Shown piece by piece: positions 1 to 49,524 of a stretch of 49,524 nucleotides of DNA. The stretch covers positions 1 through 49,524 of the forward strand of contig CAIZGN010000691.1 in assembly GCA_903932505.1 (NCBI GenBank). Direction: 5' to 3'. The first letter of the stretch is position 1. Every line of letters starts with the position of its first letter. The notes beneath the pieces were generated by a model. It was not told the origin of the DNA and searched no databases. It saw only the letters and a list, made by a program, of their open reading frames with translations. This stretch comes from Candidatus Hydrogenedentota bacterium. GTDB lineage: Bacteria > Hydrogenedentota > Hydrogenedentia > Hydrogenedentales > CAIZGN01. A program made the translations under genes and the position numbers.

Positions 1-1380
1 CTCTATCTGGTCAACCGCGTGGCCAAGGCCGTTGCACAGGAATTCCCGGACAAAGTGGTGGACACCCTGGCCTATCAATACACCCGCAAGCCCCCGAAGA
101 ACATGCGGCCCGAGCCCAATGTCATCATCCGCCTGTGCAGCATCGAATGCTGCTTTGCACATTCCTTTGAGCGCTGCGACCAGAAGGACAACCAGACTTT
201 TGTAAAGGACGTGGAAGGTTGGGCGAAGAAGTGTGATCGTCTCTGGGTGTGGAACTACGACACCTCTTTCGCGAACTATTTCACGCCCTTCCCCAATCTG
301 CGCGTGCGCAAGGACAATATTCGTTTCCTCGCGGCAAACCATGTCACGGGCATTTTCGAGCAGGACGTCTACACGACCCTCAACGGCGAATTGTCGGAGT
401 TGAGCGGTTATCTCGGCGCAAAGCTGCTGTGGAACCCGGACTATGACGACAACACGGCCATCAATGAATTTTTGGACGGGGTCTATGGCAAGGCCGCGCC
501 CTATATCCGATCCTACATCGACCTCATCCACGACAAGGTGGAAAAAGAAAACCTGCACATGAAGATCTGGATTGGCCCCGATCACCCGCTGTTGAGCGAC
601 GGTGTTCTGGAGAAATCCGTGGCCTTGTGGGATCAGGCCATGGCCGCAGTGGCCAGCGAGCCTGAAGTCCTCAAGCGGGTGGAAGTCGCCCGTCTTTCCA
701 TCGATTTCGCCCAAATCGAGCGGGAGCGCACCCAAGGCGCGAAACTCTACAACATTGATCAGAACACGCGCACCCTTCGTGTGCGGCCGGAATTTGCCGC
801 GACCATTAAACGCTTTGTAGAAGTCGCGGAGCGCAGTGGTGTGACCTGTTTGCGCGAGGCTGCCGGGCCGCTGGATGGCTACAAGAAGGAACTCGCCGCC
901 TATCAGGACATCGCTGCTTCCCCGCCGAAAGATCCGGTGCAACCCAAGAATCCCAAGCCGGGTTTGGCCTTTAAGGTCTACGAAGGCACCTGGAACACGC
1001 TGCCGGATTTCTCCAAGCTGACGCCCAAGGAACAGGGGATTGCGCAGACCATCGGCCTGCAGGTCACCCCGCTCAAGGATGCTTTCGGCCTCGTGATGGA
1101 TGGCTTCTTTAATGCGCCTCAAGACGGCGTGTATGTCTTCGAATCCCGCTCCAACGACGGCAGCACGCTCTCCATCGATGGGGCACTGACGGTGGACAAC
1201 AATGGTTCGCACACCATGTCAGGACGCCTTGGGATTGTGTCGCTGAAAAAAGGCCTCCATTCCCTCCGGGTTGAATACTTTGAGGGCGGCGGAAGCGAAG
1301 GGCTGGAAGTTTCTGTCGAAGGCCCCGGAATCGAGAAGAAACAGATTCCCGCTGACCTGCTATTTCACGTGGAACAGTAA
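1..1380 (+). CDS. DUF4838-type protein with C-terminal PA14-like domain, 5' truncated by window edge
   Basis: Frame is open from base 1 (LYLVNRVAKAVAQEFPDKVVDTLAYQYTRKPPK...). DUF4838-like text (IIRLCSIECCFAHSF); C-terminus resembles PA14 (DGVYVFESRSNDGSTLSIDGALTVDNNG). Confidence 0.8.
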   Translation, partial: LYLVNRVAKAVAQEFPDKVVDTLAYQYTRKPPKNMRPEPNVIIRLCSIECCFAHSFERCDQKDNQTFVKDVEGWAKKCDRLWVWNYDTSFANYFTPFPNLRVRKDNIRFLAANHVTGIFEQDVYTTLNGELSELSGYLGAKLLWNPDYDDNTAINEFLDGVYGKAAPYIRSYIDLIHDKVEKENLHMKIWIGPDHPLLSDGVLEKSVALWDQAMAAVASEPEVLKRVEVARLSIDFAQIERERTQGAKLYNIDQNTRTLRVRPEFAATIKRFVEVAERSGVTCLREAAGPLDGYKKELAAYQDIAASPPKDPVQPKNPKPGLAFKVYEGTWNTLPDFSKLTPKEQGIAQTIGLQVTPLKDAFGLVMDGFFNAPQDGVYVFESRSNDGSTLSIDGALTVDNNGSHTMSGRLGIVSLKKGLHSLRVEYFEGGGSEGLEVSVEGPGIEKKQIPADLLFHVEQ

Positions 1381-1394
1381 CATTCGTTCAGGCC

Positions 1395-1430
1395 ATGGGA
1401 CTTATGGGATGCACATCCCATAAGTCCCAT
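1395..1430. repeat. Perfect 17-bp inverted repeat with 2-nt spacer (ATGGGACTTATGGGATG-ca-CATCCCATAAGTCCCAT)
   Basis: Direct reading; intergenic between the DUF4838 gene and pdxB; no T-tract follows. Confidence 0.9.
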
Positions 1431-1446
1431 CCTGTGAGGCTTGCAG

Positions 1447-2586
1447 ATGCGTATTTTGGTGGATGAAAATGTACCCTATGGGCGTGAGGCTTTCGGGACC
1501 CTGGGCGAGGTGCGCACGGCCCACGGTCGAAAAATAACGCGCGACATGCTGATGGACGTGGACGCACTGGTCATTCGTTCCATCACCAAGGCGGATCGTG
1601 CCCTGTTGGAAGGCACCCCTGTGCGTTTTGTCGGCACCTGCACCATTGGCGAAGACCATGTCGACAAGGCGTATCTTGCAGAGGCGGACATCGCCTTCTC
1701 CAGTGCCCCCGGCTGCAATGCGGGAAGTGTGGCCCAATACATCGCCTCGGCGCTGGTCACCCTGTCCATGAAGCACCGCTTCGACATGAGGCGGATGAAG
1801 CTGGGCATCGTGGGGGTGGGCAATGTTGGTTCAAAGGTGGCCCGGGTTGGTGCCGCCCTCGGCTTTGAATGCGTGCTCAACGACCCGCCGCTGTTCGAAC
1901 AGACCGGCGACCCGAAATACCGTCCCCTCGACGAGATTCTGGATTGTGACATCATCACGCTTCATGTACCCATGCAAAAAAGCGGGCCGTGGCCGACGTG
2001 GCATCTGGCCGACGATGCCTTTCTCGCCCGCATGAAACCCGGTTCCCTGCTCATCAATTCTTCGCGTGGCGGGGTGTGCTGCAACCAGGCACTGAAGGCT
2101 GCGCTGCGTTCAGGCCACCTGCGGGGTGCGGTGCTGGATGTGTGGGAAGGCGAACCGGTTGTTGATATCGAGTTGCTCGCGAAGGTTGATATCGTCACCC
2201 CGCATATCGCCGGTTATTCCTTCGATGGAAAGGTCAATGGAACGCGCCAGATCTTGGAAGCACTCTGCGCGGTGCTGGGGCAGCCTTCCGCTTGGGATCC
2301 CACACCGTTGCTGCCTGCGCCGGAAGTGCCGGAAGTATTCACAAACAGCACTGAAAGCGGTGCGGAGATCTGCGCGGTGTTATCGGTCTATGACATCCTG
2401 CACGATGATGTGGGCATGCGTGCCATGACAGAGGTGCCGGAAGCCGAGCGCGGAGCTTTCTTCGACCGACTTCGCAAGGAATACCCGCGCCGTCGCGAAT
2501 TTTTCAACACAGCCGTGTACGTCCAGCCCCCGGAGCCTGCCTTGGAGCAGCAACTGATGGAGCTTGGTTTCGTTGTGCGGCACTGA
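1447..2586 (+). CDS. pdxB: 4-phosphoerythronate dehydrogenase
   Basis: MRILVDENVPYGREAFGTLGEVR...RFVGTCTIGEDHVD...GIVGVGNVGSKVA; D-2-hydroxyacid dehydrogenase fold with PdxB N-terminus. ATG at 1447 preferred over TTG at 1441. Confidence 0.9.
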   Translation: MRILVDENVPYGREAFGTLGEVRTAHGRKITRDMLMDVDALVIRSITKADRALLEGTPVRFVGTCTIGEDHVDKAYLAEADIAFSSAPGCNAGSVAQYIASALVTLSMKHRFDMRRMKLGIVGVGNVGSKVARVGAALGFECVLNDPPLFEQTGDPKYRPLDEILDCDIITLHVPMQKSGPWPTWHLADDAFLARMKPGSLLINSSRGGVCCNQALKAALRSGHLRGAVLDVWEGEPVVDIELLAKVDIVTPHIAGYSFDGKVNGTRQILEALCAVLGQPSAWDPTPLLPAPEVPEVFTNSTESGAEICAVLSVYDILHDDVGMRAMTEVPEAERGAFFDRLRKEYPRRREFFNTAVYVQPPEPALEQQLMELGFVVRH

Positions 2587-2601
2587 GCACACCTAGTCCG
2601 C

Positions 2602-3906
2602 TTAGGATTTCCTCTTCGGTTTCGTGGCCCCTTTTTTCGGGGCAGGAGCCGCTTTCTTGGGTGCCACTGCAGGTTTCTTTGGAGCGGGGGCGGGTTTGGC
2701 CACTACCTTCTTGGCCGGTGGCTTTGGGGTGCGAATCGTCTCCCGGAGGTCGCGATCCAGTAAGGCCATGCGTTCCGCATCCTGCATGGGAGCCTTGATG
2801 GGCCGGTCTTCATCCGCCTCTTCTTGGAAGGGGCGCAAATTGGCCGGGTGCGCCTCGACCCAATCTGCAATGGGTTCAAAGACCTCTTTGGCCGCGTTCT
2901 TGCCAATGAGCAAATCGAGGTGCGCATAGTCCGCATGGCACCCGTGGTTCATGGAAAGCACCCGCAGAATGCGTTCACCATCGGCAGCCGAGGCATCCAG
3001 ATCCTGCGCGACCCGAGGCGTGAGAAACGGATCCCGTTGGCCGCAGAAAAACAGCAGCGGAAGCTTCAATGAGTTGAAAGCCTCGCGCAGATTGATATTG
3101 CCATCCATCAAGGTGAGACTTTCATTCAGCAGCACCCCGGTGATTTGGTCCAGCACACGGACGGAAGGCCGCTCGAACATGTTGAAGAACAGGTGAGTTC
3201 CCGCGCCACTGGGCAGGTTATCAAAGTTCGCCGACACCCAAGACCCGAAGCCGAAGCGCACACCGATGGGAACAAAGCCCCGGAAAAGATAGGCGGCTCC
3301 CGCCGGCCAGAATCGCGCAAATTTCGTGGACAGGTTGGGTAGATTCACCCCGTCACGGCCGGAAGCATCCACCGGGCTGCCCAGAGTCACGCCGCTTGCG
3401 AGTTCCTCGGTGCCAAAATGTTGGGCATATGCGTACAACAGCATTCCGCCCATCGAGTGTCCCACCCAATGCACTTGGGAGTGTCCGCTCATTTTCTGAA
3501 TGTGCTTGATGGCGGCAGGCAGATCTTTGAGGATGTAGTCCTCCAAGGAAATGGCGTCAAGATCCTGTCCGAACGGTGCGCGCGACGAGCGTGTGCCCCG
3601 CAACTCGATGCACCAGCAATCAAAGCCCCGGTTGACCAGATAATCCACGAGGCACTGCTTGGGTGGTTCTGTGAAAAGGGTCTGATTGCTGACAAAGCCG
3701 TGAACCAGCAGCACCGGTTCGCCCTGAACGCGGCCCGCACGGTGACGGCACAAACGAATCTGCCACAGGTCGGGGGTGGAAACGTAATGCTTCTCGTTGG
3801 TCCGTATTCGTTCCGGATACATTGATTCGAGCAGAAAATAATAGCCCCGCAGGGTGCCGAAAAAGACCACGACCAGAACGAGCGTAAGACAAAGTCCAGA
3901 TATCAT
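2602..3906 (-). CDS. Alpha/beta hydrolase with Lys/Pro/Ala-rich C-terminal tail
   Basis: Nucleophile elbow GHSMGG, LLVHGF oxyanion region; tail PPAKKVVAKPAPAPKKPAVAPKKAAPAPKKGATKPKRKS. Confidence 0.8.
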   Translation of the reverse strand: MISGLCLTLVLVVVFFGTLRGYYFLLESMYPERIRTNEKHYVSTPDLWQIRLCRHRAGRVQGEPVLLVHGFVSNQTLFTEPPKQCLVDYLVNRGFDCWCIELRGTRSSRAPFGQDLDAISLEDYILKDLPAAIKHIQKMSGHSQVHWVGHSMGGMLLYAYAQHFGTEELASGVTLGSPVDASGRDGVNLPNLSTKFARFWPAGAAYLFRGFVPIGVRFGFGSWVSANFDNLPSGAGTHLFFNMFERPSVRVLDQITGVLLNESLTLMDGNINLREAFNSLKLPLLFFCGQRDPFLTPRVAQDLDASAADGERILRVLSMNHGCHADYAHLDLLIGKNAAKEVFEPIADWVEAHPANLRPFQEEADEDRPIKAPMQDAERMALLDRDLRETIRTPKPPAKKVVAKPAPAPKKPAVAPKKAAPAPKKGATKPKRKS

Positions 3907-3939
3907 GTTTTCCCTTTCGGCGTGGTCGTCCGCGCCTGC

Positions 3940-5835
3940 TTATACTTTTCGCAAGTGCTCGTAAACCGCCTGTGCGAGTTTCTCGCTCAGGCCGCTGAGC
4001 CGGGCAATCTGCCCAGGCTCCATTTCCCGTATTTTCGCAACTGAGCCCGCCTGATTCAAGAGTGCCCGTGCCCGCTTCGGGCCGATGCCGGGAACCTCCT
4101 CCAGTTGGGTGCGCAGGGTGTCCGTATCCCGTCGCTTTCGATGGTAGGTTATCGCAAATCGATGGGCCTCGTCGCGCACCCGCGCTAGCAAGTGTACCGC
4201 AGGACTGCTCTGCGGTAAAACAATCGGATTCATGCGCCCGGGAATGAAGAAGCGTTCGGGCGAATGTCCACCTTCTTCTTGGGCGCGTGCTTTGGCTATG
4301 CTGGCACAGGGCAGGTCGTCCAGCCCCAAATCCTTCAAGGCCGCCACGGCCACACCGAGTTGCCCGCGCCCGCCATCCACGAGCACGAGGCTGGGTAAAT
4401 CGTTCTCAGCCGCCGCGCGGGTATATCGCCGGGTGATGGCTTCCCGCAAACTCGCGAAGTCATCCTGACCTTCCACGCCGCGAATGGCGAAGCGCCGGTA
4501 TCGCGCCTTCGCGGGTTGTCCTCCCTCCAGTACTGACATCGCCGCCACGGTGTGCCCACCCTGCAATGTCGAAATGTCGAAACATTCGATGCGCTGCGGC
4601 AGAACAGGCAGTTGAAGTGCTGCCTGCAATTGGGCCAGACGGTCAGCGTCCGCCTTCTCTTCCATACGCTTCGACTGGAAACTGCGCTTGGCGTTGCGCT
4701 GGGCCATTTCCACCAGCGCGCGTTTTTCACCCCGCTGCGGGTAGGCCAGTTCAACGCGGGCCCCGCGTCGCTCGGAAAGTACGGCGGCCAGGGTTTCTGC
4801 TTCTTCAAGTTCCAGCGGCAACAGCACCTCTTCCGGCGGTTGCGCCACCTCCGCATAGTACTGAAACAGGAAGGATCCCAACAACTCCATGGTGGGCATC
4901 TCATGGTAATTAAAGGAATACACCCCGCCGCCGGACATTCGCCCCCCCCGGTAGAACAACACCTGAATTTCGCTAAACCGGCCTTCGTTGTACAAGCCAA
5001 AGACATCGCGGTCGGGCGCGCCCGGCACTGCGGTCGTGCGTTGGCGTTCCAGCGCACCGCGCAGGGCGTAGAGGCGGTCGCGCAAGACGGCAGCCCGCTC
5101 GAACTCAAGTTTCTCCGAGTGCGCCTGAATCTGCTCCATCAGCACCCGCTCCACCTCGGCGTTTTTGCCCTCGAGCGTCAAGACTACCTGCTGCACGATT
5201 TCGTGGTACGCCTCCCGATCCACCAAGTCCATGCACGGGGCCAGGCAGCGTTTCATGTCATGGTACAGGCAGGGTCGCGCCCGATTGCGCAAGACCGCGT
5301 CCGAGCAGGTGCGCAGCGGAAACAGGGGCTGAATCCAGCGCAAGGTCTCGCGCACCGCCCGCGCCTGATGGTAGGGGCCGAAGTATTTCGCCCCGTCCTG
5401 TGCGTGTCGGCGCACCACCGAAAGTCGGGGGAAATCCTCGCGCGGGTCAATCCGCAGGCTGATATAGGTCTTGTCGTCCTTCAATTGGACGTTGTAGCGG
5501 GGGCGGTGCAGCTTGATGAGGTTGTTCTCCAGCAGCAGCGCCTCCTTTTCGGTGGAGGTCACCAGAAACTCGATGCGGGCGACGCGCCGCATCAGGAACT
5601 TCACGCTGTACCGGGAATCAGTCTCGTTCAGATAGGCCCGCAGGCGGGCACGAAGATCCTTGGCCTTGCCGACATAGATCGGTTTGCCCTTCGCGTCCAG
5701 CATGATATAGCAACCCGGGCTTTTGGGCGCTTGATGAAGGTCGAAAGAGGCTGCAAAGGCATGCGCATCCCCATCGACGGCGCTTGCGCCCGCCAATTCA
5801 ATGGATACGCTGTTGGTGAATGCTGGCTCGCTCAT
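3940..5835 (-). CDS. uvrC: Excinuclease ABC subunit C
   Basis: GIY-YIG start (PGCYIMLDAKGKPIYVGKAKDLRARLRAYL), UvrC homology region (RIECFDISTLQGGHTVAAMSV), C-terminal HhH. Likely start MSEPAFTN at 5835 rather than the 6009 ORF start. Confidence 0.95.
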   Translation of the reverse strand: MSEPAFTNSVSIELAGASAVDGDAHAFAASFDLHQAPKSPGCYIMLDAKGKPIYVGKAKDLRARLRAYLNETDSRYSVKFLMRRVARIEFLVTSTEKEALLLENNLIKLHRPRYNVQLKDDKTYISLRIDPREDFPRLSVVRRHAQDGAKYFGPYHQARAVRETLRWIQPLFPLRTCSDAVLRNRARPCLYHDMKRCLAPCMDLVDREAYHEIVQQVVLTLEGKNAEVERVLMEQIQAHSEKLEFERAAVLRDRLYALRGALERQRTTAVPGAPDRDVFGLYNEGRFSEIQVLFYRGGRMSGGGVYSFNYHEMPTMELLGSFLFQYYAEVAQPPEEVLLPLELEEAETLAAVLSERRGARVELAYPQRGEKRALVEMAQRNAKRSFQSKRMEEKADADRLAQLQAALQLPVLPQRIECFDISTLQGGHTVAAMSVLEGGQPAKARYRRFAIRGVEGQDDFASLREAITRRYTRAAAENDLPSLVLVDGGRGQLGVAVAALKDLGLDDLPCASIAKARAQEEGGHSPERFFIPGRMNPIVLPQSSPAVHLLARVRDEAHRFAITYHRKRRDTDTLRTQLEEVPGIGPKRARALLNQAGSVAKIREMEPGQIARLSGLSEKLAQAVYEHLRKV

Positions 5836-6082
5836 CGGGCTGCTTCCTGATAAATGGCTCGAGCTCCGGAACGGCGGCATTGTATCACCTGCCCCGCTTG
5901 GCAAGCACGGCGGTTTGCCGCTGACCGACGGATTTCTGTCACATTGACAAAGGGCATTTGACGCACCGCCCCTTTGTGGCAGAGCCTTGACACCCCATTC
6001 CCGGCGCAAGGAATCTCTCGTTAATCTCCTAAATTCAAGACAGCAAAAGGGTTAGCCATGGTTTTCGTTGTGGAGGGTTGTT

Positions 6083-6098
6083 TGGCACGGCTATTGCT
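6083..6098 (+). promoter_or_regulatory. Sigma54 (-24/-12) promoter TGGCAC-N5-TTGCT
   Basis: TGGCACGGCTATTGCT; GG (6084-6085) and GC (6096-6097) separated by exactly 10 nt; 43 nt upstream of the ankyrin gene ATG. Confidence 0.75.
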
Positions 6099-6140
6099 TA
6101 TTCTTAGATGAAAGTTACGGGCTGACGAACAACGGAGGAA

Positions 6141-6665
6141 ATGAACATGAAAAACGAGTGGATACATACCATCGATGACGAGGGAAAAACCCCCCTGGAT
6201 CGCGCCTTCCACAGTGGACACATGGCCATTGCTGAGCTCATGCTTCGTCAGGATCGTCTTGACAAAGAGGAATGTGAAAAAGGACTCTATAGCCCCATCG
6301 ACCGCGCCGCCTACTTCGGATTGTGCAAAGCGGTCGAGGTTCTGCTGCATACCACCAACCCCGACCTGCGCGACCGACACGGCGAAACGGCCCTGCACAA
6401 AGCGGTGCGTGGCGGGAATGTGGAGACCACGGCCCTGCTTGTGGATGTCTGCGATGTTAACGTTCGCAGTGGTGACGGAATGACGGCCCTGCACTGGGCC
6501 TGCCTGCGTGGGGAATTGGAAATCGTGAGGATGTTGTTGTCGGCCGATGCGGACCCGAATATGCGCAATGAGGCGCTGGACGGGTTAACCCCCAAAGACT
6601 TGGCGCATCTCATGGCCCACGAAGAGTTGACGGAGCTTCTCAGCGCCCGGGAGGCGTTCGTCTAA
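6141..6665 (+). CDS. Ankyrin-repeat protein (174 aa)
   Basis: Repeated GKTPLDRAFHSGHMAIAELML / GETALHKAVRGGNVETTALLV / GMTALHWACLRGELEIVRMLL; SD GGAGG upstream. Confidence 0.9.
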   Translation: MNMKNEWIHTIDDEGKTPLDRAFHSGHMAIAELMLRQDRLDKEECEKGLYSPIDRAAYFGLCKAVEVLLHTTNPDLRDRHGETALHKAVRGGNVETTALLVDVCDVNVRSGDGMTALHWACLRGELEIVRMLLSADADPNMRNEALDGLTPKDLAHLMAHEELTELLSAREAFV

Positions 6666-6692
6666 CGCCCCGAGAAGCTCCCGATAACCCCG

Positions 6693-6736
6693 AACGCCGT
6701 CTCTTCCCCATCGGATTGGACGGCGTTCCGCTTTTT
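6693..6736 (+). terminator. Intrinsic terminator after the ankyrin gene
   Basis: AACGCCGTC (6693-6701) pairs with GACGGCGTT (6719-6727), followed by ccgcTTTTT. Confidence 0.7.
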
Positions 6737-6741
6737 CCGCG

Positions 6742-6894
6742 CTATAAGGACTTCTTAAGAATCCCGTCCACTTCCGTGATGATCTTTGCGGTTACCTGCT
6801 TCTTTAATTCCTCCGAAATGGTGTAGTGATGCAATTCGGACAGCAGTTCCATCGTCCGCACCGATACCTGATACGCAAAATCTTGAACCTTCAT
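6742..6894 (-). CDS. Small hypothetical protein (50 aa), below ORF-track cutoff
   Basis: MKVQDFAYQVSVRTMELLSELHHYTISEELKKQVTAKIITEVDGILKKSL*; AAAGG SD-like sequence upstream of ATG; amphipathic-helix-like composition. Confidence 0.55.
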   Translation of the reverse strand: MKVQDFAYQVSVRTMELLSELHHYTISEELKKQVTAKIITEVDGILKKSL

Positions 6895-7150
6895 GCCTAT
6901 TGCCTTTCTGTTCGCGACGCGTGCCGTCGCCCCAACGTTTTTCTGGCGCGCAGCATATCAACCTCATCGGGGCGGGGGCAACGCGGGCGGAAAATCATGC
7001 TACAATGGGGCGCTTGCCGTGGATTGATACTCGGGCGGTCGCGCTTTCGGGAATGCGCGCCGCGCCACAAAGGTTGATCACAGAGCATGCGAAATGTGAT
7101 ATAAAGAGGAGTCGCCACATTAGGCTGACGCAATGGGAGGGTCGAGCGAT

Positions 7151-7495
7151 ATGTTGGATGGAACCGTCTCCGGATGTCTCAATCATCCCGGGGTGGAAGC
7201 TGCTTTCCGGTGCAAGCAGTGCATGAAGCCCGTGTGCCGTTCCTGCGTGGTGTCCGCACCCCGGGGTAACTTTTGTTCAGCTGCCTGCAAGGAAAAATTT
7301 GAGGCTTTCGCGGATCGGGCGGCGGCGCTGGATAACCGAATCAAGGGAAGCGGTTTTGCGAAGCTCCGCCAGCTCGCGGTCAAGCTCATTTTGCTGGTCG
7401 CGTTCTTGGCCGGGTCGGTTTGGATGTTTACCACGATCGAAATTCCCTACGTCTCAGACTGGGCTTGGAAACTCAGGGATTTGCTCGGCATCTAA
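7151..7495 (+). CDS. B-box-type zinc-finger membrane protein
   Basis: CLNHPGVEAAFRCKQCMKPVCRSCVVSAPRGNFCSAACKEKF plus one C-terminal TM segment (LILLVAFLAGSVWMF). Confidence 0.75.
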   Translation: MLDGTVSGCLNHPGVEAAFRCKQCMKPVCRSCVVSAPRGNFCSAACKEKFEAFADRAAALDNRIKGSGFAKLRQLAVKLILLVAFLAGSVWMFTTIEIPYVSDWAWKLRDLLGI

Positions 7496-7500
7496 GCGGT

Positions 7501-7518
7501 CGGACGCGGTCGCGTCCG
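7501..7518 (+). repeat. Intercistronic inverted repeat CGGACGCG-gt-CGCGTCCG
   Basis: Direct reading; sits immediately upstream of the SD of the next gene. Confidence 0.7.
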
Positions 7519-7529
7519 GGGAGGTAGTC

Positions 7530-7970
7530 ATGGATCTTAGTGGATTGAAGTGGCCTGCGATTTTTGTGGTTGTGGTGGCAGTAATTTGGTTGGGAACCAG
7601 CGGTGGCGTCTCCTTTATGGTGGACAACTTCGTGAAGGCCACACCCGGCGAGAATCCGGGGCGGGACAAATCGGACGAAGCAGGGCTTACCCGGGTGGCC
7701 GGTTTTCTGGTCATGACCTTCCGGTACGAGTGGGCACTGGAGGTATCGGAACTCGCCATCGAGCGGTACGGCCAGACCGGGGCCAACTATTGGAACAACA
7801 AGCACCGAATCTCCCGTTGTTATGAAAAGCTGGAGGATTACCAAAAGAGTTACACCATCCTCCAGGAATTGATGGCCGCCAATGCGCATGACATAGACGA
7901 CCGCGTGCCAGACAACGAGAATTTGAGACTTCGCGCGGAAAAACTCAAGGAAGTGCACGAGCTACAGTGA
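7530..7970 (+). CDS. Membrane-anchored TPR-like protein
   Basis: MDLSGLKWPAIFVVVVAVIWLGTSGG...; ATG at 7530 preceded by GGGGAGG; TPR-like ISRCYEKLEDYQKSYTILQELMAAN. Confidence 0.65.
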   Translation: MDLSGLKWPAIFVVVVAVIWLGTSGGVSFMVDNFVKATPGENPGRDKSDEAGLTRVAGFLVMTFRYEWALEVSELAIERYGQTGANYWNNKHRISRCYEKLEDYQKSYTILQELMAANAHDIDDRVPDNENLRLRAEKLKEVHELQ

Positions 7971-8728
7971 ATGACAAAATATTGGATATTGTGACGGGGA
8001 GAATTCCCGTGCTGGAATGTCTGCGCGCCGGAACGCGCCCGGCGCGCAAGTTGTTTGTGCTGCGTGGTGCCCGGGATCTGGATGCGCTCAGAACCGCCGC
8101 CGGGTCGCTCCCGGTGGAGGAGGTGTCGAGGATTGAACTCGACCGCATCGCGCAGGGTGGCCCCCACCAAGGGGTGATTCTACGGGCCGATCCCCTGCCC
8201 GTGTATGGCATCAAAGACTGGTTGGCCCGGGTGAAAGACCCGGATGCCGTTGTTGTTGTGCTCGATGGCATTGAGGATCCCCACAATTTCGGCGCGATTG
8301 TGCGTTCTGCGGCAGCCTGCGGGGCGGTGGGCGCGATCTTTGGCAAAGATCGCGCAGCCCCCATTTCCGCTGCCGCGCTCAAGTCGGCTGCGGGAGCCAT
8401 GGAGTATCTACCCCTCGTCCGCGTGGTCAATATCACGACCGCGCTCGAAACCCTCAAGAAGGAAGGCTTTTGGATTGCCGCCTTGGAGGCCGATGCGGAG
8501 CAAGTGCTTTGGGATGCCAATCTCACCGGTCGCATTGCGCTCGTCATCGGCAGCGAGGGGAAAGGCATTCGGCGGTTGGTCTATGAGCACTGCGACTTCC
8601 GTTTGCGGGTACCCATGACCGGCGCGATTACCAGCGTGAACGCCTCGGTGTGTGCCGGAATCGCGTTGGCGGAATGCCTTCGACAACGCCATGTCAAAGG
8701 CAAGGATGCGCGAGCAACCCTTGGGTAG
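7967..8728 (+). CDS. rlmB: 23S rRNA (guanosine-2'-O-)-methyltransferase RlmB / TrmH family (SPOUT)
   Basis: VLDGIEDPHNFGAIVRSAAACGA, IALVIGSEGKGIRRLV, VPMTGAITSVNASVCAGIAL; GTG start overlapping the previous stop by 4 nt. Confidence 0.92.
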   Translation: MNDKILDIVTGRIPVLECLRAGTRPARKLFVLRGARDLDALRTAAGSLPVEEVSRIELDRIAQGGPHQGVILRADPLPVYGIKDWLARVKDPDAVVVVLDGIEDPHNFGAIVRSAAACGAVGAIFGKDRAAPISAAALKSAAGAMEYLPLVRVVNITTALETLKKEGFWIAALEADAEQVLWDANLTGRIALVIGSEGKGIRRLVYEHCDFRLRVPMTGAITSVNASVCAGIALAECLRQRHVKGKDARATLG

Positions 8729-8810
8729 TCCCCCAACGTTCACTCAACACGCCATTCGCATCCCAAGGGGCTAAGCCGTTACACTACGGGGGTGATGGAG
8801 GCTTGGCCGT

Positions 8811-10169
8811 ATGGCAAAATACCGAATTCTGGTAATCGATGACGATGGGTTAATGCGCGAGTATGTGCAGGAGGCAATGCTGCGCGCAGGCTATGACGTG
8901 GACACCGCCAATGGCGGTGCCGAAGGGTTGCGTCTGCTCGAGGCGCAAAGTCCCGACCTCGTTATCACCGACCTGAAGATGACTCCCATGGATGGCTTGG
9001 AGGTGCTGCGTCAGGTTAAGCTGGCCTCCTCCACGACGCCGGTGGTCGTAATGACGGCCTACGGAACCATTGAAACCGCTGTGACCGCGCTCAAGGCTGG
9101 TGCCTCCGACTATATCCTCAAACCGTTTACCCCGGACACCGTGGAACTCGTTGTGTCCCGTGCGCTGGACACTGTGCGCATGTCAGCGGAAAATGCCTAT
9201 CTGCGGAGGGAACTAGCCGGGCGTAATGGCTCGGGCGGCATGGTGGGCAAGGGTTCGGACATGCGCTCCGTCCAGGAACAAATCCAGCGGATCGCGGACA
9301 GTCGCGCCACCGTCCTGGTGCGCGGGGAAAGTGGTACGGGCAAGGAATTGGCCGCACGTGCCATTCACGAATCGGGCAACCGCCGTAACAAGCCCTTCAT
9401 CCGTGTGAATTGCGCAGCGCTCTCCGCCGGGATTCTCGAAAGCGAGCTTTTCGGCCACGAAAAAGGGTCGTTCACCGGCGCGCACGAGCGAAAGATCGGG
9501 CGGTTTGAACTGGCGGATGGCGGTTCACTACTGCTCGATGAAATCAGCGAGATCGGGTTGGAATTGCAGCCCAAGCTGCTCCGGGCCTTGCAGGAGCGGG
9601 AATTTGAACGCGTCGGCGGCACGCGAACCATCCAAGTGGACACCCGGATCATCGCCACCTCCAATCGCGATCTCGAACAGGCCGTTCGCGAGGGAAGCTT
9701 TCGCGAAGACCTTTTTTTCCGCCTCAATGTCATCACGCTGGCCCTGCCGCCCTTGCGCCAGCGCAAGGAAGACATCCCAGAATTGATGGATCATTTCCTG
9801 CAGCGGTTCAACCGTGAAAACGGGCGCACGATTCGCGGTTTTTCCGATTCGGCCCGGCAGGCCTTTCTGGACTATCCCTGGCCGGGCAACGTGCGCGAAT
9901 TGCAGAACGCCATTGAGCGGGCCGTAGTCCTCTCCAGTGGCATCGTTCTAGACATTCCGCAGTTCGCATTTGGATCCGGTATTGCGGCTGGGGGAGGTAA
10001 GCTCACGCCCGGCATGACGGTGGCGGAGATGGAGCGGCAGCTCATCTTTGAAACCCTCGCACACTGCGGGCAGAACCGGACCAAGGCCGCCGAGCTGCTG
10101 GACATCAGTGTGCGCACCCTGCGCAACAAGTTGAAGGAATACGGCGCAGCCTCCGCCGAGGATGAGTAA
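8811..10169 (+). CDS. Sigma54-dependent NtrC-family response regulator
   Basis: Receiver domain (LVIDDDGLMREYV, DLVITDLKM), AAA+ (GESGTGKELAARAIH, GHEKGSFTGAHERKIG, DEISEIG), Fis-type HTH (NRTKAAELLDISVRTLRNKL). Confidence 0.95.
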   Translation: MAKYRILVIDDDGLMREYVQEAMLRAGYDVDTANGGAEGLRLLEAQSPDLVITDLKMTPMDGLEVLRQVKLASSTTPVVVMTAYGTIETAVTALKAGASDYILKPFTPDTVELVVSRALDTVRMSAENAYLRRELAGRNGSGGMVGKGSDMRSVQEQIQRIADSRATVLVRGESGTGKELAARAIHESGNRRNKPFIRVNCAALSAGILESELFGHEKGSFTGAHERKIGRFELADGGSLLLDEISEIGLELQPKLLRALQEREFERVGGTRTIQVDTRIIATSNRDLEQAVREGSFREDLFFRLNVITLALPPLRQRKEDIPELMDHFLQRFNRENGRTIRGFSDSARQAFLDYPWPGNVRELQNAIERAVVLSSGIVLDIPQFAFGSGIAAGGGKLTPGMTVAEMERQLIFETLAHCGQNRTKAAELLDISVRTLRNKLKEYGAASAEDE

Positions 10170-10279
10170 ATTCTGTTGCCTTAACATAAGTACCTCCCCC
10201 GAAACCCATCGCGCAGCTCCGGTGCAATTACCCTGAACGGCCCCCTTTTCTCCGTTTATAAAACTGGTATACTGATTTT

Positions 10280-11602
10280 GTGAAAGGAACAAGTATGCCC
10301 GAGCCGGAAAACAGGGAAGAAGGTTCAAATCGCCGGGGCCGCCATCGTGCTCCCACGGCGCGTCACGCCCTGTTTTCCTCGTATGAGCGGGGCATGATGG
10401 GGCAGGGTACGGTGGTGGATATCAGTTCAGACGGGCTTCAGATCCACTGCCACGTAAAGGTCGAACCCGGTGAAGAACTCGACCTCGACATCTATCCAAA
10501 GAACCGCATAGAAAACATCGATGTCTTTCGGGGACGGGGCCGCGTGGCCCATGTGCGACCCCTCGGGCGTGGTGAATGGGCGATGGGGATCCAGCTAATT
10601 TCCATGTTGCCTTCGCAGACTTTTTCAGCCATCCAGCACAGCATGCCCCCCGCAAAAGTCGGCGCACCGGTGTCCATGGTGGAACTGCCCGTGGTGCACT
10701 TTCAGTCCGCGACCCCACCGGATGCGGACAAGGTGGATCGCCGCCGAATGCTCGTCCTGCTAGCGCTGATTGCCTGTTTCCTTTTTCTGCTCATGCGCGC
10801 GTGCGCCCCGGTAAAATCGGCCCGGAGTGTACACAGCAACACCCTTCGCAAGGATCAAGGGGTAAAAGTTCCACCCCAAGTCGAGATTGCCCATGCCCAG
10901 CGCATGATGGAAATGGGAAAGCCCGAGGAAGCGGTCGAACGCTTCGCCGCACTTGCGCTGGATGTCGAGCAGCCCCTTCAAGAGCGGTTTATCGCGCGTT
11001 TGGGTGAGGCTGAGGCCTTGGTGCAAGCAGGCAAAAAGAACACCGCGCTGGAACGTCTATCTGGACTGGAGGGTGCCACGGGCGTTGCCGCGCCTTGGCG
11101 CAGGCTAGCGGGCGATTATGCCCGCCAGATTCGATCCGGGACGGGGAAGGCGGGTCCCTTGTCGGGAATGTTTGTGCCATTGAACTTCGCGAATCCATCC
11201 GGAACGCCGACAGAGACCAAACCTGAATTCAAGATCATCGTCGACAAATCCGACCACACCTTGGAGCTGCTGAAGAACAATCGCTCGATGGCAATGTTTC
11301 CCGTGGGGCTCGGCGCGGAAACGCCCGACGGAGAATTTCAGATAGCCAATAAACTCACCACGCCGGACTGGAACAACCGGGGACGTCGTGTCAAGGCGGG
11401 GGATCCCAAGAATCCGTTGGGGGGTCGCTGGATGGGACTCAAAAACAATCAGGGCCCCACTCCCTACGGCATCCATCCGACGAAGGAGGAGGACTCGATA
11501 GGCAAGGACAAGAGCCGAGGCTGCATCCGCATGCGGGAGCAGGACGCCGAAACCTTGTTCCAACGATGCCCCTCCGGAACACCGGTTCTTATTCGCCCTT
11601 GA
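10280..11602 (+). CDS. PilZ domain - transmembrane - L,D-transpeptidase (YkuD) fusion protein
   Basis: PilZ motif residues RRGRHR...DISSDG; TM RRRMLVLLALIACFLFLLM; YkuD catalytic text GIHPTKEEDSIGKDKSRGCIRM. Alternative ATG at 10295. Confidence 0.85.
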   Translation: MKGTSMPEPENREEGSNRRGRHRAPTARHALFSSYERGMMGQGTVVDISSDGLQIHCHVKVEPGEELDLDIYPKNRIENIDVFRGRGRVAHVRPLGRGEWAMGIQLISMLPSQTFSAIQHSMPPAKVGAPVSMVELPVVHFQSATPPDADKVDRRRMLVLLALIACFLFLLMRACAPVKSARSVHSNTLRKDQGVKVPPQVEIAHAQRMMEMGKPEEAVERFAALALDVEQPLQERFIARLGEAEALVQAGKKNTALERLSGLEGATGVAAPWRRLAGDYARQIRSGTGKAGPLSGMFVPLNFANPSGTPTETKPEFKIIVDKSDHTLELLKNNRSMAMFPVGLGAETPDGEFQIANKLTTPDWNNRGRRVKAGDPKNPLGGRWMGLKNNQGPTPYGIHPTKEEDSIGKDKSRGCIRMREQDAETLFQRCPSGTPVLIRP

Positions 11603-12257
11603 AGTGAGCGGGCAGTAAGGCGCGCAGCGCCCCGGGCAGCTCGCCGAAAGCATGGATAACGACCTCCGCACCGCACAGCTCATGTTCCGCACCGAAACCG
11701 TACGCCGCCGCAACCGCCACCCCGCCCAGCGCGTGCGCAGCTTCGATATCATCCTGCCGATCGCCAATGACCACCAGGGGCAGTCCGGGGAATTCGTCCC
11801 GCACCTCCGCCGCCATCACGGTTTTGCTTTCGTAGTGGGTCCCCCGCGCAAGCACCTTGCGGAACAGTGGCGTGAGGCCGTGGGCACGCACAAACTCGGC
11901 CACATAGGCCACGGGCCCATTGGAGCAGATGGCCAAGCAGTGCCCGGTCTCAAATAATTTTTGCAGGAGTTCGCGAACCCCGGGATAGAGCTCGCCGGTC
12001 TCGCCAACCAGAGCCAATTCTTTCTGGTTGGTGGCTTCGACAATTTGCGCGGCCTGCTCTGGCGGGCATTGCTCCGCCAGCCAGTCTTCGTATTCGGCCA
12101 CCGGTCGACCGAAAAATGAGCGGATTTTTTCATCCGCTGGAATTGGCAGGCCGAAATCGGCAAAGGTGCGCTGCACCGCCGGGACGGTTACAAGATGGGT
12201 CTGGAACAGGGTTCCGTCGATATCGAAAATAAGCAGGGCGGGGGATAGGGAGGCCAT
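11589..12257 (-). CDS. HAD-superfamily hydrolase (phosphoglycolate phosphatase-like)
   Basis: MASLSPALLIFDIDGTLFQTH... HAD motif I DIDGT; VVIGDRQDDIEAAHALGG motif. 3' end overlaps the convergent upstream gene by 14 nt. Confidence 0.85.
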   Translation of the reverse strand: MASLSPALLIFDIDGTLFQTHLVTVPAVQRTFADFGLPIPADEKIRSFFGRPVAEYEDWLAEQCPPEQAAQIVEATNQKELALVGETGELYPGVRELLQKLFETGHCLAICSNGPVAYVAEFVRAHGLTPLFRKVLARGTHYESKTVMAAEVRDEFPGLPLVVIGDRQDDIEAAHALGGVAVAAAYGFGAEHELCGAEVVIHAFGELPGALRALLPAHFKGE

Positions 12258-12362
12258 GTAGTGTTCCTTGGTTAATGAGGGGTGAATTCTAGCACGGGCG
12301 GGGAGGTCTGTGCCGCATCGGGGCGAAAGCCTCGCCCTGCCCATGCTTCGCACAGCGAAACC

Positions 12363-12392
12363 TTGACGGGCTTGCCACCATGGGAGTATAAA
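12363..12392 (+). promoter_or_regulatory. Candidate sigma70 promoter TTGACG-N18-TATAAA
   Basis: TTGACG 12363-12368, TATAAA 12387-12392, 40 nt upstream of the URO-D-like gene. Confidence 0.5.
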
Positions 12393-12431
12393 TCATGGGA
12401 GTTTTGTTCCTATTGCCGACAAAAAGGAGGA

Positions 12432-13442
12432 ATGCCGATGACGTCCCGTGAACGGGTATGGAAGACACTTCGGTTTGAGGGTCCGGATCGCGCCCCGCGC
12501 GACCTCTGGGCGCTGGCCGGGGTCACCAATTATCGCAAAGAAGAATATGACGCCCTGCTGCAGAAGTATCCTGGCGATTTCACGGGCCCCCGTTTCAAAT
12601 ACGGAGAGTCGAGTCTGGTGCGGGGCACGGTGGCGGAGGTGGGCACCTATGTGGATGAGTGGGGTTGCGAATGGAGCGTAGCCGAGCCGGGCGTTTGCGG
12701 CGAGGTGAAGAATCCACCTCTGACGGACTGGAGTTCCTTGGGCCACTGGCAACCGCCGTGGGAATTGCTTTCTGGCGCGGATTTCACCGAGGTCAATCCG
12801 AGTTGCGCGGAGACCACCAAGTTTGTGCGCATGGGTTCTTGGGCGCGACCCTTCGAGCGCATGCAGTTCTTGCGCGGCACAGAGAACCTGTTCATGGATC
12901 TCGCCTGGCAACCCAAGGAATTGTTTGAACTGCGGGACATGATTTTCGAATTCGAACTGCGCAACATCATGATGATGGCCAAAACCGATGTCGATGCAAT
13001 AGGTTTCATGGACGACTGGGGTACGCAGCACAATCTCCTCATTTCCCCGCAATTGTGGCGGGAGTTTTACAAGCCGCTGTACCAAGCCTATTGTAACGAG
13101 ATTAAGCGGGCGGGCAAGGCGGTCTTCTTTCATTCCGACGGGCATATCGCCTCTATTATTCCCGACCTCATTGAAATCGGGGTCGACGCCGTGAACACCC
13201 AGATTTTTTGCATGGACATCGAACAATTGGCGAAAGATTTTAAGGGCAAGATCACTTTTTGGGGTGAAATATCCCGCCAAGACACGCTTCCCTTCGGAAC
13301 GGTGCCGGACGTACAGGCGGCCGTTCGCCGGGTTCGTACGGCGCTGGACGACGGGCGGGGTGGGGTGATTGCCCAGTGTGAATGGGGAAATCGGGATCCC
13401 CGGGCGAACATCGAGGCGGTTTTTGAGACTTGGTTGGAATAG
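12432..13442 (+). CDS. Uroporphyrinogen decarboxylase (URO-D)-superfamily protein
   Basis: MPMTSRERVWKTLRFEGPDRAPRD start; AVFFHSDGHIASIIPDLIEIGVDAVNTQ; AGGAGG SD. Confidence 0.8.
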   Translation: MPMTSRERVWKTLRFEGPDRAPRDLWALAGVTNYRKEEYDALLQKYPGDFTGPRFKYGESSLVRGTVAEVGTYVDEWGCEWSVAEPGVCGEVKNPPLTDWSSLGHWQPPWELLSGADFTEVNPSCAETTKFVRMGSWARPFERMQFLRGTENLFMDLAWQPKELFELRDMIFEFELRNIMMMAKTDVDAIGFMDDWGTQHNLLISPQLWREFYKPLYQAYCNEIKRAGKAVFFHSDGHIASIIPDLIEIGVDAVNTQIFCMDIEQLAKDFKGKITFWGEISRQDTLPFGTVPDVQAAVRRVRTALDDGRGGVIAQCEWGNRDPRANIEAVFETWLE

Positions 13443-13487
13443 GGTTACGGGAGACTCATTTCGCGACAAAAAAATCGAAGGAAAGAC

Positions 13488-13516
13488 TTGAATTAGGGCC
13501 AGAAAAAAGGTACAAT
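13488..13516 (+). promoter_or_regulatory. Candidate sigma70 promoter TTGAAT-N17-TACAAT for AdoMetDC leader
   Basis: TTGAAT 13488-13493, 17-nt spacer, TACAAT 13511-13516. Confidence 0.6.
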
Positions 13517-13559
13517 TGTCCGCGTTGTGGTGGGTTCTTAACCGTGGTCAGCCGTCCCC

Positions 13560-13631
13560 AAGCCTCCTCAGAGCTACGCTCCGGGCGTAAGGCGGCTCTA
13601 GGTGCTGTTTATACAGTGCTAGAGGAGGTTT
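13560..13631 (+). ncRNA. Candidate cis-regulatory leader: three-way junction with SD-sequestering closing helix
   Basis: P1 AAGCCUCCUC (13560-13569) with GAGGAGGUUU (13622-13631); P2 AGAGC/GCUCU enclosing UACGC/GCGUA; P3 CUGU/ACAG extended by wobble pairs. Confidence 0.55.
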
Positions 13632-13637
13632 TATGCG

Positions 13638-14033
13638 TTGGAAAAGGGCAGACATCTCTTAGTTGATTGCTGTAACGTTTCTCGCGACCTTTGTCTCGAT
13701 GACAGGAGAGTGTTGAACGCTATGGCCTGCGCCGCCGAAAAGGCGGGCGCCACTGTTGTTTCACAGGTTCGATATAAGTTCGGCCACAATTCCCCCCCCG
13801 GATTCACGGCGGTTGTCCTTTTGGACGAAAGCCACTGCTCGGCACACACGTATGCGGATCTCGGCTTGATTGCTTTGGATGTGTTTACGTGCGGGAGCAC
13901 GGATCCGGCGGATGTGCTCAAGTACCTCCAAGAGGAGTTGGACTTGGGCGACGTCTCGGTGCGGCAGGTACCTCGGTTCACCATGGAATCGATACAGGCG
14001 GCCAAAGACGGACGGATAGCTGTCGCAGTCTAG
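13638..14033 (+). CDS. S-adenosylmethionine decarboxylase proenzyme (prokaryotic class, SpeD/SpeH-like)
   Basis: GRHLLVD N-terminus and DESHCSAHTYADLGLIALDVFTCG (pyruvoyl-forming Ser region). TTG start with GAGGAGG SD at 13622-13628. Confidence 0.88.
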   Translation: MEKGRHLLVDCCNVSRDLCLDDRRVLNAMACAAEKAGATVVSQVRYKFGHNSPPGFTAVVLLDESHCSAHTYADLGLIALDVFTCGSTDPADVLKYLQEELDLGDVSVRQVPRFTMESIQAAKDGRIAVAV

Positions 14034-14049
14034 TTTAGTTCATTGGTTA

Positions 14050-14088
14050 CGGGCACCGCTTGAATATCAGGCGGTGCCCGGTTTTTTT
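14050..14088 (+). terminator. Intrinsic terminator between AdoMetDC and agmatinase genes
   Basis: CGGGCACCGC (14050-14059) / GCGGTGCCCG (14071-14080) perfect 10-bp stem then GTTTTTTT. Confidence 0.9.
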
Positions 14089-14102
14089 AAGGATCCAAAT
14101 CC

Positions 14103-15011
14103 ATGCAGGAATTCATGTCCTCGCTTGACGGTTTTTTGGGAATTCCCGAGGAAGACTCGGTCGCCCCGGATAGCGCACGGTGCGTTTTTCTGCCGGTACC
14201 CTACGAACATACGTCTTCGTACGGGCAGGGTTCGTGCAGGGGCCCGGAAGCCATCCTGGAGGCCTCGCATCAGGTCGAGTTCTTCGATGCAACACTGGGT
14301 TTCGAGCCTCGGGGCTTTTGCGGCGGTCTTGCCACGTTGTTCCCCCTTGAGACGGAGTCGGTGGACGCACCTTCATTGGATGCAAATCTTTGCGGCGAGG
14401 TGGCGTCGTGGCTGGTTCGGGACAAGTTTGTCTTCACGCTGGGTGGCGAGCATTCCTCGGTCACCGGCTCGATACGCGCCCATGTGAAGCATTTCGACGA
14501 GGTCACGGTGCTGCAGCTCGATGCTCACAGTGATTTGCGTGAGGCGTACGAGGACAATCCGTGGAGCCACGCCTGCGCGATGGCGCGGGTGCTCGATTTT
14601 CACGACCGAATGGTGCAGGTCGGTATTCGCAGCCAATGCCGCGAGGAACGCCAACGCTCGGAGTCGCTGGGCATCCCGGTGTTTTATGGCGAAGCCATTC
14701 AGGCGCGCGCGCTGGCTGGTGAGGATTGGGCCGGTGATATCGTGCGTGCCTGCAGCAAGCGGGTGTATATCACCTTGGACTGCGACGTGCTCGAGCCCTT
14801 CTGGATGCCCGCCACGGGCACCCCGGAACCCGGTGGTCTTTCCTGGTTGCAAATCAATGCGCTTCTGCAACGCCTGTGTGCCGAGCGCGAGGTGGTGGGT
14901 TTGGACGTGAACGAGCTGTCGCCCCTGACAGAAATCCACTATCCCCAATATCTCGCCGCGAAACTCATCTACCGTTTTCTGGGTTATCGCTTCGGTCGCA
15001 GCACCACATAA
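14103..15011 (+). CDS. speB: Agmatinase/arginase-family ureohydrolase
   Basis: GGEHSSV, LQLDAHSDLR, TLDCDVLEPFWMPATGTPEPGGLSW ureohydrolase motifs. Confidence 0.88.
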   Translation: MQEFMSSLDGFLGIPEEDSVAPDSARCVFLPVPYEHTSSYGQGSCRGPEAILEASHQVEFFDATLGFEPRGFCGGLATLFPLETESVDAPSLDANLCGEVASWLVRDKFVFTLGGEHSSVTGSIRAHVKHFDEVTVLQLDAHSDLREAYEDNPWSHACAMARVLDFHDRMVQVGIRSQCREERQRSESLGIPVFYGEAIQARALAGEDWAGDIVRACSKRVYITLDCDVLEPFWMPATGTPEPGGLSWLQINALLQRLCAEREVVGLDVNELSPLTEIHYPQYLAAKLIYRFLGYRFGRSTT

Positions 15012-16726
15012 GTGGGCAGTCCCTTCACCTCGAAGTGGGCGGAAATCTCCCGCTGGGGCGAGGCATCGGGGTCGGTGCAGTCGCACTTGATCTTCACGTA
15101 GTCCTTGCTGCGGTCGAGTACGCGGGTATCGCGCAGCGTGGTCTCTTCCATCACGAGACAGTTCTTGCACCAAGCGGCCCCGAAATCAATGAGCACCGGC
15201 TTCCCTTCCGCCTGCGCACGGCGCAAACCCTCGTCCACATTCTGCCCCCAATCGCCGGAAGCCGCTTGGGCCTGCGGTGAAGGTTCGTGGGCCGAGAGGC
15301 GGAACAATCCATAGGCCTCGTAGGCGTAGTACGCGGCGAAAGCCAGGATGAATACGCCGAAGGTGTGTTTGATCGTGTTCATCCATCCACCGGGCTTGGG
15401 CAACATGGAAAGTCCAGCACCGGCAATAGGCCAGGGCAGGGCCATGCCCACCCCGAGCAGGAAGGGGAGCAGCAGGGCGGCGTGCTGGCCCTGACTGTAC
15501 AAATCCTGCGCATAGACCAAGGTGTAAATCACAACGGGGGCCACGCATGCGCCCGCGAGCAGCGCGGACAATCCACCCATCGCAAAGGCTACCAGAAAAC
15601 TGCCCGTATCGTTTCGGCGCAGCGACACCTTGGCCTGATACTTCGAGAAATCGATGTAGATCAGGTCGAACATGGCCAAGCCGAGCACAACAAAGAGCAG
15701 GGCAATGCCCGCATTAAACCAAGGGGAGGCGTTGATGGTTCCGAAGGCCGCAGAAAGCCCCAGCACCACGAGCAGCCCAAGCGCACCGTACACTGCGGAA
15801 ATGCCAAGGCCATAGGCGGCACCCAGGACCGCGCCCCGGGTCTTGGAACCCGCGCGCGCGCCCGCCCCGATGATCGCGATGTTGATCGGGATCAGCGGCA
15901 GAACGCAGGGCGTGAGGTTGAGGGCAAGTCCACCTGCCAGAACCAGCAAAACGACCATCCACCCGCCCATTCCGGCGAAGCCCTCGGGTGTGGCGGGCGC
16001 TTTGCCCTCCGCACGGTCGAGAAACGCAAGGAAGGCGGCTGGGGATTGATAGCCGAAGGTCTGTCCGGCGACCTCAAAGCCTTTTACCAGTTCCTGAAAG
16101 GACTGCGGGGCAGACTGCGGAACCGGGGGCGCAACCACGGGGGCGGTGACCGCCGGGGTGGTTGTAGAAGACGGGGCCGTATCCCACAGGAACGCAGAGA
16201 ACCATTCGGGCCGTTGCGGGGTACCTGTTTTCCCAGCCTCGGCAACGCGCAAGGGAATATCGATGGTCTGCGTCTTTGGCGACATGCAGGAGGTGTTGTT
16301 GCAGGCCTGATAGCGCACGGAGACGGAAAGGGGATAGTTGCCGGGAGCCACGCCGTCCGCCCAGGTCACCACCAGCCCGATACGGAACTCAGCGTCATAG
16401 ACCGCCATCTCGGTATCGGCAAAGGACAGCTTGATGTTCTTTGCCGGTGGATAGACAATCTGGACGCTCTTAAACGATGGCGAGGGTGTGATGGACACTT
16501 CTGTGGGGATGAGGAATTCTTCCAGCGGCTTGTTCGCGTTCACATGCCAACCCTCGGGCAGGGTGCAATCAAGCAGGATACGCAAGGGCTGGCCAGGGAT
16601 GGCCGAATCAGTCTCGGAAACGGCCTGAACGCTCAGTTCGGGAGTGCTCAAGCTTAACTGCGCCCCGGCATAGGTACAGAAAAGCACCGCCGCAAACAAA
16701 AGTGAGGCTCGAATTGTCCGGCCCAT
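14984..16726 (-). CDS. dsbD: Protein-disulfide reductase DsbD family
   Basis: Signal peptide, DsbD alpha-like N-domain, multi-TM core (LNLTPCVLPLIPINI), C-terminal thioredoxin CxxC (DFGAAWCKNCLVMEE). Overlaps convergent speB by 28 nt. Confidence 0.92.
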   Translation of the reverse strand: MGRTIRASLLFAAVLFCTYAGAQLSLSTPELSVQAVSETDSAIPGQPLRILLDCTLPEGWHVNANKPLEEFLIPTEVSITPSPSFKSVQIVYPPAKNIKLSFADTEMAVYDAEFRIGLVVTWADGVAPGNYPLSVSVRYQACNNTSCMSPKTQTIDIPLRVAEAGKTGTPQRPEWFSAFLWDTAPSSTTTPAVTAPVVAPPVPQSAPQSFQELVKGFEVAGQTFGYQSPAAFLAFLDRAEGKAPATPEGFAGMGGWMVVLLVLAGGLALNLTPCVLPLIPINIAIIGAGARAGSKTRGAVLGAAYGLGISAVYGALGLLVVLGLSAAFGTINASPWFNAGIALLFVVLGLAMFDLIYIDFSKYQAKVSLRRNDTGSFLVAFAMGGLSALLAGACVAPVVIYTLVYAQDLYSQGQHAALLLPFLLGVGMALPWPIAGAGLSMLPKPGGWMNTIKHTFGVFILAFAAYYAYEAYGLFRLSAHEPSPQAQAASGDWGQNVDEGLRRAQAEGKPVLIDFGAAWCKNCLVMEETTLRDTRVLDRSKDYVKIKCDCTDPDASPQREISAHFEVKGLPTYVVLRPKR

Positions 16727-16808
16727 AAATCACTCCCAATTGTAGAAAAGGGTTCCAGTCGCTTTGGCTATACTCGGTTTACGCGAAACCCGGACGCGGC
16801 AGCCGTGT

Positions 16809-19800
16809 CTACTGTTCGAATACCACCGGCAAGCCATTCGGGTGCGCAATACGCGCACCCATGTGCCATCTTCCGCCTAACTGCGTCACCTTGAGCAGCA
16901 GGGTGTTCTTTCCCGCCTTCGCGGTGACCGGGCATTCGTCTTCGTCAGCCCGATAGCCGCGCGCGACATCCTGCCGGTCTATTTCCTGCCCGTTAAACCA
17001 AGCCTTCACGCCGTCATTGCTGCCGATTTTGACAACATAGTTGCCCGCCTCGGGAAGCTGGATCTCAGTGTAGGCGTAGGCGGCGACGGAGGATTCTTCG
17101 CCCAGAATGCGAACGAGATTCACCTTTCCCTTGGCATCCTGCGTGCGGTATTCAATCCACGCCAGCGGTCGGCTGTCGGTCTTGATGGGGCGTGCGAGGT
17201 CAATGTCGGGTTCCCCGATCCATGCTTTGTCGATGCCATTCTGAACGCCATCGAAGGGAACCGGCCCGGTGATCTGCCATACGCGCACGGCCCCGTTTTG
17301 CTTTGCCTCCGCGTAGAGATCAAAACCGGTTTCAGCCAGCGCCTTGCAGACCAGGGTCTGCCCCGGGGCGTCATGCACCCCGTCAAGCAAGCCACGAAGT
17401 GTTTGTATACCCGCCTCGCGGTCTCGCTTCCCGGTCTTGAGTTCCTCAGACACCTGACTCACATAGGATTGAAAGGCCTTTTCACTGGCAAAACACATGA
17501 TGCGGCCGTCTTCCAGTGCCAGCAGGAGACGACCATCGCGGTCGATGGCCATCCCATTCATCCGTGGGGTCGCGGGGAGTTCCTGTCGGGCGGTCAGCGC
17601 ACCCGTGGCGCGGTCGATCAGCGTGATGGCGTGGCTATACCACAGGGTGCGTGGCGCTTGGGTAGCAAAGGTCACCGCCACGTATTTCCCGCCGAGTGCC
17701 ATGCCTGTAGTCAAAGCGTTGCCGAGGGAATCAGCGGTCCATTTTGCGGACAATTGCTTCGGATCCTTGTAGGTCGCCATGCTGTCGCAAAGCTCATTCG
17801 CACGATAAGCCCGGGGTGCTGATTCGCGACCGGGCAAGTAGACGAAATCTTCGCCATCCCAAACCGGGGTTACACTACCTTTCCCTGCATCACGCACGGG
17901 ACGTCCGTCGAGGGTGAGGTAATACGATGATGGACTAACCACATTTTCCATAGCAGAATACCGAAGACGCCCACCAAGCAGAATCCATTGGTCCCCGAAG
18001 GCGGCGAGTTCCTCGCCCCGATCTGCACGGGGTGCGCCGGTGCCCACCGATTTTTCGCCAAGGTATTCGCCGGTTTTGAGGTCAAAGGGGGACGGGCCCA
18101 TGATATTGCCGCCCGCAAGCCACAGTTTCCCGCTTTGGATAGTCATGGTGCCTTGCGCGGACACGCCTTTGCGCAGGGCTTCATCGAGATGCCCGGTGGC
18201 ATCATTCACCCAACGCACTGCGCCGGTGTTCGCGTCCAAGGCGTAGACATACGTGCCGTCGGAATCAATGAAACCGGCTGCAAAATATGCGGTACCGTCC
18301 TCAATCACGATGCCGGTATGCACGGGCCAATTCGAGCACAAGCGGCCGTACAGCATGATGCGGCGCTCAATGGGGGCCGCCTGGAATCGCCATATCAGCT
18401 CGCCGCTTTGCGCGTCGAGGCAATAGACAGCGCCGTCGCCCGAACCCGCAAATACTCGCCCATTCCAGCAGGTGGGCGCAACGAGTATCGGCCCCGCCGT
18501 GGCATAGGTCCAGACCGGCAGACCGGCATTGGCATCGTAGGCCCGCACTGCGCCATCATCACCCGCCACATAGATTCGGCCGGACGCGCACACGGGCGCG
18601 GTGGGTAGGAACGGGCGTATCGGCGCGGTCGTCCATAGCGGGAAAAGTCGCCCGGAAAGCTCGGCGCTGCTTGCGCCGGTGTGGCGGTTCCCCCCCCGGT
18701 GGGCGGACCAATCTTGATCCGAAACAGCGGAGGGATCCTCCGTTCGCGGCTTGGGATCGTAGAACAGTCGCGATTCAACCGGCTCTGCGGTGATGGGCTT
18801 CGCCGAGCAGAGTCCCGCCGTGCCGATGAGCGCGAGTCCGCAGTCGCAGGGCCACGGACCGATGTACAGCAGGCCGTTGGCGCCGACAATGCCATCATTA
18901 CACGCGGGTCGCATCGCGCCGTCAAAGGTGATCTTGCCGGAGGCGCGGTCATAGCGGGTGACCCCTTCCGGCCATCCCCGGACAAACAGGGAATCGGGCG
19001 TGGCGGTCAATCGGGCGCACGAGCGCTTCTTGAAACCAAGATCGGCGATCGTTTCCCCGGTCTTGGGGTCAAGGGATAAGGTGCTGCCATCGGGGCCGAT
19101 GCCCACCAGTGCCTTGCCGTCCAAATAGAGGACATTGGGATTGCTCGAGGTCTTGGGGCGGTGCCACAGGCGCTTCCCGTCGGCCGTGGAAATCGCCACC
19201 ACGTTCTCAAGGGTTTGTCCCTGATAAAACAGCACGTCCGGCGAATAAACACAGGTGGCGCAGGAACGGAAGCCCGGGGTCGAGCTCAGTCCCTCGCCCT
19301 TCTTTTCGATGAGTTGGCGGGTTTCTGGGTCTTCATTGAGCCAGACCTCTTTTCCGGTCTGCGCATCAAGGCAGCCAAGTCGGGATTCTGGCGCATAGAA
19401 GAACAGCTTGCCGCCACCCATAGCCAGACCACGCGAATCCACCGTGCCGGGTTTTTCCTGATGGGTCCATCGCACTTTGTTCGCGGCGAGGTCATAGGCC
19501 AGCAGGGTTTCACCGAAGCCCCAAGGAACGCGATCCATATAATACCCCGCGCTCAATTCGCTCCAGCTCCAAGCCGGCATTTTGCTGCGCACAATAGTCG
19601 TTTCGCCGGGATCCGCCTGTTGGCCCGCCAAGGCATACAATACGCCATCCTGCAACACGATCCATTTCCATGTTCCGGGAACCTCGGGTGTGCGTACACG
19701 GCCTTTTTCAGCACCCGTTTCAGGATCCAGCATCAGGCAGCCGTCGCCACTGGGGTCAATCATGTAGAACGTGTCCGGTTGGGCCACAAAAGCCGACCGA

Positions 19801-20540
19801 TGCACCATGTAGCCGTCGGGAAGTTTCTTGCGCCACAATTCCGAGCCGTTGTAACCATTGCGCGCGAGCAGGGTATTGAGCCACGGCTCTTCGCGTTCGT
19901 GGTGGGCGATGTGGCCCATTGCGGTAAACATGCGACCGTTGGAAATCGTGGTAATCGCGGGCATCGTATTGTAATAAGGGCCGCCCATCCATTGGGTCGT
20001 GTAAGGCGCCTTGATGACCGTGTCATTCGAGACGGGGTTGTTGTCGGGACTGTGTTCCCAATGGGTCCAGTTATCCACGCCCGCTTGGGCGGGCTTCACG
20101 CGGAAAGTACCGGGTTGCGGCAACCCGAAAACAGCCTTGCCGCCGGGCGATAGCACGCGCTCAGCCTCGGTCGCCAGTTCGGGCGTTTCCGCAACAAAGC
20201 CCAAGACCAAGTCCACGGTGTTGTCGGCATGGGGGAGTGAGGTCTTGCCCCAGTTTTCGGCGATGAGCCGATCCTGCGACCACTTGTTGGTTTCAGCGGC
20301 ATCTAGGGCCGATTGCACCGCACCGGGTTGTCTTGCGAGCAGATGCACCAGAAAGGAGGTCTTTGCCACCACCTCAAGCGCTGGGTTGGAATCCCCGTCA
20401 ACAATGACCACACAAATTCCATGGGTGCGCCCCGCCTGTTCGAGATACCAGGGCGCGACCTCTGCGGTTGCAAAAGTACAGACACCAAGCGATAGCAAGC
20501 CCATCAGGGCCCAGACCATACCCATACGAAAACGCTTCAT
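16809..20540 (-). CDS. Large exported PQQ-binding-like beta-propeller protein with N-terminal methyltransferase-like segment
   Basis: Signal peptide; repeated GxxYCLDAQTGELIWRF / VYALDANTGAVRWV / LGCLDAQTGKEVW; N-terminal SLPHADNTVDLVLGF...EAERVLSPGGKAVFG; C-terminal YVVKIGSNDGVKAWFNGQ. Confidence 0.85.
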   Translation of the reverse strand: MKRFRMGMVWALMGLLSLGVCTFATAEVAPWYLEQAGRTHGICVVIVDGDSNPALEVVAKTSFLVHLLARQPGAVQSALDAAETNKWSQDRLIAENWGKTSLPHADNTVDLVLGFVAETPELATEAERVLSPGGKAVFGLPQPGTFRVKPAQAGVDNWTHWEHSPDNNPVSNDTVIKAPYTTQWMGGPYYNTMPAITTISNGRMFTAMGHIAHHEREEPWLNTLLARNGYNGSELWRKKLPDGYMVHRSAFVAQPDTFYMIDPSGDGCLMLDPETGAEKGRVRTPEVPGTWKWIVLQDGVLYALAGQQADPGETTIVRSKMPAWSWSELSAGYYMDRVPWGFGETLLAYDLAANKVRWTHQEKPGTVDSRGLAMGGGKLFFYAPESRLGCLDAQTGKEVWLNEDPETRQLIEKKGEGLSSTPGFRSCATCVYSPDVLFYQGQTLENVVAISTADGKRLWHRPKTSSNPNVLYLDGKALVGIGPDGSTLSLDPKTGETIADLGFKKRSCARLTATPDSLFVRGWPEGVTRYDRASGKITFDGAMRPACNDGIVGANGLLYIGPWPCDCGLALIGTAGLCSAKPITAEPVESRLFYDPKPRTEDPSAVSDQDWSAHRGGNRHTGASSAELSGRLFPLWTTAPIRPFLPTAPVCASGRIYVAGDDGAVRAYDANAGLPVWTYATAGPILVAPTCWNGRVFAGSGDGAVYCLDAQSGELIWRFQAAPIERRIMLYGRLCSNWPVHTGIVIEDGTAYFAAGFIDSDGTYVYALDANTGAVRWVNDATGHLDEALRKGVSAQGTMTIQSGKLWLAGGNIMGPSPFDLKTGEYLGEKSVGTGAPRADRGEELAAFGDQWILLGGRLRYSAMENVVSPSSYYLTLDGRPVRDAGKGSVTPVWDGEDFVYLPGRESAPRAYRANELCDSMATYKDPKQLSAKWTADSLGNALTTGMALGGKYVAVTFATQAPRTLWYSHAITLIDRATGALTARQELPATPRMNGMAIDRDGRLLLALEDGRIMCFASEKAFQSYVSQVSEELKTGKRDREAGIQTLRGLLDGVHDAPGQTLVCKALAETGFDLYAEAKQNGAVRVWQITGPVPFDGVQNGIDKAWIGEPDIDLARPIKTDSRPLAWIEYRTQDAKGKVNLVRILGEESSVAAYAYTEIQLPEAGNYVVKIGSNDGVKAWFNGQEIDRQDVARGYRADEDECPVTAKAGKNTLLLKVTQLGGRWHMGARIAHPNGLPVVFEQ

Positions 20541-20797
20541 GACGGAAGTCCTCCTGTCGGTTCTTGTCGGTAGCGCAGTAATCCAAACATCCTTGCGCTT
20601 AGTTTAAGCTATGGGCGCTCAATTGTCTACCCGGCAACGTTTGAAACGCTGCGCAAGCAAGCGCGCTAATGCGATTGCACGTTTATTGCGTGCGTTCCTG
20701 ATTGTTTCCCCAATAACAAACTCTCCGCTCAAGTTTATTGCCTGATTGTTCGATATACCCTACAGAACTGAAGGCCAACCTCACGGAGACCGACACC

Positions 20798-21013
20798 ATG
20801 GACTCGACACTGACCACCGCGATTGAAATTCCGATTGACCAACGTGTGAAAAGCATTCTGGAAACCCGTCCACAGGTGGAAAAGGCGTTGAGAAACTACG
20901 CGCGAGATTTGGGAGTCTCGATTGAGCATGTGATCCTGGGTGCGCTCGTCATGGTCGCTCAGGATTACAACGAAGCCACCGGGGATGGGATGATTCCCCG
21001 TCTGAGCGCGTAA
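20798..21013 (+). CDS. Small hypothetical protein (71 aa)
   Basis: ATG at 20798, MDSTLTTAIEIPIDQRVKSILETRPQVEKALRNYARDLGVSIEHVILGALVMVAQDYNEATGDGMIPRLSA. Confidence 0.6.
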   Translation: MDSTLTTAIEIPIDQRVKSILETRPQVEKALRNYARDLGVSIEHVILGALVMVAQDYNEATGDGMIPRLSA

Positions 21014-21051
21014 ATCGCGCCATTGATCGCAGCGCAACTTTTGTTGCCGCG

Positions 21052-21101
21052 CATGCACAAAGGCACCAGGAAGCAACGTTTTCCTGGTGCCTTTGTGCAT
21101 G
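21052..21101. terminator. Perfect 21-bp stem hairpin (8-nt loop) between convergent genes, likely bidirectional terminator
   Basis: CATGCACAAAGGCACCAGGAA / TTCCTGGTGCCTTTGTGCATG; lies between the + gene ending 21013 and the - gene ending 21120; no clear U-tract. Confidence 0.6.
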
Positions 21102-21119
21102 TTCGCAAATTTGACGTGA

Positions 21120-22616
21120 CTACTCCGGCTTCGCTTCCTGCACCGTGGGAGGGGCATCGGCATCGGGCCAGGTACCGCCGGTGATTTTTTCCAGCTCAGC
21201 GGTGGCCAGCCGCGCATCGCGCAGGGCGCGGGCTTCTTCGAGTTTGAAATCGAGGAGCGTTTGCTCCGCATCGAGGACATCTAGGATTCGGGTGTCGCCG
21301 GGACCGCTGGCATAGGTTTGCTGGATACTGTCGAGGGCACGCAGCGCCTGCGGGCCGAGTGTCTCGCCATACAGCTTGTGCCGACGGTGGGCGTCCTGCA
21401 GGTTAAAGATGGCTTCCTGGGCTTGTGCCCGCAAATCATGGGTGGCCCGTTGTTTTTCGTGGAGAACCGCGTCCGCCTGCAGGTTGGCCTCCTCGATGCC
21501 TGCCCGGATGCGCTTGCGCCAGATGGGCAGGGTGAGACCCAGCGACAGCATGACCTCGTCGCGACCACTGGTATTCGCCATGGTGGTGGTCGATGCGGTG
21601 GGCATGGCGGTGGAGGTGCTTCCCATGCCGGTTGAGGTGGTGCCGGTGGTCATGCCCGTGGTATCCGCCTTGGAAACAGAATTGCCCACGGTGTTGAGCG
21701 CGGTAAAGGCATCACGGCCCCTGAACTTGGTATCGGGCGGCGATGGAACCACCGTGTAGTCGAGCATGAGGGTAAGGTTGGGGAGTCCTTGCTTCTTCGC
21801 GACACGCGCCTGTTCCTCCCAGCTTTTCTGCATGGCGTCGAACCGGTCGAGTTCCGGATTGGCCTTTTGGAGGTGGGCGACAATGTCGTCCAGTGCGGGG
21901 GCTTCGGGCGGTTCGGGCAGTTCAGCCGGCCACGGTCGCTCTTTGTTTTCTTCAAGTCCGATGGCCGCATCGAGCCGGGCATCAAGCACGGTCTTCATGC
22001 CGTTCATCTGCTTGAGGCGATCCTCCATGCCTGTCTTTCGCATCGACACGCGCATGAGTTCATCATCCATGGCGAGGCCCAGCGCGAGTTTCGAGCGGAC
22101 CAGATCCTCCATGAATGACATAATCCCGATCTGATTTTCCATGACTTGGATTTGTCCGGCGAGAAAACCCAGCTCGTAATAGGTTTGCTTGACCTCGAGA
22201 AAGAGCATGTCGCGCTGCACGAAGAAGGCCTGCAAAGCGACTTCGGCCTCGGCCGCAGCCTTGTCGCCTTGGGCACGCAGCGCGCCGAACCACGGGAAGG
22301 ATTGTTGCAGTGTCATGCGTGGCGCAAAGGCATCGGCGGTGATGGACTGCCCGAAGGTGAACATGGGGTCGCTCAGGGATTTTGCTTGCGGAATTCGCTG
22401 GAGCGCCGCCTGCCAAGCCTGATACTGCGCTTGTAACGAAGGGCTGTGCTCCACCGCCTGCGTGAGGAAGCCCCGCAGTTCTTCGTTCGCCGCGCGCACG
22501 GGAACACCCGGCATTTCTGCCGCAGCCATACAACACAGGCACAGCGCACTAAGAAACATGCAGCAAACTCCCACAAACCCTGCGCGTAGTGTACTTGGAA
22601 TGCGCGCCCCAAGCAA
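21120..22616 (-). CDS. TolC/CusC-family outer-membrane efflux protein
   Basis: OEP-type coiled-coil text (VEHSPSLQAQYQAWQAALQRIPQAKSL..., YELGFLAGQIQVMENQI); insert TTGMTTGTTSTGMGSTSTAMPTASTTTMANTSG. Confidence 0.85.
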   Translation of the reverse strand: MLGARIPSTLRAGFVGVCCMFLSALCLCCMAAAEMPGVPVRAANEELRGFLTQAVEHSPSLQAQYQAWQAALQRIPQAKSLSDPMFTFGQSITADAFAPRMTLQQSFPWFGALRAQGDKAAAEAEVALQAFFVQRDMLFLEVKQTYYELGFLAGQIQVMENQIGIMSFMEDLVRSKLALGLAMDDELMRVSMRKTGMEDRLKQMNGMKTVLDARLDAAIGLEENKERPWPAELPEPPEAPALDDIVAHLQKANPELDRFDAMQKSWEEQARVAKKQGLPNLTLMLDYTVVPSPPDTKFRGRDAFTALNTVGNSVSKADTTGMTTGTTSTGMGSTSTAMPTASTTTMANTSGRDEVMLSLGLTLPIWRKRIRAGIEEANLQADAVLHEKQRATHDLRAQAQEAIFNLQDAHRRHKLYGETLGPQALRALDSIQQTYASGPGDTRILDVLDAEQTLLDFKLEEARALRDARLATAELEKITGGTWPDADAPPTVQEAKPE

Positions 22617-22624
22617 TGCGACCG

Positions 22625-23302
22625 CTATTTCTTCGGGGTTTGCGCCTTTGCCTTCCGGGCATCATCCAAGATCTTGGTATACTTGATCGGGTCTTTCTTG
22701 AGCTTATCGGCGCAGGACGCGCAGCAAAGCCGGAACAGATGATTATTCATCACGAAGTCGACGGGTTCACCCATCGATCCACCCAGTTTTTCACCCGAAG
22801 CGATGCAGGTGTCAAGGGGATATTCGGCTTTCTGCTTTTCGATCACTGCTTTGTCCAGTATCGCGAGATACTTCCCGGGTTCCTTTTCGAATTTACCGAT
22901 GCAGCCCTTGCAGCAGAACCGGACGAGGCGATTTTGGTAGATATAATCGACCCCACCGCCCATCGCATCCAGTTTTCCGCCCAGCACCACGCAGGTGTCC
23001 AGCGGGTAGAGAGCCTTTTGCTGCTCGACAATGGCGGCGTCCATTTTCTTGTCGTATTCGGCCGTCTTGGCCTTGTATTTTGATACGCAACCGGCGCAGC
23101 AGAAGCGCACTTCTCTTCCGTTGATGGTTTCAATAATCTGGTCACCCATAGCACCCAGTTTTTCTCCGGTGACCGGGCAGGTGTCCAAGGGGTAAGGGTC
23201 GCCGGTGGCGGCTTTGGCATCGGCAGCCCAAGCCGCGCCGAGGGAGAGGCCCGTGATGGCTATTCCAGCCAGAGCGCACAGCATGATGGAACGTGTTTTC
23301 AT
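22625..23302 (-). CDS. Exported protein with three tandem TRASH/YHS-like Cys modules
   Basis: Signal peptide; three copies of YPLDTCxxxGxKL...N(G/R/H)xxxRxCCxxC..K...KY with about 62-aa period. Confidence 0.85.
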   Translation of the reverse strand: MKTRSIMLCALAGIAITGLSLGAAWAADAKAATGDPYPLDTCPVTGEKLGAMGDQIIETINGREVRFCCAGCVSKYKAKTAEYDKKMDAAIVEQQKALYPLDTCVVLGGKLDAMGGGVDYIYQNRLVRFCCKGCIGKFEKEPGKYLAILDKAVIEKQKAEYPLDTCIASGEKLGGSMGEPVDFVMNNHLFRLCCASCADKLKKDPIKYTKILDDARKAKAQTPKK

Positions 23303-23381
23303 TTTGGCATTTCCTTTTTCACTCGGTTTCGGGTTGCTACTTGCGGTTTAACATTATATGAGCGGGGTGCATTCCGTGGAC

Positions 23382-24212
23382 TTATTCGGCGAAGATTTCA
23401 CCGTAGACCATCTTCTGAAATTCAGAATCTTCGCGCAGGGTATCAAAATCCGTATCGGTGCTGGCCTGACTGCGCAATGAGGGGGCGCGCTCCAAGGCGA
23501 TCGACAGGTTTTTCAGGGCCTCCTCTTTTTTGCCCATGAGGCTGCACAGGCAGGCGAGGTTATAATACGGTTTCGCGTGGTTCGGATTGGCCCCTGCCGC
23601 CGTTCGGTACTCCTTTTCAGCCTCCTCGTATCGCTTCTGTTGCACCAGCAGGTTTGCATAGTTGTTGTGGGCGGCAGGGTCGTTCGGGTTCAGGCGAATG
23701 GCTTCGACGCATTCCGCTTCGGCTTCCTTCGTTCGCCCCTCACCCCGAAGCACAATGGCGAGCAGGTTGTGCGGTCGTCCCCATCCGGGCTTGAGTTCAA
23801 TCGCTTTCGCGAGGAGGGTTTTGGCTTCCCCTGCACGTCCCACCGTCTGTCGACCGAGAATGCTGCCGAGAGACGCATAGGCCGCAGCCCAATTCGGGTC
23901 GGCCTTGATGGCCCTTCGCAGATGGGCTTCGGCGGCGGCAAGGTTGGACTCCCGCTCATACTGCGCGGCAAGCACGAAGTGTTCCCCCGCCGATTTCGGG
24001 GTCCCATCCGCCAAAGCCGCAGCCGCAGCTCGCACGGCGTTCTGCGTGGGCAAGTCCCATGCGCTGGGATCCTCTTCCAGAAGGGCAACGGCGCGCGTCG
24101 TCAAAGCGTCCGTGGGCGCGGGGCTCTGGCCCCATCCCCGGTATCCGGCCACCGCGAGCGCCGCCACGACCGCAGCCGTGGCGCACACCCAAGCGATAGC
24201 ATACCTGCGCAT
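23382..24212 (-). CDS. TPR-repeat protein with N-terminal TM/signal anchor
   Basis: Repeated DPNWAAAYASLGSILGRQ / NPNDPAAHNNYANLLVQQKRYEEAEKEYR / NPNHAKPYYNLACLCSLMGKKEEAL. Confidence 0.85.
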   Translation of the reverse strand: MRRYAIAWVCATAAVVAALAVAGYRGWGQSPAPTDALTTRAVALLEEDPSAWDLPTQNAVRAAAAALADGTPKSAGEHFVLAAQYERESNLAAAEAHLRRAIKADPNWAAAYASLGSILGRQTVGRAGEAKTLLAKAIELKPGWGRPHNLLAIVLRGEGRTKEAEAECVEAIRLNPNDPAAHNNYANLLVQQKRYEEAEKEYRTAAGANPNHAKPYYNLACLCSLMGKKEEALKNLSIALERAPSLRSQASTDTDFDTLREDSEFQKMVYGEIFAE

Positions 24213-24270
24213 AAGGAACCCGCTCCCCGCCAGCGTGCTGCCGGCGCTCACAACGGTCCGTCAAAAACGA

Positions 24271-24690
24271 TCAAACGCGGTGGTGGTCGGCCTGCCAATC
24301 CTGCACCAGACGCTTGATATCGCTCTGGCTCTGGATGTTCTCACTGAGTACTTTGCTCACCAACGCCGGTAGTTCCGCGTCGGACGCGAAACGCAACGCG
24401 ACCAATTGTTTGATTTGGAGGTCAGCGATTCGGGGTCGCAGTTCTTCCGGAAGCACCTGATTGAGCCGCACCCGCATTTCAAGCCGGATGATGCGATCCT
24501 GAAGGGTGAGCGCATAGGTGCGGGTAATCGCGAGCAGGAATATGGACGCGACGCAGCCGATGGAAAAACCAGCGGCGCCGCTGATGACAATTCCCACGAG
24601 CAAGGCGACCAGAAAAAGTCCCGCGCACACCATGAAGGTGGTGGGGAAGCGGGAGTGGTTCTCATAAGACTGGGGCTTTATTTCTGACAT
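24271..24690 (-). CDS. DUF6526-like membrane protein
   Basis: MSEIKPQSYENHSRFPTTFMV, two TM segments, QDRIIRLEMRVRLNQVLPEELRPRI. Confidence 0.7.
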   Translation of the reverse strand: MSEIKPQSYENHSRFPTTFMVCAGLFLVALLVGIVISGAAGFSIGCVASIFLLAITRTYALTLQDRIIRLEMRVRLNQVLPEELRPRIADLQIKQLVALRFASDAELPALVSKVLSENIQSQSDIKRLVQDWQADHHRV

Positions 24691-24696
24691 GGTTGC

Positions 24697-25122
24697 TTAT
24701 TCCTTTCCGTTTTCGAGTTGTTTGCGCAGGCGATCGAGCACCCCGTTGACGAAGCGCGGGGCCTCTTCAGATCCGAAGCGTTTTGCCAGGTCGACAGCCT
24801 CGTTAATGGCCACAGGGGGCGGGACATCCTCCCGGTGGCGCATCTCGTACAGGGCAATTCGCAGGACGGTTCGCTCGATACAGCCGATGCGGTCGAGACT
24901 CCAGTGCTCGAGGGCGGCCGAGATGCTCTCGTCCAACGTGTCCTGATGCTCGCAGACGCCGCGTATGAGCGCTTCCGCGTAGTGTCGAACCGACGGTTTG
25001 GCGGGGTTGACCTCAAAGAAATCATCGACCTCGCCTTCCCAAGGGTACTTGGTGAACTCCAGCCCGAAGAGGAATTGCAAGGCCCGATCCCGCGCGGCCG
25101 GTCTTGAACGAAGATTACTCAC
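24697..25122 (-). CDS. nusB: Transcription antitermination factor NusB
   Basis: [12 protein letters not shown]..., [45 protein letters not shown]. Confidence 0.93.
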
Positions 25123-25589
25123 GCGTCGAGTTGCTCCAATAGGCTGACCATCTCAAGGGCGGCCATGGCTGCGTCAACACCCTTATTTCCCGCCTTCGTA
25201 CCGGCCCGCTCAATGGCCTGCTCGATGTTGTCGGTCGTGAGCACGCCAAAGGTCACGGGTACGCCGGTCTGCATGGAAACCTGTCCGATGCCCTTAGCCA
25301 TTTCTGCGGCGACGTATTCAAAGTGGGGGGTGCCGCCCCGAATGACGCATCCAAGCGCAAGCACGGCGCTGTACTTTCCGGATGCGGCCATCTTCTGGGC
25401 AACCAACGGAATCTCAAAGGCACCGGGGGTCCAGGCCACCGTGATGGCTTCATCGGGCACATCGTGACGCCGGAGGGCATCAATCGCGCCACCGACGAGT
25501 TTGTTGGTGATGAACTCGTTGAAGCGTGAGACGACGATACCAAAGGTCTTGCCCTGAACGGCGAATTTTCCTTCGATAACTTTAGGCAT
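25119..25589 (-). CDS. ribH: 6,7-dimethyl-8-ribityllumazine synthase
   Basis: [81 protein letters not shown]. Confidence 0.96.
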
Positions 25590-25623
25590 AGGTGAATTCC
25601 CTTCGTGTTTCGGTGCCGTATTG

Positions 25624-25917
25624 CTACTCTTCTTCTTCCTTCGAATCGGGGGCGTCCATGATCAGGGTGTCTTCGTCCACGAGGGACTCGGCACCCTCGA
25701 CATTGCGGGCCGCGAGCAGTTCGCGGGCCTGGGCCGCATTTTCCCGGTTCACATAGATTTTGGAGTCGTCTTCGACCGGGAAGGTGATGTGCGGAAGATC
25801 CGAGTCGATGTTGGCCTCGATTCCGTTGCTGTTGAGGTATCCAACGATGATTTCCGCCTCTTCATCATCCTTGCATGCGTACACCATTTCGAGTCCATGT
25901 TCTTCCGGCATGTTCAT
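25624..25917 (-). CDS. DUF2007-like protein (putative signal-transducing protein)
   Basis: [30 protein letters not shown]...[15 protein letters not shown]; acidic tail. Confidence 0.7.
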
Positions 25918-25949
25918 ACTCCTTCTGGTTGTGCCGATTCGGCATTGGT

Positions 25950-27143
25950 CTATGACAACAAGTGTCCCATTTTTTCCTTCTTCGTGTCCAAATATTTCTG
26001 GTTGTCGGGGCCTGGCGACATTTCGATGGCAACCCGACCCGTGACCTGCAGTCCGTATCCTTCCATCCCCGCGCGTTTCACAGGGTTATTCGTGATGATG
26101 CGCATGCTCGTGACGCCCAGGTCTGTGAGGATCTGCGCGCCGATGCCGTATTCGCGGGGATCGGGGTCAAAGCCCAAGTGGACGTTCGCTTCCACCGTGT
26201 CCATGCCCGTGTCCTGCAGGGCGTAGGCCTTGATTTTATTGACCAGCCCGATACCGCGCCCTTCCTGACGCAGGTACACAAGCACACCGCAGTCGGCCTC
26301 GTCGATGATGCGCAGCGCCTGATTGAGTTGTCCGCCACAGTCACAGCGCAACGAGCCGAGCACATCGCCCGTGAAACATTCGGAATGGACCCGGACAAGG
26401 ATGTCATCTTTGTCGCTCACATCCCCTTTGACCAACGCGATGTGCTGAAAATCGTCGATCTCGGTTTCATAAACGATCACGCGGAATTGTCCATAGCGCG
26501 TCGGAAGTACGGCCTCGGCCACACGATGTACGAGCCGCTCGTTCTTGCGCCGATACTTGATGAGGGCTTCGATCGAGCAAATCTTCAGGCCATGCTCTTT
26601 GGCGAAGACCTTCAACTCGGGTAGACGCGCCATGGTGCCATCGTCATTCATGATCTCGCAGATGACCGACGCGGGGCGCAGTCCGGCCAGTTTCATGAGG
26701 TCGATGGACCCCTCCGTCTGCCCCGCCCGAACGAGCACGCCGCCGTCACGGGCTTGGAGGGGAAAGACATGGCCGGGGCGGACGAGGTCGCGCGCGGTTG
26801 TTCCCGGATCGGCGGCGACGAGGATGGAATGCGCCCGGTCGTGCGCGCTGATGCCCGTGGTCACGCCCGTGGCCGCTTCAAAAGACACATGGAACGCGGT
26901 GGAGAAGGGGGAGGTGTTTTCAGCGGTCATGGGCGGCAAACCCAGGATTTTGATGCGCTCGGTTGTCATGGGCATGCAAATGAGCCCGCGCCCGAATTTG
27001 GCCATGAAGTTGATGGCCGCAGGCGTCGCCAATTCGGCGGCCACAACGAGGTCACCCTCATTTTCGCGGTCTTCGTCATCAACAAGGATGATCATTTTTC
27101 CTTGGCGAAGCTCTTCGAGTATTTCCGGTATCGGCGTAAGCAT
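25950..27143 (-). CDS. ribBA: Bifunctional 3,4-dihydroxy-2-butanone-4-phosphate synthase / GTP cyclohydrolase II
   Basis: [43 protein letters not shown]...[10 protein letters not shown]. Confidence 0.96.
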
Positions 27144-27155
27144 CCGATCGTTCCT

Positions 27156-27785
27156 TTATGAGTCAAAGCCATGTCGGGCCAAGAAATCGAGAGAGATTCC
27201 CTTCTTCTCGCCACGTTTCATATAGTGATAAATGTGTTTCCCGAAAAGGTCGGCCTCGAGATTGACCGGGTCGCCCTTGGTCTTTGCCGGGAGCTTCGTC
27301 TTGGATAAGGTCTCCGGGATGACCGCCACGCTAAAGGTGTTGTTTTCGGGACTCACCACCGTGAGACTGATGCCATCGATGGCCACGGACCCTTTCGGCA
27401 CGAGATAGCGTGCGACATCGTCCGGTGCCCAGAAACGGTAGACGGCGAACTCACCCTGCGTGGTGATGCTATCGATGCGGCCAATGCCGTCCACATGGCC
27501 CTGCATGAAATGACCGCCAAAGCGGCCACTTGCGCTCATTGCGCGTTCGAGGTTGACGGCATGTCCGGGGCGCAACTGGCCGAGGGTCGTGCAAGAAAAG
27601 GATTCCGGGGAGACCTGAACAACGAAATTACTGTCGTTAAGGGCCACCACCGTCATGCATGCGCCGTCAATGGCCACGCTATCGCCAATGCGCAGGTCTT
27701 CCAGCACGATCTCGGCGAGCACGGCCAATTCCGCGCCCGACCGTCGCGCCACCACACCGACTTCTTCTATGATTCCGGTAAACAT
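27156..27785 (-). CDS. ribE: Riboflavin synthase (alpha)
   Basis: MFTGIIEEVG; two lumazine-binding repeats (SVAIDGACMTVV, SVAIDGISLTVV). Confidence 0.95.
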   Translation of the reverse strand: MFTGIIEEVGVVARRSGAELAVLAEIVLEDLRIGDSVAIDGACMTVVALNDSNFVVQVSPESFSCTTLGQLRPGHAVNLERAMSASGRFGGHFMQGHVDGIGRIDSITTQGEFAVYRFWAPDDVARYLVPKGSVAIDGISLTVVSPENNTFSVAVIPETLSKTKLPAKTKGDPVNLEADLFGKHIYHYMKRGEKKGISLDFLARHGFDS

Positions 27786-27789
27786 CCCG

Positions 27790-28869
27790 CTACCTTTTCA
27801 CGTAAGCTTCAATGAGCAAGTCTTCACCAACAGCCGTCGCGTGCATGCCCTCAAGCGCGATGGCTTCGTCCATGGTCGCCACACCGGATCCCTCGACCGG
27901 GGTAATGGCATCGCGGCCACCCGCTATTTTCGGTGCAACAAAGAAAACAACTTTGTCCACGACCTTCGCATCAAAGGCCGAGGCGTGCGTGGTGCCACCA
28001 CCCTCAATGAGCAGCGACATGATCCCGCGTCGGGCCAATTCCCGCATCAGGGCACCCATATCGACGCCGCCCTCGCCCTTGGGGACCCGAATAACCGCAT
28101 CCGCGCTCGCATAGTCGCGTTCCTCGGTGACCGCCACCCAGACCGGGGCATCGCTCTCCGTCTGAAAAACCTGACGGCTCTCATCCAGATACGCCCCGGC
28201 ATCCAACAGGATGCGAATGGGATCCCGGGTATCGGGTCTGTCGAGACGCGTCGTCAGGCTCGGGTCGTCCAGCATCACCGTCCGGCTGCCGACCAGAATA
28301 CCGTCCACTTCGTTGCGCAATTCATGTACCATGCGCCGGGCGTTTTCGCCGGTCACCCACTTCGAGTGGCCGGTGCGCGTCGCAATTTTCCCGTCAAGCG
28401 TCATAGCGCATTTTGCAATCACAAACGGAAGGCCCGTCGTGATGTACTTGATAAAAGCCTCATTCAGGCGTCTCGCTTCCCCTTCGCACAAGCCGGTCTC
28501 AACCGTAATCCCCGCGTCGCGCAACAAGGCCAGCCCTTTCCCCGCAACAAGCGGGTTGGGGTCTTGCATGGCCGCCACCACCCTGGCGGGACGGTGCTTC
28601 ACCAGCAAATCTGCGCAGGGCGGCGTTTTCCCATGGTGTGCGCAGGGTTCCAGTGTGACGTAGACTGTGGCCCCAACGATGTCGCCCCCCGCCGCTTCAA
28701 TGGCGATCACCTCGGCGTGCGGTTCCCCCGCCTTTGCGTGCCAACCCTCGCCCAGAATCTGCCCGTCGCGCACAACAACGCAACCGACCATGGGATTCGG
28801 ACTCGTTCGTCCTTTTCCCTTGGCCGCCAACGCCAGCGCTCGCGTCATATAATCCCGGTCGACATCCAT
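27790..28869 (-). CDS. ribD: Bifunctional riboflavin deaminase/reductase
   Basis: MTRALALAAKGKGRTSPNPMVGCVVV, HAEVIAIEAAG, VTLEPCAHHGKTPPCADLL; C-terminal RibD reductase. Confidence 0.96.
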   Translation of the reverse strand: MDVDRDYMTRALALAAKGKGRTSPNPMVGCVVVRDGQILGEGWHAKAGEPHAEVIAIEAAGGDIVGATVYVTLEPCAHHGKTPPCADLLVKHRPARVVAAMQDPNPLVAGKGLALLRDAGITVETGLCEGEARRLNEAFIKYITTGLPFVIAKCAMTLDGKIATRTGHSKWVTGENARRMVHELRNEVDGILVGSRTVMLDDPSLTTRLDRPDTRDPIRILLDAGAYLDESRQVFQTESDAPVWVAVTEERDYASADAVIRVPKGEGGVDMGALMRELARRGIMSLLIEGGGTTHASAFDAKVVDKVVFFVAPKIAGGRDAITPVEGSGVATMDEAIALEGMHATAVGEDLLIEAYVKR

Positions 28870-28903
28870 AAAAAAACCCTGACGGAGTATTCATCCTTCA
28901 GGG
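28870..28903 (-). terminator. Riboswitch expression platform: intrinsic terminator abutting ribD ATG
   Basis: Minus strand CCCTGAAGGATGAATACTCCGTCAGGG-TTTTTTT-ATG; T7 at 28870-28876 directly precedes the ATG at 28869-28867. Confidence 0.85.
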
Positions 28904-28963
28904 CACATACGCTAAGTTGTCAAGACAGATCCAGAGCGTACTTCGTACGCCCGGCCATCCGCT

Positions 28964-29072
28964 TCCTTCTTTCTTCCGGACTGTACCGTCGGCCCCGGAA
29001 TTACACCGGGTCTGCGCCGAAGCGCTCGCGGGCTTTCACCGCCGGTCGGGAATCTCACCCTGCCCTGAAGGT
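28964..29072 (-). ncRNA. FMN riboswitch (RFN element)
   Basis: Minus strand CCTTCAGGGCAGGGTGAGATTCCCGACCGGCGGTGAAAGCCCGCGAGCG...GACCCGGTGTAATTCCGGGGCCGACGGTACAGTCCGG matches the RFN consensus. Confidence 0.97.
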
Positions 29073-29095
29073 TTGCCTCTATGGCATCTGTCCCT

Positions 29096-29125
29096 ATTCT
29101 AGCAAGAGCACCGGGTGTTCGTCAA
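29096..29125 (-). promoter_or_regulatory. Sigma70 promoter of rib operon TTGACG-N18-TAGAAT
   Basis: Minus-strand TTGACG (29125-29120), 18 nt, TAGAAT (29101-29096), just upstream of the FMN aptamer. Confidence 0.7.
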
Positions 29126-29318
29126 TGACGCATCGGATTCGCGGATGAAGCAACACCCTTACCGGGCATGCAAAAACCGCCCCTCGACCTCATTTCGAAT
29201 GCAGCGAGAAATCTTGTGGCGGGTAATTCAGCGAGTGCCTGCAACCTTGCGACAACCAGGCTCACACAATCAAAATGAAGCGGCAGAATCACCAAGGCGA
29301 TCTTCTCTCCGGCATCGG

Positions 29319-30200
29319 TCAGTCGAAACGCTCGACTCCAGCGGCTACGGTGCACACGGTACTCGTTGGATAGTCGGGGATAGCTCCAGCGATACGGTTC
29401 GCGTCCCGTTTGTCCGTGCACACCCCAAAGAGGGTCGGCCCGCTACCACTCATCGCAGCGGCCGTGCAGCCCAATTCGAGCAGGTGCTCCTTCATGGCTT
29501 GCAGATGAGGATGGTCGATAAAAACAGGACGCTCCATCCGATTGAAAATCATGGCGGGCACATTGCCCTGTCGGAGTCGGTCGATGGCCGTACGAAAGGC
29601 CCGGGTGCGCCCTGCAAAGGGACGATCATCAGAGCGTTCGAGTTCGGGGTGGTTGTAGGTGTGGCTTGCGCTGACGGCGATGGGCGGATGAACCAGCACG
29701 AACCAGGTTTCGGGGAGGGGTGGCAGAAAGGCCATATCCTCACCGCGCCGGGTGGCGGCCACAGCCCCCCCCCGCAGGCAGTAGGGGACATCGGAACCCA
29801 GCTCAAGCGCAAGACGGAGCAGGATACCGGGGGCAAGGCGCAGATCCCAAAGCAGGTTGAGCGCGACAAGTGTGGCTGCAGCGTTGCCAGATCCCCCCGC
29901 GAGTCCGGCGGCAAGCGGGATATGCTTTTCGAGGTGAATGCGCGCACCGGCCCTGCATCCGGTATGCCTTCGCAACAATTCGGCGGCGCGATAGACCAGA
30001 TTGCCTTCCCCGTTGTCCAGTTCAGGCGCGGAACAGGTCAGCTCGATGCGATCGTGACGTTCTTCAAAAACAAGTTGATCCGCCAGCGACACGCTTTGAA
30101 AAACCGTTTCAATATTATTGTAGCCGTCCCGACGCTTGTTCAGGACATCGAGATAGAGATTGATCTTGGCATATGATCGATATGTGACGGCGGTGGACAA
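29319..30200 (-). CDS. ispE: 4-(cytidine 5'-diphospho)-2-C-methyl-D-erythritol kinase
   Basis: SYAKINLYLDVLNKRRDGYNNIETVFQSV; HIPLAAGLAGGSGNAAATL (GHMP motif); AMSGSGPTLFGV. Confidence 0.95.
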   Translation of the reverse strand: MSTAVTYRSYAKINLYLDVLNKRRDGYNNIETVFQSVSLADQLVFEERHDRIELTCSAPELDNGEGNLVYRAAELLRRHTGCRAGARIHLEKHIPLAAGLAGGSGNAAATLVALNLLWDLRLAPGILLRLALELGSDVPYCLRGGAVAATRRGEDMAFLPPLPETWFVLVHPPIAVSASHTYNHPELERSDDRPFAGRTRAFRTAIDRLRQGNVPAMIFNRMERPVFIDHPHLQAMKEHLLELGCTAAAMSGSGPTLFGVCTDKRDANRIAGAIPDYPTSTVCTVAAGVERFD

Positions 30201-30211
30201 AGCATCGTTCC

Positions 30212-32488
30212 TTAGGGTTTCTCGAACTTCGCCTCAAACTCGGTCGCCGAGTCCTCAAAGCGGATAATCATCACGCGACCTTCTACAGTAAATTTCGCGC
30301 CGCTCTTACCCGCAGAGGCGGACTTGGGCTTCCAGCCTTCGGGCACATGCACATAAGCGGAGGAACCTGCGGCGAGCGCATGGGGAAACGCGCCGTGCAG
30401 GCTGTTGCGCCCCGCGTCCCACTGGGTTTTCGGGGCCGCAGCAGGACCCGCACCTTGGATCGCCGCCAGGAAGGACGGGGAAGCTCCGGTTCGAAACACC
30501 GTGTAGAGTCCAAGCTCTGCGGAGGCAGGAAGGGAGTTCCCCTCCAGTATTTCAAAGGCATTCTGGCCGATACGTCCGGCCGAGGCCCCTTCGGTCGGGG
30601 CGTCCAGCAACGCGGTGAGCGGCCAGGCAGGCGCCCCGGCGAAGGCAAGGACGGGCACCGGTGCGCCTTCGTCTGCAGGGTGTTCCAAGCGCTGCTGCCA
30701 AAGGCGCGGGGCAGCGGAGGCGAGATCGAGCGGACAGGCGGGCAAAACCCCGCCGCCCAAGGCCCAAGCCAAGCCATGTCCACCGCCTTTGGGGGCACTG
30801 GTAAGTTCAATCGTGCCGGGATAAAGTTGGAACGCGGCACATTGCTCGTCGCTCAATTCGCCAACCTGACTGTTGTCGAGACGAAGCGGGCTGCCCACTA
30901 GGCCGTACAGGGTGCCATTCACGACATCGCCGGCAGCGGCCAGCCAGGCGTCGCGTTCGGCGGGCAATTCGGAACAGGAAGTGGCAGTCACAAGGGTCTT
31001 GGGCGCGGCCTGAGCAACCGCGCTCATGGCGGCGGCATCGGCGGCACTGCGAGACAGTCCGAATTGGGTCAACGCTTCGTTAGGGATTTCCGAAGAGCGG
31101 ACGGCGAGGAATTCAAAGCCTTTATCAATGAGACTCTTAACCCGAGTCGCGATCTTCGCGGTACCTTCTTGGGACGTGGGATTCAGCCAAGCGGTTTCCC
31201 CGGCCACAAATGCGTCCGCCGGTTGACCCTTGGCTTCCATGCAAAGCGGATCCAGCGTGATGCCGGGGGTCAGTCCTGCTTTTCGAATCGCATCGGCTGC
31301 ACTGCCGATATTCTTCGGATAGGCGGGAGCTTTACCGCGTAAGGCACCCGGTTGCTCTTCCCAGGCCGCTCCTACAAGTCCGTGTGTCACCCCGGCGGTT
31401 TTCGCCGACCCGGCTTCGGCCAGCAGTTTGTCCAATCCGCCCTCGGCTGTCGTGGTCAACCACGCGCGGGGCACGGTAGTTTCGGTCGCCTTGGGCTTGG
31501 AAAGGACGCTTTGCGCCCAACCCCAGTACCGGGCGATCTTTGCCGGATTGCCCATGCCATACGACATCCACAGCGGGTCGAGTGCGACCTTCGTACCCGG
31601 CGCGATACGCAGGCCGGGCTCAAAACGGTATTTCAGGTTCCCCTGCCAACCTTTGGCGGAGGGCAGGAAAGCCACCTCGCCCGCGCCGACATTCGCAACA
31701 GGCATGGCAAAGGAAAGCGCCGCATTGCGGGTCGGATCGAAGAGAATGGCCAGCGTCGACGGTTGCTTCGTTCCGTACACCAATCGACCGCCACACGCAT
31801 ACCCGTGCCGATTGGCGAGTTGGGTTTCCTTGCTCCAATCGTGCAGCGCATCAGGCCCGAGAAGCACGGGGTCGACTTCGGTGATCACGACCGGTTGCGC
31901 GCCCTGATTCTCAATAATGATCGAGAGCATGAGGAAGGGCCAATTTTGCAGCGTACTCAGCCGATGGATAATTTGCAGGCCCTTGTTTGCGGGGAAGGTG
32001 ACGTCATAGTGGTATCCCGCGCCAAGGTCGGCATTGTCCCCGAGGTCGTGGGTTTCCTTGCCAAAGCCAAGGTCGGCACTCTTCAACACACTGCCATCGG
32101 CGAATGTGATGGAGAAACCGGCGCTTTCAGCGACCACCCGGGTATATTCCGGTGCGGTGCCCGAAACATCGCCACCCTGCGGGGCAGAGGGATCCTTCAC
32201 GCGCACCCGCCATTCGGCGGTTTCGGCGGAGTAGTCAATGCATCCATCGCCCTGCCGAAAGGTGAACTGGTCGCGCAGGGACCACAGTTTATGGGCGGCG
32301 TTTTCGACCGTGGGCTTGGCCTCGGCTTCGGGTTTGGCCGGTGCTTTCTTCGCGGTCTTCTTGCTGCTGGTCGTGCCGGATTTTTTTGGGGCACTCTTGG
32401 CGGGGGCTTTTTCGGCCGCCATGGCAATTCCACACCCCAGTATAAGCATCGATGCAAGCAGGACGCTGCATTTCAAAGCGCGATTCAT
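30212..32488 (-). CDS. Exported glycoside hydrolase-like protein (possible GH36/GH27-clan alpha-galactosidase-like) with Lys/Ala/Pro-rich N-terminal linker
   Basis: MNRALKCSVLLASMLILGCGIAMAA signal; linker KAPAKSAPKKSGTTSSKKTAKKAPAKP; putative TIM-barrel region GLTPGITLDPLCMEAKGQPADAF. Family call is tentative. Confidence 0.5.
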   Translation of the reverse strand: MNRALKCSVLLASMLILGCGIAMAAEKAPAKSAPKKSGTTSSKKTAKKAPAKPEAEAKPTVENAAHKLWSLRDQFTFRQGDGCIDYSAETAEWRVRVKDPSAPQGGDVSGTAPEYTRVVAESAGFSITFADGSVLKSADLGFGKETHDLGDNADLGAGYHYDVTFPANKGLQIIHRLSTLQNWPFLMLSIIIENQGAQPVVITEVDPVLLGPDALHDWSKETQLANRHGYACGGRLVYGTKQPSTLAILFDPTRNAALSFAMPVANVGAGEVAFLPSAKGWQGNLKYRFEPGLRIAPGTKVALDPLWMSYGMGNPAKIARYWGWAQSVLSKPKATETTVPRAWLTTTAEGGLDKLLAEAGSAKTAGVTHGLVGAAWEEQPGALRGKAPAYPKNIGSAADAIRKAGLTPGITLDPLCMEAKGQPADAFVAGETAWLNPTSQEGTAKIATRVKSLIDKGFEFLAVRSSEIPNEALTQFGLSRSAADAAAMSAVAQAAPKTLVTATSCSELPAERDAWLAAAGDVVNGTLYGLVGSPLRLDNSQVGELSDEQCAAFQLYPGTIELTSAPKGGGHGLAWALGGGVLPACPLDLASAAPRLWQQRLEHPADEGAPVPVLAFAGAPAWPLTALLDAPTEGASAGRIGQNAFEILEGNSLPASAELGLYTVFRTGASPSFLAAIQGAGPAAAPKTQWDAGRNSLHGAFPHALAAGSSAYVHVPEGWKPKSASAGKSGAKFTVEGRVMIIRFEDSATEFEAKFEKP

Positions 32489-32643
32489 CAGGTTTCCTCC
32501 ATTTTTTTGAACGGGCGACTTCCTGGGCAATGTTGGCCCGGTAGCGGGTAGTATACACGAGGGGGAAGGGGGAATTGGATTGGCTGTAAACCGGATTTCC
32601 TCCTGCGTGCCATGTGCCGGATGGTGAATCCCCGTTTTCAGAG

Positions 32644-32672
32644 TTGGAAACGGGATGGCGATGCGATATAGT
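32644..32672 (+). promoter_or_regulatory. Candidate sigma70 promoter TTGGAA-N17-TATAGT
   Basis: TTGGAA 32644-32649, 17 nt, TATAGT 32667-32672, about 50 nt upstream of the Tat-signal isomerase gene. Confidence 0.45.
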
Positions 32673-32724
32673 AGGTGCGTGGTTGTTTTTCTGGTGCTGG
32701 ATACATTTATCGAGGAGTTTTTTC

Positions 32725-33654
32725 ATGAGCAGGGTCAGCCGACGAGGATTCATGCAGACAACGGCCGTGGCCGGTCTTGGTTTTGGGGTCGGGGCACAAT
32801 CGACCTCCGCGCACGCCGTGCCTGCCGTTGAAGCCGGGAAAATAAAGCTCGGTATGGTCACCTATATGATGGGTGCGGAAATGACCTGCGAGCAATTAAT
32901 CGCCTTCTGCAAGCAAACAGGGCTTACGGGGGTCGAATTGCGCACAACACACAAACATGGGGTGGAGCCGACCTTGTCACCGGAAGATCGGGCGCGCGTG
33001 AGGGGCCTTTTCGCCGATGGCGCGGTCGATATCGTGGGCCTTGGTACAACCTGCGAGTTCCACAGCAAAGAAGAAGCGAAGGTGCTGCAGAATATTGAGG
33101 ACGGAAAGAAATTCGCGCAGTTGGCAAAGGATGTGGGTGCGCCGAGCATCAAGATCCGCCCCAACGGCCTATATGACGATGAACCGCACGAGAAGACGAT
33201 TGAGCGCATCGCGCTGGCGTGGCGGGAATTGGCGGACTTTGCCGCAGGTCTGGGCGTGGAGACCCGGATGGAGGTGCACGGCGGTAAAGGCTCGGCGGAA
33301 CCCGCCAATATTCGCAAAATGATTGATGTCGCAAAGCATGCGAACACCAAGGTCTGCTGGAATTCGAATACCGGCGAGCAAGACGAAAATGGAAGCATCA
33401 AGGCCAATTTTGAGTTGCTCAAAGACTATATCGGTCAGGTGCATATCACGGAAATCGGGGTCTATCAGTATCCTTGGCAGGAACTTTTCGATCTGTTGGC
33501 AGGCATCGGATTTTCCGGATATTGTCTCGCGGAAATCGGTGTGAATCCGGAGCCGGAGCGTTTCATGAAGTACTACCGCACCTTGTTTGACCTCTACACC
33601 CACCAATACACCTACCCGAAGCCCGGGATGCCCGTTCCGAAACCAAAGGGATAG
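32725..33654 (+). CDS. Tat-exported sugar phosphate isomerase/epimerase-family TIM barrel protein
   Basis: MSRVSRRGFMQTTAVAGLGFGV Tat motif; AP-endonuclease-2-like barrel text (GLTGVELRTTHKHG, RMEVHGGKGSAEPANIRKMI); SD GAGGAG. Confidence 0.85.
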   Translation: MSRVSRRGFMQTTAVAGLGFGVGAQSTSAHAVPAVEAGKIKLGMVTYMMGAEMTCEQLIAFCKQTGLTGVELRTTHKHGVEPTLSPEDRARVRGLFADGAVDIVGLGTTCEFHSKEEAKVLQNIEDGKKFAQLAKDVGAPSIKIRPNGLYDDEPHEKTIERIALAWRELADFAAGLGVETRMEVHGGKGSAEPANIRKMIDVAKHANTKVCWNSNTGEQDENGSIKANFELLKDYIGQVHITEIGVYQYPWQELFDLLAGIGFSGYCLAEIGVNPEPERFMKYYRTLFDLYTHQYTYPKPGMPVPKPKG

Positions 33655-33720
33655 TTTACCAAGGGGCGCGGTTTACACCGGCGTTTTTCCGGTCGTCACC
33701 CCGTCCGAGGAGGGATTGCC

Positions 33721-33894
33721 GTGTTCGACAGCTTATTCAAGCAACTGTTGGCCTTGTTGACAGGCTCATTTCTGGTCATTCCCGTCAATAACGACCTGGG
33801 ATTGGCGTTTGTGGTGCTCAATGGCATCCTGTTGCTTTTCTCCACCTTGCTGGCCGTGGGAACAGGCCTCGGCCTGGTGACTTCGGGCGGCTAG
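33721..33894 (+). CDS. Small two-TM membrane protein (57 aa), below ORF-track cutoff
   Basis: GTG start; MFDSLFKQLLALLTGSFLVIPVNNDLGLAFVVLNGILLLFSTLLAVGTGLGLVTSGG*; GAGGAGG upstream; 6 nt before comEC. Confidence 0.6.
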   Translation: MFDSLFKQLLALLTGSFLVIPVNNDLGLAFVVLNGILLLFSTLLAVGTGLGLVTSGG

Positions 33895-33900
33895 GGGGCT

Positions 33901-36345
33901 GTGGCACGACCACTGGTTTGGGCCGCGCTCGGATTGTCGGCGGGGGTCTTCTTGGGGCATGCTGCTTCCGACTGGGGCGCGGCGGCGGTCGCTGCTCCTC
34001 TGTTGGTCGCCTTCTTTTTGTGGGTAGGGGCGCGCGGGGCATCGTGGCAGGGGCTCGCTGTACTGCTGGCCGTATTCGCCAGCGCGGGGGCAGCCCTATG
34101 GCTGGCTCGTGACCGCATATCGACGGATGATCTCCTCTTTCGCGAAGTATCCGCACATCCCGGTGATGAGTATGTGCTGGAAGGAACTGTGCGCGAATCC
34201 ACCTTGATTCTCCCCGGAACGACCTACGGCAGCTTCGTTCTGGATGTTGAGGAATTTGCCGCCAAGGGGGCCAAGCCGCCGGGAACACCTTCCCCTTCGG
34301 ATGCGGGGGTGTTAGTGCGTTGGACCGAGCCGGGGCGACCGGTTCATCCCGGAGAGCGGGTGCGTCTAACCGGACGGCCCGTCGGGTATTTCGGCCCGGT
34401 CAACCACGAGACTTCAAGCATGGAGGACATGTGGCGGAGTCGGGGTGTCACTTGCCTGGTGCGCTTGCATGGGGGTGCGGTCGAGTCTTTGGTCTTGCCG
34501 TCTTGGTCTGCGGCGTATTGGGCTTCCCGTTTGCGACATTGGCAAGGCTGTCTTTTTCAACGGGTCTTGCCGCCGGAGGCATTGCCCTATGCACTGGCGG
34601 TTTGGTTGGGGGATCGGAGTCTGCTGGCCCCCGGACTCAACGAGCAATTCGTGAACTCCGGCACCGCCCACATTCTGTCCGTATCCGGGGTGCACATGAG
34701 CATGGTGTACCTGTCGGCAGCCTTTGTACTCGGCCTTTTCATTCCCTCCCGTTGGCTGCGCGCGGTATTGATATCGGGCATCATTGTCGTCTACACCCTC
34801 ATGTCGGGTGCTTGTGTGGCGAGTCTGCGGTCGGCACTCATGATTCTTCTGTATCTTTCCGCCGAGGTTCTTGACCGGGAACCCGACGCCCCCACGGCAT
34901 TGGGCTTGTCCGCCATCATTCTTCTGCTATGGGATCCCCACTGGCTGTTTGATGGCGGGTTCCTCTTGTCGTACTTGAGCCTTGCCTCCATCCTGCTGTT
35001 TTCGGCTCGATTGAACGCCAGCCTCGGCTGGCTTCCGTGGCTGGTTCGTGCCGATGTGGCAACGTCCCTGACGGTACAGGTGCTTCCCCTTCCCCTCGCC
35101 GCCCGCTTTTTTCACGTGCTGCCGTTGGCGGGGCCGGTGGCGAACTTACTCGTAATCCCGCTGACCACGGTGACCCTGTGGCTGTGCGCGGCGGTGGTAG
35201 TAATGGGGCTTGTGTTTCCGCCCGGGGCCGTTCTCTTTGGCGCAGCACTGCATGCGGTGGTGTGGTGCATCCTAAGGATCGTGGAATGGACCGCCAATCT
35301 GCCGGGGAGCCGTCTGCTCTTGTTGAGTCCCACCGGCCCTGCAATGGCCGTGTACTGGGTGGGGGCTTTGGCCCTGTATTTCGGATTGCGCCCTGATCCG
35401 CGATGGGCGGCGGGTGCCTTTGCGGCCTTGAGCACCCCTGCGACCGGTTGGCAACGGTGGCGCGACCGGCTTACCTCAAGGTCGTGGGCCTTGGGTGGCG
35501 CGGCCGTATTGCTCTCGCTTTCTTTTGCACTCTGGAGTGTGTGGGCACGGCCCTGTGGGGTGGATGTGCTGGATGTGGGGCATGCCGATGCCATTTTCGT
35601 GCGTACACCTTCGGGCAAGGGATTGCTGGTCGATGGGGGAGACCGCACGGCCTATATGGACGCGGGCCGCCAAACGGTGTTGCCTTTTCTGTATGCAAAC
35701 GGGGTGAAAACCCTCGATACCATCGTCAACACCCACCCCGACAGCGACCACTTGGGGGGATTGCTGTCCGTCATCGAGCGCATGCCGGTGCGGCGCGTCG
35801 TGTTGGGCCCGGTGGAGGGTCGCACCTCGCTGGAGTCGGCTTTGGCAGCCCTGTGCGAAAAACGCGGCGTGGAAGTCCTCCGCATGGCGCGGGGGGAGTC
35901 CTTGGATTGTGGCGGGGCACTGGTGGAGGTCTTGCATCCGACTCGAACAGAACCGGCGGGGTCGGACAACAACGGCTCACTGGTGTTGCGGCTGTCTTGG
36001 ACGGGCTTCAGCATCTTGCTGGCCGGGGACATCGAGCGGGCCGCCGAAAAGGAGGTCGCGGGCTCGGATTGTCGAGCAATGGTTCTCAAGGTTGCGCACC
36101 ACGGCTCGGCCACCTCCACCACAGGCGAGTTTTTGGATGCGGTGTCCCCCTCCCTAGCCGTGATTTCGACCGGACTCTACCGAAACACGTCCTCGGTCGG
36201 GATCGGGGTAATAGAGCGTCTGCGGTCGCGTTCCATCCCGGTCTGGCGCACGGACCAGCATGGTGGGGTGCGGATTGTCCCTAAGGAAGGGGCGCTGGAG
36301 GTCTCCGGTGCGCGTGATATTCGGGGATACACGCTCGCCCCCTGA
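33901..36345 (+). CDS. comEC: ComEC/Rec2-family DNA internalization protein
   Basis: Competence-domain text HILSVSGVHMSMVYL; C-terminal metallo-beta-lactamase (NTHPDSDHLGGLLSV; LKVAHHGSATSTTGEFL). Confidence 0.93.
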   Translation: MARPLVWAALGLSAGVFLGHAASDWGAAAVAAPLLVAFFLWVGARGASWQGLAVLLAVFASAGAALWLARDRISTDDLLFREVSAHPGDEYVLEGTVRESTLILPGTTYGSFVLDVEEFAAKGAKPPGTPSPSDAGVLVRWTEPGRPVHPGERVRLTGRPVGYFGPVNHETSSMEDMWRSRGVTCLVRLHGGAVESLVLPSWSAAYWASRLRHWQGCLFQRVLPPEALPYALAVWLGDRSLLAPGLNEQFVNSGTAHILSVSGVHMSMVYLSAAFVLGLFIPSRWLRAVLISGIIVVYTLMSGACVASLRSALMILLYLSAEVLDREPDAPTALGLSAIILLLWDPHWLFDGGFLLSYLSLASILLFSARLNASLGWLPWLVRADVATSLTVQVLPLPLAARFFHVLPLAGPVANLLVIPLTTVTLWLCAAVVVMGLVFPPGAVLFGAALHAVVWCILRIVEWTANLPGSRLLLLSPTGPAMAVYWVGALALYFGLRPDPRWAAGAFAALSTPATGWQRWRDRLTSRSWALGGAAVLLSLSFALWSVWARPCGVDVLDVGHADAIFVRTPSGKGLLVDGGDRTAYMDAGRQTVLPFLYANGVKTLDTIVNTHPDSDHLGGLLSVIERMPVRRVVLGPVEGRTSLESALAALCEKRGVEVLRMARGESLDCGGALVEVLHPTRTEPAGSDNNGSLVLRLSWTGFSILLAGDIERAAEKEVAGSDCRAMVLKVAHHGSATSTTGEFLDAVSPSLAVISTGLYRNTSSVGIGVIERLRSRSIPVWRTDQHGGVRIVPKEGALEVSGARDIRGYTLAP

Positions 36346-36463
36346 CACGGTGTCGCATTGGGCGGGCGTTGCCGTTTGGAACTTTGGAGTGGAAAAAGGG
36401 TATGGTATTGGATTAGGTCTGGTGCCTGCATGGGTTTTGCTGCGCCGGGCCGGGGAGTAGCGT

Positions 36464-38722
36464 GTGCAATTGGTTCGAAAAATAGTGCTGGAAACCGCTT
36501 TCTGCTTGCTGGTGTTGCTGTTGGTGCCACTGGCAATCCACGGCCGTGCCTTGCTGGCCGGCGGTGTGCCGCTCGATTTGAAGTCGGCTCTTTTTCAAGC
36601 GCCGTGGCAGGAAGCGCGGCCCGACGGTCTCGAAAACGCGGAAAATCCATTCACGGCCGCCCAGAGCGCGAGCTACTACCCGTGGTATCGTTTCATGAAC
36701 GATTCGATACACAATCATCGTTCGCTGCTGTGGAATCCTCTCGAGGGCTTTGGCGCACCGTTTCTCGCGGTGTGGCGAACTCGGGCCTTGTCGCTTTTTT
36801 CTTTGCCGATAATGCTACTGCCGCTAAACATCGGTATCACTTGGTCCGTGCTGCTCAAGCTCATGGTGGCGGGCTGCGCCGCCTATTACGCCGCACGGCG
36901 TTTCGGTTTGAACAGCTTGATGGCCTTGACCGTGGGGGTGGCCTACCAGTTGAGTGGGCCCATTTTTCTGCGGGTGGCGGATCCCATGGGGGATGTCATG
37001 CCGTGGTTCCCGCTGTTACTCGTCGCCGTGGAGCGCTTGCTGCTGGGCGGCCTGCGCATGTGGCCGCTCGGCGCGACGCTGGCCGCGATGATGGCCTTCG
37101 GCGGTGATCCCGGGGTTTGTGTGGCGGTTGCCTTGTTCACCCTGTTTTATCTGGTGGTGCGCTGTCTGCTTGAGTGGCGGGGTTCGTTCCTCTATCACGC
37201 CGTGACCGGCTGGATCACGCTTTGGGTCGTAGCCTTTTTTCTGGTAAGCGTGCAATGCTGGCCCTACGTTGAATTTCAGATGCAGGGCAGCCTCCAGGGA
37301 GCGGGCATTTCGCGACTGTTCATGCGGGATATGATCGCGCTGCTGGCCCCTCCGCTGCTGGATCCCACGCGGGCTGGGGATGCGGCCCGGCTGTATGTCC
37401 TGTACCCGGGCGTGGCCTCACTCTTTCTTGGGGCGCTTTGGTGGGCGGTGCGCGGACAATTGTCCATTCGCGTCCGTAGCCGGGGCGAATCGCTTTTAGT
37501 GGCGGCCATATGCCTGACGGCCGTGCCCTTTCTGGCCAACGTGATGGCACCCACGAGGTGGCGGGAACTCATGCCCAGTCCCGACAGTTTTTTTGTGGCG
37601 AATGCGTTTGTGCTGGCCTTGGTGGCCGCAACGGCCGCACAGCAGTGGCTGACGTTGAGCGCGGAGCAATGCCGAACCGTCATCCCGCGCCTTGCGTGGA
37701 GCATTCCCATATGTTGGATTGGTCTTTTTGTGGTTTGTCTCGTGTGTCTGGGGCTGCGCGGAGTGCCTTGGGGTGCGGTCTTGCTGCACCTGTCGTTTCC
37801 CCTGCTGATTGCACTGCTTGTGGTGGTGTTGCTTGGCGTGACTTTGCTGAAGCCCGATGCCCGTCTCATGGCCTTGGGCTTGTGCCTGCTTGCAGCGGGC
37901 ACGCAGGGATGGGTGTTTCGTCCTTCAATAGCCTATACCCCGCCTCAGGAGATTTTTCCCGAGACCTCGTTTATCGCATCCCTGCGGAGCCTGAACATGC
38001 GTATTGGCGGCAGCGCGGGGCTGGAAGGCTGGTCCTTGGCGGGCAGTGGCATTCCGCAAGTCTATAATCCCAGCGGGATCACTCTGGATCGCTATCGAAA
38101 TTTTTCGGAACGTATGAAGAATGACCCGCTGTTGCTGCGTCGTACGGGTGCGCGGGGACTTTTATTGACACGCGAGGACATTCAGGGTGCGTTCGCGGGG
38201 ATTCGCCCCGTGCTGCACATCAAGCAGGTCTATCCGGCCGGTGCGGTGCTATTTGAGGAACTCGGCGCGGAATCGCGGGCGCGCATCATTCACGCGGGGC
38301 GCAAGGTCGAGGCCTTTGACCCCGCCCTGCTTCGTTCGGACGGCCCGCCGATTGTGGAAGGCGTTTTTCTGCCCGAGGAAGACAAGGGCCCACCCGCCGT
38401 CGCCACCTTGACAGATTCCAAGTCCTACACGCGTGTGCCAATCCGCTTGGAGAACCCTCGTGCCGGGGTGCTCGTGCTCGCGGACGCATGGTATCCGGGA
38501 TGGATCGCCCGGGTGGACGGTGAAGAGCGCGCGGTACGTCCGGTGGATGGTATCTTCCGGGGCGTTGAGGTCAAGGAAAACGCCCGCGAGGCGGTCTTTG
38601 CCTATGAACCCAAGCCCTTCCGTTTTGGCTTGGTTGCGAGCGGTCTGAGCATCGCGGTTTTGTTGGCGGGTTATCTGCGGATTCTTTTCACCCGAGCGCA
38701 TGGGTTGCGGAATTTGAATTAA
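36464..38722 (+). CDS. YfhO-family polytopic membrane protein (putative glycosyltransferase-like)
   Basis: About 12 TM segments, ARRFGLNSLMALTVGVAYQLSGPIFLR; C-terminal LVLADAWYPGWIARVDGEERAVRPVDGIFRGVEV typical of YfhO. Confidence 0.8.
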   Translation: MQLVRKIVLETAFCLLVLLLVPLAIHGRALLAGGVPLDLKSALFQAPWQEARPDGLENAENPFTAAQSASYYPWYRFMNDSIHNHRSLLWNPLEGFGAPFLAVWRTRALSLFSLPIMLLPLNIGITWSVLLKLMVAGCAAYYAARRFGLNSLMALTVGVAYQLSGPIFLRVADPMGDVMPWFPLLLVAVERLLLGGLRMWPLGATLAAMMAFGGDPGVCVAVALFTLFYLVVRCLLEWRGSFLYHAVTGWITLWVVAFFLVSVQCWPYVEFQMQGSLQGAGISRLFMRDMIALLAPPLLDPTRAGDAARLYVLYPGVASLFLGALWWAVRGQLSIRVRSRGESLLVAAICLTAVPFLANVMAPTRWRELMPSPDSFFVANAFVLALVAATAAQQWLTLSAEQCRTVIPRLAWSIPICWIGLFVVCLVCLGLRGVPWGAVLLHLSFPLLIALLVVVLLGVTLLKPDARLMALGLCLLAAGTQGWVFRPSIAYTPPQEIFPETSFIASLRSLNMRIGGSAGLEGWSLAGSGIPQVYNPSGITLDRYRNFSERMKNDPLLLRRTGARGLLLTREDIQGAFAGIRPVLHIKQVYPAGAVLFEELGAESRARIIHAGRKVEAFDPALLRSDGPPIVEGVFLPEEDKGPPAVATLTDSKSYTRVPIRLENPRAGVLVLADAWYPGWIARVDGEERAVRPVDGIFRGVEVKENAREAVFAYEPKPFRFGLVASGLSIAVLLAGYLRILFTRAHGLRNLN

Positions 38723-38776
38723 GGTTTATTGGTGAGGATGGGGGCCTGCTGGCTGGGGCGAGGAGTGCTTTTTCGT

Positions 38777-39505
38777 ATGCTCTATATTGGTGATGTTCCT
38801 CTGGATGGGGCACCGCGAATCGCGCTAGCCGTTCGCGATGGGGTGGATCGCGCGCAGATTGATGTGCAAATGGGGGAGGGGGTGGACCTTGTTGAACTGC
38901 GGATTGACCAATTCTCATCCCGTGACCCCGCGTATGTCCTCAACGAGGTGGGGCGGTATTCGGGGGTGCCGGTGTTGGCCACCATCCGCATGGCCGCAGA
39001 GGGTGGTGCTTGGAATGGGTCGGAAGAAGAGCGCTTGGCCTTGTACCGGGCCGTGTTGCCGCTCGTGCAGGCGGTGGACGTAGAACTAGCCGCAGAATCG
39101 ACGGTCGTGGCGCTGGCCCCCGAAGCCAAGGCAGCCGGGAAGCCACTGATCGGCTCGTTTCATGATTTTCATGCCACCCCTTCAACCGAAACCTTGGCAG
39201 CACTCTTTGAACGGGGAAAGCAGCTGGGGGTGGATGTGGTGAAGGTGGCGGCGTTCTGCAATTGCAGTGAAGACCTCTATAGGCTGGCCAGGTTTACCCT
39301 TGATCATACTGACGATCCGGTCATTGTCATCGGGATGGGCGAGCACGGTGCGCCGTCGCGAATCCTGTTTCCGGGCTTGGCCTCGCGGCTTACCTATACC
39401 TTTCTGGGGGAACCGACCGCGCCCGGACAGTTGAACTGCGCGGCCACTATCCAGTATCTTTCAGGAATCTTCCCCGGCTTCAGACGGAACCGGGAAAAGA
39501 CGTGA
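38777..39505 (+). CDS. aroD: Type I 3-dehydroquinate dehydratase
   Basis: DLVELRIDQFSS, VPVLATIRMAAEGGAW, LIGSFHDFHATPS, VVKVAAFCNCSEDL, IGMGEHGAPSRIL. Confidence 0.9.
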   Translation: MLYIGDVPLDGAPRIALAVRDGVDRAQIDVQMGEGVDLVELRIDQFSSRDPAYVLNEVGRYSGVPVLATIRMAAEGGAWNGSEEERLALYRAVLPLVQAVDVELAAESTVVALAPEAKAAGKPLIGSFHDFHATPSTETLAALFERGKQLGVDVVKVAAFCNCSEDLYRLARFTLDHTDDPVIVIGMGEHGAPSRILFPGLASRLTYTFLGEPTAPGQLNCAATIQYLSGIFPGFRRNREKT

Positions 39506-39535
39506 TACGGTTCTTGAGGCGAAAGAGGAGGGCGC

Positions 39536-39688
39536 ATGCAGCACGCGATTATTATTCAGTCCAATGGCAAGGGCAAGAATGAGTTGGAGAACCTTTTAAG
39601 TCAGGGGTATACGTTGGTCTCGGTCACCGTGAACAACAGCCCCAGTTACAATGATTTCCTGGTTATCCTGGAAGATCACAAGGATTAA
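39536..39688 (+). CDS. Small hypothetical protein (50 aa), below ORF-track cutoff
   Basis: MQHAIIIQSNGKGKNELENLLSQGYTLVSVTVNNSPSYNDFLVILEDHKD*; AGAGGAGGGC SD upstream. Confidence 0.65.
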   Translation: MQHAIIIQSNGKGKNELENLLSQGYTLVSVTVNNSPSYNDFLVILEDHKD

Positions 39689-39728
39689 GCGCTAATACCG
39701 CTTGCAACCGTTAGAAAGATCGAAAATC

Positions 39729-40964
39729 ATGAATCCCCTTGTCCGGACCAAACTGTCGATTATGATGTTCCTGAATTTCTTTGTCTGGGGGGCGTGGTTT
39801 GTGACGTTGGCCACCTATTTGAGTGCCGGGCTTAAGTTCGAGCCGGGCGCGATTGCGGCGGCATACAGCACCACCAACTGGGGCGCAATTATTTCCCCGT
39901 TTTTCATCGGCATGATCGCCGACCGCTTTTTCTCCGCCGAGCGGGTGCTGGGCTTCTTGCATCTCGCGGGCGCGGTTGTACTCTACTACGCGACCAGCAT
40001 CACCGACCCCGGTGCCTTGTTCTGGACCTTGGTCTTGTATGCCATGTGCTACATGCCCAGTCTCGCCCTGACCAATGCCATTTCCTTCCACCAGATGAAG
40101 GATCCGGAAAAGGAGTTCCCCGGTATTCGTGTGTGCGGCACTTTGGGATGGATCGTGGCGGGCTTGTCCATTTCGGTGCTCGGCATTAAGGAAGCCTCCT
40201 CCGCCCCGCTGATGCTGGCCGCAGGCGCTTCCGTGGCGATGGGCCTGTTCTCGTTTGTGCTTCCGAACACCCCGCCGAAGTCCCGCGGCAAAAAGGTCAC
40301 CGTCCGCGACGTGCTGGGTCTGGATGCGCTTGACCTCCTCAAAGATCCTTCGTTCGCCGTTTTCATTCTGGCATCATTGCTTATCTGCATTCCGCTGGCG
40401 TTTTACTACACCTACGCGAACATGTACTTCAACGAAATAGGTATGGTTAACGTCGCCGGTAAAATGACCATGGGGCAGATGTCCGAGGTCATCTTTATGC
40501 TGCTGCTGCCGCTGCTGCTTACGCGCATTGGAGTCAAAAAGACCCTCATCATAGGCATGTTGGCCTGGTTCCTCCGTTATTTCCTCTTTGCCTATGGCAA
40601 CGTGGGCAGCCTGTCCTTCATGCTCTACACCGGCATTCTCCTGCACGGCATTTGCTACGACTTCTTCTTCGTGACCGCGATGATTTATGTGGACAACGAA
40701 ACGCCGTTGAAGATACGCGCGAGTGCGCAGGGCTTCTTCGCCTTTATTTCCTATGGTGTGGGCATGGTCGTCGGCAATATTGTCGCCGGCATTGTGGGCA
40801 ACATGTTTACCACCTCGGCCGCCGATGGTACCAAGATTCACGACTGGTCGAAGATCTGGATGGCACCCTGCCTCATGGCATTGGTGGTCGTCGTGCTCTT
40901 CCTTTTGTTCTTCAAGGAACGTCCGCGGGTGTCCCATGAGGACGGTGCCGACGTCAAAGCCTGA
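39729..40964 (+). CDS. MFS nucleoside:proton symporter family (NupG/XapB-like)
   Basis: MNPLVRTKLSIMMFLNFFVWGAWFVTLATYL; GIRVCGTLGWIVAGL; 12-TM pattern. Confidence 0.88.
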   Translation: MNPLVRTKLSIMMFLNFFVWGAWFVTLATYLSAGLKFEPGAIAAAYSTTNWGAIISPFFIGMIADRFFSAERVLGFLHLAGAVVLYYATSITDPGALFWTLVLYAMCYMPSLALTNAISFHQMKDPEKEFPGIRVCGTLGWIVAGLSISVLGIKEASSAPLMLAAGASVAMGLFSFVLPNTPPKSRGKKVTVRDVLGLDALDLLKDPSFAVFILASLLICIPLAFYYTYANMYFNEIGMVNVAGKMTMGQMSEVIFMLLLPLLLTRIGVKKTLIIGMLAWFLRYFLFAYGNVGSLSFMLYTGILLHGICYDFFFVTAMIYVDNETPLKIRASAQGFFAFISYGVGMVVGNIVAGIVGNMFTTSAADGTKIHDWSKIWMAPCLMALVVVVLFLLFFKERPRVSHEDGADVKA

Positions 40965-40986
40965 TTCGATTAAACGTTAACCTGGA

Positions 40987-41027
40987 GGACGCGGCGAACC
41001 CCTCACTCGTGGAGGTTCGCCGCGTCC
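40987..41027. repeat. Perfect 14-bp inverted repeat (hairpin) between nucleoside transporter and radical SAM gene
   Basis: GGACGCGGCGAACC (40987-41000) / GGTTCGCCGCGTCC (41014-41027); no U-tract. Confidence 0.85.
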
Positions 41028-41069
41028 GTGTTCATCTACGTTCATATTTGCAACCCCTTGGGATCTTCC

Positions 41070-43715
41070 ATGAATCTACGCAATGTCCTTTTGAATGAAA
41101 TTCTGCCCGCCGTGACGAAGCCTGGTCGCTATCTGGGTAGCGAACTGCATTCGGTTCACAAAGATCCAGCGACGGTGGATCTGCGGATTGGCCTGTGCTT
41201 TCCCGACCTCTACGAACTGGGCTTGGGGAATCTCGGGCTTCATATCCTGTACGCCATTTTGAACCGGATGGACCGGGTGTGGGCCGAGCGGATCTACACC
41301 CCCGCGCCGGATCTGGAGACGGAGTTGCGTGCGCGTGGCTTGCCCCTCTTTCTTCAGGAATCCAAGGATTCGCTGGACACGGCCCACGCCATCGGTTTTT
41401 CCCTGCAATCCGAATTGACCTATGTGAATGTGCTCAACGCGCTTGATTTGGCAGGGATTCCGGTGCGGAGTGCGGATCGCACCGAGGCCCACCCGCTCAT
41501 CTTTGCGGGTGGCCCCACCACCAGCAATCCCGAGCCGATGGCGCCCTTTATGGATTTCTTTCTCATCGGCGACGGGGAGGAGGCGATTGTCGAAATCGCC
41601 GACACCCTGCTGGCGTTGCCCGGTGCCCCGCGCGCTGAACAGTTGGAGGCCTTGTCAAAGATTGGCGGGGTGTATGTGCCCGCGCTGTACCCCACAGAGA
41701 CCCTGTCGGACGGGCGCGTGCTGCCCCGTGCGGACGCGCCCAAGATCGTCCGCCGCATGGTGCGTGACCTGAATAGCACCGCCTTCCCCGAGGATTACCT
41801 CACGCCCTTCACCCAGTTGGTGCATGACGGCATTGGCATCGAAGTACTGCGCGGTTGTACGCAGGGTTGCCGCTTTTGTCACGCGGGCATGGTATCGCGT
41901 CCGGTGCGCGAACGAAGCGCGGACGAAGTCGAGCGGCTGCTCAACCGAACGTTGGCCTCCACCGGTATTGAAGGGGTGGCTTTGGTTTCACTGTCCACCT
42001 GCGACCATTCGCGTGCGCGCGCCTTGGTGTGTCAGGCCGCAGAACGGGCACACGCCGCGCACACCTCCGTGTCGCTGCCCTCCCTGCGTCTGGACTCGTT
42101 TTCGGTGGAACTCGCGGAAATGGTGGCCGGGGTGCGGCGCAGTGGACTCACTTTCGCACCAGAAGCGGGTACGGCCCGCTTGCGGGCGGTCATCAACAAG
42201 AACGTGTCGGATGAGGCGCTCATCGACCTGTCCGTGGAGGCTTTCCGCCGGGGGTGGCCACATGTAAAAACGTATTTCATGATTGGCTTGCCCACGGAAA
42301 CCGATGAGGATGTGTTGGCGATTGCCGACCTCTGTGTGCGCACCCTGCGCGCGGGCCGGGCGGTGGATCAGCGCGCCGCCGTGCGCACCGGGGTATCCGC
42401 CTTTGTGCCAAAGCCGGGCACACCGTTTCAGTGGGCGCGTCAGATCGGGCTTGAGGAAACAATCCAGAAACACGAGCTACTGTCGGCAGCTTTCAAGAAG
42501 CACCCGGCCATTAAGTTCGGCCGCCATGAACCAGCCGCCTCCTTCATCGAGGGTTTGCTCGCCCGCGCGGACCGTCGCGCGGCGAACCTGATTGAAGCCG
42601 CGTGGAAACGCGGCGCAGGCTTGGAAACCTGGTCGGAACGACTCAATCTGCGCGCCTGGATGGAGGCCGTTGAGGAAGTGGGCTACGATGTGGCCGGGCA
42701 ACTCGGCGAGCGGTCGCTCGAGGAGCGTCTGCCTTGGGACCATATCGACACGCTCGTGTCTCGCGCATGGCTGGAGGAAGAGTGGGCGCGCTCGCAGCGC
42801 ATGGAGACTCTGCCCGATTGCCGACAGGGTCGCTGCAATCGTTGCGGCGTTTCCGAGCGGGTTCCGGAACTCTGCGCACAGATGCTGGAAAACCACCGCC
42901 AGGGTCGCGCGGAAGAACCGGTCGTTTTTGTGCCTGCGCCCGATGCCATGGGAGAAACAGTGCCACCCCCGAAGCAGCGGATGCGTTTGCGCATTGGCCG
43001 CGAGGGCGAGGCTCGTCTGCTGAGCCATCTGGAACTGCAAAGCGTGTGGATACGCGCGCTGCGCCGGGCCGAGGCACCGCTGGCCTACACCCAGGGATTT
43101 CACGCCCATCCCCGGATGAATTTTTCGACAGCCGCACCGCTGGGCGAGGAAAGTCACGCAGACTTTTTGGATGTCTTCATGATGGAGGAATGTGATCCTT
43201 CAGCCTTGGAAGCGCGGTTGCGCGCAACCCTTCCCATGGGCTTTCTGTTGTTGGGCGCGGGGCCGGTTCCCTTGAATGCACCGTCGTTGATGAGCAGCGT
43301 CGCGGGCTTTCGATACCGATTTTATGTCGAGGGGGACTCGACCGAATTATCGCGGCAGGTGGAGGCACTGCTGGCGCAGGACAGCATCATGGTGGGGCGC
43401 AGTGTGAAAGCAGGACAATCCCCCCACGGACGAAAGGGTGGCCCCCGCAAGAAGATGATTTCGATGGATTTACGTCCGCTCATCCGCGAATTGAAGGTGA
43501 CGGGCACGGACGCTGACGGCGTGGTGCTTTCCTTTACGACAATGCTGCACGACAAGCGGCTTGCAAAGCCGAAAGAGATTCTCGAACTGCTGCAACTTTC
43601 CCCTGCGAAGGTGCGAGTGGTGAAGGAAGAGACATTCTTGTCGGACGAAGCATCAACCGGCGCGTCCGGCGGAGAATTCAGCGACAAAGTCGAGGATGAT
43701 GCCGACGATGTGTGA
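41070..43715 (+). CDS. TIGR03960-type B12-binding-like radical SAM protein fused to DUF2344 domain
   Basis: GLCFPDLYELGLGNLGLHILYAILN; radical SAM CTQGCRFCHAG; C-terminal RLRIGREGEARLLSHLELQSVWIRALRRAEAPLAYTQGFHAHPRM (DUF2344). Confidence 0.92.
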   Translation: MNLRNVLLNEILPAVTKPGRYLGSELHSVHKDPATVDLRIGLCFPDLYELGLGNLGLHILYAILNRMDRVWAERIYTPAPDLETELRARGLPLFLQESKDSLDTAHAIGFSLQSELTYVNVLNALDLAGIPVRSADRTEAHPLIFAGGPTTSNPEPMAPFMDFFLIGDGEEAIVEIADTLLALPGAPRAEQLEALSKIGGVYVPALYPTETLSDGRVLPRADAPKIVRRMVRDLNSTAFPEDYLTPFTQLVHDGIGIEVLRGCTQGCRFCHAGMVSRPVRERSADEVERLLNRTLASTGIEGVALVSLSTCDHSRARALVCQAAERAHAAHTSVSLPSLRLDSFSVELAEMVAGVRRSGLTFAPEAGTARLRAVINKNVSDEALIDLSVEAFRRGWPHVKTYFMIGLPTETDEDVLAIADLCVRTLRAGRAVDQRAAVRTGVSAFVPKPGTPFQWARQIGLEETIQKHELLSAAFKKHPAIKFGRHEPAASFIEGLLARADRRAANLIEAAWKRGAGLETWSERLNLRAWMEAVEEVGYDVAGQLGERSLEERLPWDHIDTLVSRAWLEEEWARSQRMETLPDCRQGRCNRCGVSERVPELCAQMLENHRQGRAEEPVVFVPAPDAMGETVPPPKQRMRLRIGREGEARLLSHLELQSVWIRALRRAEAPLAYTQGFHAHPRMNFSTAAPLGEESHADFLDVFMMEECDPSALEARLRATLPMGFLLLGAGPVPLNAPSLMSSVAGFRYRFYVEGDSTELSRQVEALLAQDSIMVGRSVKAGQSPHGRKGGPRKKMISMDLRPLIRELKVTGTDADGVVLSFTTMLHDKRLAKPKEILELLQLSPAKVRVVKEETFLSDEASTGASGGEFSDKVEDDADDV

Positions 43716-44489
43716 GGCGATACCGAAGGAAATGACGATGCCGTAAAGCGCGAGTCCGGCCTGCGAAGCGCGCTTGAGGCTGTAATCCCAACCCTTGGTG
43801 AGCGGCATCGCACTGAGCAGGGCGATGGGGGTGCAGCACACGAAGGCCCAGAAAAACAGGGAGCTTTCCCGCGCGGCCAGCCATCCCCAATCGCCCACAT
43901 CCGGCACGGGGCGCTTGAGCAATTGTTCATGCAGGAAGAACACGAGCCGCAGCGCATAGTGGCCGACCCATCCAATCAGAACGGCGGCAATCAGGGTACC
44001 GGCGAAGCGTGCAGCCGCCAATCCGTAGCGAATCTTGGGGAAGTCGGGATGCCCCGGGCGAAAGTACAAGCTGATAAAGCAAACAAGGTAGGCGAGAAGG
44101 GTCAGGGGGCCGAGCGCGAGTCCAAGCAGAACCGCAACGGTCCGCACCATCCACGCAGGGAAATCAAGAAAGCGCGAGATCCCGGCACATACGCCGAGCC
44201 AGACGCGCCCTTCCATTTCGAGAGAAAAACGACGGCTGGGGGCGGGGTTTCGTCGTGCGGCCCAATCCGCTTGTTGCTCCGCCGGTCCCAGCTTTGCCAG
44301 CAGGGCTTGGATTTCTTCATCCGTGGCCCCCTCAGCATTGAGGGTCGCAATTTGCCGGTCAATCTTGGATTGAACGGACTCCAAGGCCTGATCGCGTTCC
44401 CGTTCCGGGAGTTTGGCGGATTCGAGCGCGACAGCTGCGTCGCGCATATAGCGCTGTACTAGCATTTGCTGTCGCGGGGTCAAATTCAT
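43653..44489 (-). CDS. PspC-domain membrane protein
   Basis: FSLEMEGRVWLGVCAGISRFLDFPAWMVRTVAVLLGLALGPLTLLAYLVCF (PspC). 63-nt convergent overlap with the upstream gene. Confidence 0.88.
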   Translation of the reverse strand: MNLTPRQQMLVQRYMRDAAVALESAKLPERERDQALESVQSKIDRQIATLNAEGATDEEIQALLAKLGPAEQQADWAARRNPAPSRRFSLEMEGRVWLGVCAGISRFLDFPAWMVRTVAVLLGLALGPLTLLAYLVCFISLYFRPGHPDFPKIRYGLAAARFAGTLIAAVLIGWVGHYALRLVFFLHEQLLKRPVPDVGDWGWLAARESSLFFWAFVCCTPIALLSAMPLTKGWDYSLKRASQAGLALYGIVISFGIASHIVGIILDFVAEFSAGRAG

Positions 44490-44585
44490 AGCTCCTCCTT
44501 AGGTAATGGTCGCCAGTATAGATCAGGTGTTCACTTCCAGTCCATCGGACAAACCGGGCTAGCGATCGCAGGCAAACCCCGGTCC

Positions 44586-45554
44586 CTAAGTCCGTTCGTT
44601 CTCTTCGGGATAGTGAAGAAAAGGGACTTTACGCCATTGCGAAGGATCGAAGGCCCCCGTTTTTCGGGTATAGCCAATCGACGTGTAGGTGGGGCTGAGC
44701 GGGAGTCCGCAGCCAGATCCCACAAAGCCTGGAGCCGGGAAGTGCAGGGTTTCCTGCCACCATGGTTCATCGAAGTACACGCGGACGACATCAAGGTCAC
44801 CCGCATCGTCGCAGTACAGCAGTCCATCGGTCACAAGGCGCGGCCACAAGGCCTTGAGGCAGTCGCGGGTGGAAGATTCAAGGTCGACGTCCAGAAAGGC
44901 AAAAGCCACTGGGCTGTCGATTTGGTGCAGGGAATCCTCAAAAAAGCCTTGGATAAAGTCGCATACCGACAGTGCACCGCCTCGAGCGATGTTCTCCCGC
45001 ACTTCATCAAGGGTTCCGGTGAATTGTCCGGCCTGATAGTGACCATAGACCCGCGTATGAAGCCCAACATGGCGTTTGGTGCCATCGTCGGGGAGACCCT
45101 GAAAGGAATCACAGACCTTCAATCGGCGTTCGGTGCGCTGGCAGACGAGCGAGAGGCTCGCCGAGCATGCTCCCTTCCACACCCCGCATTCGACCACATC
45201 GCCGACCACCGTTGGGGGAATCTGGAGAATCTCCCGGGCAAGCACCAGATGGACGCTCAGCGGGGTGCCGGATTGAATGGTCGCGATATTACGCTGGAAA
45301 CTCTCAACGAGCGTCTGTCGTTCTTTGGGTGTGAGACCATACGCCTCCCCGTAGGGGCGGTGGATGAAATCATCGATAAGCTGGGCCGTCCAGGAGGTGG
45401 CCCCGATCGCGCGTAACTCCCGGGCGAAAATGGCCTGAAAAACAGGATATTTAGTGCCGAGCCGGTACAGAACCCGCAGCACCGCCTTGGGAAGCCCGAA
45501 GAGGGCCGCAGGTAACTGGTGTTGCGTGTCCATGTGCGGAATATAGAGCAACAC
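44586..45554 (-). CDS. TylF/MycF-family O-methyltransferase
   Basis: GDVVECGVWKGACSASLSLV; RRLKVCDSFQGLP; FAFLDVDLESSTRDCLKALWPRLVTDGLLYCDDAG. Confidence 0.85.
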   Translation of the reverse strand: MLLYIPHMDTQHQLPAALFGLPKAVLRVLYRLGTKYPVFQAIFARELRAIGATSWTAQLIDDFIHRPYGEAYGLTPKERQTLVESFQRNIATIQSGTPLSVHLVLAREILQIPPTVVGDVVECGVWKGACSASLSLVCQRTERRLKVCDSFQGLPDDGTKRHVGLHTRVYGHYQAGQFTGTLDEVRENIARGGALSVCDFIQGFFEDSLHQIDSPVAFAFLDVDLESSTRDCLKALWPRLVTDGLLYCDDAGDLDVVRVYFDEPWWQETLHFPAPGFVGSGCGLPLSPTYTSIGYTRKTGAFDPSQWRKVPFLHYPEENERT

Positions 45555-45639
45555 CTACCGTGTTTTCAATGGGAAGGGGGTGTGGCTGGGGTTTCGTGGT
45601 ACACTACCAATAACTGGAAACGAGGGAGCGTATTGCCGT

Positions 45640-46512
45640 ATGGGCGAGTTTCGCGACAAGTTAATCAAGATGATGGATGTCGTCCAGGATCTTCCGACGC
45701 TTCCCCAGATATCGTTCGAGTTGGAGCGTTTATTGCACTCCAGCGCGGCTGGCGCGGAGGATGTCGCTCTGATTATCGAGCGTGATCTGAGTCTTTCGGC
45801 CACGTTGCTGAAGACTGCAAATTCGGCGTTTTTCCTCACCAGCAGTTCCGGTGGCATTGACACGGTACGCAACGCGGTGGCCCGGCTGGGGTTTCGCGAG
45901 GTGGGGGATATTGTCCGAACTGTCGAGATCATTCGCTCCTTCAAGGGAAAAGGCCCGCATCTGGACCACGAGCACTTCTGGAAGCACAACCTGATGGTGG
46001 GCACCACCGCCCGCTTCATTCATCAGGACGCCAAGGTGCCCAACGCCTTTTCCGAGGAAGAGGTCTATATGCCCGGTCTGTTGCATGACATCGGAAAGCT
46101 GATTCTCGACCAGTATTTCTCCGAGGATTTTATTCAGGTGCAGCAGGAGGCGGCAGATCGGGGAATTCCGCTCGAAACAGCCGAACAGGAGTTGCTGGGT
46201 ATCGACCATGGCGAGGTCGGGGGTATTTTCCTGCAGCATTGGGATTTGCCGGAAGCAATTATCGAGAGCGTCAAGTGGCATCATCGCCCGGATCAGTGTC
46301 CGAAGGAGTTCCGGGTCCTGGCCACACAGGTCTGGATCGCCAATTTGCTGGTGCAAAGCTCAGAGGATAGCCAGGAAGCGGTGGAAGGCATGGCGTCCGG
46401 CTATGAGGGCGTTTGGCAGGCCATGGGCATCCCCGTGGAGGCTGTGCCCGGGATTCTCAAGAAGGTTTCGTCCGATTTCAGGGGTTCGGCCGCGCTTCTT
46501 GGCTTGCTTTGA
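45640..46512 (+). CDS. HDOD-domain signalling protein
   Basis: DLPTLPQISFELERLLHS...LLKTANSAFFLTSSSGGIDTVRNAVARLGFREV...GLLHDIGKLILDQYF. Confidence 0.9.
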   Translation: MGEFRDKLIKMMDVVQDLPTLPQISFELERLLHSSAAGAEDVALIIERDLSLSATLLKTANSAFFLTSSSGGIDTVRNAVARLGFREVGDIVRTVEIIRSFKGKGPHLDHEHFWKHNLMVGTTARFIHQDAKVPNAFSEEEVYMPGLLHDIGKLILDQYFSEDFIQVQQEAADRGIPLETAEQELLGIDHGEVGGIFLQHWDLPEAIIESVKWHHRPDQCPKEFRVLATQVWIANLLVQSSEDSQEAVEGMASGYEGVWQAMGIPVEAVPGILKKVSSDFRGSAALLGLL

Positions 46513-46543
46513 TGGATTTTTTTGTGCTTTTCGCTTAACCGCA

Positions 46544-46573
46544 TTGCCTCCCACGGGCCGCGCAAGGTATACT
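46544..46573 (+). promoter_or_regulatory. Candidate sigma70 promoter TTGCCT-N18-TATACT
   Basis: TTGCCT 46544-46549, 18 nt, TATACT 46568-46573; upstream of the DAHP synthase gene. Confidence 0.5.
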
Positions 46574-46617
46574 TGGCATCCGGAGGGGGTTATGCATTCA
46601 GACAGGAAACAATCGTC

Positions 46618-47634
46618 ATGATTATTATAATGGCCTCGGCAAAACAGAAAGACGTCGACCATGTGGTGGAACGTATCGAGGAATTGGGCTACAAAGCGCA
46701 CGTGATCGTCGGTGTGGAGCGAACCGTCATCGCCGCCATCGGCGATGAGCGCGGGAAACACCGTCTCACAGCGCTCGAGTCCCTGCCGCACGTCGAGAGG
46801 GTCGTGCCGATCCTCAAGCCCTACAAGCTCGCCGGGCGTGAGGTGAAGAGCGAAAGCTCCGTCATCGAATGCAAGAGCGCCCGCATTGGCGGCAAGCATT
46901 TCTGCGTCATGGCCGGGCCGTGTGCCGTCGAGTCGCGCGAACAGATCATGGAGAGCGCGGCGGCCGTCAAGGAAGCCGGTGCCAATATCCTTCGAGGGGG
47001 AGCCTTCAAGCCACGCACCTCGCCCTATAGTTTCCAGGGGCTGGAGGCCGAAGGCTTGAAATACCTGCGGGAAGCGGGCGATGCCTATGACCTGCCCGTG
47101 GTGACCGAGATCATGTCGGAACACCAGCTTCCGCTCTTGGAAGAATACTCCGACATGCTCCAGGTCGGCGCGCGCAACATGCAGAACTTCAGTTTGCTTC
47201 GCGCGGTTGGTAAGTCCACCAAGCCCGTGCTGCTCAAGCGCGGCATGATGTCGACCATCAGCGAGTTCCTCATGTCGGCGGAATATGTGCTTTCCGAAGG
47301 AAATCCGAACGTGATTCTCTGCGAGCGGGGCATCCGCACCTTTGAAACCGAGACCCGCAACACGCTCGACATTCAGGCCGTGCCAGTCGTAAAACGCCAC
47401 TCGCACCTGCCCATCGTAATCGACCCCAGTCATGCGGCGGGGCAGTGGGATTTGGTGATTCCGATGGCCCGCGCGGCTGTGGCGGCTGGTGCGGACGGCG
47501 TTATCGTGGAAGTCCACCCCAATCCGGAAGTTGCGGTTTCGGACGGTCAGCAGTCGTTGAAGCCCGAGGTCTTCAAGCAGATGATGAACGAATTGAAACC
47601 ACTGCTTGCGGTCATGAACCGCGTGGCCGGGTGA
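46618..47634 (+). CDS. aroF: 3-deoxy-7-phosphoheptulonate (DAHP) synthase with N-terminal ACT/ferredoxin-like domain
   Basis: MIIIMASAKQKDVDHVVERIEELGYKAHVIVGVERTVIAAIGDE; FCVMAGPCAVESREQIMESA; GAFKPRTSPYSFQGL; DPSHAAGQWDLV. Confidence 0.94.
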   Translation: MIIIMASAKQKDVDHVVERIEELGYKAHVIVGVERTVIAAIGDERGKHRLTALESLPHVERVVPILKPYKLAGREVKSESSVIECKSARIGGKHFCVMAGPCAVESREQIMESAAAVKEAGANILRGGAFKPRTSPYSFQGLEAEGLKYLREAGDAYDLPVVTEIMSEHQLPLLEEYSDMLQVGARNMQNFSLLRAVGKSTKPVLLKRGMMSTISEFLMSAEYVLSEGNPNVILCERGIRTFETETRNTLDIQAVPVVKRHSHLPIVIDPSHAAGQWDLVIPMARAAVAAGADGVIVEVHPNPEVAVSDGQQSLKPEVFKQMMNELKPLLAVMNRVAG

Positions 47635-47640
47635 CGGCGC

Positions 47641-48243
47641 ATGGACGGAGACGCTGATGTGATACAGGAAGAATTTCAGGAAGAGCTTGACGAACTGGCA
47701 CCGGTAGAGTCGCTGGGGCGCGAGGAGTCCAAGCAGACGCTGTATGCCTTGCTCTTTGTTAGCGACCGGCCGATGAGCGCGGTTCGTCTGGCGGAAGCGC
47801 TTGGCGATGCGGATCCTGACATTGTCGCCACCCTCCTTGAGGAATTGCGGGAGGAGCTCGCCGCGAATACTGCCCTTCCCTACGTGCTACAGGAGATTGC
47901 AGGCGGCTATCAGTTGGTGACCCACAAAGGTTTCGCCCCCTACATCCGGCGTCTTTTCCAAATCAAAAAATCAAAGCGTCTCTCGAAGGCGCTCTTGGAA
48001 ACGTTGGCCATCATCGCCTACAAGCAGCCCGTCACACGTCCCGAGGTGGAGGCCGTGCGCGGGGTGAGTGTATCCCATATGTTCGACCAGTTGCTGGAAC
48101 GGAGACTCATCAAGGTGGCGGGGGTTTCGGATCTTCCGGGCCGACCCAAAATGTACCGCACAACGGATGAATTCCTGGTGCAGTTCGGTTTGGGCAGTCT
48201 CAAAGAATTGCCAACAGTGGATGAACTGCTTCAGACGGGGTGA
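47641..48243 (+). CDS. scpB: Segregation and condensation protein B
   Basis: ALLFVSDRPMSAVRLAEAL, LSKALLETLAIIAYKQPVTRPEVEAVRGV, GRPKMYRTTDEFLVQFGL. Confidence 0.95.
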   Translation: MDGDADVIQEEFQEELDELAPVESLGREESKQTLYALLFVSDRPMSAVRLAEALGDADPDIVATLLEELREELAANTALPYVLQEIAGGYQLVTHKGFAPYIRRLFQIKKSKRLSKALLETLAIIAYKQPVTRPEVEAVRGVSVSHMFDQLLERRLIKVAGVSDLPGRPKMYRTTDEFLVQFGLGSLKELPTVDELLQTG

Positions 48244-48244
48244 C

Positions 48245-48961
48245 ATGGCGGTACGCTTGCAGAAATACATGGCGGAATGCGGGGTGGCCTCGCGTCGTGC
48301 CTCCGAAGCCCTTATCGAGGCTGGCCGGGTAACCGTGAACGGCACCGTGGCGTCACTGGGCACCTCCATCGATCCCGATAACGACACCATCACCGTGGAC
48401 GGGCGCACACTAGGGGCAGACGCGAAGATCTGCGTGCTCCTGAATAAACCCACCGGTATCGTCACCACCTCACAGGACACGCACGGTCGCAAGACGGTGC
48501 TGGACTGTGTGCAAGGCGCACGGGGTCGCGTTTTCCCCGTGGGTCGTCTCGATATGGACGTAAAAGGGGTGTTGCTGCTGACCAACGACGGGGAACTGGC
48601 CCACCGCCTGATGCACCCCAGCTTTGAGGTGCACAAAGAATACCTCGCGTGGGTGAAAGGGCAGGTTTCTCCCGCCACCGTGCGCCGGATGGAAGGCGGG
48701 ATCGAACTCGAAGACGGAATGACCTATCCCGCGCGGGTGCGTGTACTGCACTGCAACAATGATTCCTCGCGCATATCCTTGACCATACATGAGGGCCGGA
48801 ATCGCGAGGTCAAACGGATGTGCTCCGCCGTGGGGCACGACGTACTGCGTCTGGAGAGGGTGGTTTTCGCGGGATTGCGTGTGGACGACCTGCGCGAGGG
48901 GGAGTGGCGCTATCTGTCCGCAGACGAAGTTCGGCGGTTACGCGCCCAGGTCGGACTGTAG
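48245..48961 (+). CDS. rluB: 23S rRNA pseudouridine synthase, RluB/RsuA family
   Basis: VRLQKYMAECGVASRRASEALIEAGRVTVNG (S4 domain); VFPVGRLDMDVKGVLLLTNDGELAHRLMHP. Track start 48068 is too far upstream. Confidence 0.93.
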   Translation: MAVRLQKYMAECGVASRRASEALIEAGRVTVNGTVASLGTSIDPDNDTITVDGRTLGADAKICVLLNKPTGIVTTSQDTHGRKTVLDCVQGARGRVFPVGRLDMDVKGVLLLTNDGELAHRLMHPSFEVHKEYLAWVKGQVSPATVRRMEGGIELEDGMTYPARVRVLHCNNDSSRISLTIHEGRNREVKRMCSAVGHDVLRLERVVFAGLRVDDLREGEWRYLSADEVRRLRAQVGL

Positions 48962-49053
48962 TCCCCCGCGTCCGGGTTGTTCCCAAGCCGCATGGGGCTA
49001 TAGAATACGCCCATGGTAATCATGTGCCAGTGACCAACAAAAGGAGAAATCTT

Positions 49054-49524
49054 ATGCGGTATGCCATTCCAGTCCTGCTCTTCGCGGCCCTCACATTCGG
49101 CGTGCACGGCGTTGCATCGGCCAAGCCCCTGCGCATTCTCTATTTGACGAAATCCGCAGGCTTCGAACACAGTGCAATCAAGCGGCACGGCGATGAGCTG
49201 GGTCATTCGGAAAAGGTCATCGAGAAAGTCGCCAAGAAAATGGGCGCAACCTTTACCGCGACCAAAGATGCCAGCCAGATCAACGCCGAAAACCTCAAGA
49301 ATTATGATGTCGTGATTTTCTATACCAGTGGAAATCTCACGGAGTTGGGAACGGACAACCAACCCGCGATGGGTCCGAATGGTATCGCGGACTTGAAAGC
49401 CTGGGTCGAGCAGGGCGGCGGACTCATCGGCTATCACGCCGCTTGCGATTCCTTCCGCACCGAAGGCGATGGCATTTCCCCGTATACCCAGCTGATGGGA
49501 TCAGAATTTGCCGGGCACGGCAAG
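49054..49524 (+). CDS. ThuA-domain exported protein, 3' truncated by window edge
   Basis: MRYAIPVLLFAALTFGVHGVASAKPLRILYLTKSAGFEHSAIKRHG...GLIGYHAACDSFR; SD AGGAG; open to the window end, absent from the ORF track. Confidence 0.88.
   Translation, partial: MRYAIPVLLFAALTFGVHGVASAKPLRILYLTKSAGFEHSAIKRHGDELGHSEKVIEKVAKKMGATFTATKDASQINAENLKNYDVVIFYTSGNLTELGTDNQPAMGPNGIADLKAWVEQGGGLIGYHAACDSFRTEGDGISPYTQLMGSEFAGHGK

Follow-up and report, generated by a model that had tools for sequence, protein, structure and literature searches.

The question raised by this locus is whether the leader of a speD homologue is a regulatory RNA and, if so, what it controls and what it might respond to. The initial annotation had read the leader as a cis-regulatory RNA that sequesters the Shine-Dalgarno (SD) sequence of an S-adenosylmethionine decarboxylase (AdoMetDC) gene. 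Of that proposal the sequestration is supported, in that the SD is predicted to be blocked in one of two mutually exclusive folds; the ligand reasoning attached to it is not. The window, by which we mean the whole stretch of 49,524 nucleotides that was analysed, is from contig C691, part of a 5.86-Mb genome. Most of the named organisms with a related speD homologue belong to Candidatus Hydrogenedentota, and the genome is assigned to the phylum on that basis.

Locus, promoter and start codon

The features of the locus are collected in Table 1. The upstream neighbour of the speD homologue is a URO-D/MtaA-like gene that ends at 13442. All sequences quoted in the initial annotation were recovered in place, and the promoter it proposed was confirmed as the only site of its kind in the region searched; the same promoter type precedes the speD homologue in most relatives. 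Transcription would start at about position 13523, giving a leader of ~110 nt. Downstream, a terminator-like hairpin separates speDA from speB, so that one simple operon may not hold in the window genome. Elsewhere in the window there is an ordinary FMN riboswitch (RF00050, 113 bits; 28960-29076, minus strand) upstream of ribD- and ribE-like genes.

Table 1. Positions of the leader elements, genes and flanking signals in the window.
Feature	Position	Strand	Evidence or remark
sigma70-like promoter TTGAAT-N17-TACAAT	13488..13516	+	sole such site in 13440-14110; 0.3 expected (shuffles)
Conserved RNA core (candidate aptamer), AGCCG-U-CC-CCAA-GC ... GC-GUAA-GG-CGGCU	13550..13597	+	pattern and R1 matches
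Core stem, 5' strand AGCCG	13550..13554	+	pairs with 13593-13597
CCAA side of the 4x4 internal loop, preceded by CC (paired to GG 13591-13592)	13556..13561	+	invariant in all members
Anti-Shine-Dalgarno strand AAGCCUCCUC, in both core and SD helix	13560..13569	+	duplex with SD strand -17.1 kcal/mol
GUAA side of internal loop, then GG	13587..13592	+	invariant in all members
Core stem, 3' strand CGGCU	13593..13597	+	partner of 13550-13554
Shine-Dalgarno GAGGAGG and UUU (GAGGAGGUUU strand)	13622..13631	+	blocked in alternative fold
Conserved out-of-frame ATG, 9-codon overlapping ORF MRWKRADIS	13633..13662	+	stop 13660-13662
speD homologue, TTG start, 131 residues, probable SpeDA L-arginine decarboxylase	13638..14033	+	TIGR03330 90 bits, PF02675 93 bits
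Strong hairpin resembling an intrinsic terminator	14050..14080	+	14 bp and T run; 0.9 terminator-like sites expected in shuffles
Agmatinase gene speB	14103..15011	+	TIGR01230 196 bits, above cut-off; next step of arginine route

The coding start is the TTG at 13638, a nearer ATG at 13633 being in another frame. This out-of-frame ATG is found at exactly -5 relative to the TTG or GTG start in 33 of 37 SpeDA-type loci, opens a 9-codon ORF in 25 of them, and is possibly a decoy start that damps translation. The peptide of the mammalian AdoMetDC upstream ORF is MAGDIS; its likeness to the ADIS end of MRWKRADIS was set aside as a coincidence, a product of the out-of-frame reading of GRHLL.

Identity of the speD homologue

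Li et al. (2023; PMC10407285) showed that AdoMetDC homologues have evolved into decarboxylases of arginine (SpeDA) or of ornithine (SpeDC). A proline that is otherwise fixed in AdoMetDC is missing from the SpeDA proteins, and SpeDA/SpeDC-type genes cluster with speB, aguAB or speY in genomes without canonical speA/speC (PMC10407285). All 37 homologues compared here have A or S at the position of the HTWPE proline of the T. maritima enzyme, which by our own reading is the diagnostic proline (proline gamma) of that study. The processing residues are kept, as DESHCSAH...FTCG aligns with T. maritima ESHLTIH...FTCG (S63, H68, C83). A second, bona fide SpeD in one genome (G044) retains the HTWPE proline and adjoins a strong SpeE match (208 bits); outside that genome the matches to spermidine synthase (PF01564) were weaker, those in G000 scoring 44 and 39 bits, and many of them fell in long frames.

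The surroundings of the gene are also those of SpeDA, with speB and/or speY clustered with it and canonical speA absent (a search of 24 genomes gave none). In several other genomes with the conserved core described below, an agmatinase gene lies ~1.5-1.7 kb downstream of the speD homologue, and speY-type genes adjoin the homologue in many relatives, that of the window genome being on another contig. The window gene resembles the SpeDA enzymes of PMC10407285 in its missing proline, its speB/speY clustering and its lack of speA; Hydrogenedentota go unmentioned in that paper, and our assignment is made from sequence. The speD homologue is probably a SpeDA-type pyruvoyl arginine decarboxylase derived from AdoMetDC, rather than an AdoMetDC, and on this evidence the leader would control the entry of arginine into putrescine and homospermidine. 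Because the gene is probably SpeDA, SAM-type ligands are unlikely, and the rationale that had made SAM, decarboxy-SAM and MTA the natural ligands is lost. The assignment would correct an AdoMetDC annotation that otherwise misdirects ligand searches.

A conserved core in the leaders of the gene

Eleven leaders (L001, L011, L012, L016, L017, L019, L020, L021, L022, L025 and L052) have GCCG-N-CCCCAAGC...GCGUAAGGCGG in common, and the near-invariant core of 48-57 nt can be written GCCG-N-CCCCAAGC...GCGUAAGGCGGC. In a pattern search the core was found in 11 of 68 Hydrogenedentota genomes, in one copy each and always immediately before the speD homologue, while there were no matches in 318 genomes outside the order and none to a reversed control pattern in the same 68 genomes. 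Five pattern matches in viral contigs were taken as chance, none being near speD and none having the flanking GCCG/CGGC stem. Collapsing near-identical members leaves, of the 11 leaders, eight sequences that are distinct; they come from five families (f1, f2, f4, f6 and f11), and their flanks and apical loop are divergent. As in a riboswitch, a conserved core is present across divergent leaders at one gene.

A covariance model trained on seven core sequences (R1) recovered the same 11 loci, with E = 3.6e-8 for the window, and recognised two non-training sequences at E ~1e-8. Its twelfth match (L085, E = 0.025) was taken as chance, as it is in a genome without a speD match and near another gene, and the search revealed no second target of the core in any genome. 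In the protein tree the carriers of the core do not form one clade and five changes are required, with weak support; the core may have had a single origin followed by losses, or repeated origins.

Searches of the window and of the relatives' leaders with the Rfam covariance models gave no family match, at relaxed thresholds too, in agreement with the initial annotation, which did not recognise the fold as SAM-I to SAM-VI, SAM/SAH, SMK or speF. The best Rfam matches near the leader were at chance level (Hovlinc scored 16.8 bits, its gathering score being 42.3), and RF00162, the SAM-I family that includes the fold of the spermidine variant, had no match in the window or the relatives.

Under constrained folding the core consists of a GCCG/CGGC stem, one bulged base, a CC/GG step, a 4x4 internal loop of CCAA and GUAA, a GC/GC step and, at the tip, a loop whose length varies. 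The GCCG/CGGC stem is paired in all nine distinct rows of the alignment, with a single change, from G-C to G-U. The AGCCG/CGGCU pairing had been suggested as an alternative that would break helix P2; it is the invariant base of the conserved core and not a side alternative. No covariation was detected in the core, seven of the eight pairs never varying across distinct rows, and since the core is near-invariant, covariation cannot test its pairs. The apical hairpin was no more stable than expected from shuffled sequences (Fisher p = 0.14) and was rejected as a conserved stem for want of any excess over them. The case for an RNA structure is built on the conservation of the core, the variable spacing of its two blocks and its coupling to the SD.

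Predicted coupling of the core to the Shine-Dalgarno sequence

The initial annotation had drawn the leader as a closed three-way junction of helices P1, P2 and P3. This is indeed the minimum free energy fold of 13525-13660, but as a conserved architecture it was rejected, for P2 and P3 have no counterpart among the relatives' leaders and are private to the window genome. Moreover, shuffled sequences match this fold in stability (z = -0.51, with 64 of 200 shuffles folding as well), so that fold stability alone is no proof, and this value, ordinary for the composition, was dropped as support for the leader structure. P1, the 10-bp helix of AAGCCUCCUC and GAGGAGGUUU, is upheld by the relatives: the duplex can be drawn in all 11, and SD pairing exceeds that of shuffles in six of eight distinct sequences. 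Covariation in P1-P3, the test that the initial annotation had set for its proposal, is out of reach for the core, which shows too little variation for it.

The anti-SD duplex has an energy of -10 to -17 kcal/mol across the 11 core members, part of which is trivial as any SD can pair with CCUCC. In unconstrained ensembles the partner of the SD is the core's 5' strand or its apical strand, with a probability of 0.55-1.0 in seven of the eight distinct sequences (0.99 in the window and 0.93, 0.55, 0.81, 0.99, 1.0 and 0.99 in the six others). For the window, the probability that the SD is paired to the AAGCCUCCUC side is 0.99 compared with 0.38 in shuffles, and in six of the eight sequences no more than 3% of shuffles attain the SD pairing seen in the natural leader. 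The pairing is within the shuffle range in L019, and in family f6 (L011, L012 and L016) a local SD hairpin is predicted in which the core strand is not the partner.

Enforcing the core increases the accessibility of the SD in the sequences that have pairing between the SD and a core strand, from 0.0 to 0.94 in the window, at a cost of 2-15 kcal/mol by nearest-neighbour energies. Since CAAGCCUCC is common to the core and the anti-SD helix, the two folds are mutually exclusive. As in riboswitches, an expression platform is tied to the core through a shared strand, a tie that is weak in L019 and not predicted in f6. What the computation shows is that the core is conserved and associated with the gene, that the two folds exclude each other and that SD pairing is in excess of shuffles.

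Other leaders of the same gene

In seven members of family f10 (L002, L003, L006, L007, L013, L015 and L018) the gene is preceded by another hairpin, with apical UUUGUGCCGC...GCGGG. Changes on both sides were seen at 7 of its 15 predicted pairs, which makes it a second candidate structured leader of the speD homologue. Further distinct, structured-looking leaders precede the gene in L004, L005, L008, L009, L010, L014, L023, L024, L029, L033 and L038. In the related locus L054, CCGAGCCCCCCGCC...GCCAAAGGCGG ahead of a GTG start is superficially core-like, and R1 does not match it. The idea that the other leader types are diverged copies of the core was rejected, as R1 gave no match to them at E <= 10.

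Discussion

We take the leader to be a conserved cis-regulatory RNA that fits no Rfam family and for which sequestration of the SD is a credible mechanism; the riboswitch-like class to which it belongs is probably new. The reading that we prefer, with modest confidence, is that of a two-state translational ON switch for the probable SpeDA arginine decarboxylase, in which a ligand stabilises the core. In the ON state the core would form and engage CAAGCCUCC, freeing the GGAGG of the SD; in the OFF state CAAGCCUCC would pair with the SD and the UUU that follows it (10 bp in the window) and the core would be dismantled. The near-invariant internal loop is the putative binding site, at which a bound ligand could favour the core and so switch on translation, and the energetic cost of the core might be paid by that ligand, by non-canonical pairs or by co-transcriptional folding. 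The candidate ligands would be L-arginine (as substrate induction) or agmatine first, and putrescine or homospermidine next. Small-molecule binding by the core, the ON direction and the choice of ligand are what we infer, the ON direction being the simplest because the invariant bases are in the SD-free fold. As a less likely possibility we put forward the specific proposal that this is a new riboswitch class, so far of Hydrogenedentota only, in which L-arginine or agmatine turns on the translation of an AdoMetDC-derived arginine decarboxylase.

Possibly, the conserved core is instead recognised by a regulatory protein, which would repress or activate by binding the RNA and might be the enzyme itself, with the blocking of the SD unchanged. 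The core would suit such a role, being a short hairpin whose internal loop is invariant and whose apical loop varies, present once per genome at one target gene. However, no candidate protein was identified, a second target is absent from all the genomes searched with R1, and the two exclusive folds resemble the expression platforms of riboswitches, which leaves the protein reading rather unlikely. It is decidedly unlikely that the leader is a feedback OFF switch in which a polyamine favours the SD-blocked fold, comparable to the control by spermidine through a SAM-I-variant class, which there acts by transcription termination. Polyamine genes are commonly under end-product control. The riboswitch known for spermidine works as an OFF switch (PMC10853860), but here it is the SD-free fold and not the blocked one that holds the invariant bases.

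Another reading makes the conserved blocks a DNA operator, bound by a transcription factor beyond the promoter; they are 26-57 bases past the -10 box where a promoter is convincingly assigned, and they make an inverted repeat. The distance between the half-sites varies, however, which fits an RNA stem better than an operator, and the excess of SD pairing would be left unexplained; we regard this as very improbable. Least probable of all is a temperature- or ion-responsive SD hairpin without a specific ligand since, even with a stable SD helix as the predicted resting state in seven of eight distinct sequences, plain melting would leave unexplained the >20 invariant core bases that are retained across five families.

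The two-state ON switch that we prefer can be compared with several known systems. Some SAM riboswitch classes (SAM-I to SAM-VI, SAM/SAH) regulate translation by occlusion of the SD; they differ from the present leader in that it has no Rfam match at relaxed thresholds and that the window gene is probably not SAM-using. The spermidine riboswitch, a validated SAM-I variant, is likewise a leader RNA at polyamine genes, including speB, speD and speE (PMC10853860). It is a four-stem, transcription-terminating OFF switch, whereas the core described here is small, has one stem interrupted by a 4x4 loop and is coupled to SD pairing. The leader of Salmonella speF, another RNA leader of a gene for a putrescine-forming decarboxylase, is reported to adopt alternative conformations at low and high arginine (PMC6386406). 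The window leader differs in having no Rfam match to any speF-type leader, and no conserved leader peptide was seen upstream of the core element. Searches of open-access literature brought up no riboswitch that responds to homospermidine or belongs to this type of bacterial arginine decarboxylase.

If the core binds a metabolite, it would represent a new riboswitch class on the route from arginine to putrescine to homospermidine, in a phylum represented here by metagenome assemblies alone. In addition, related families have diverse leaders at this one gene, which suggests a repeated gain of RNA-level control.
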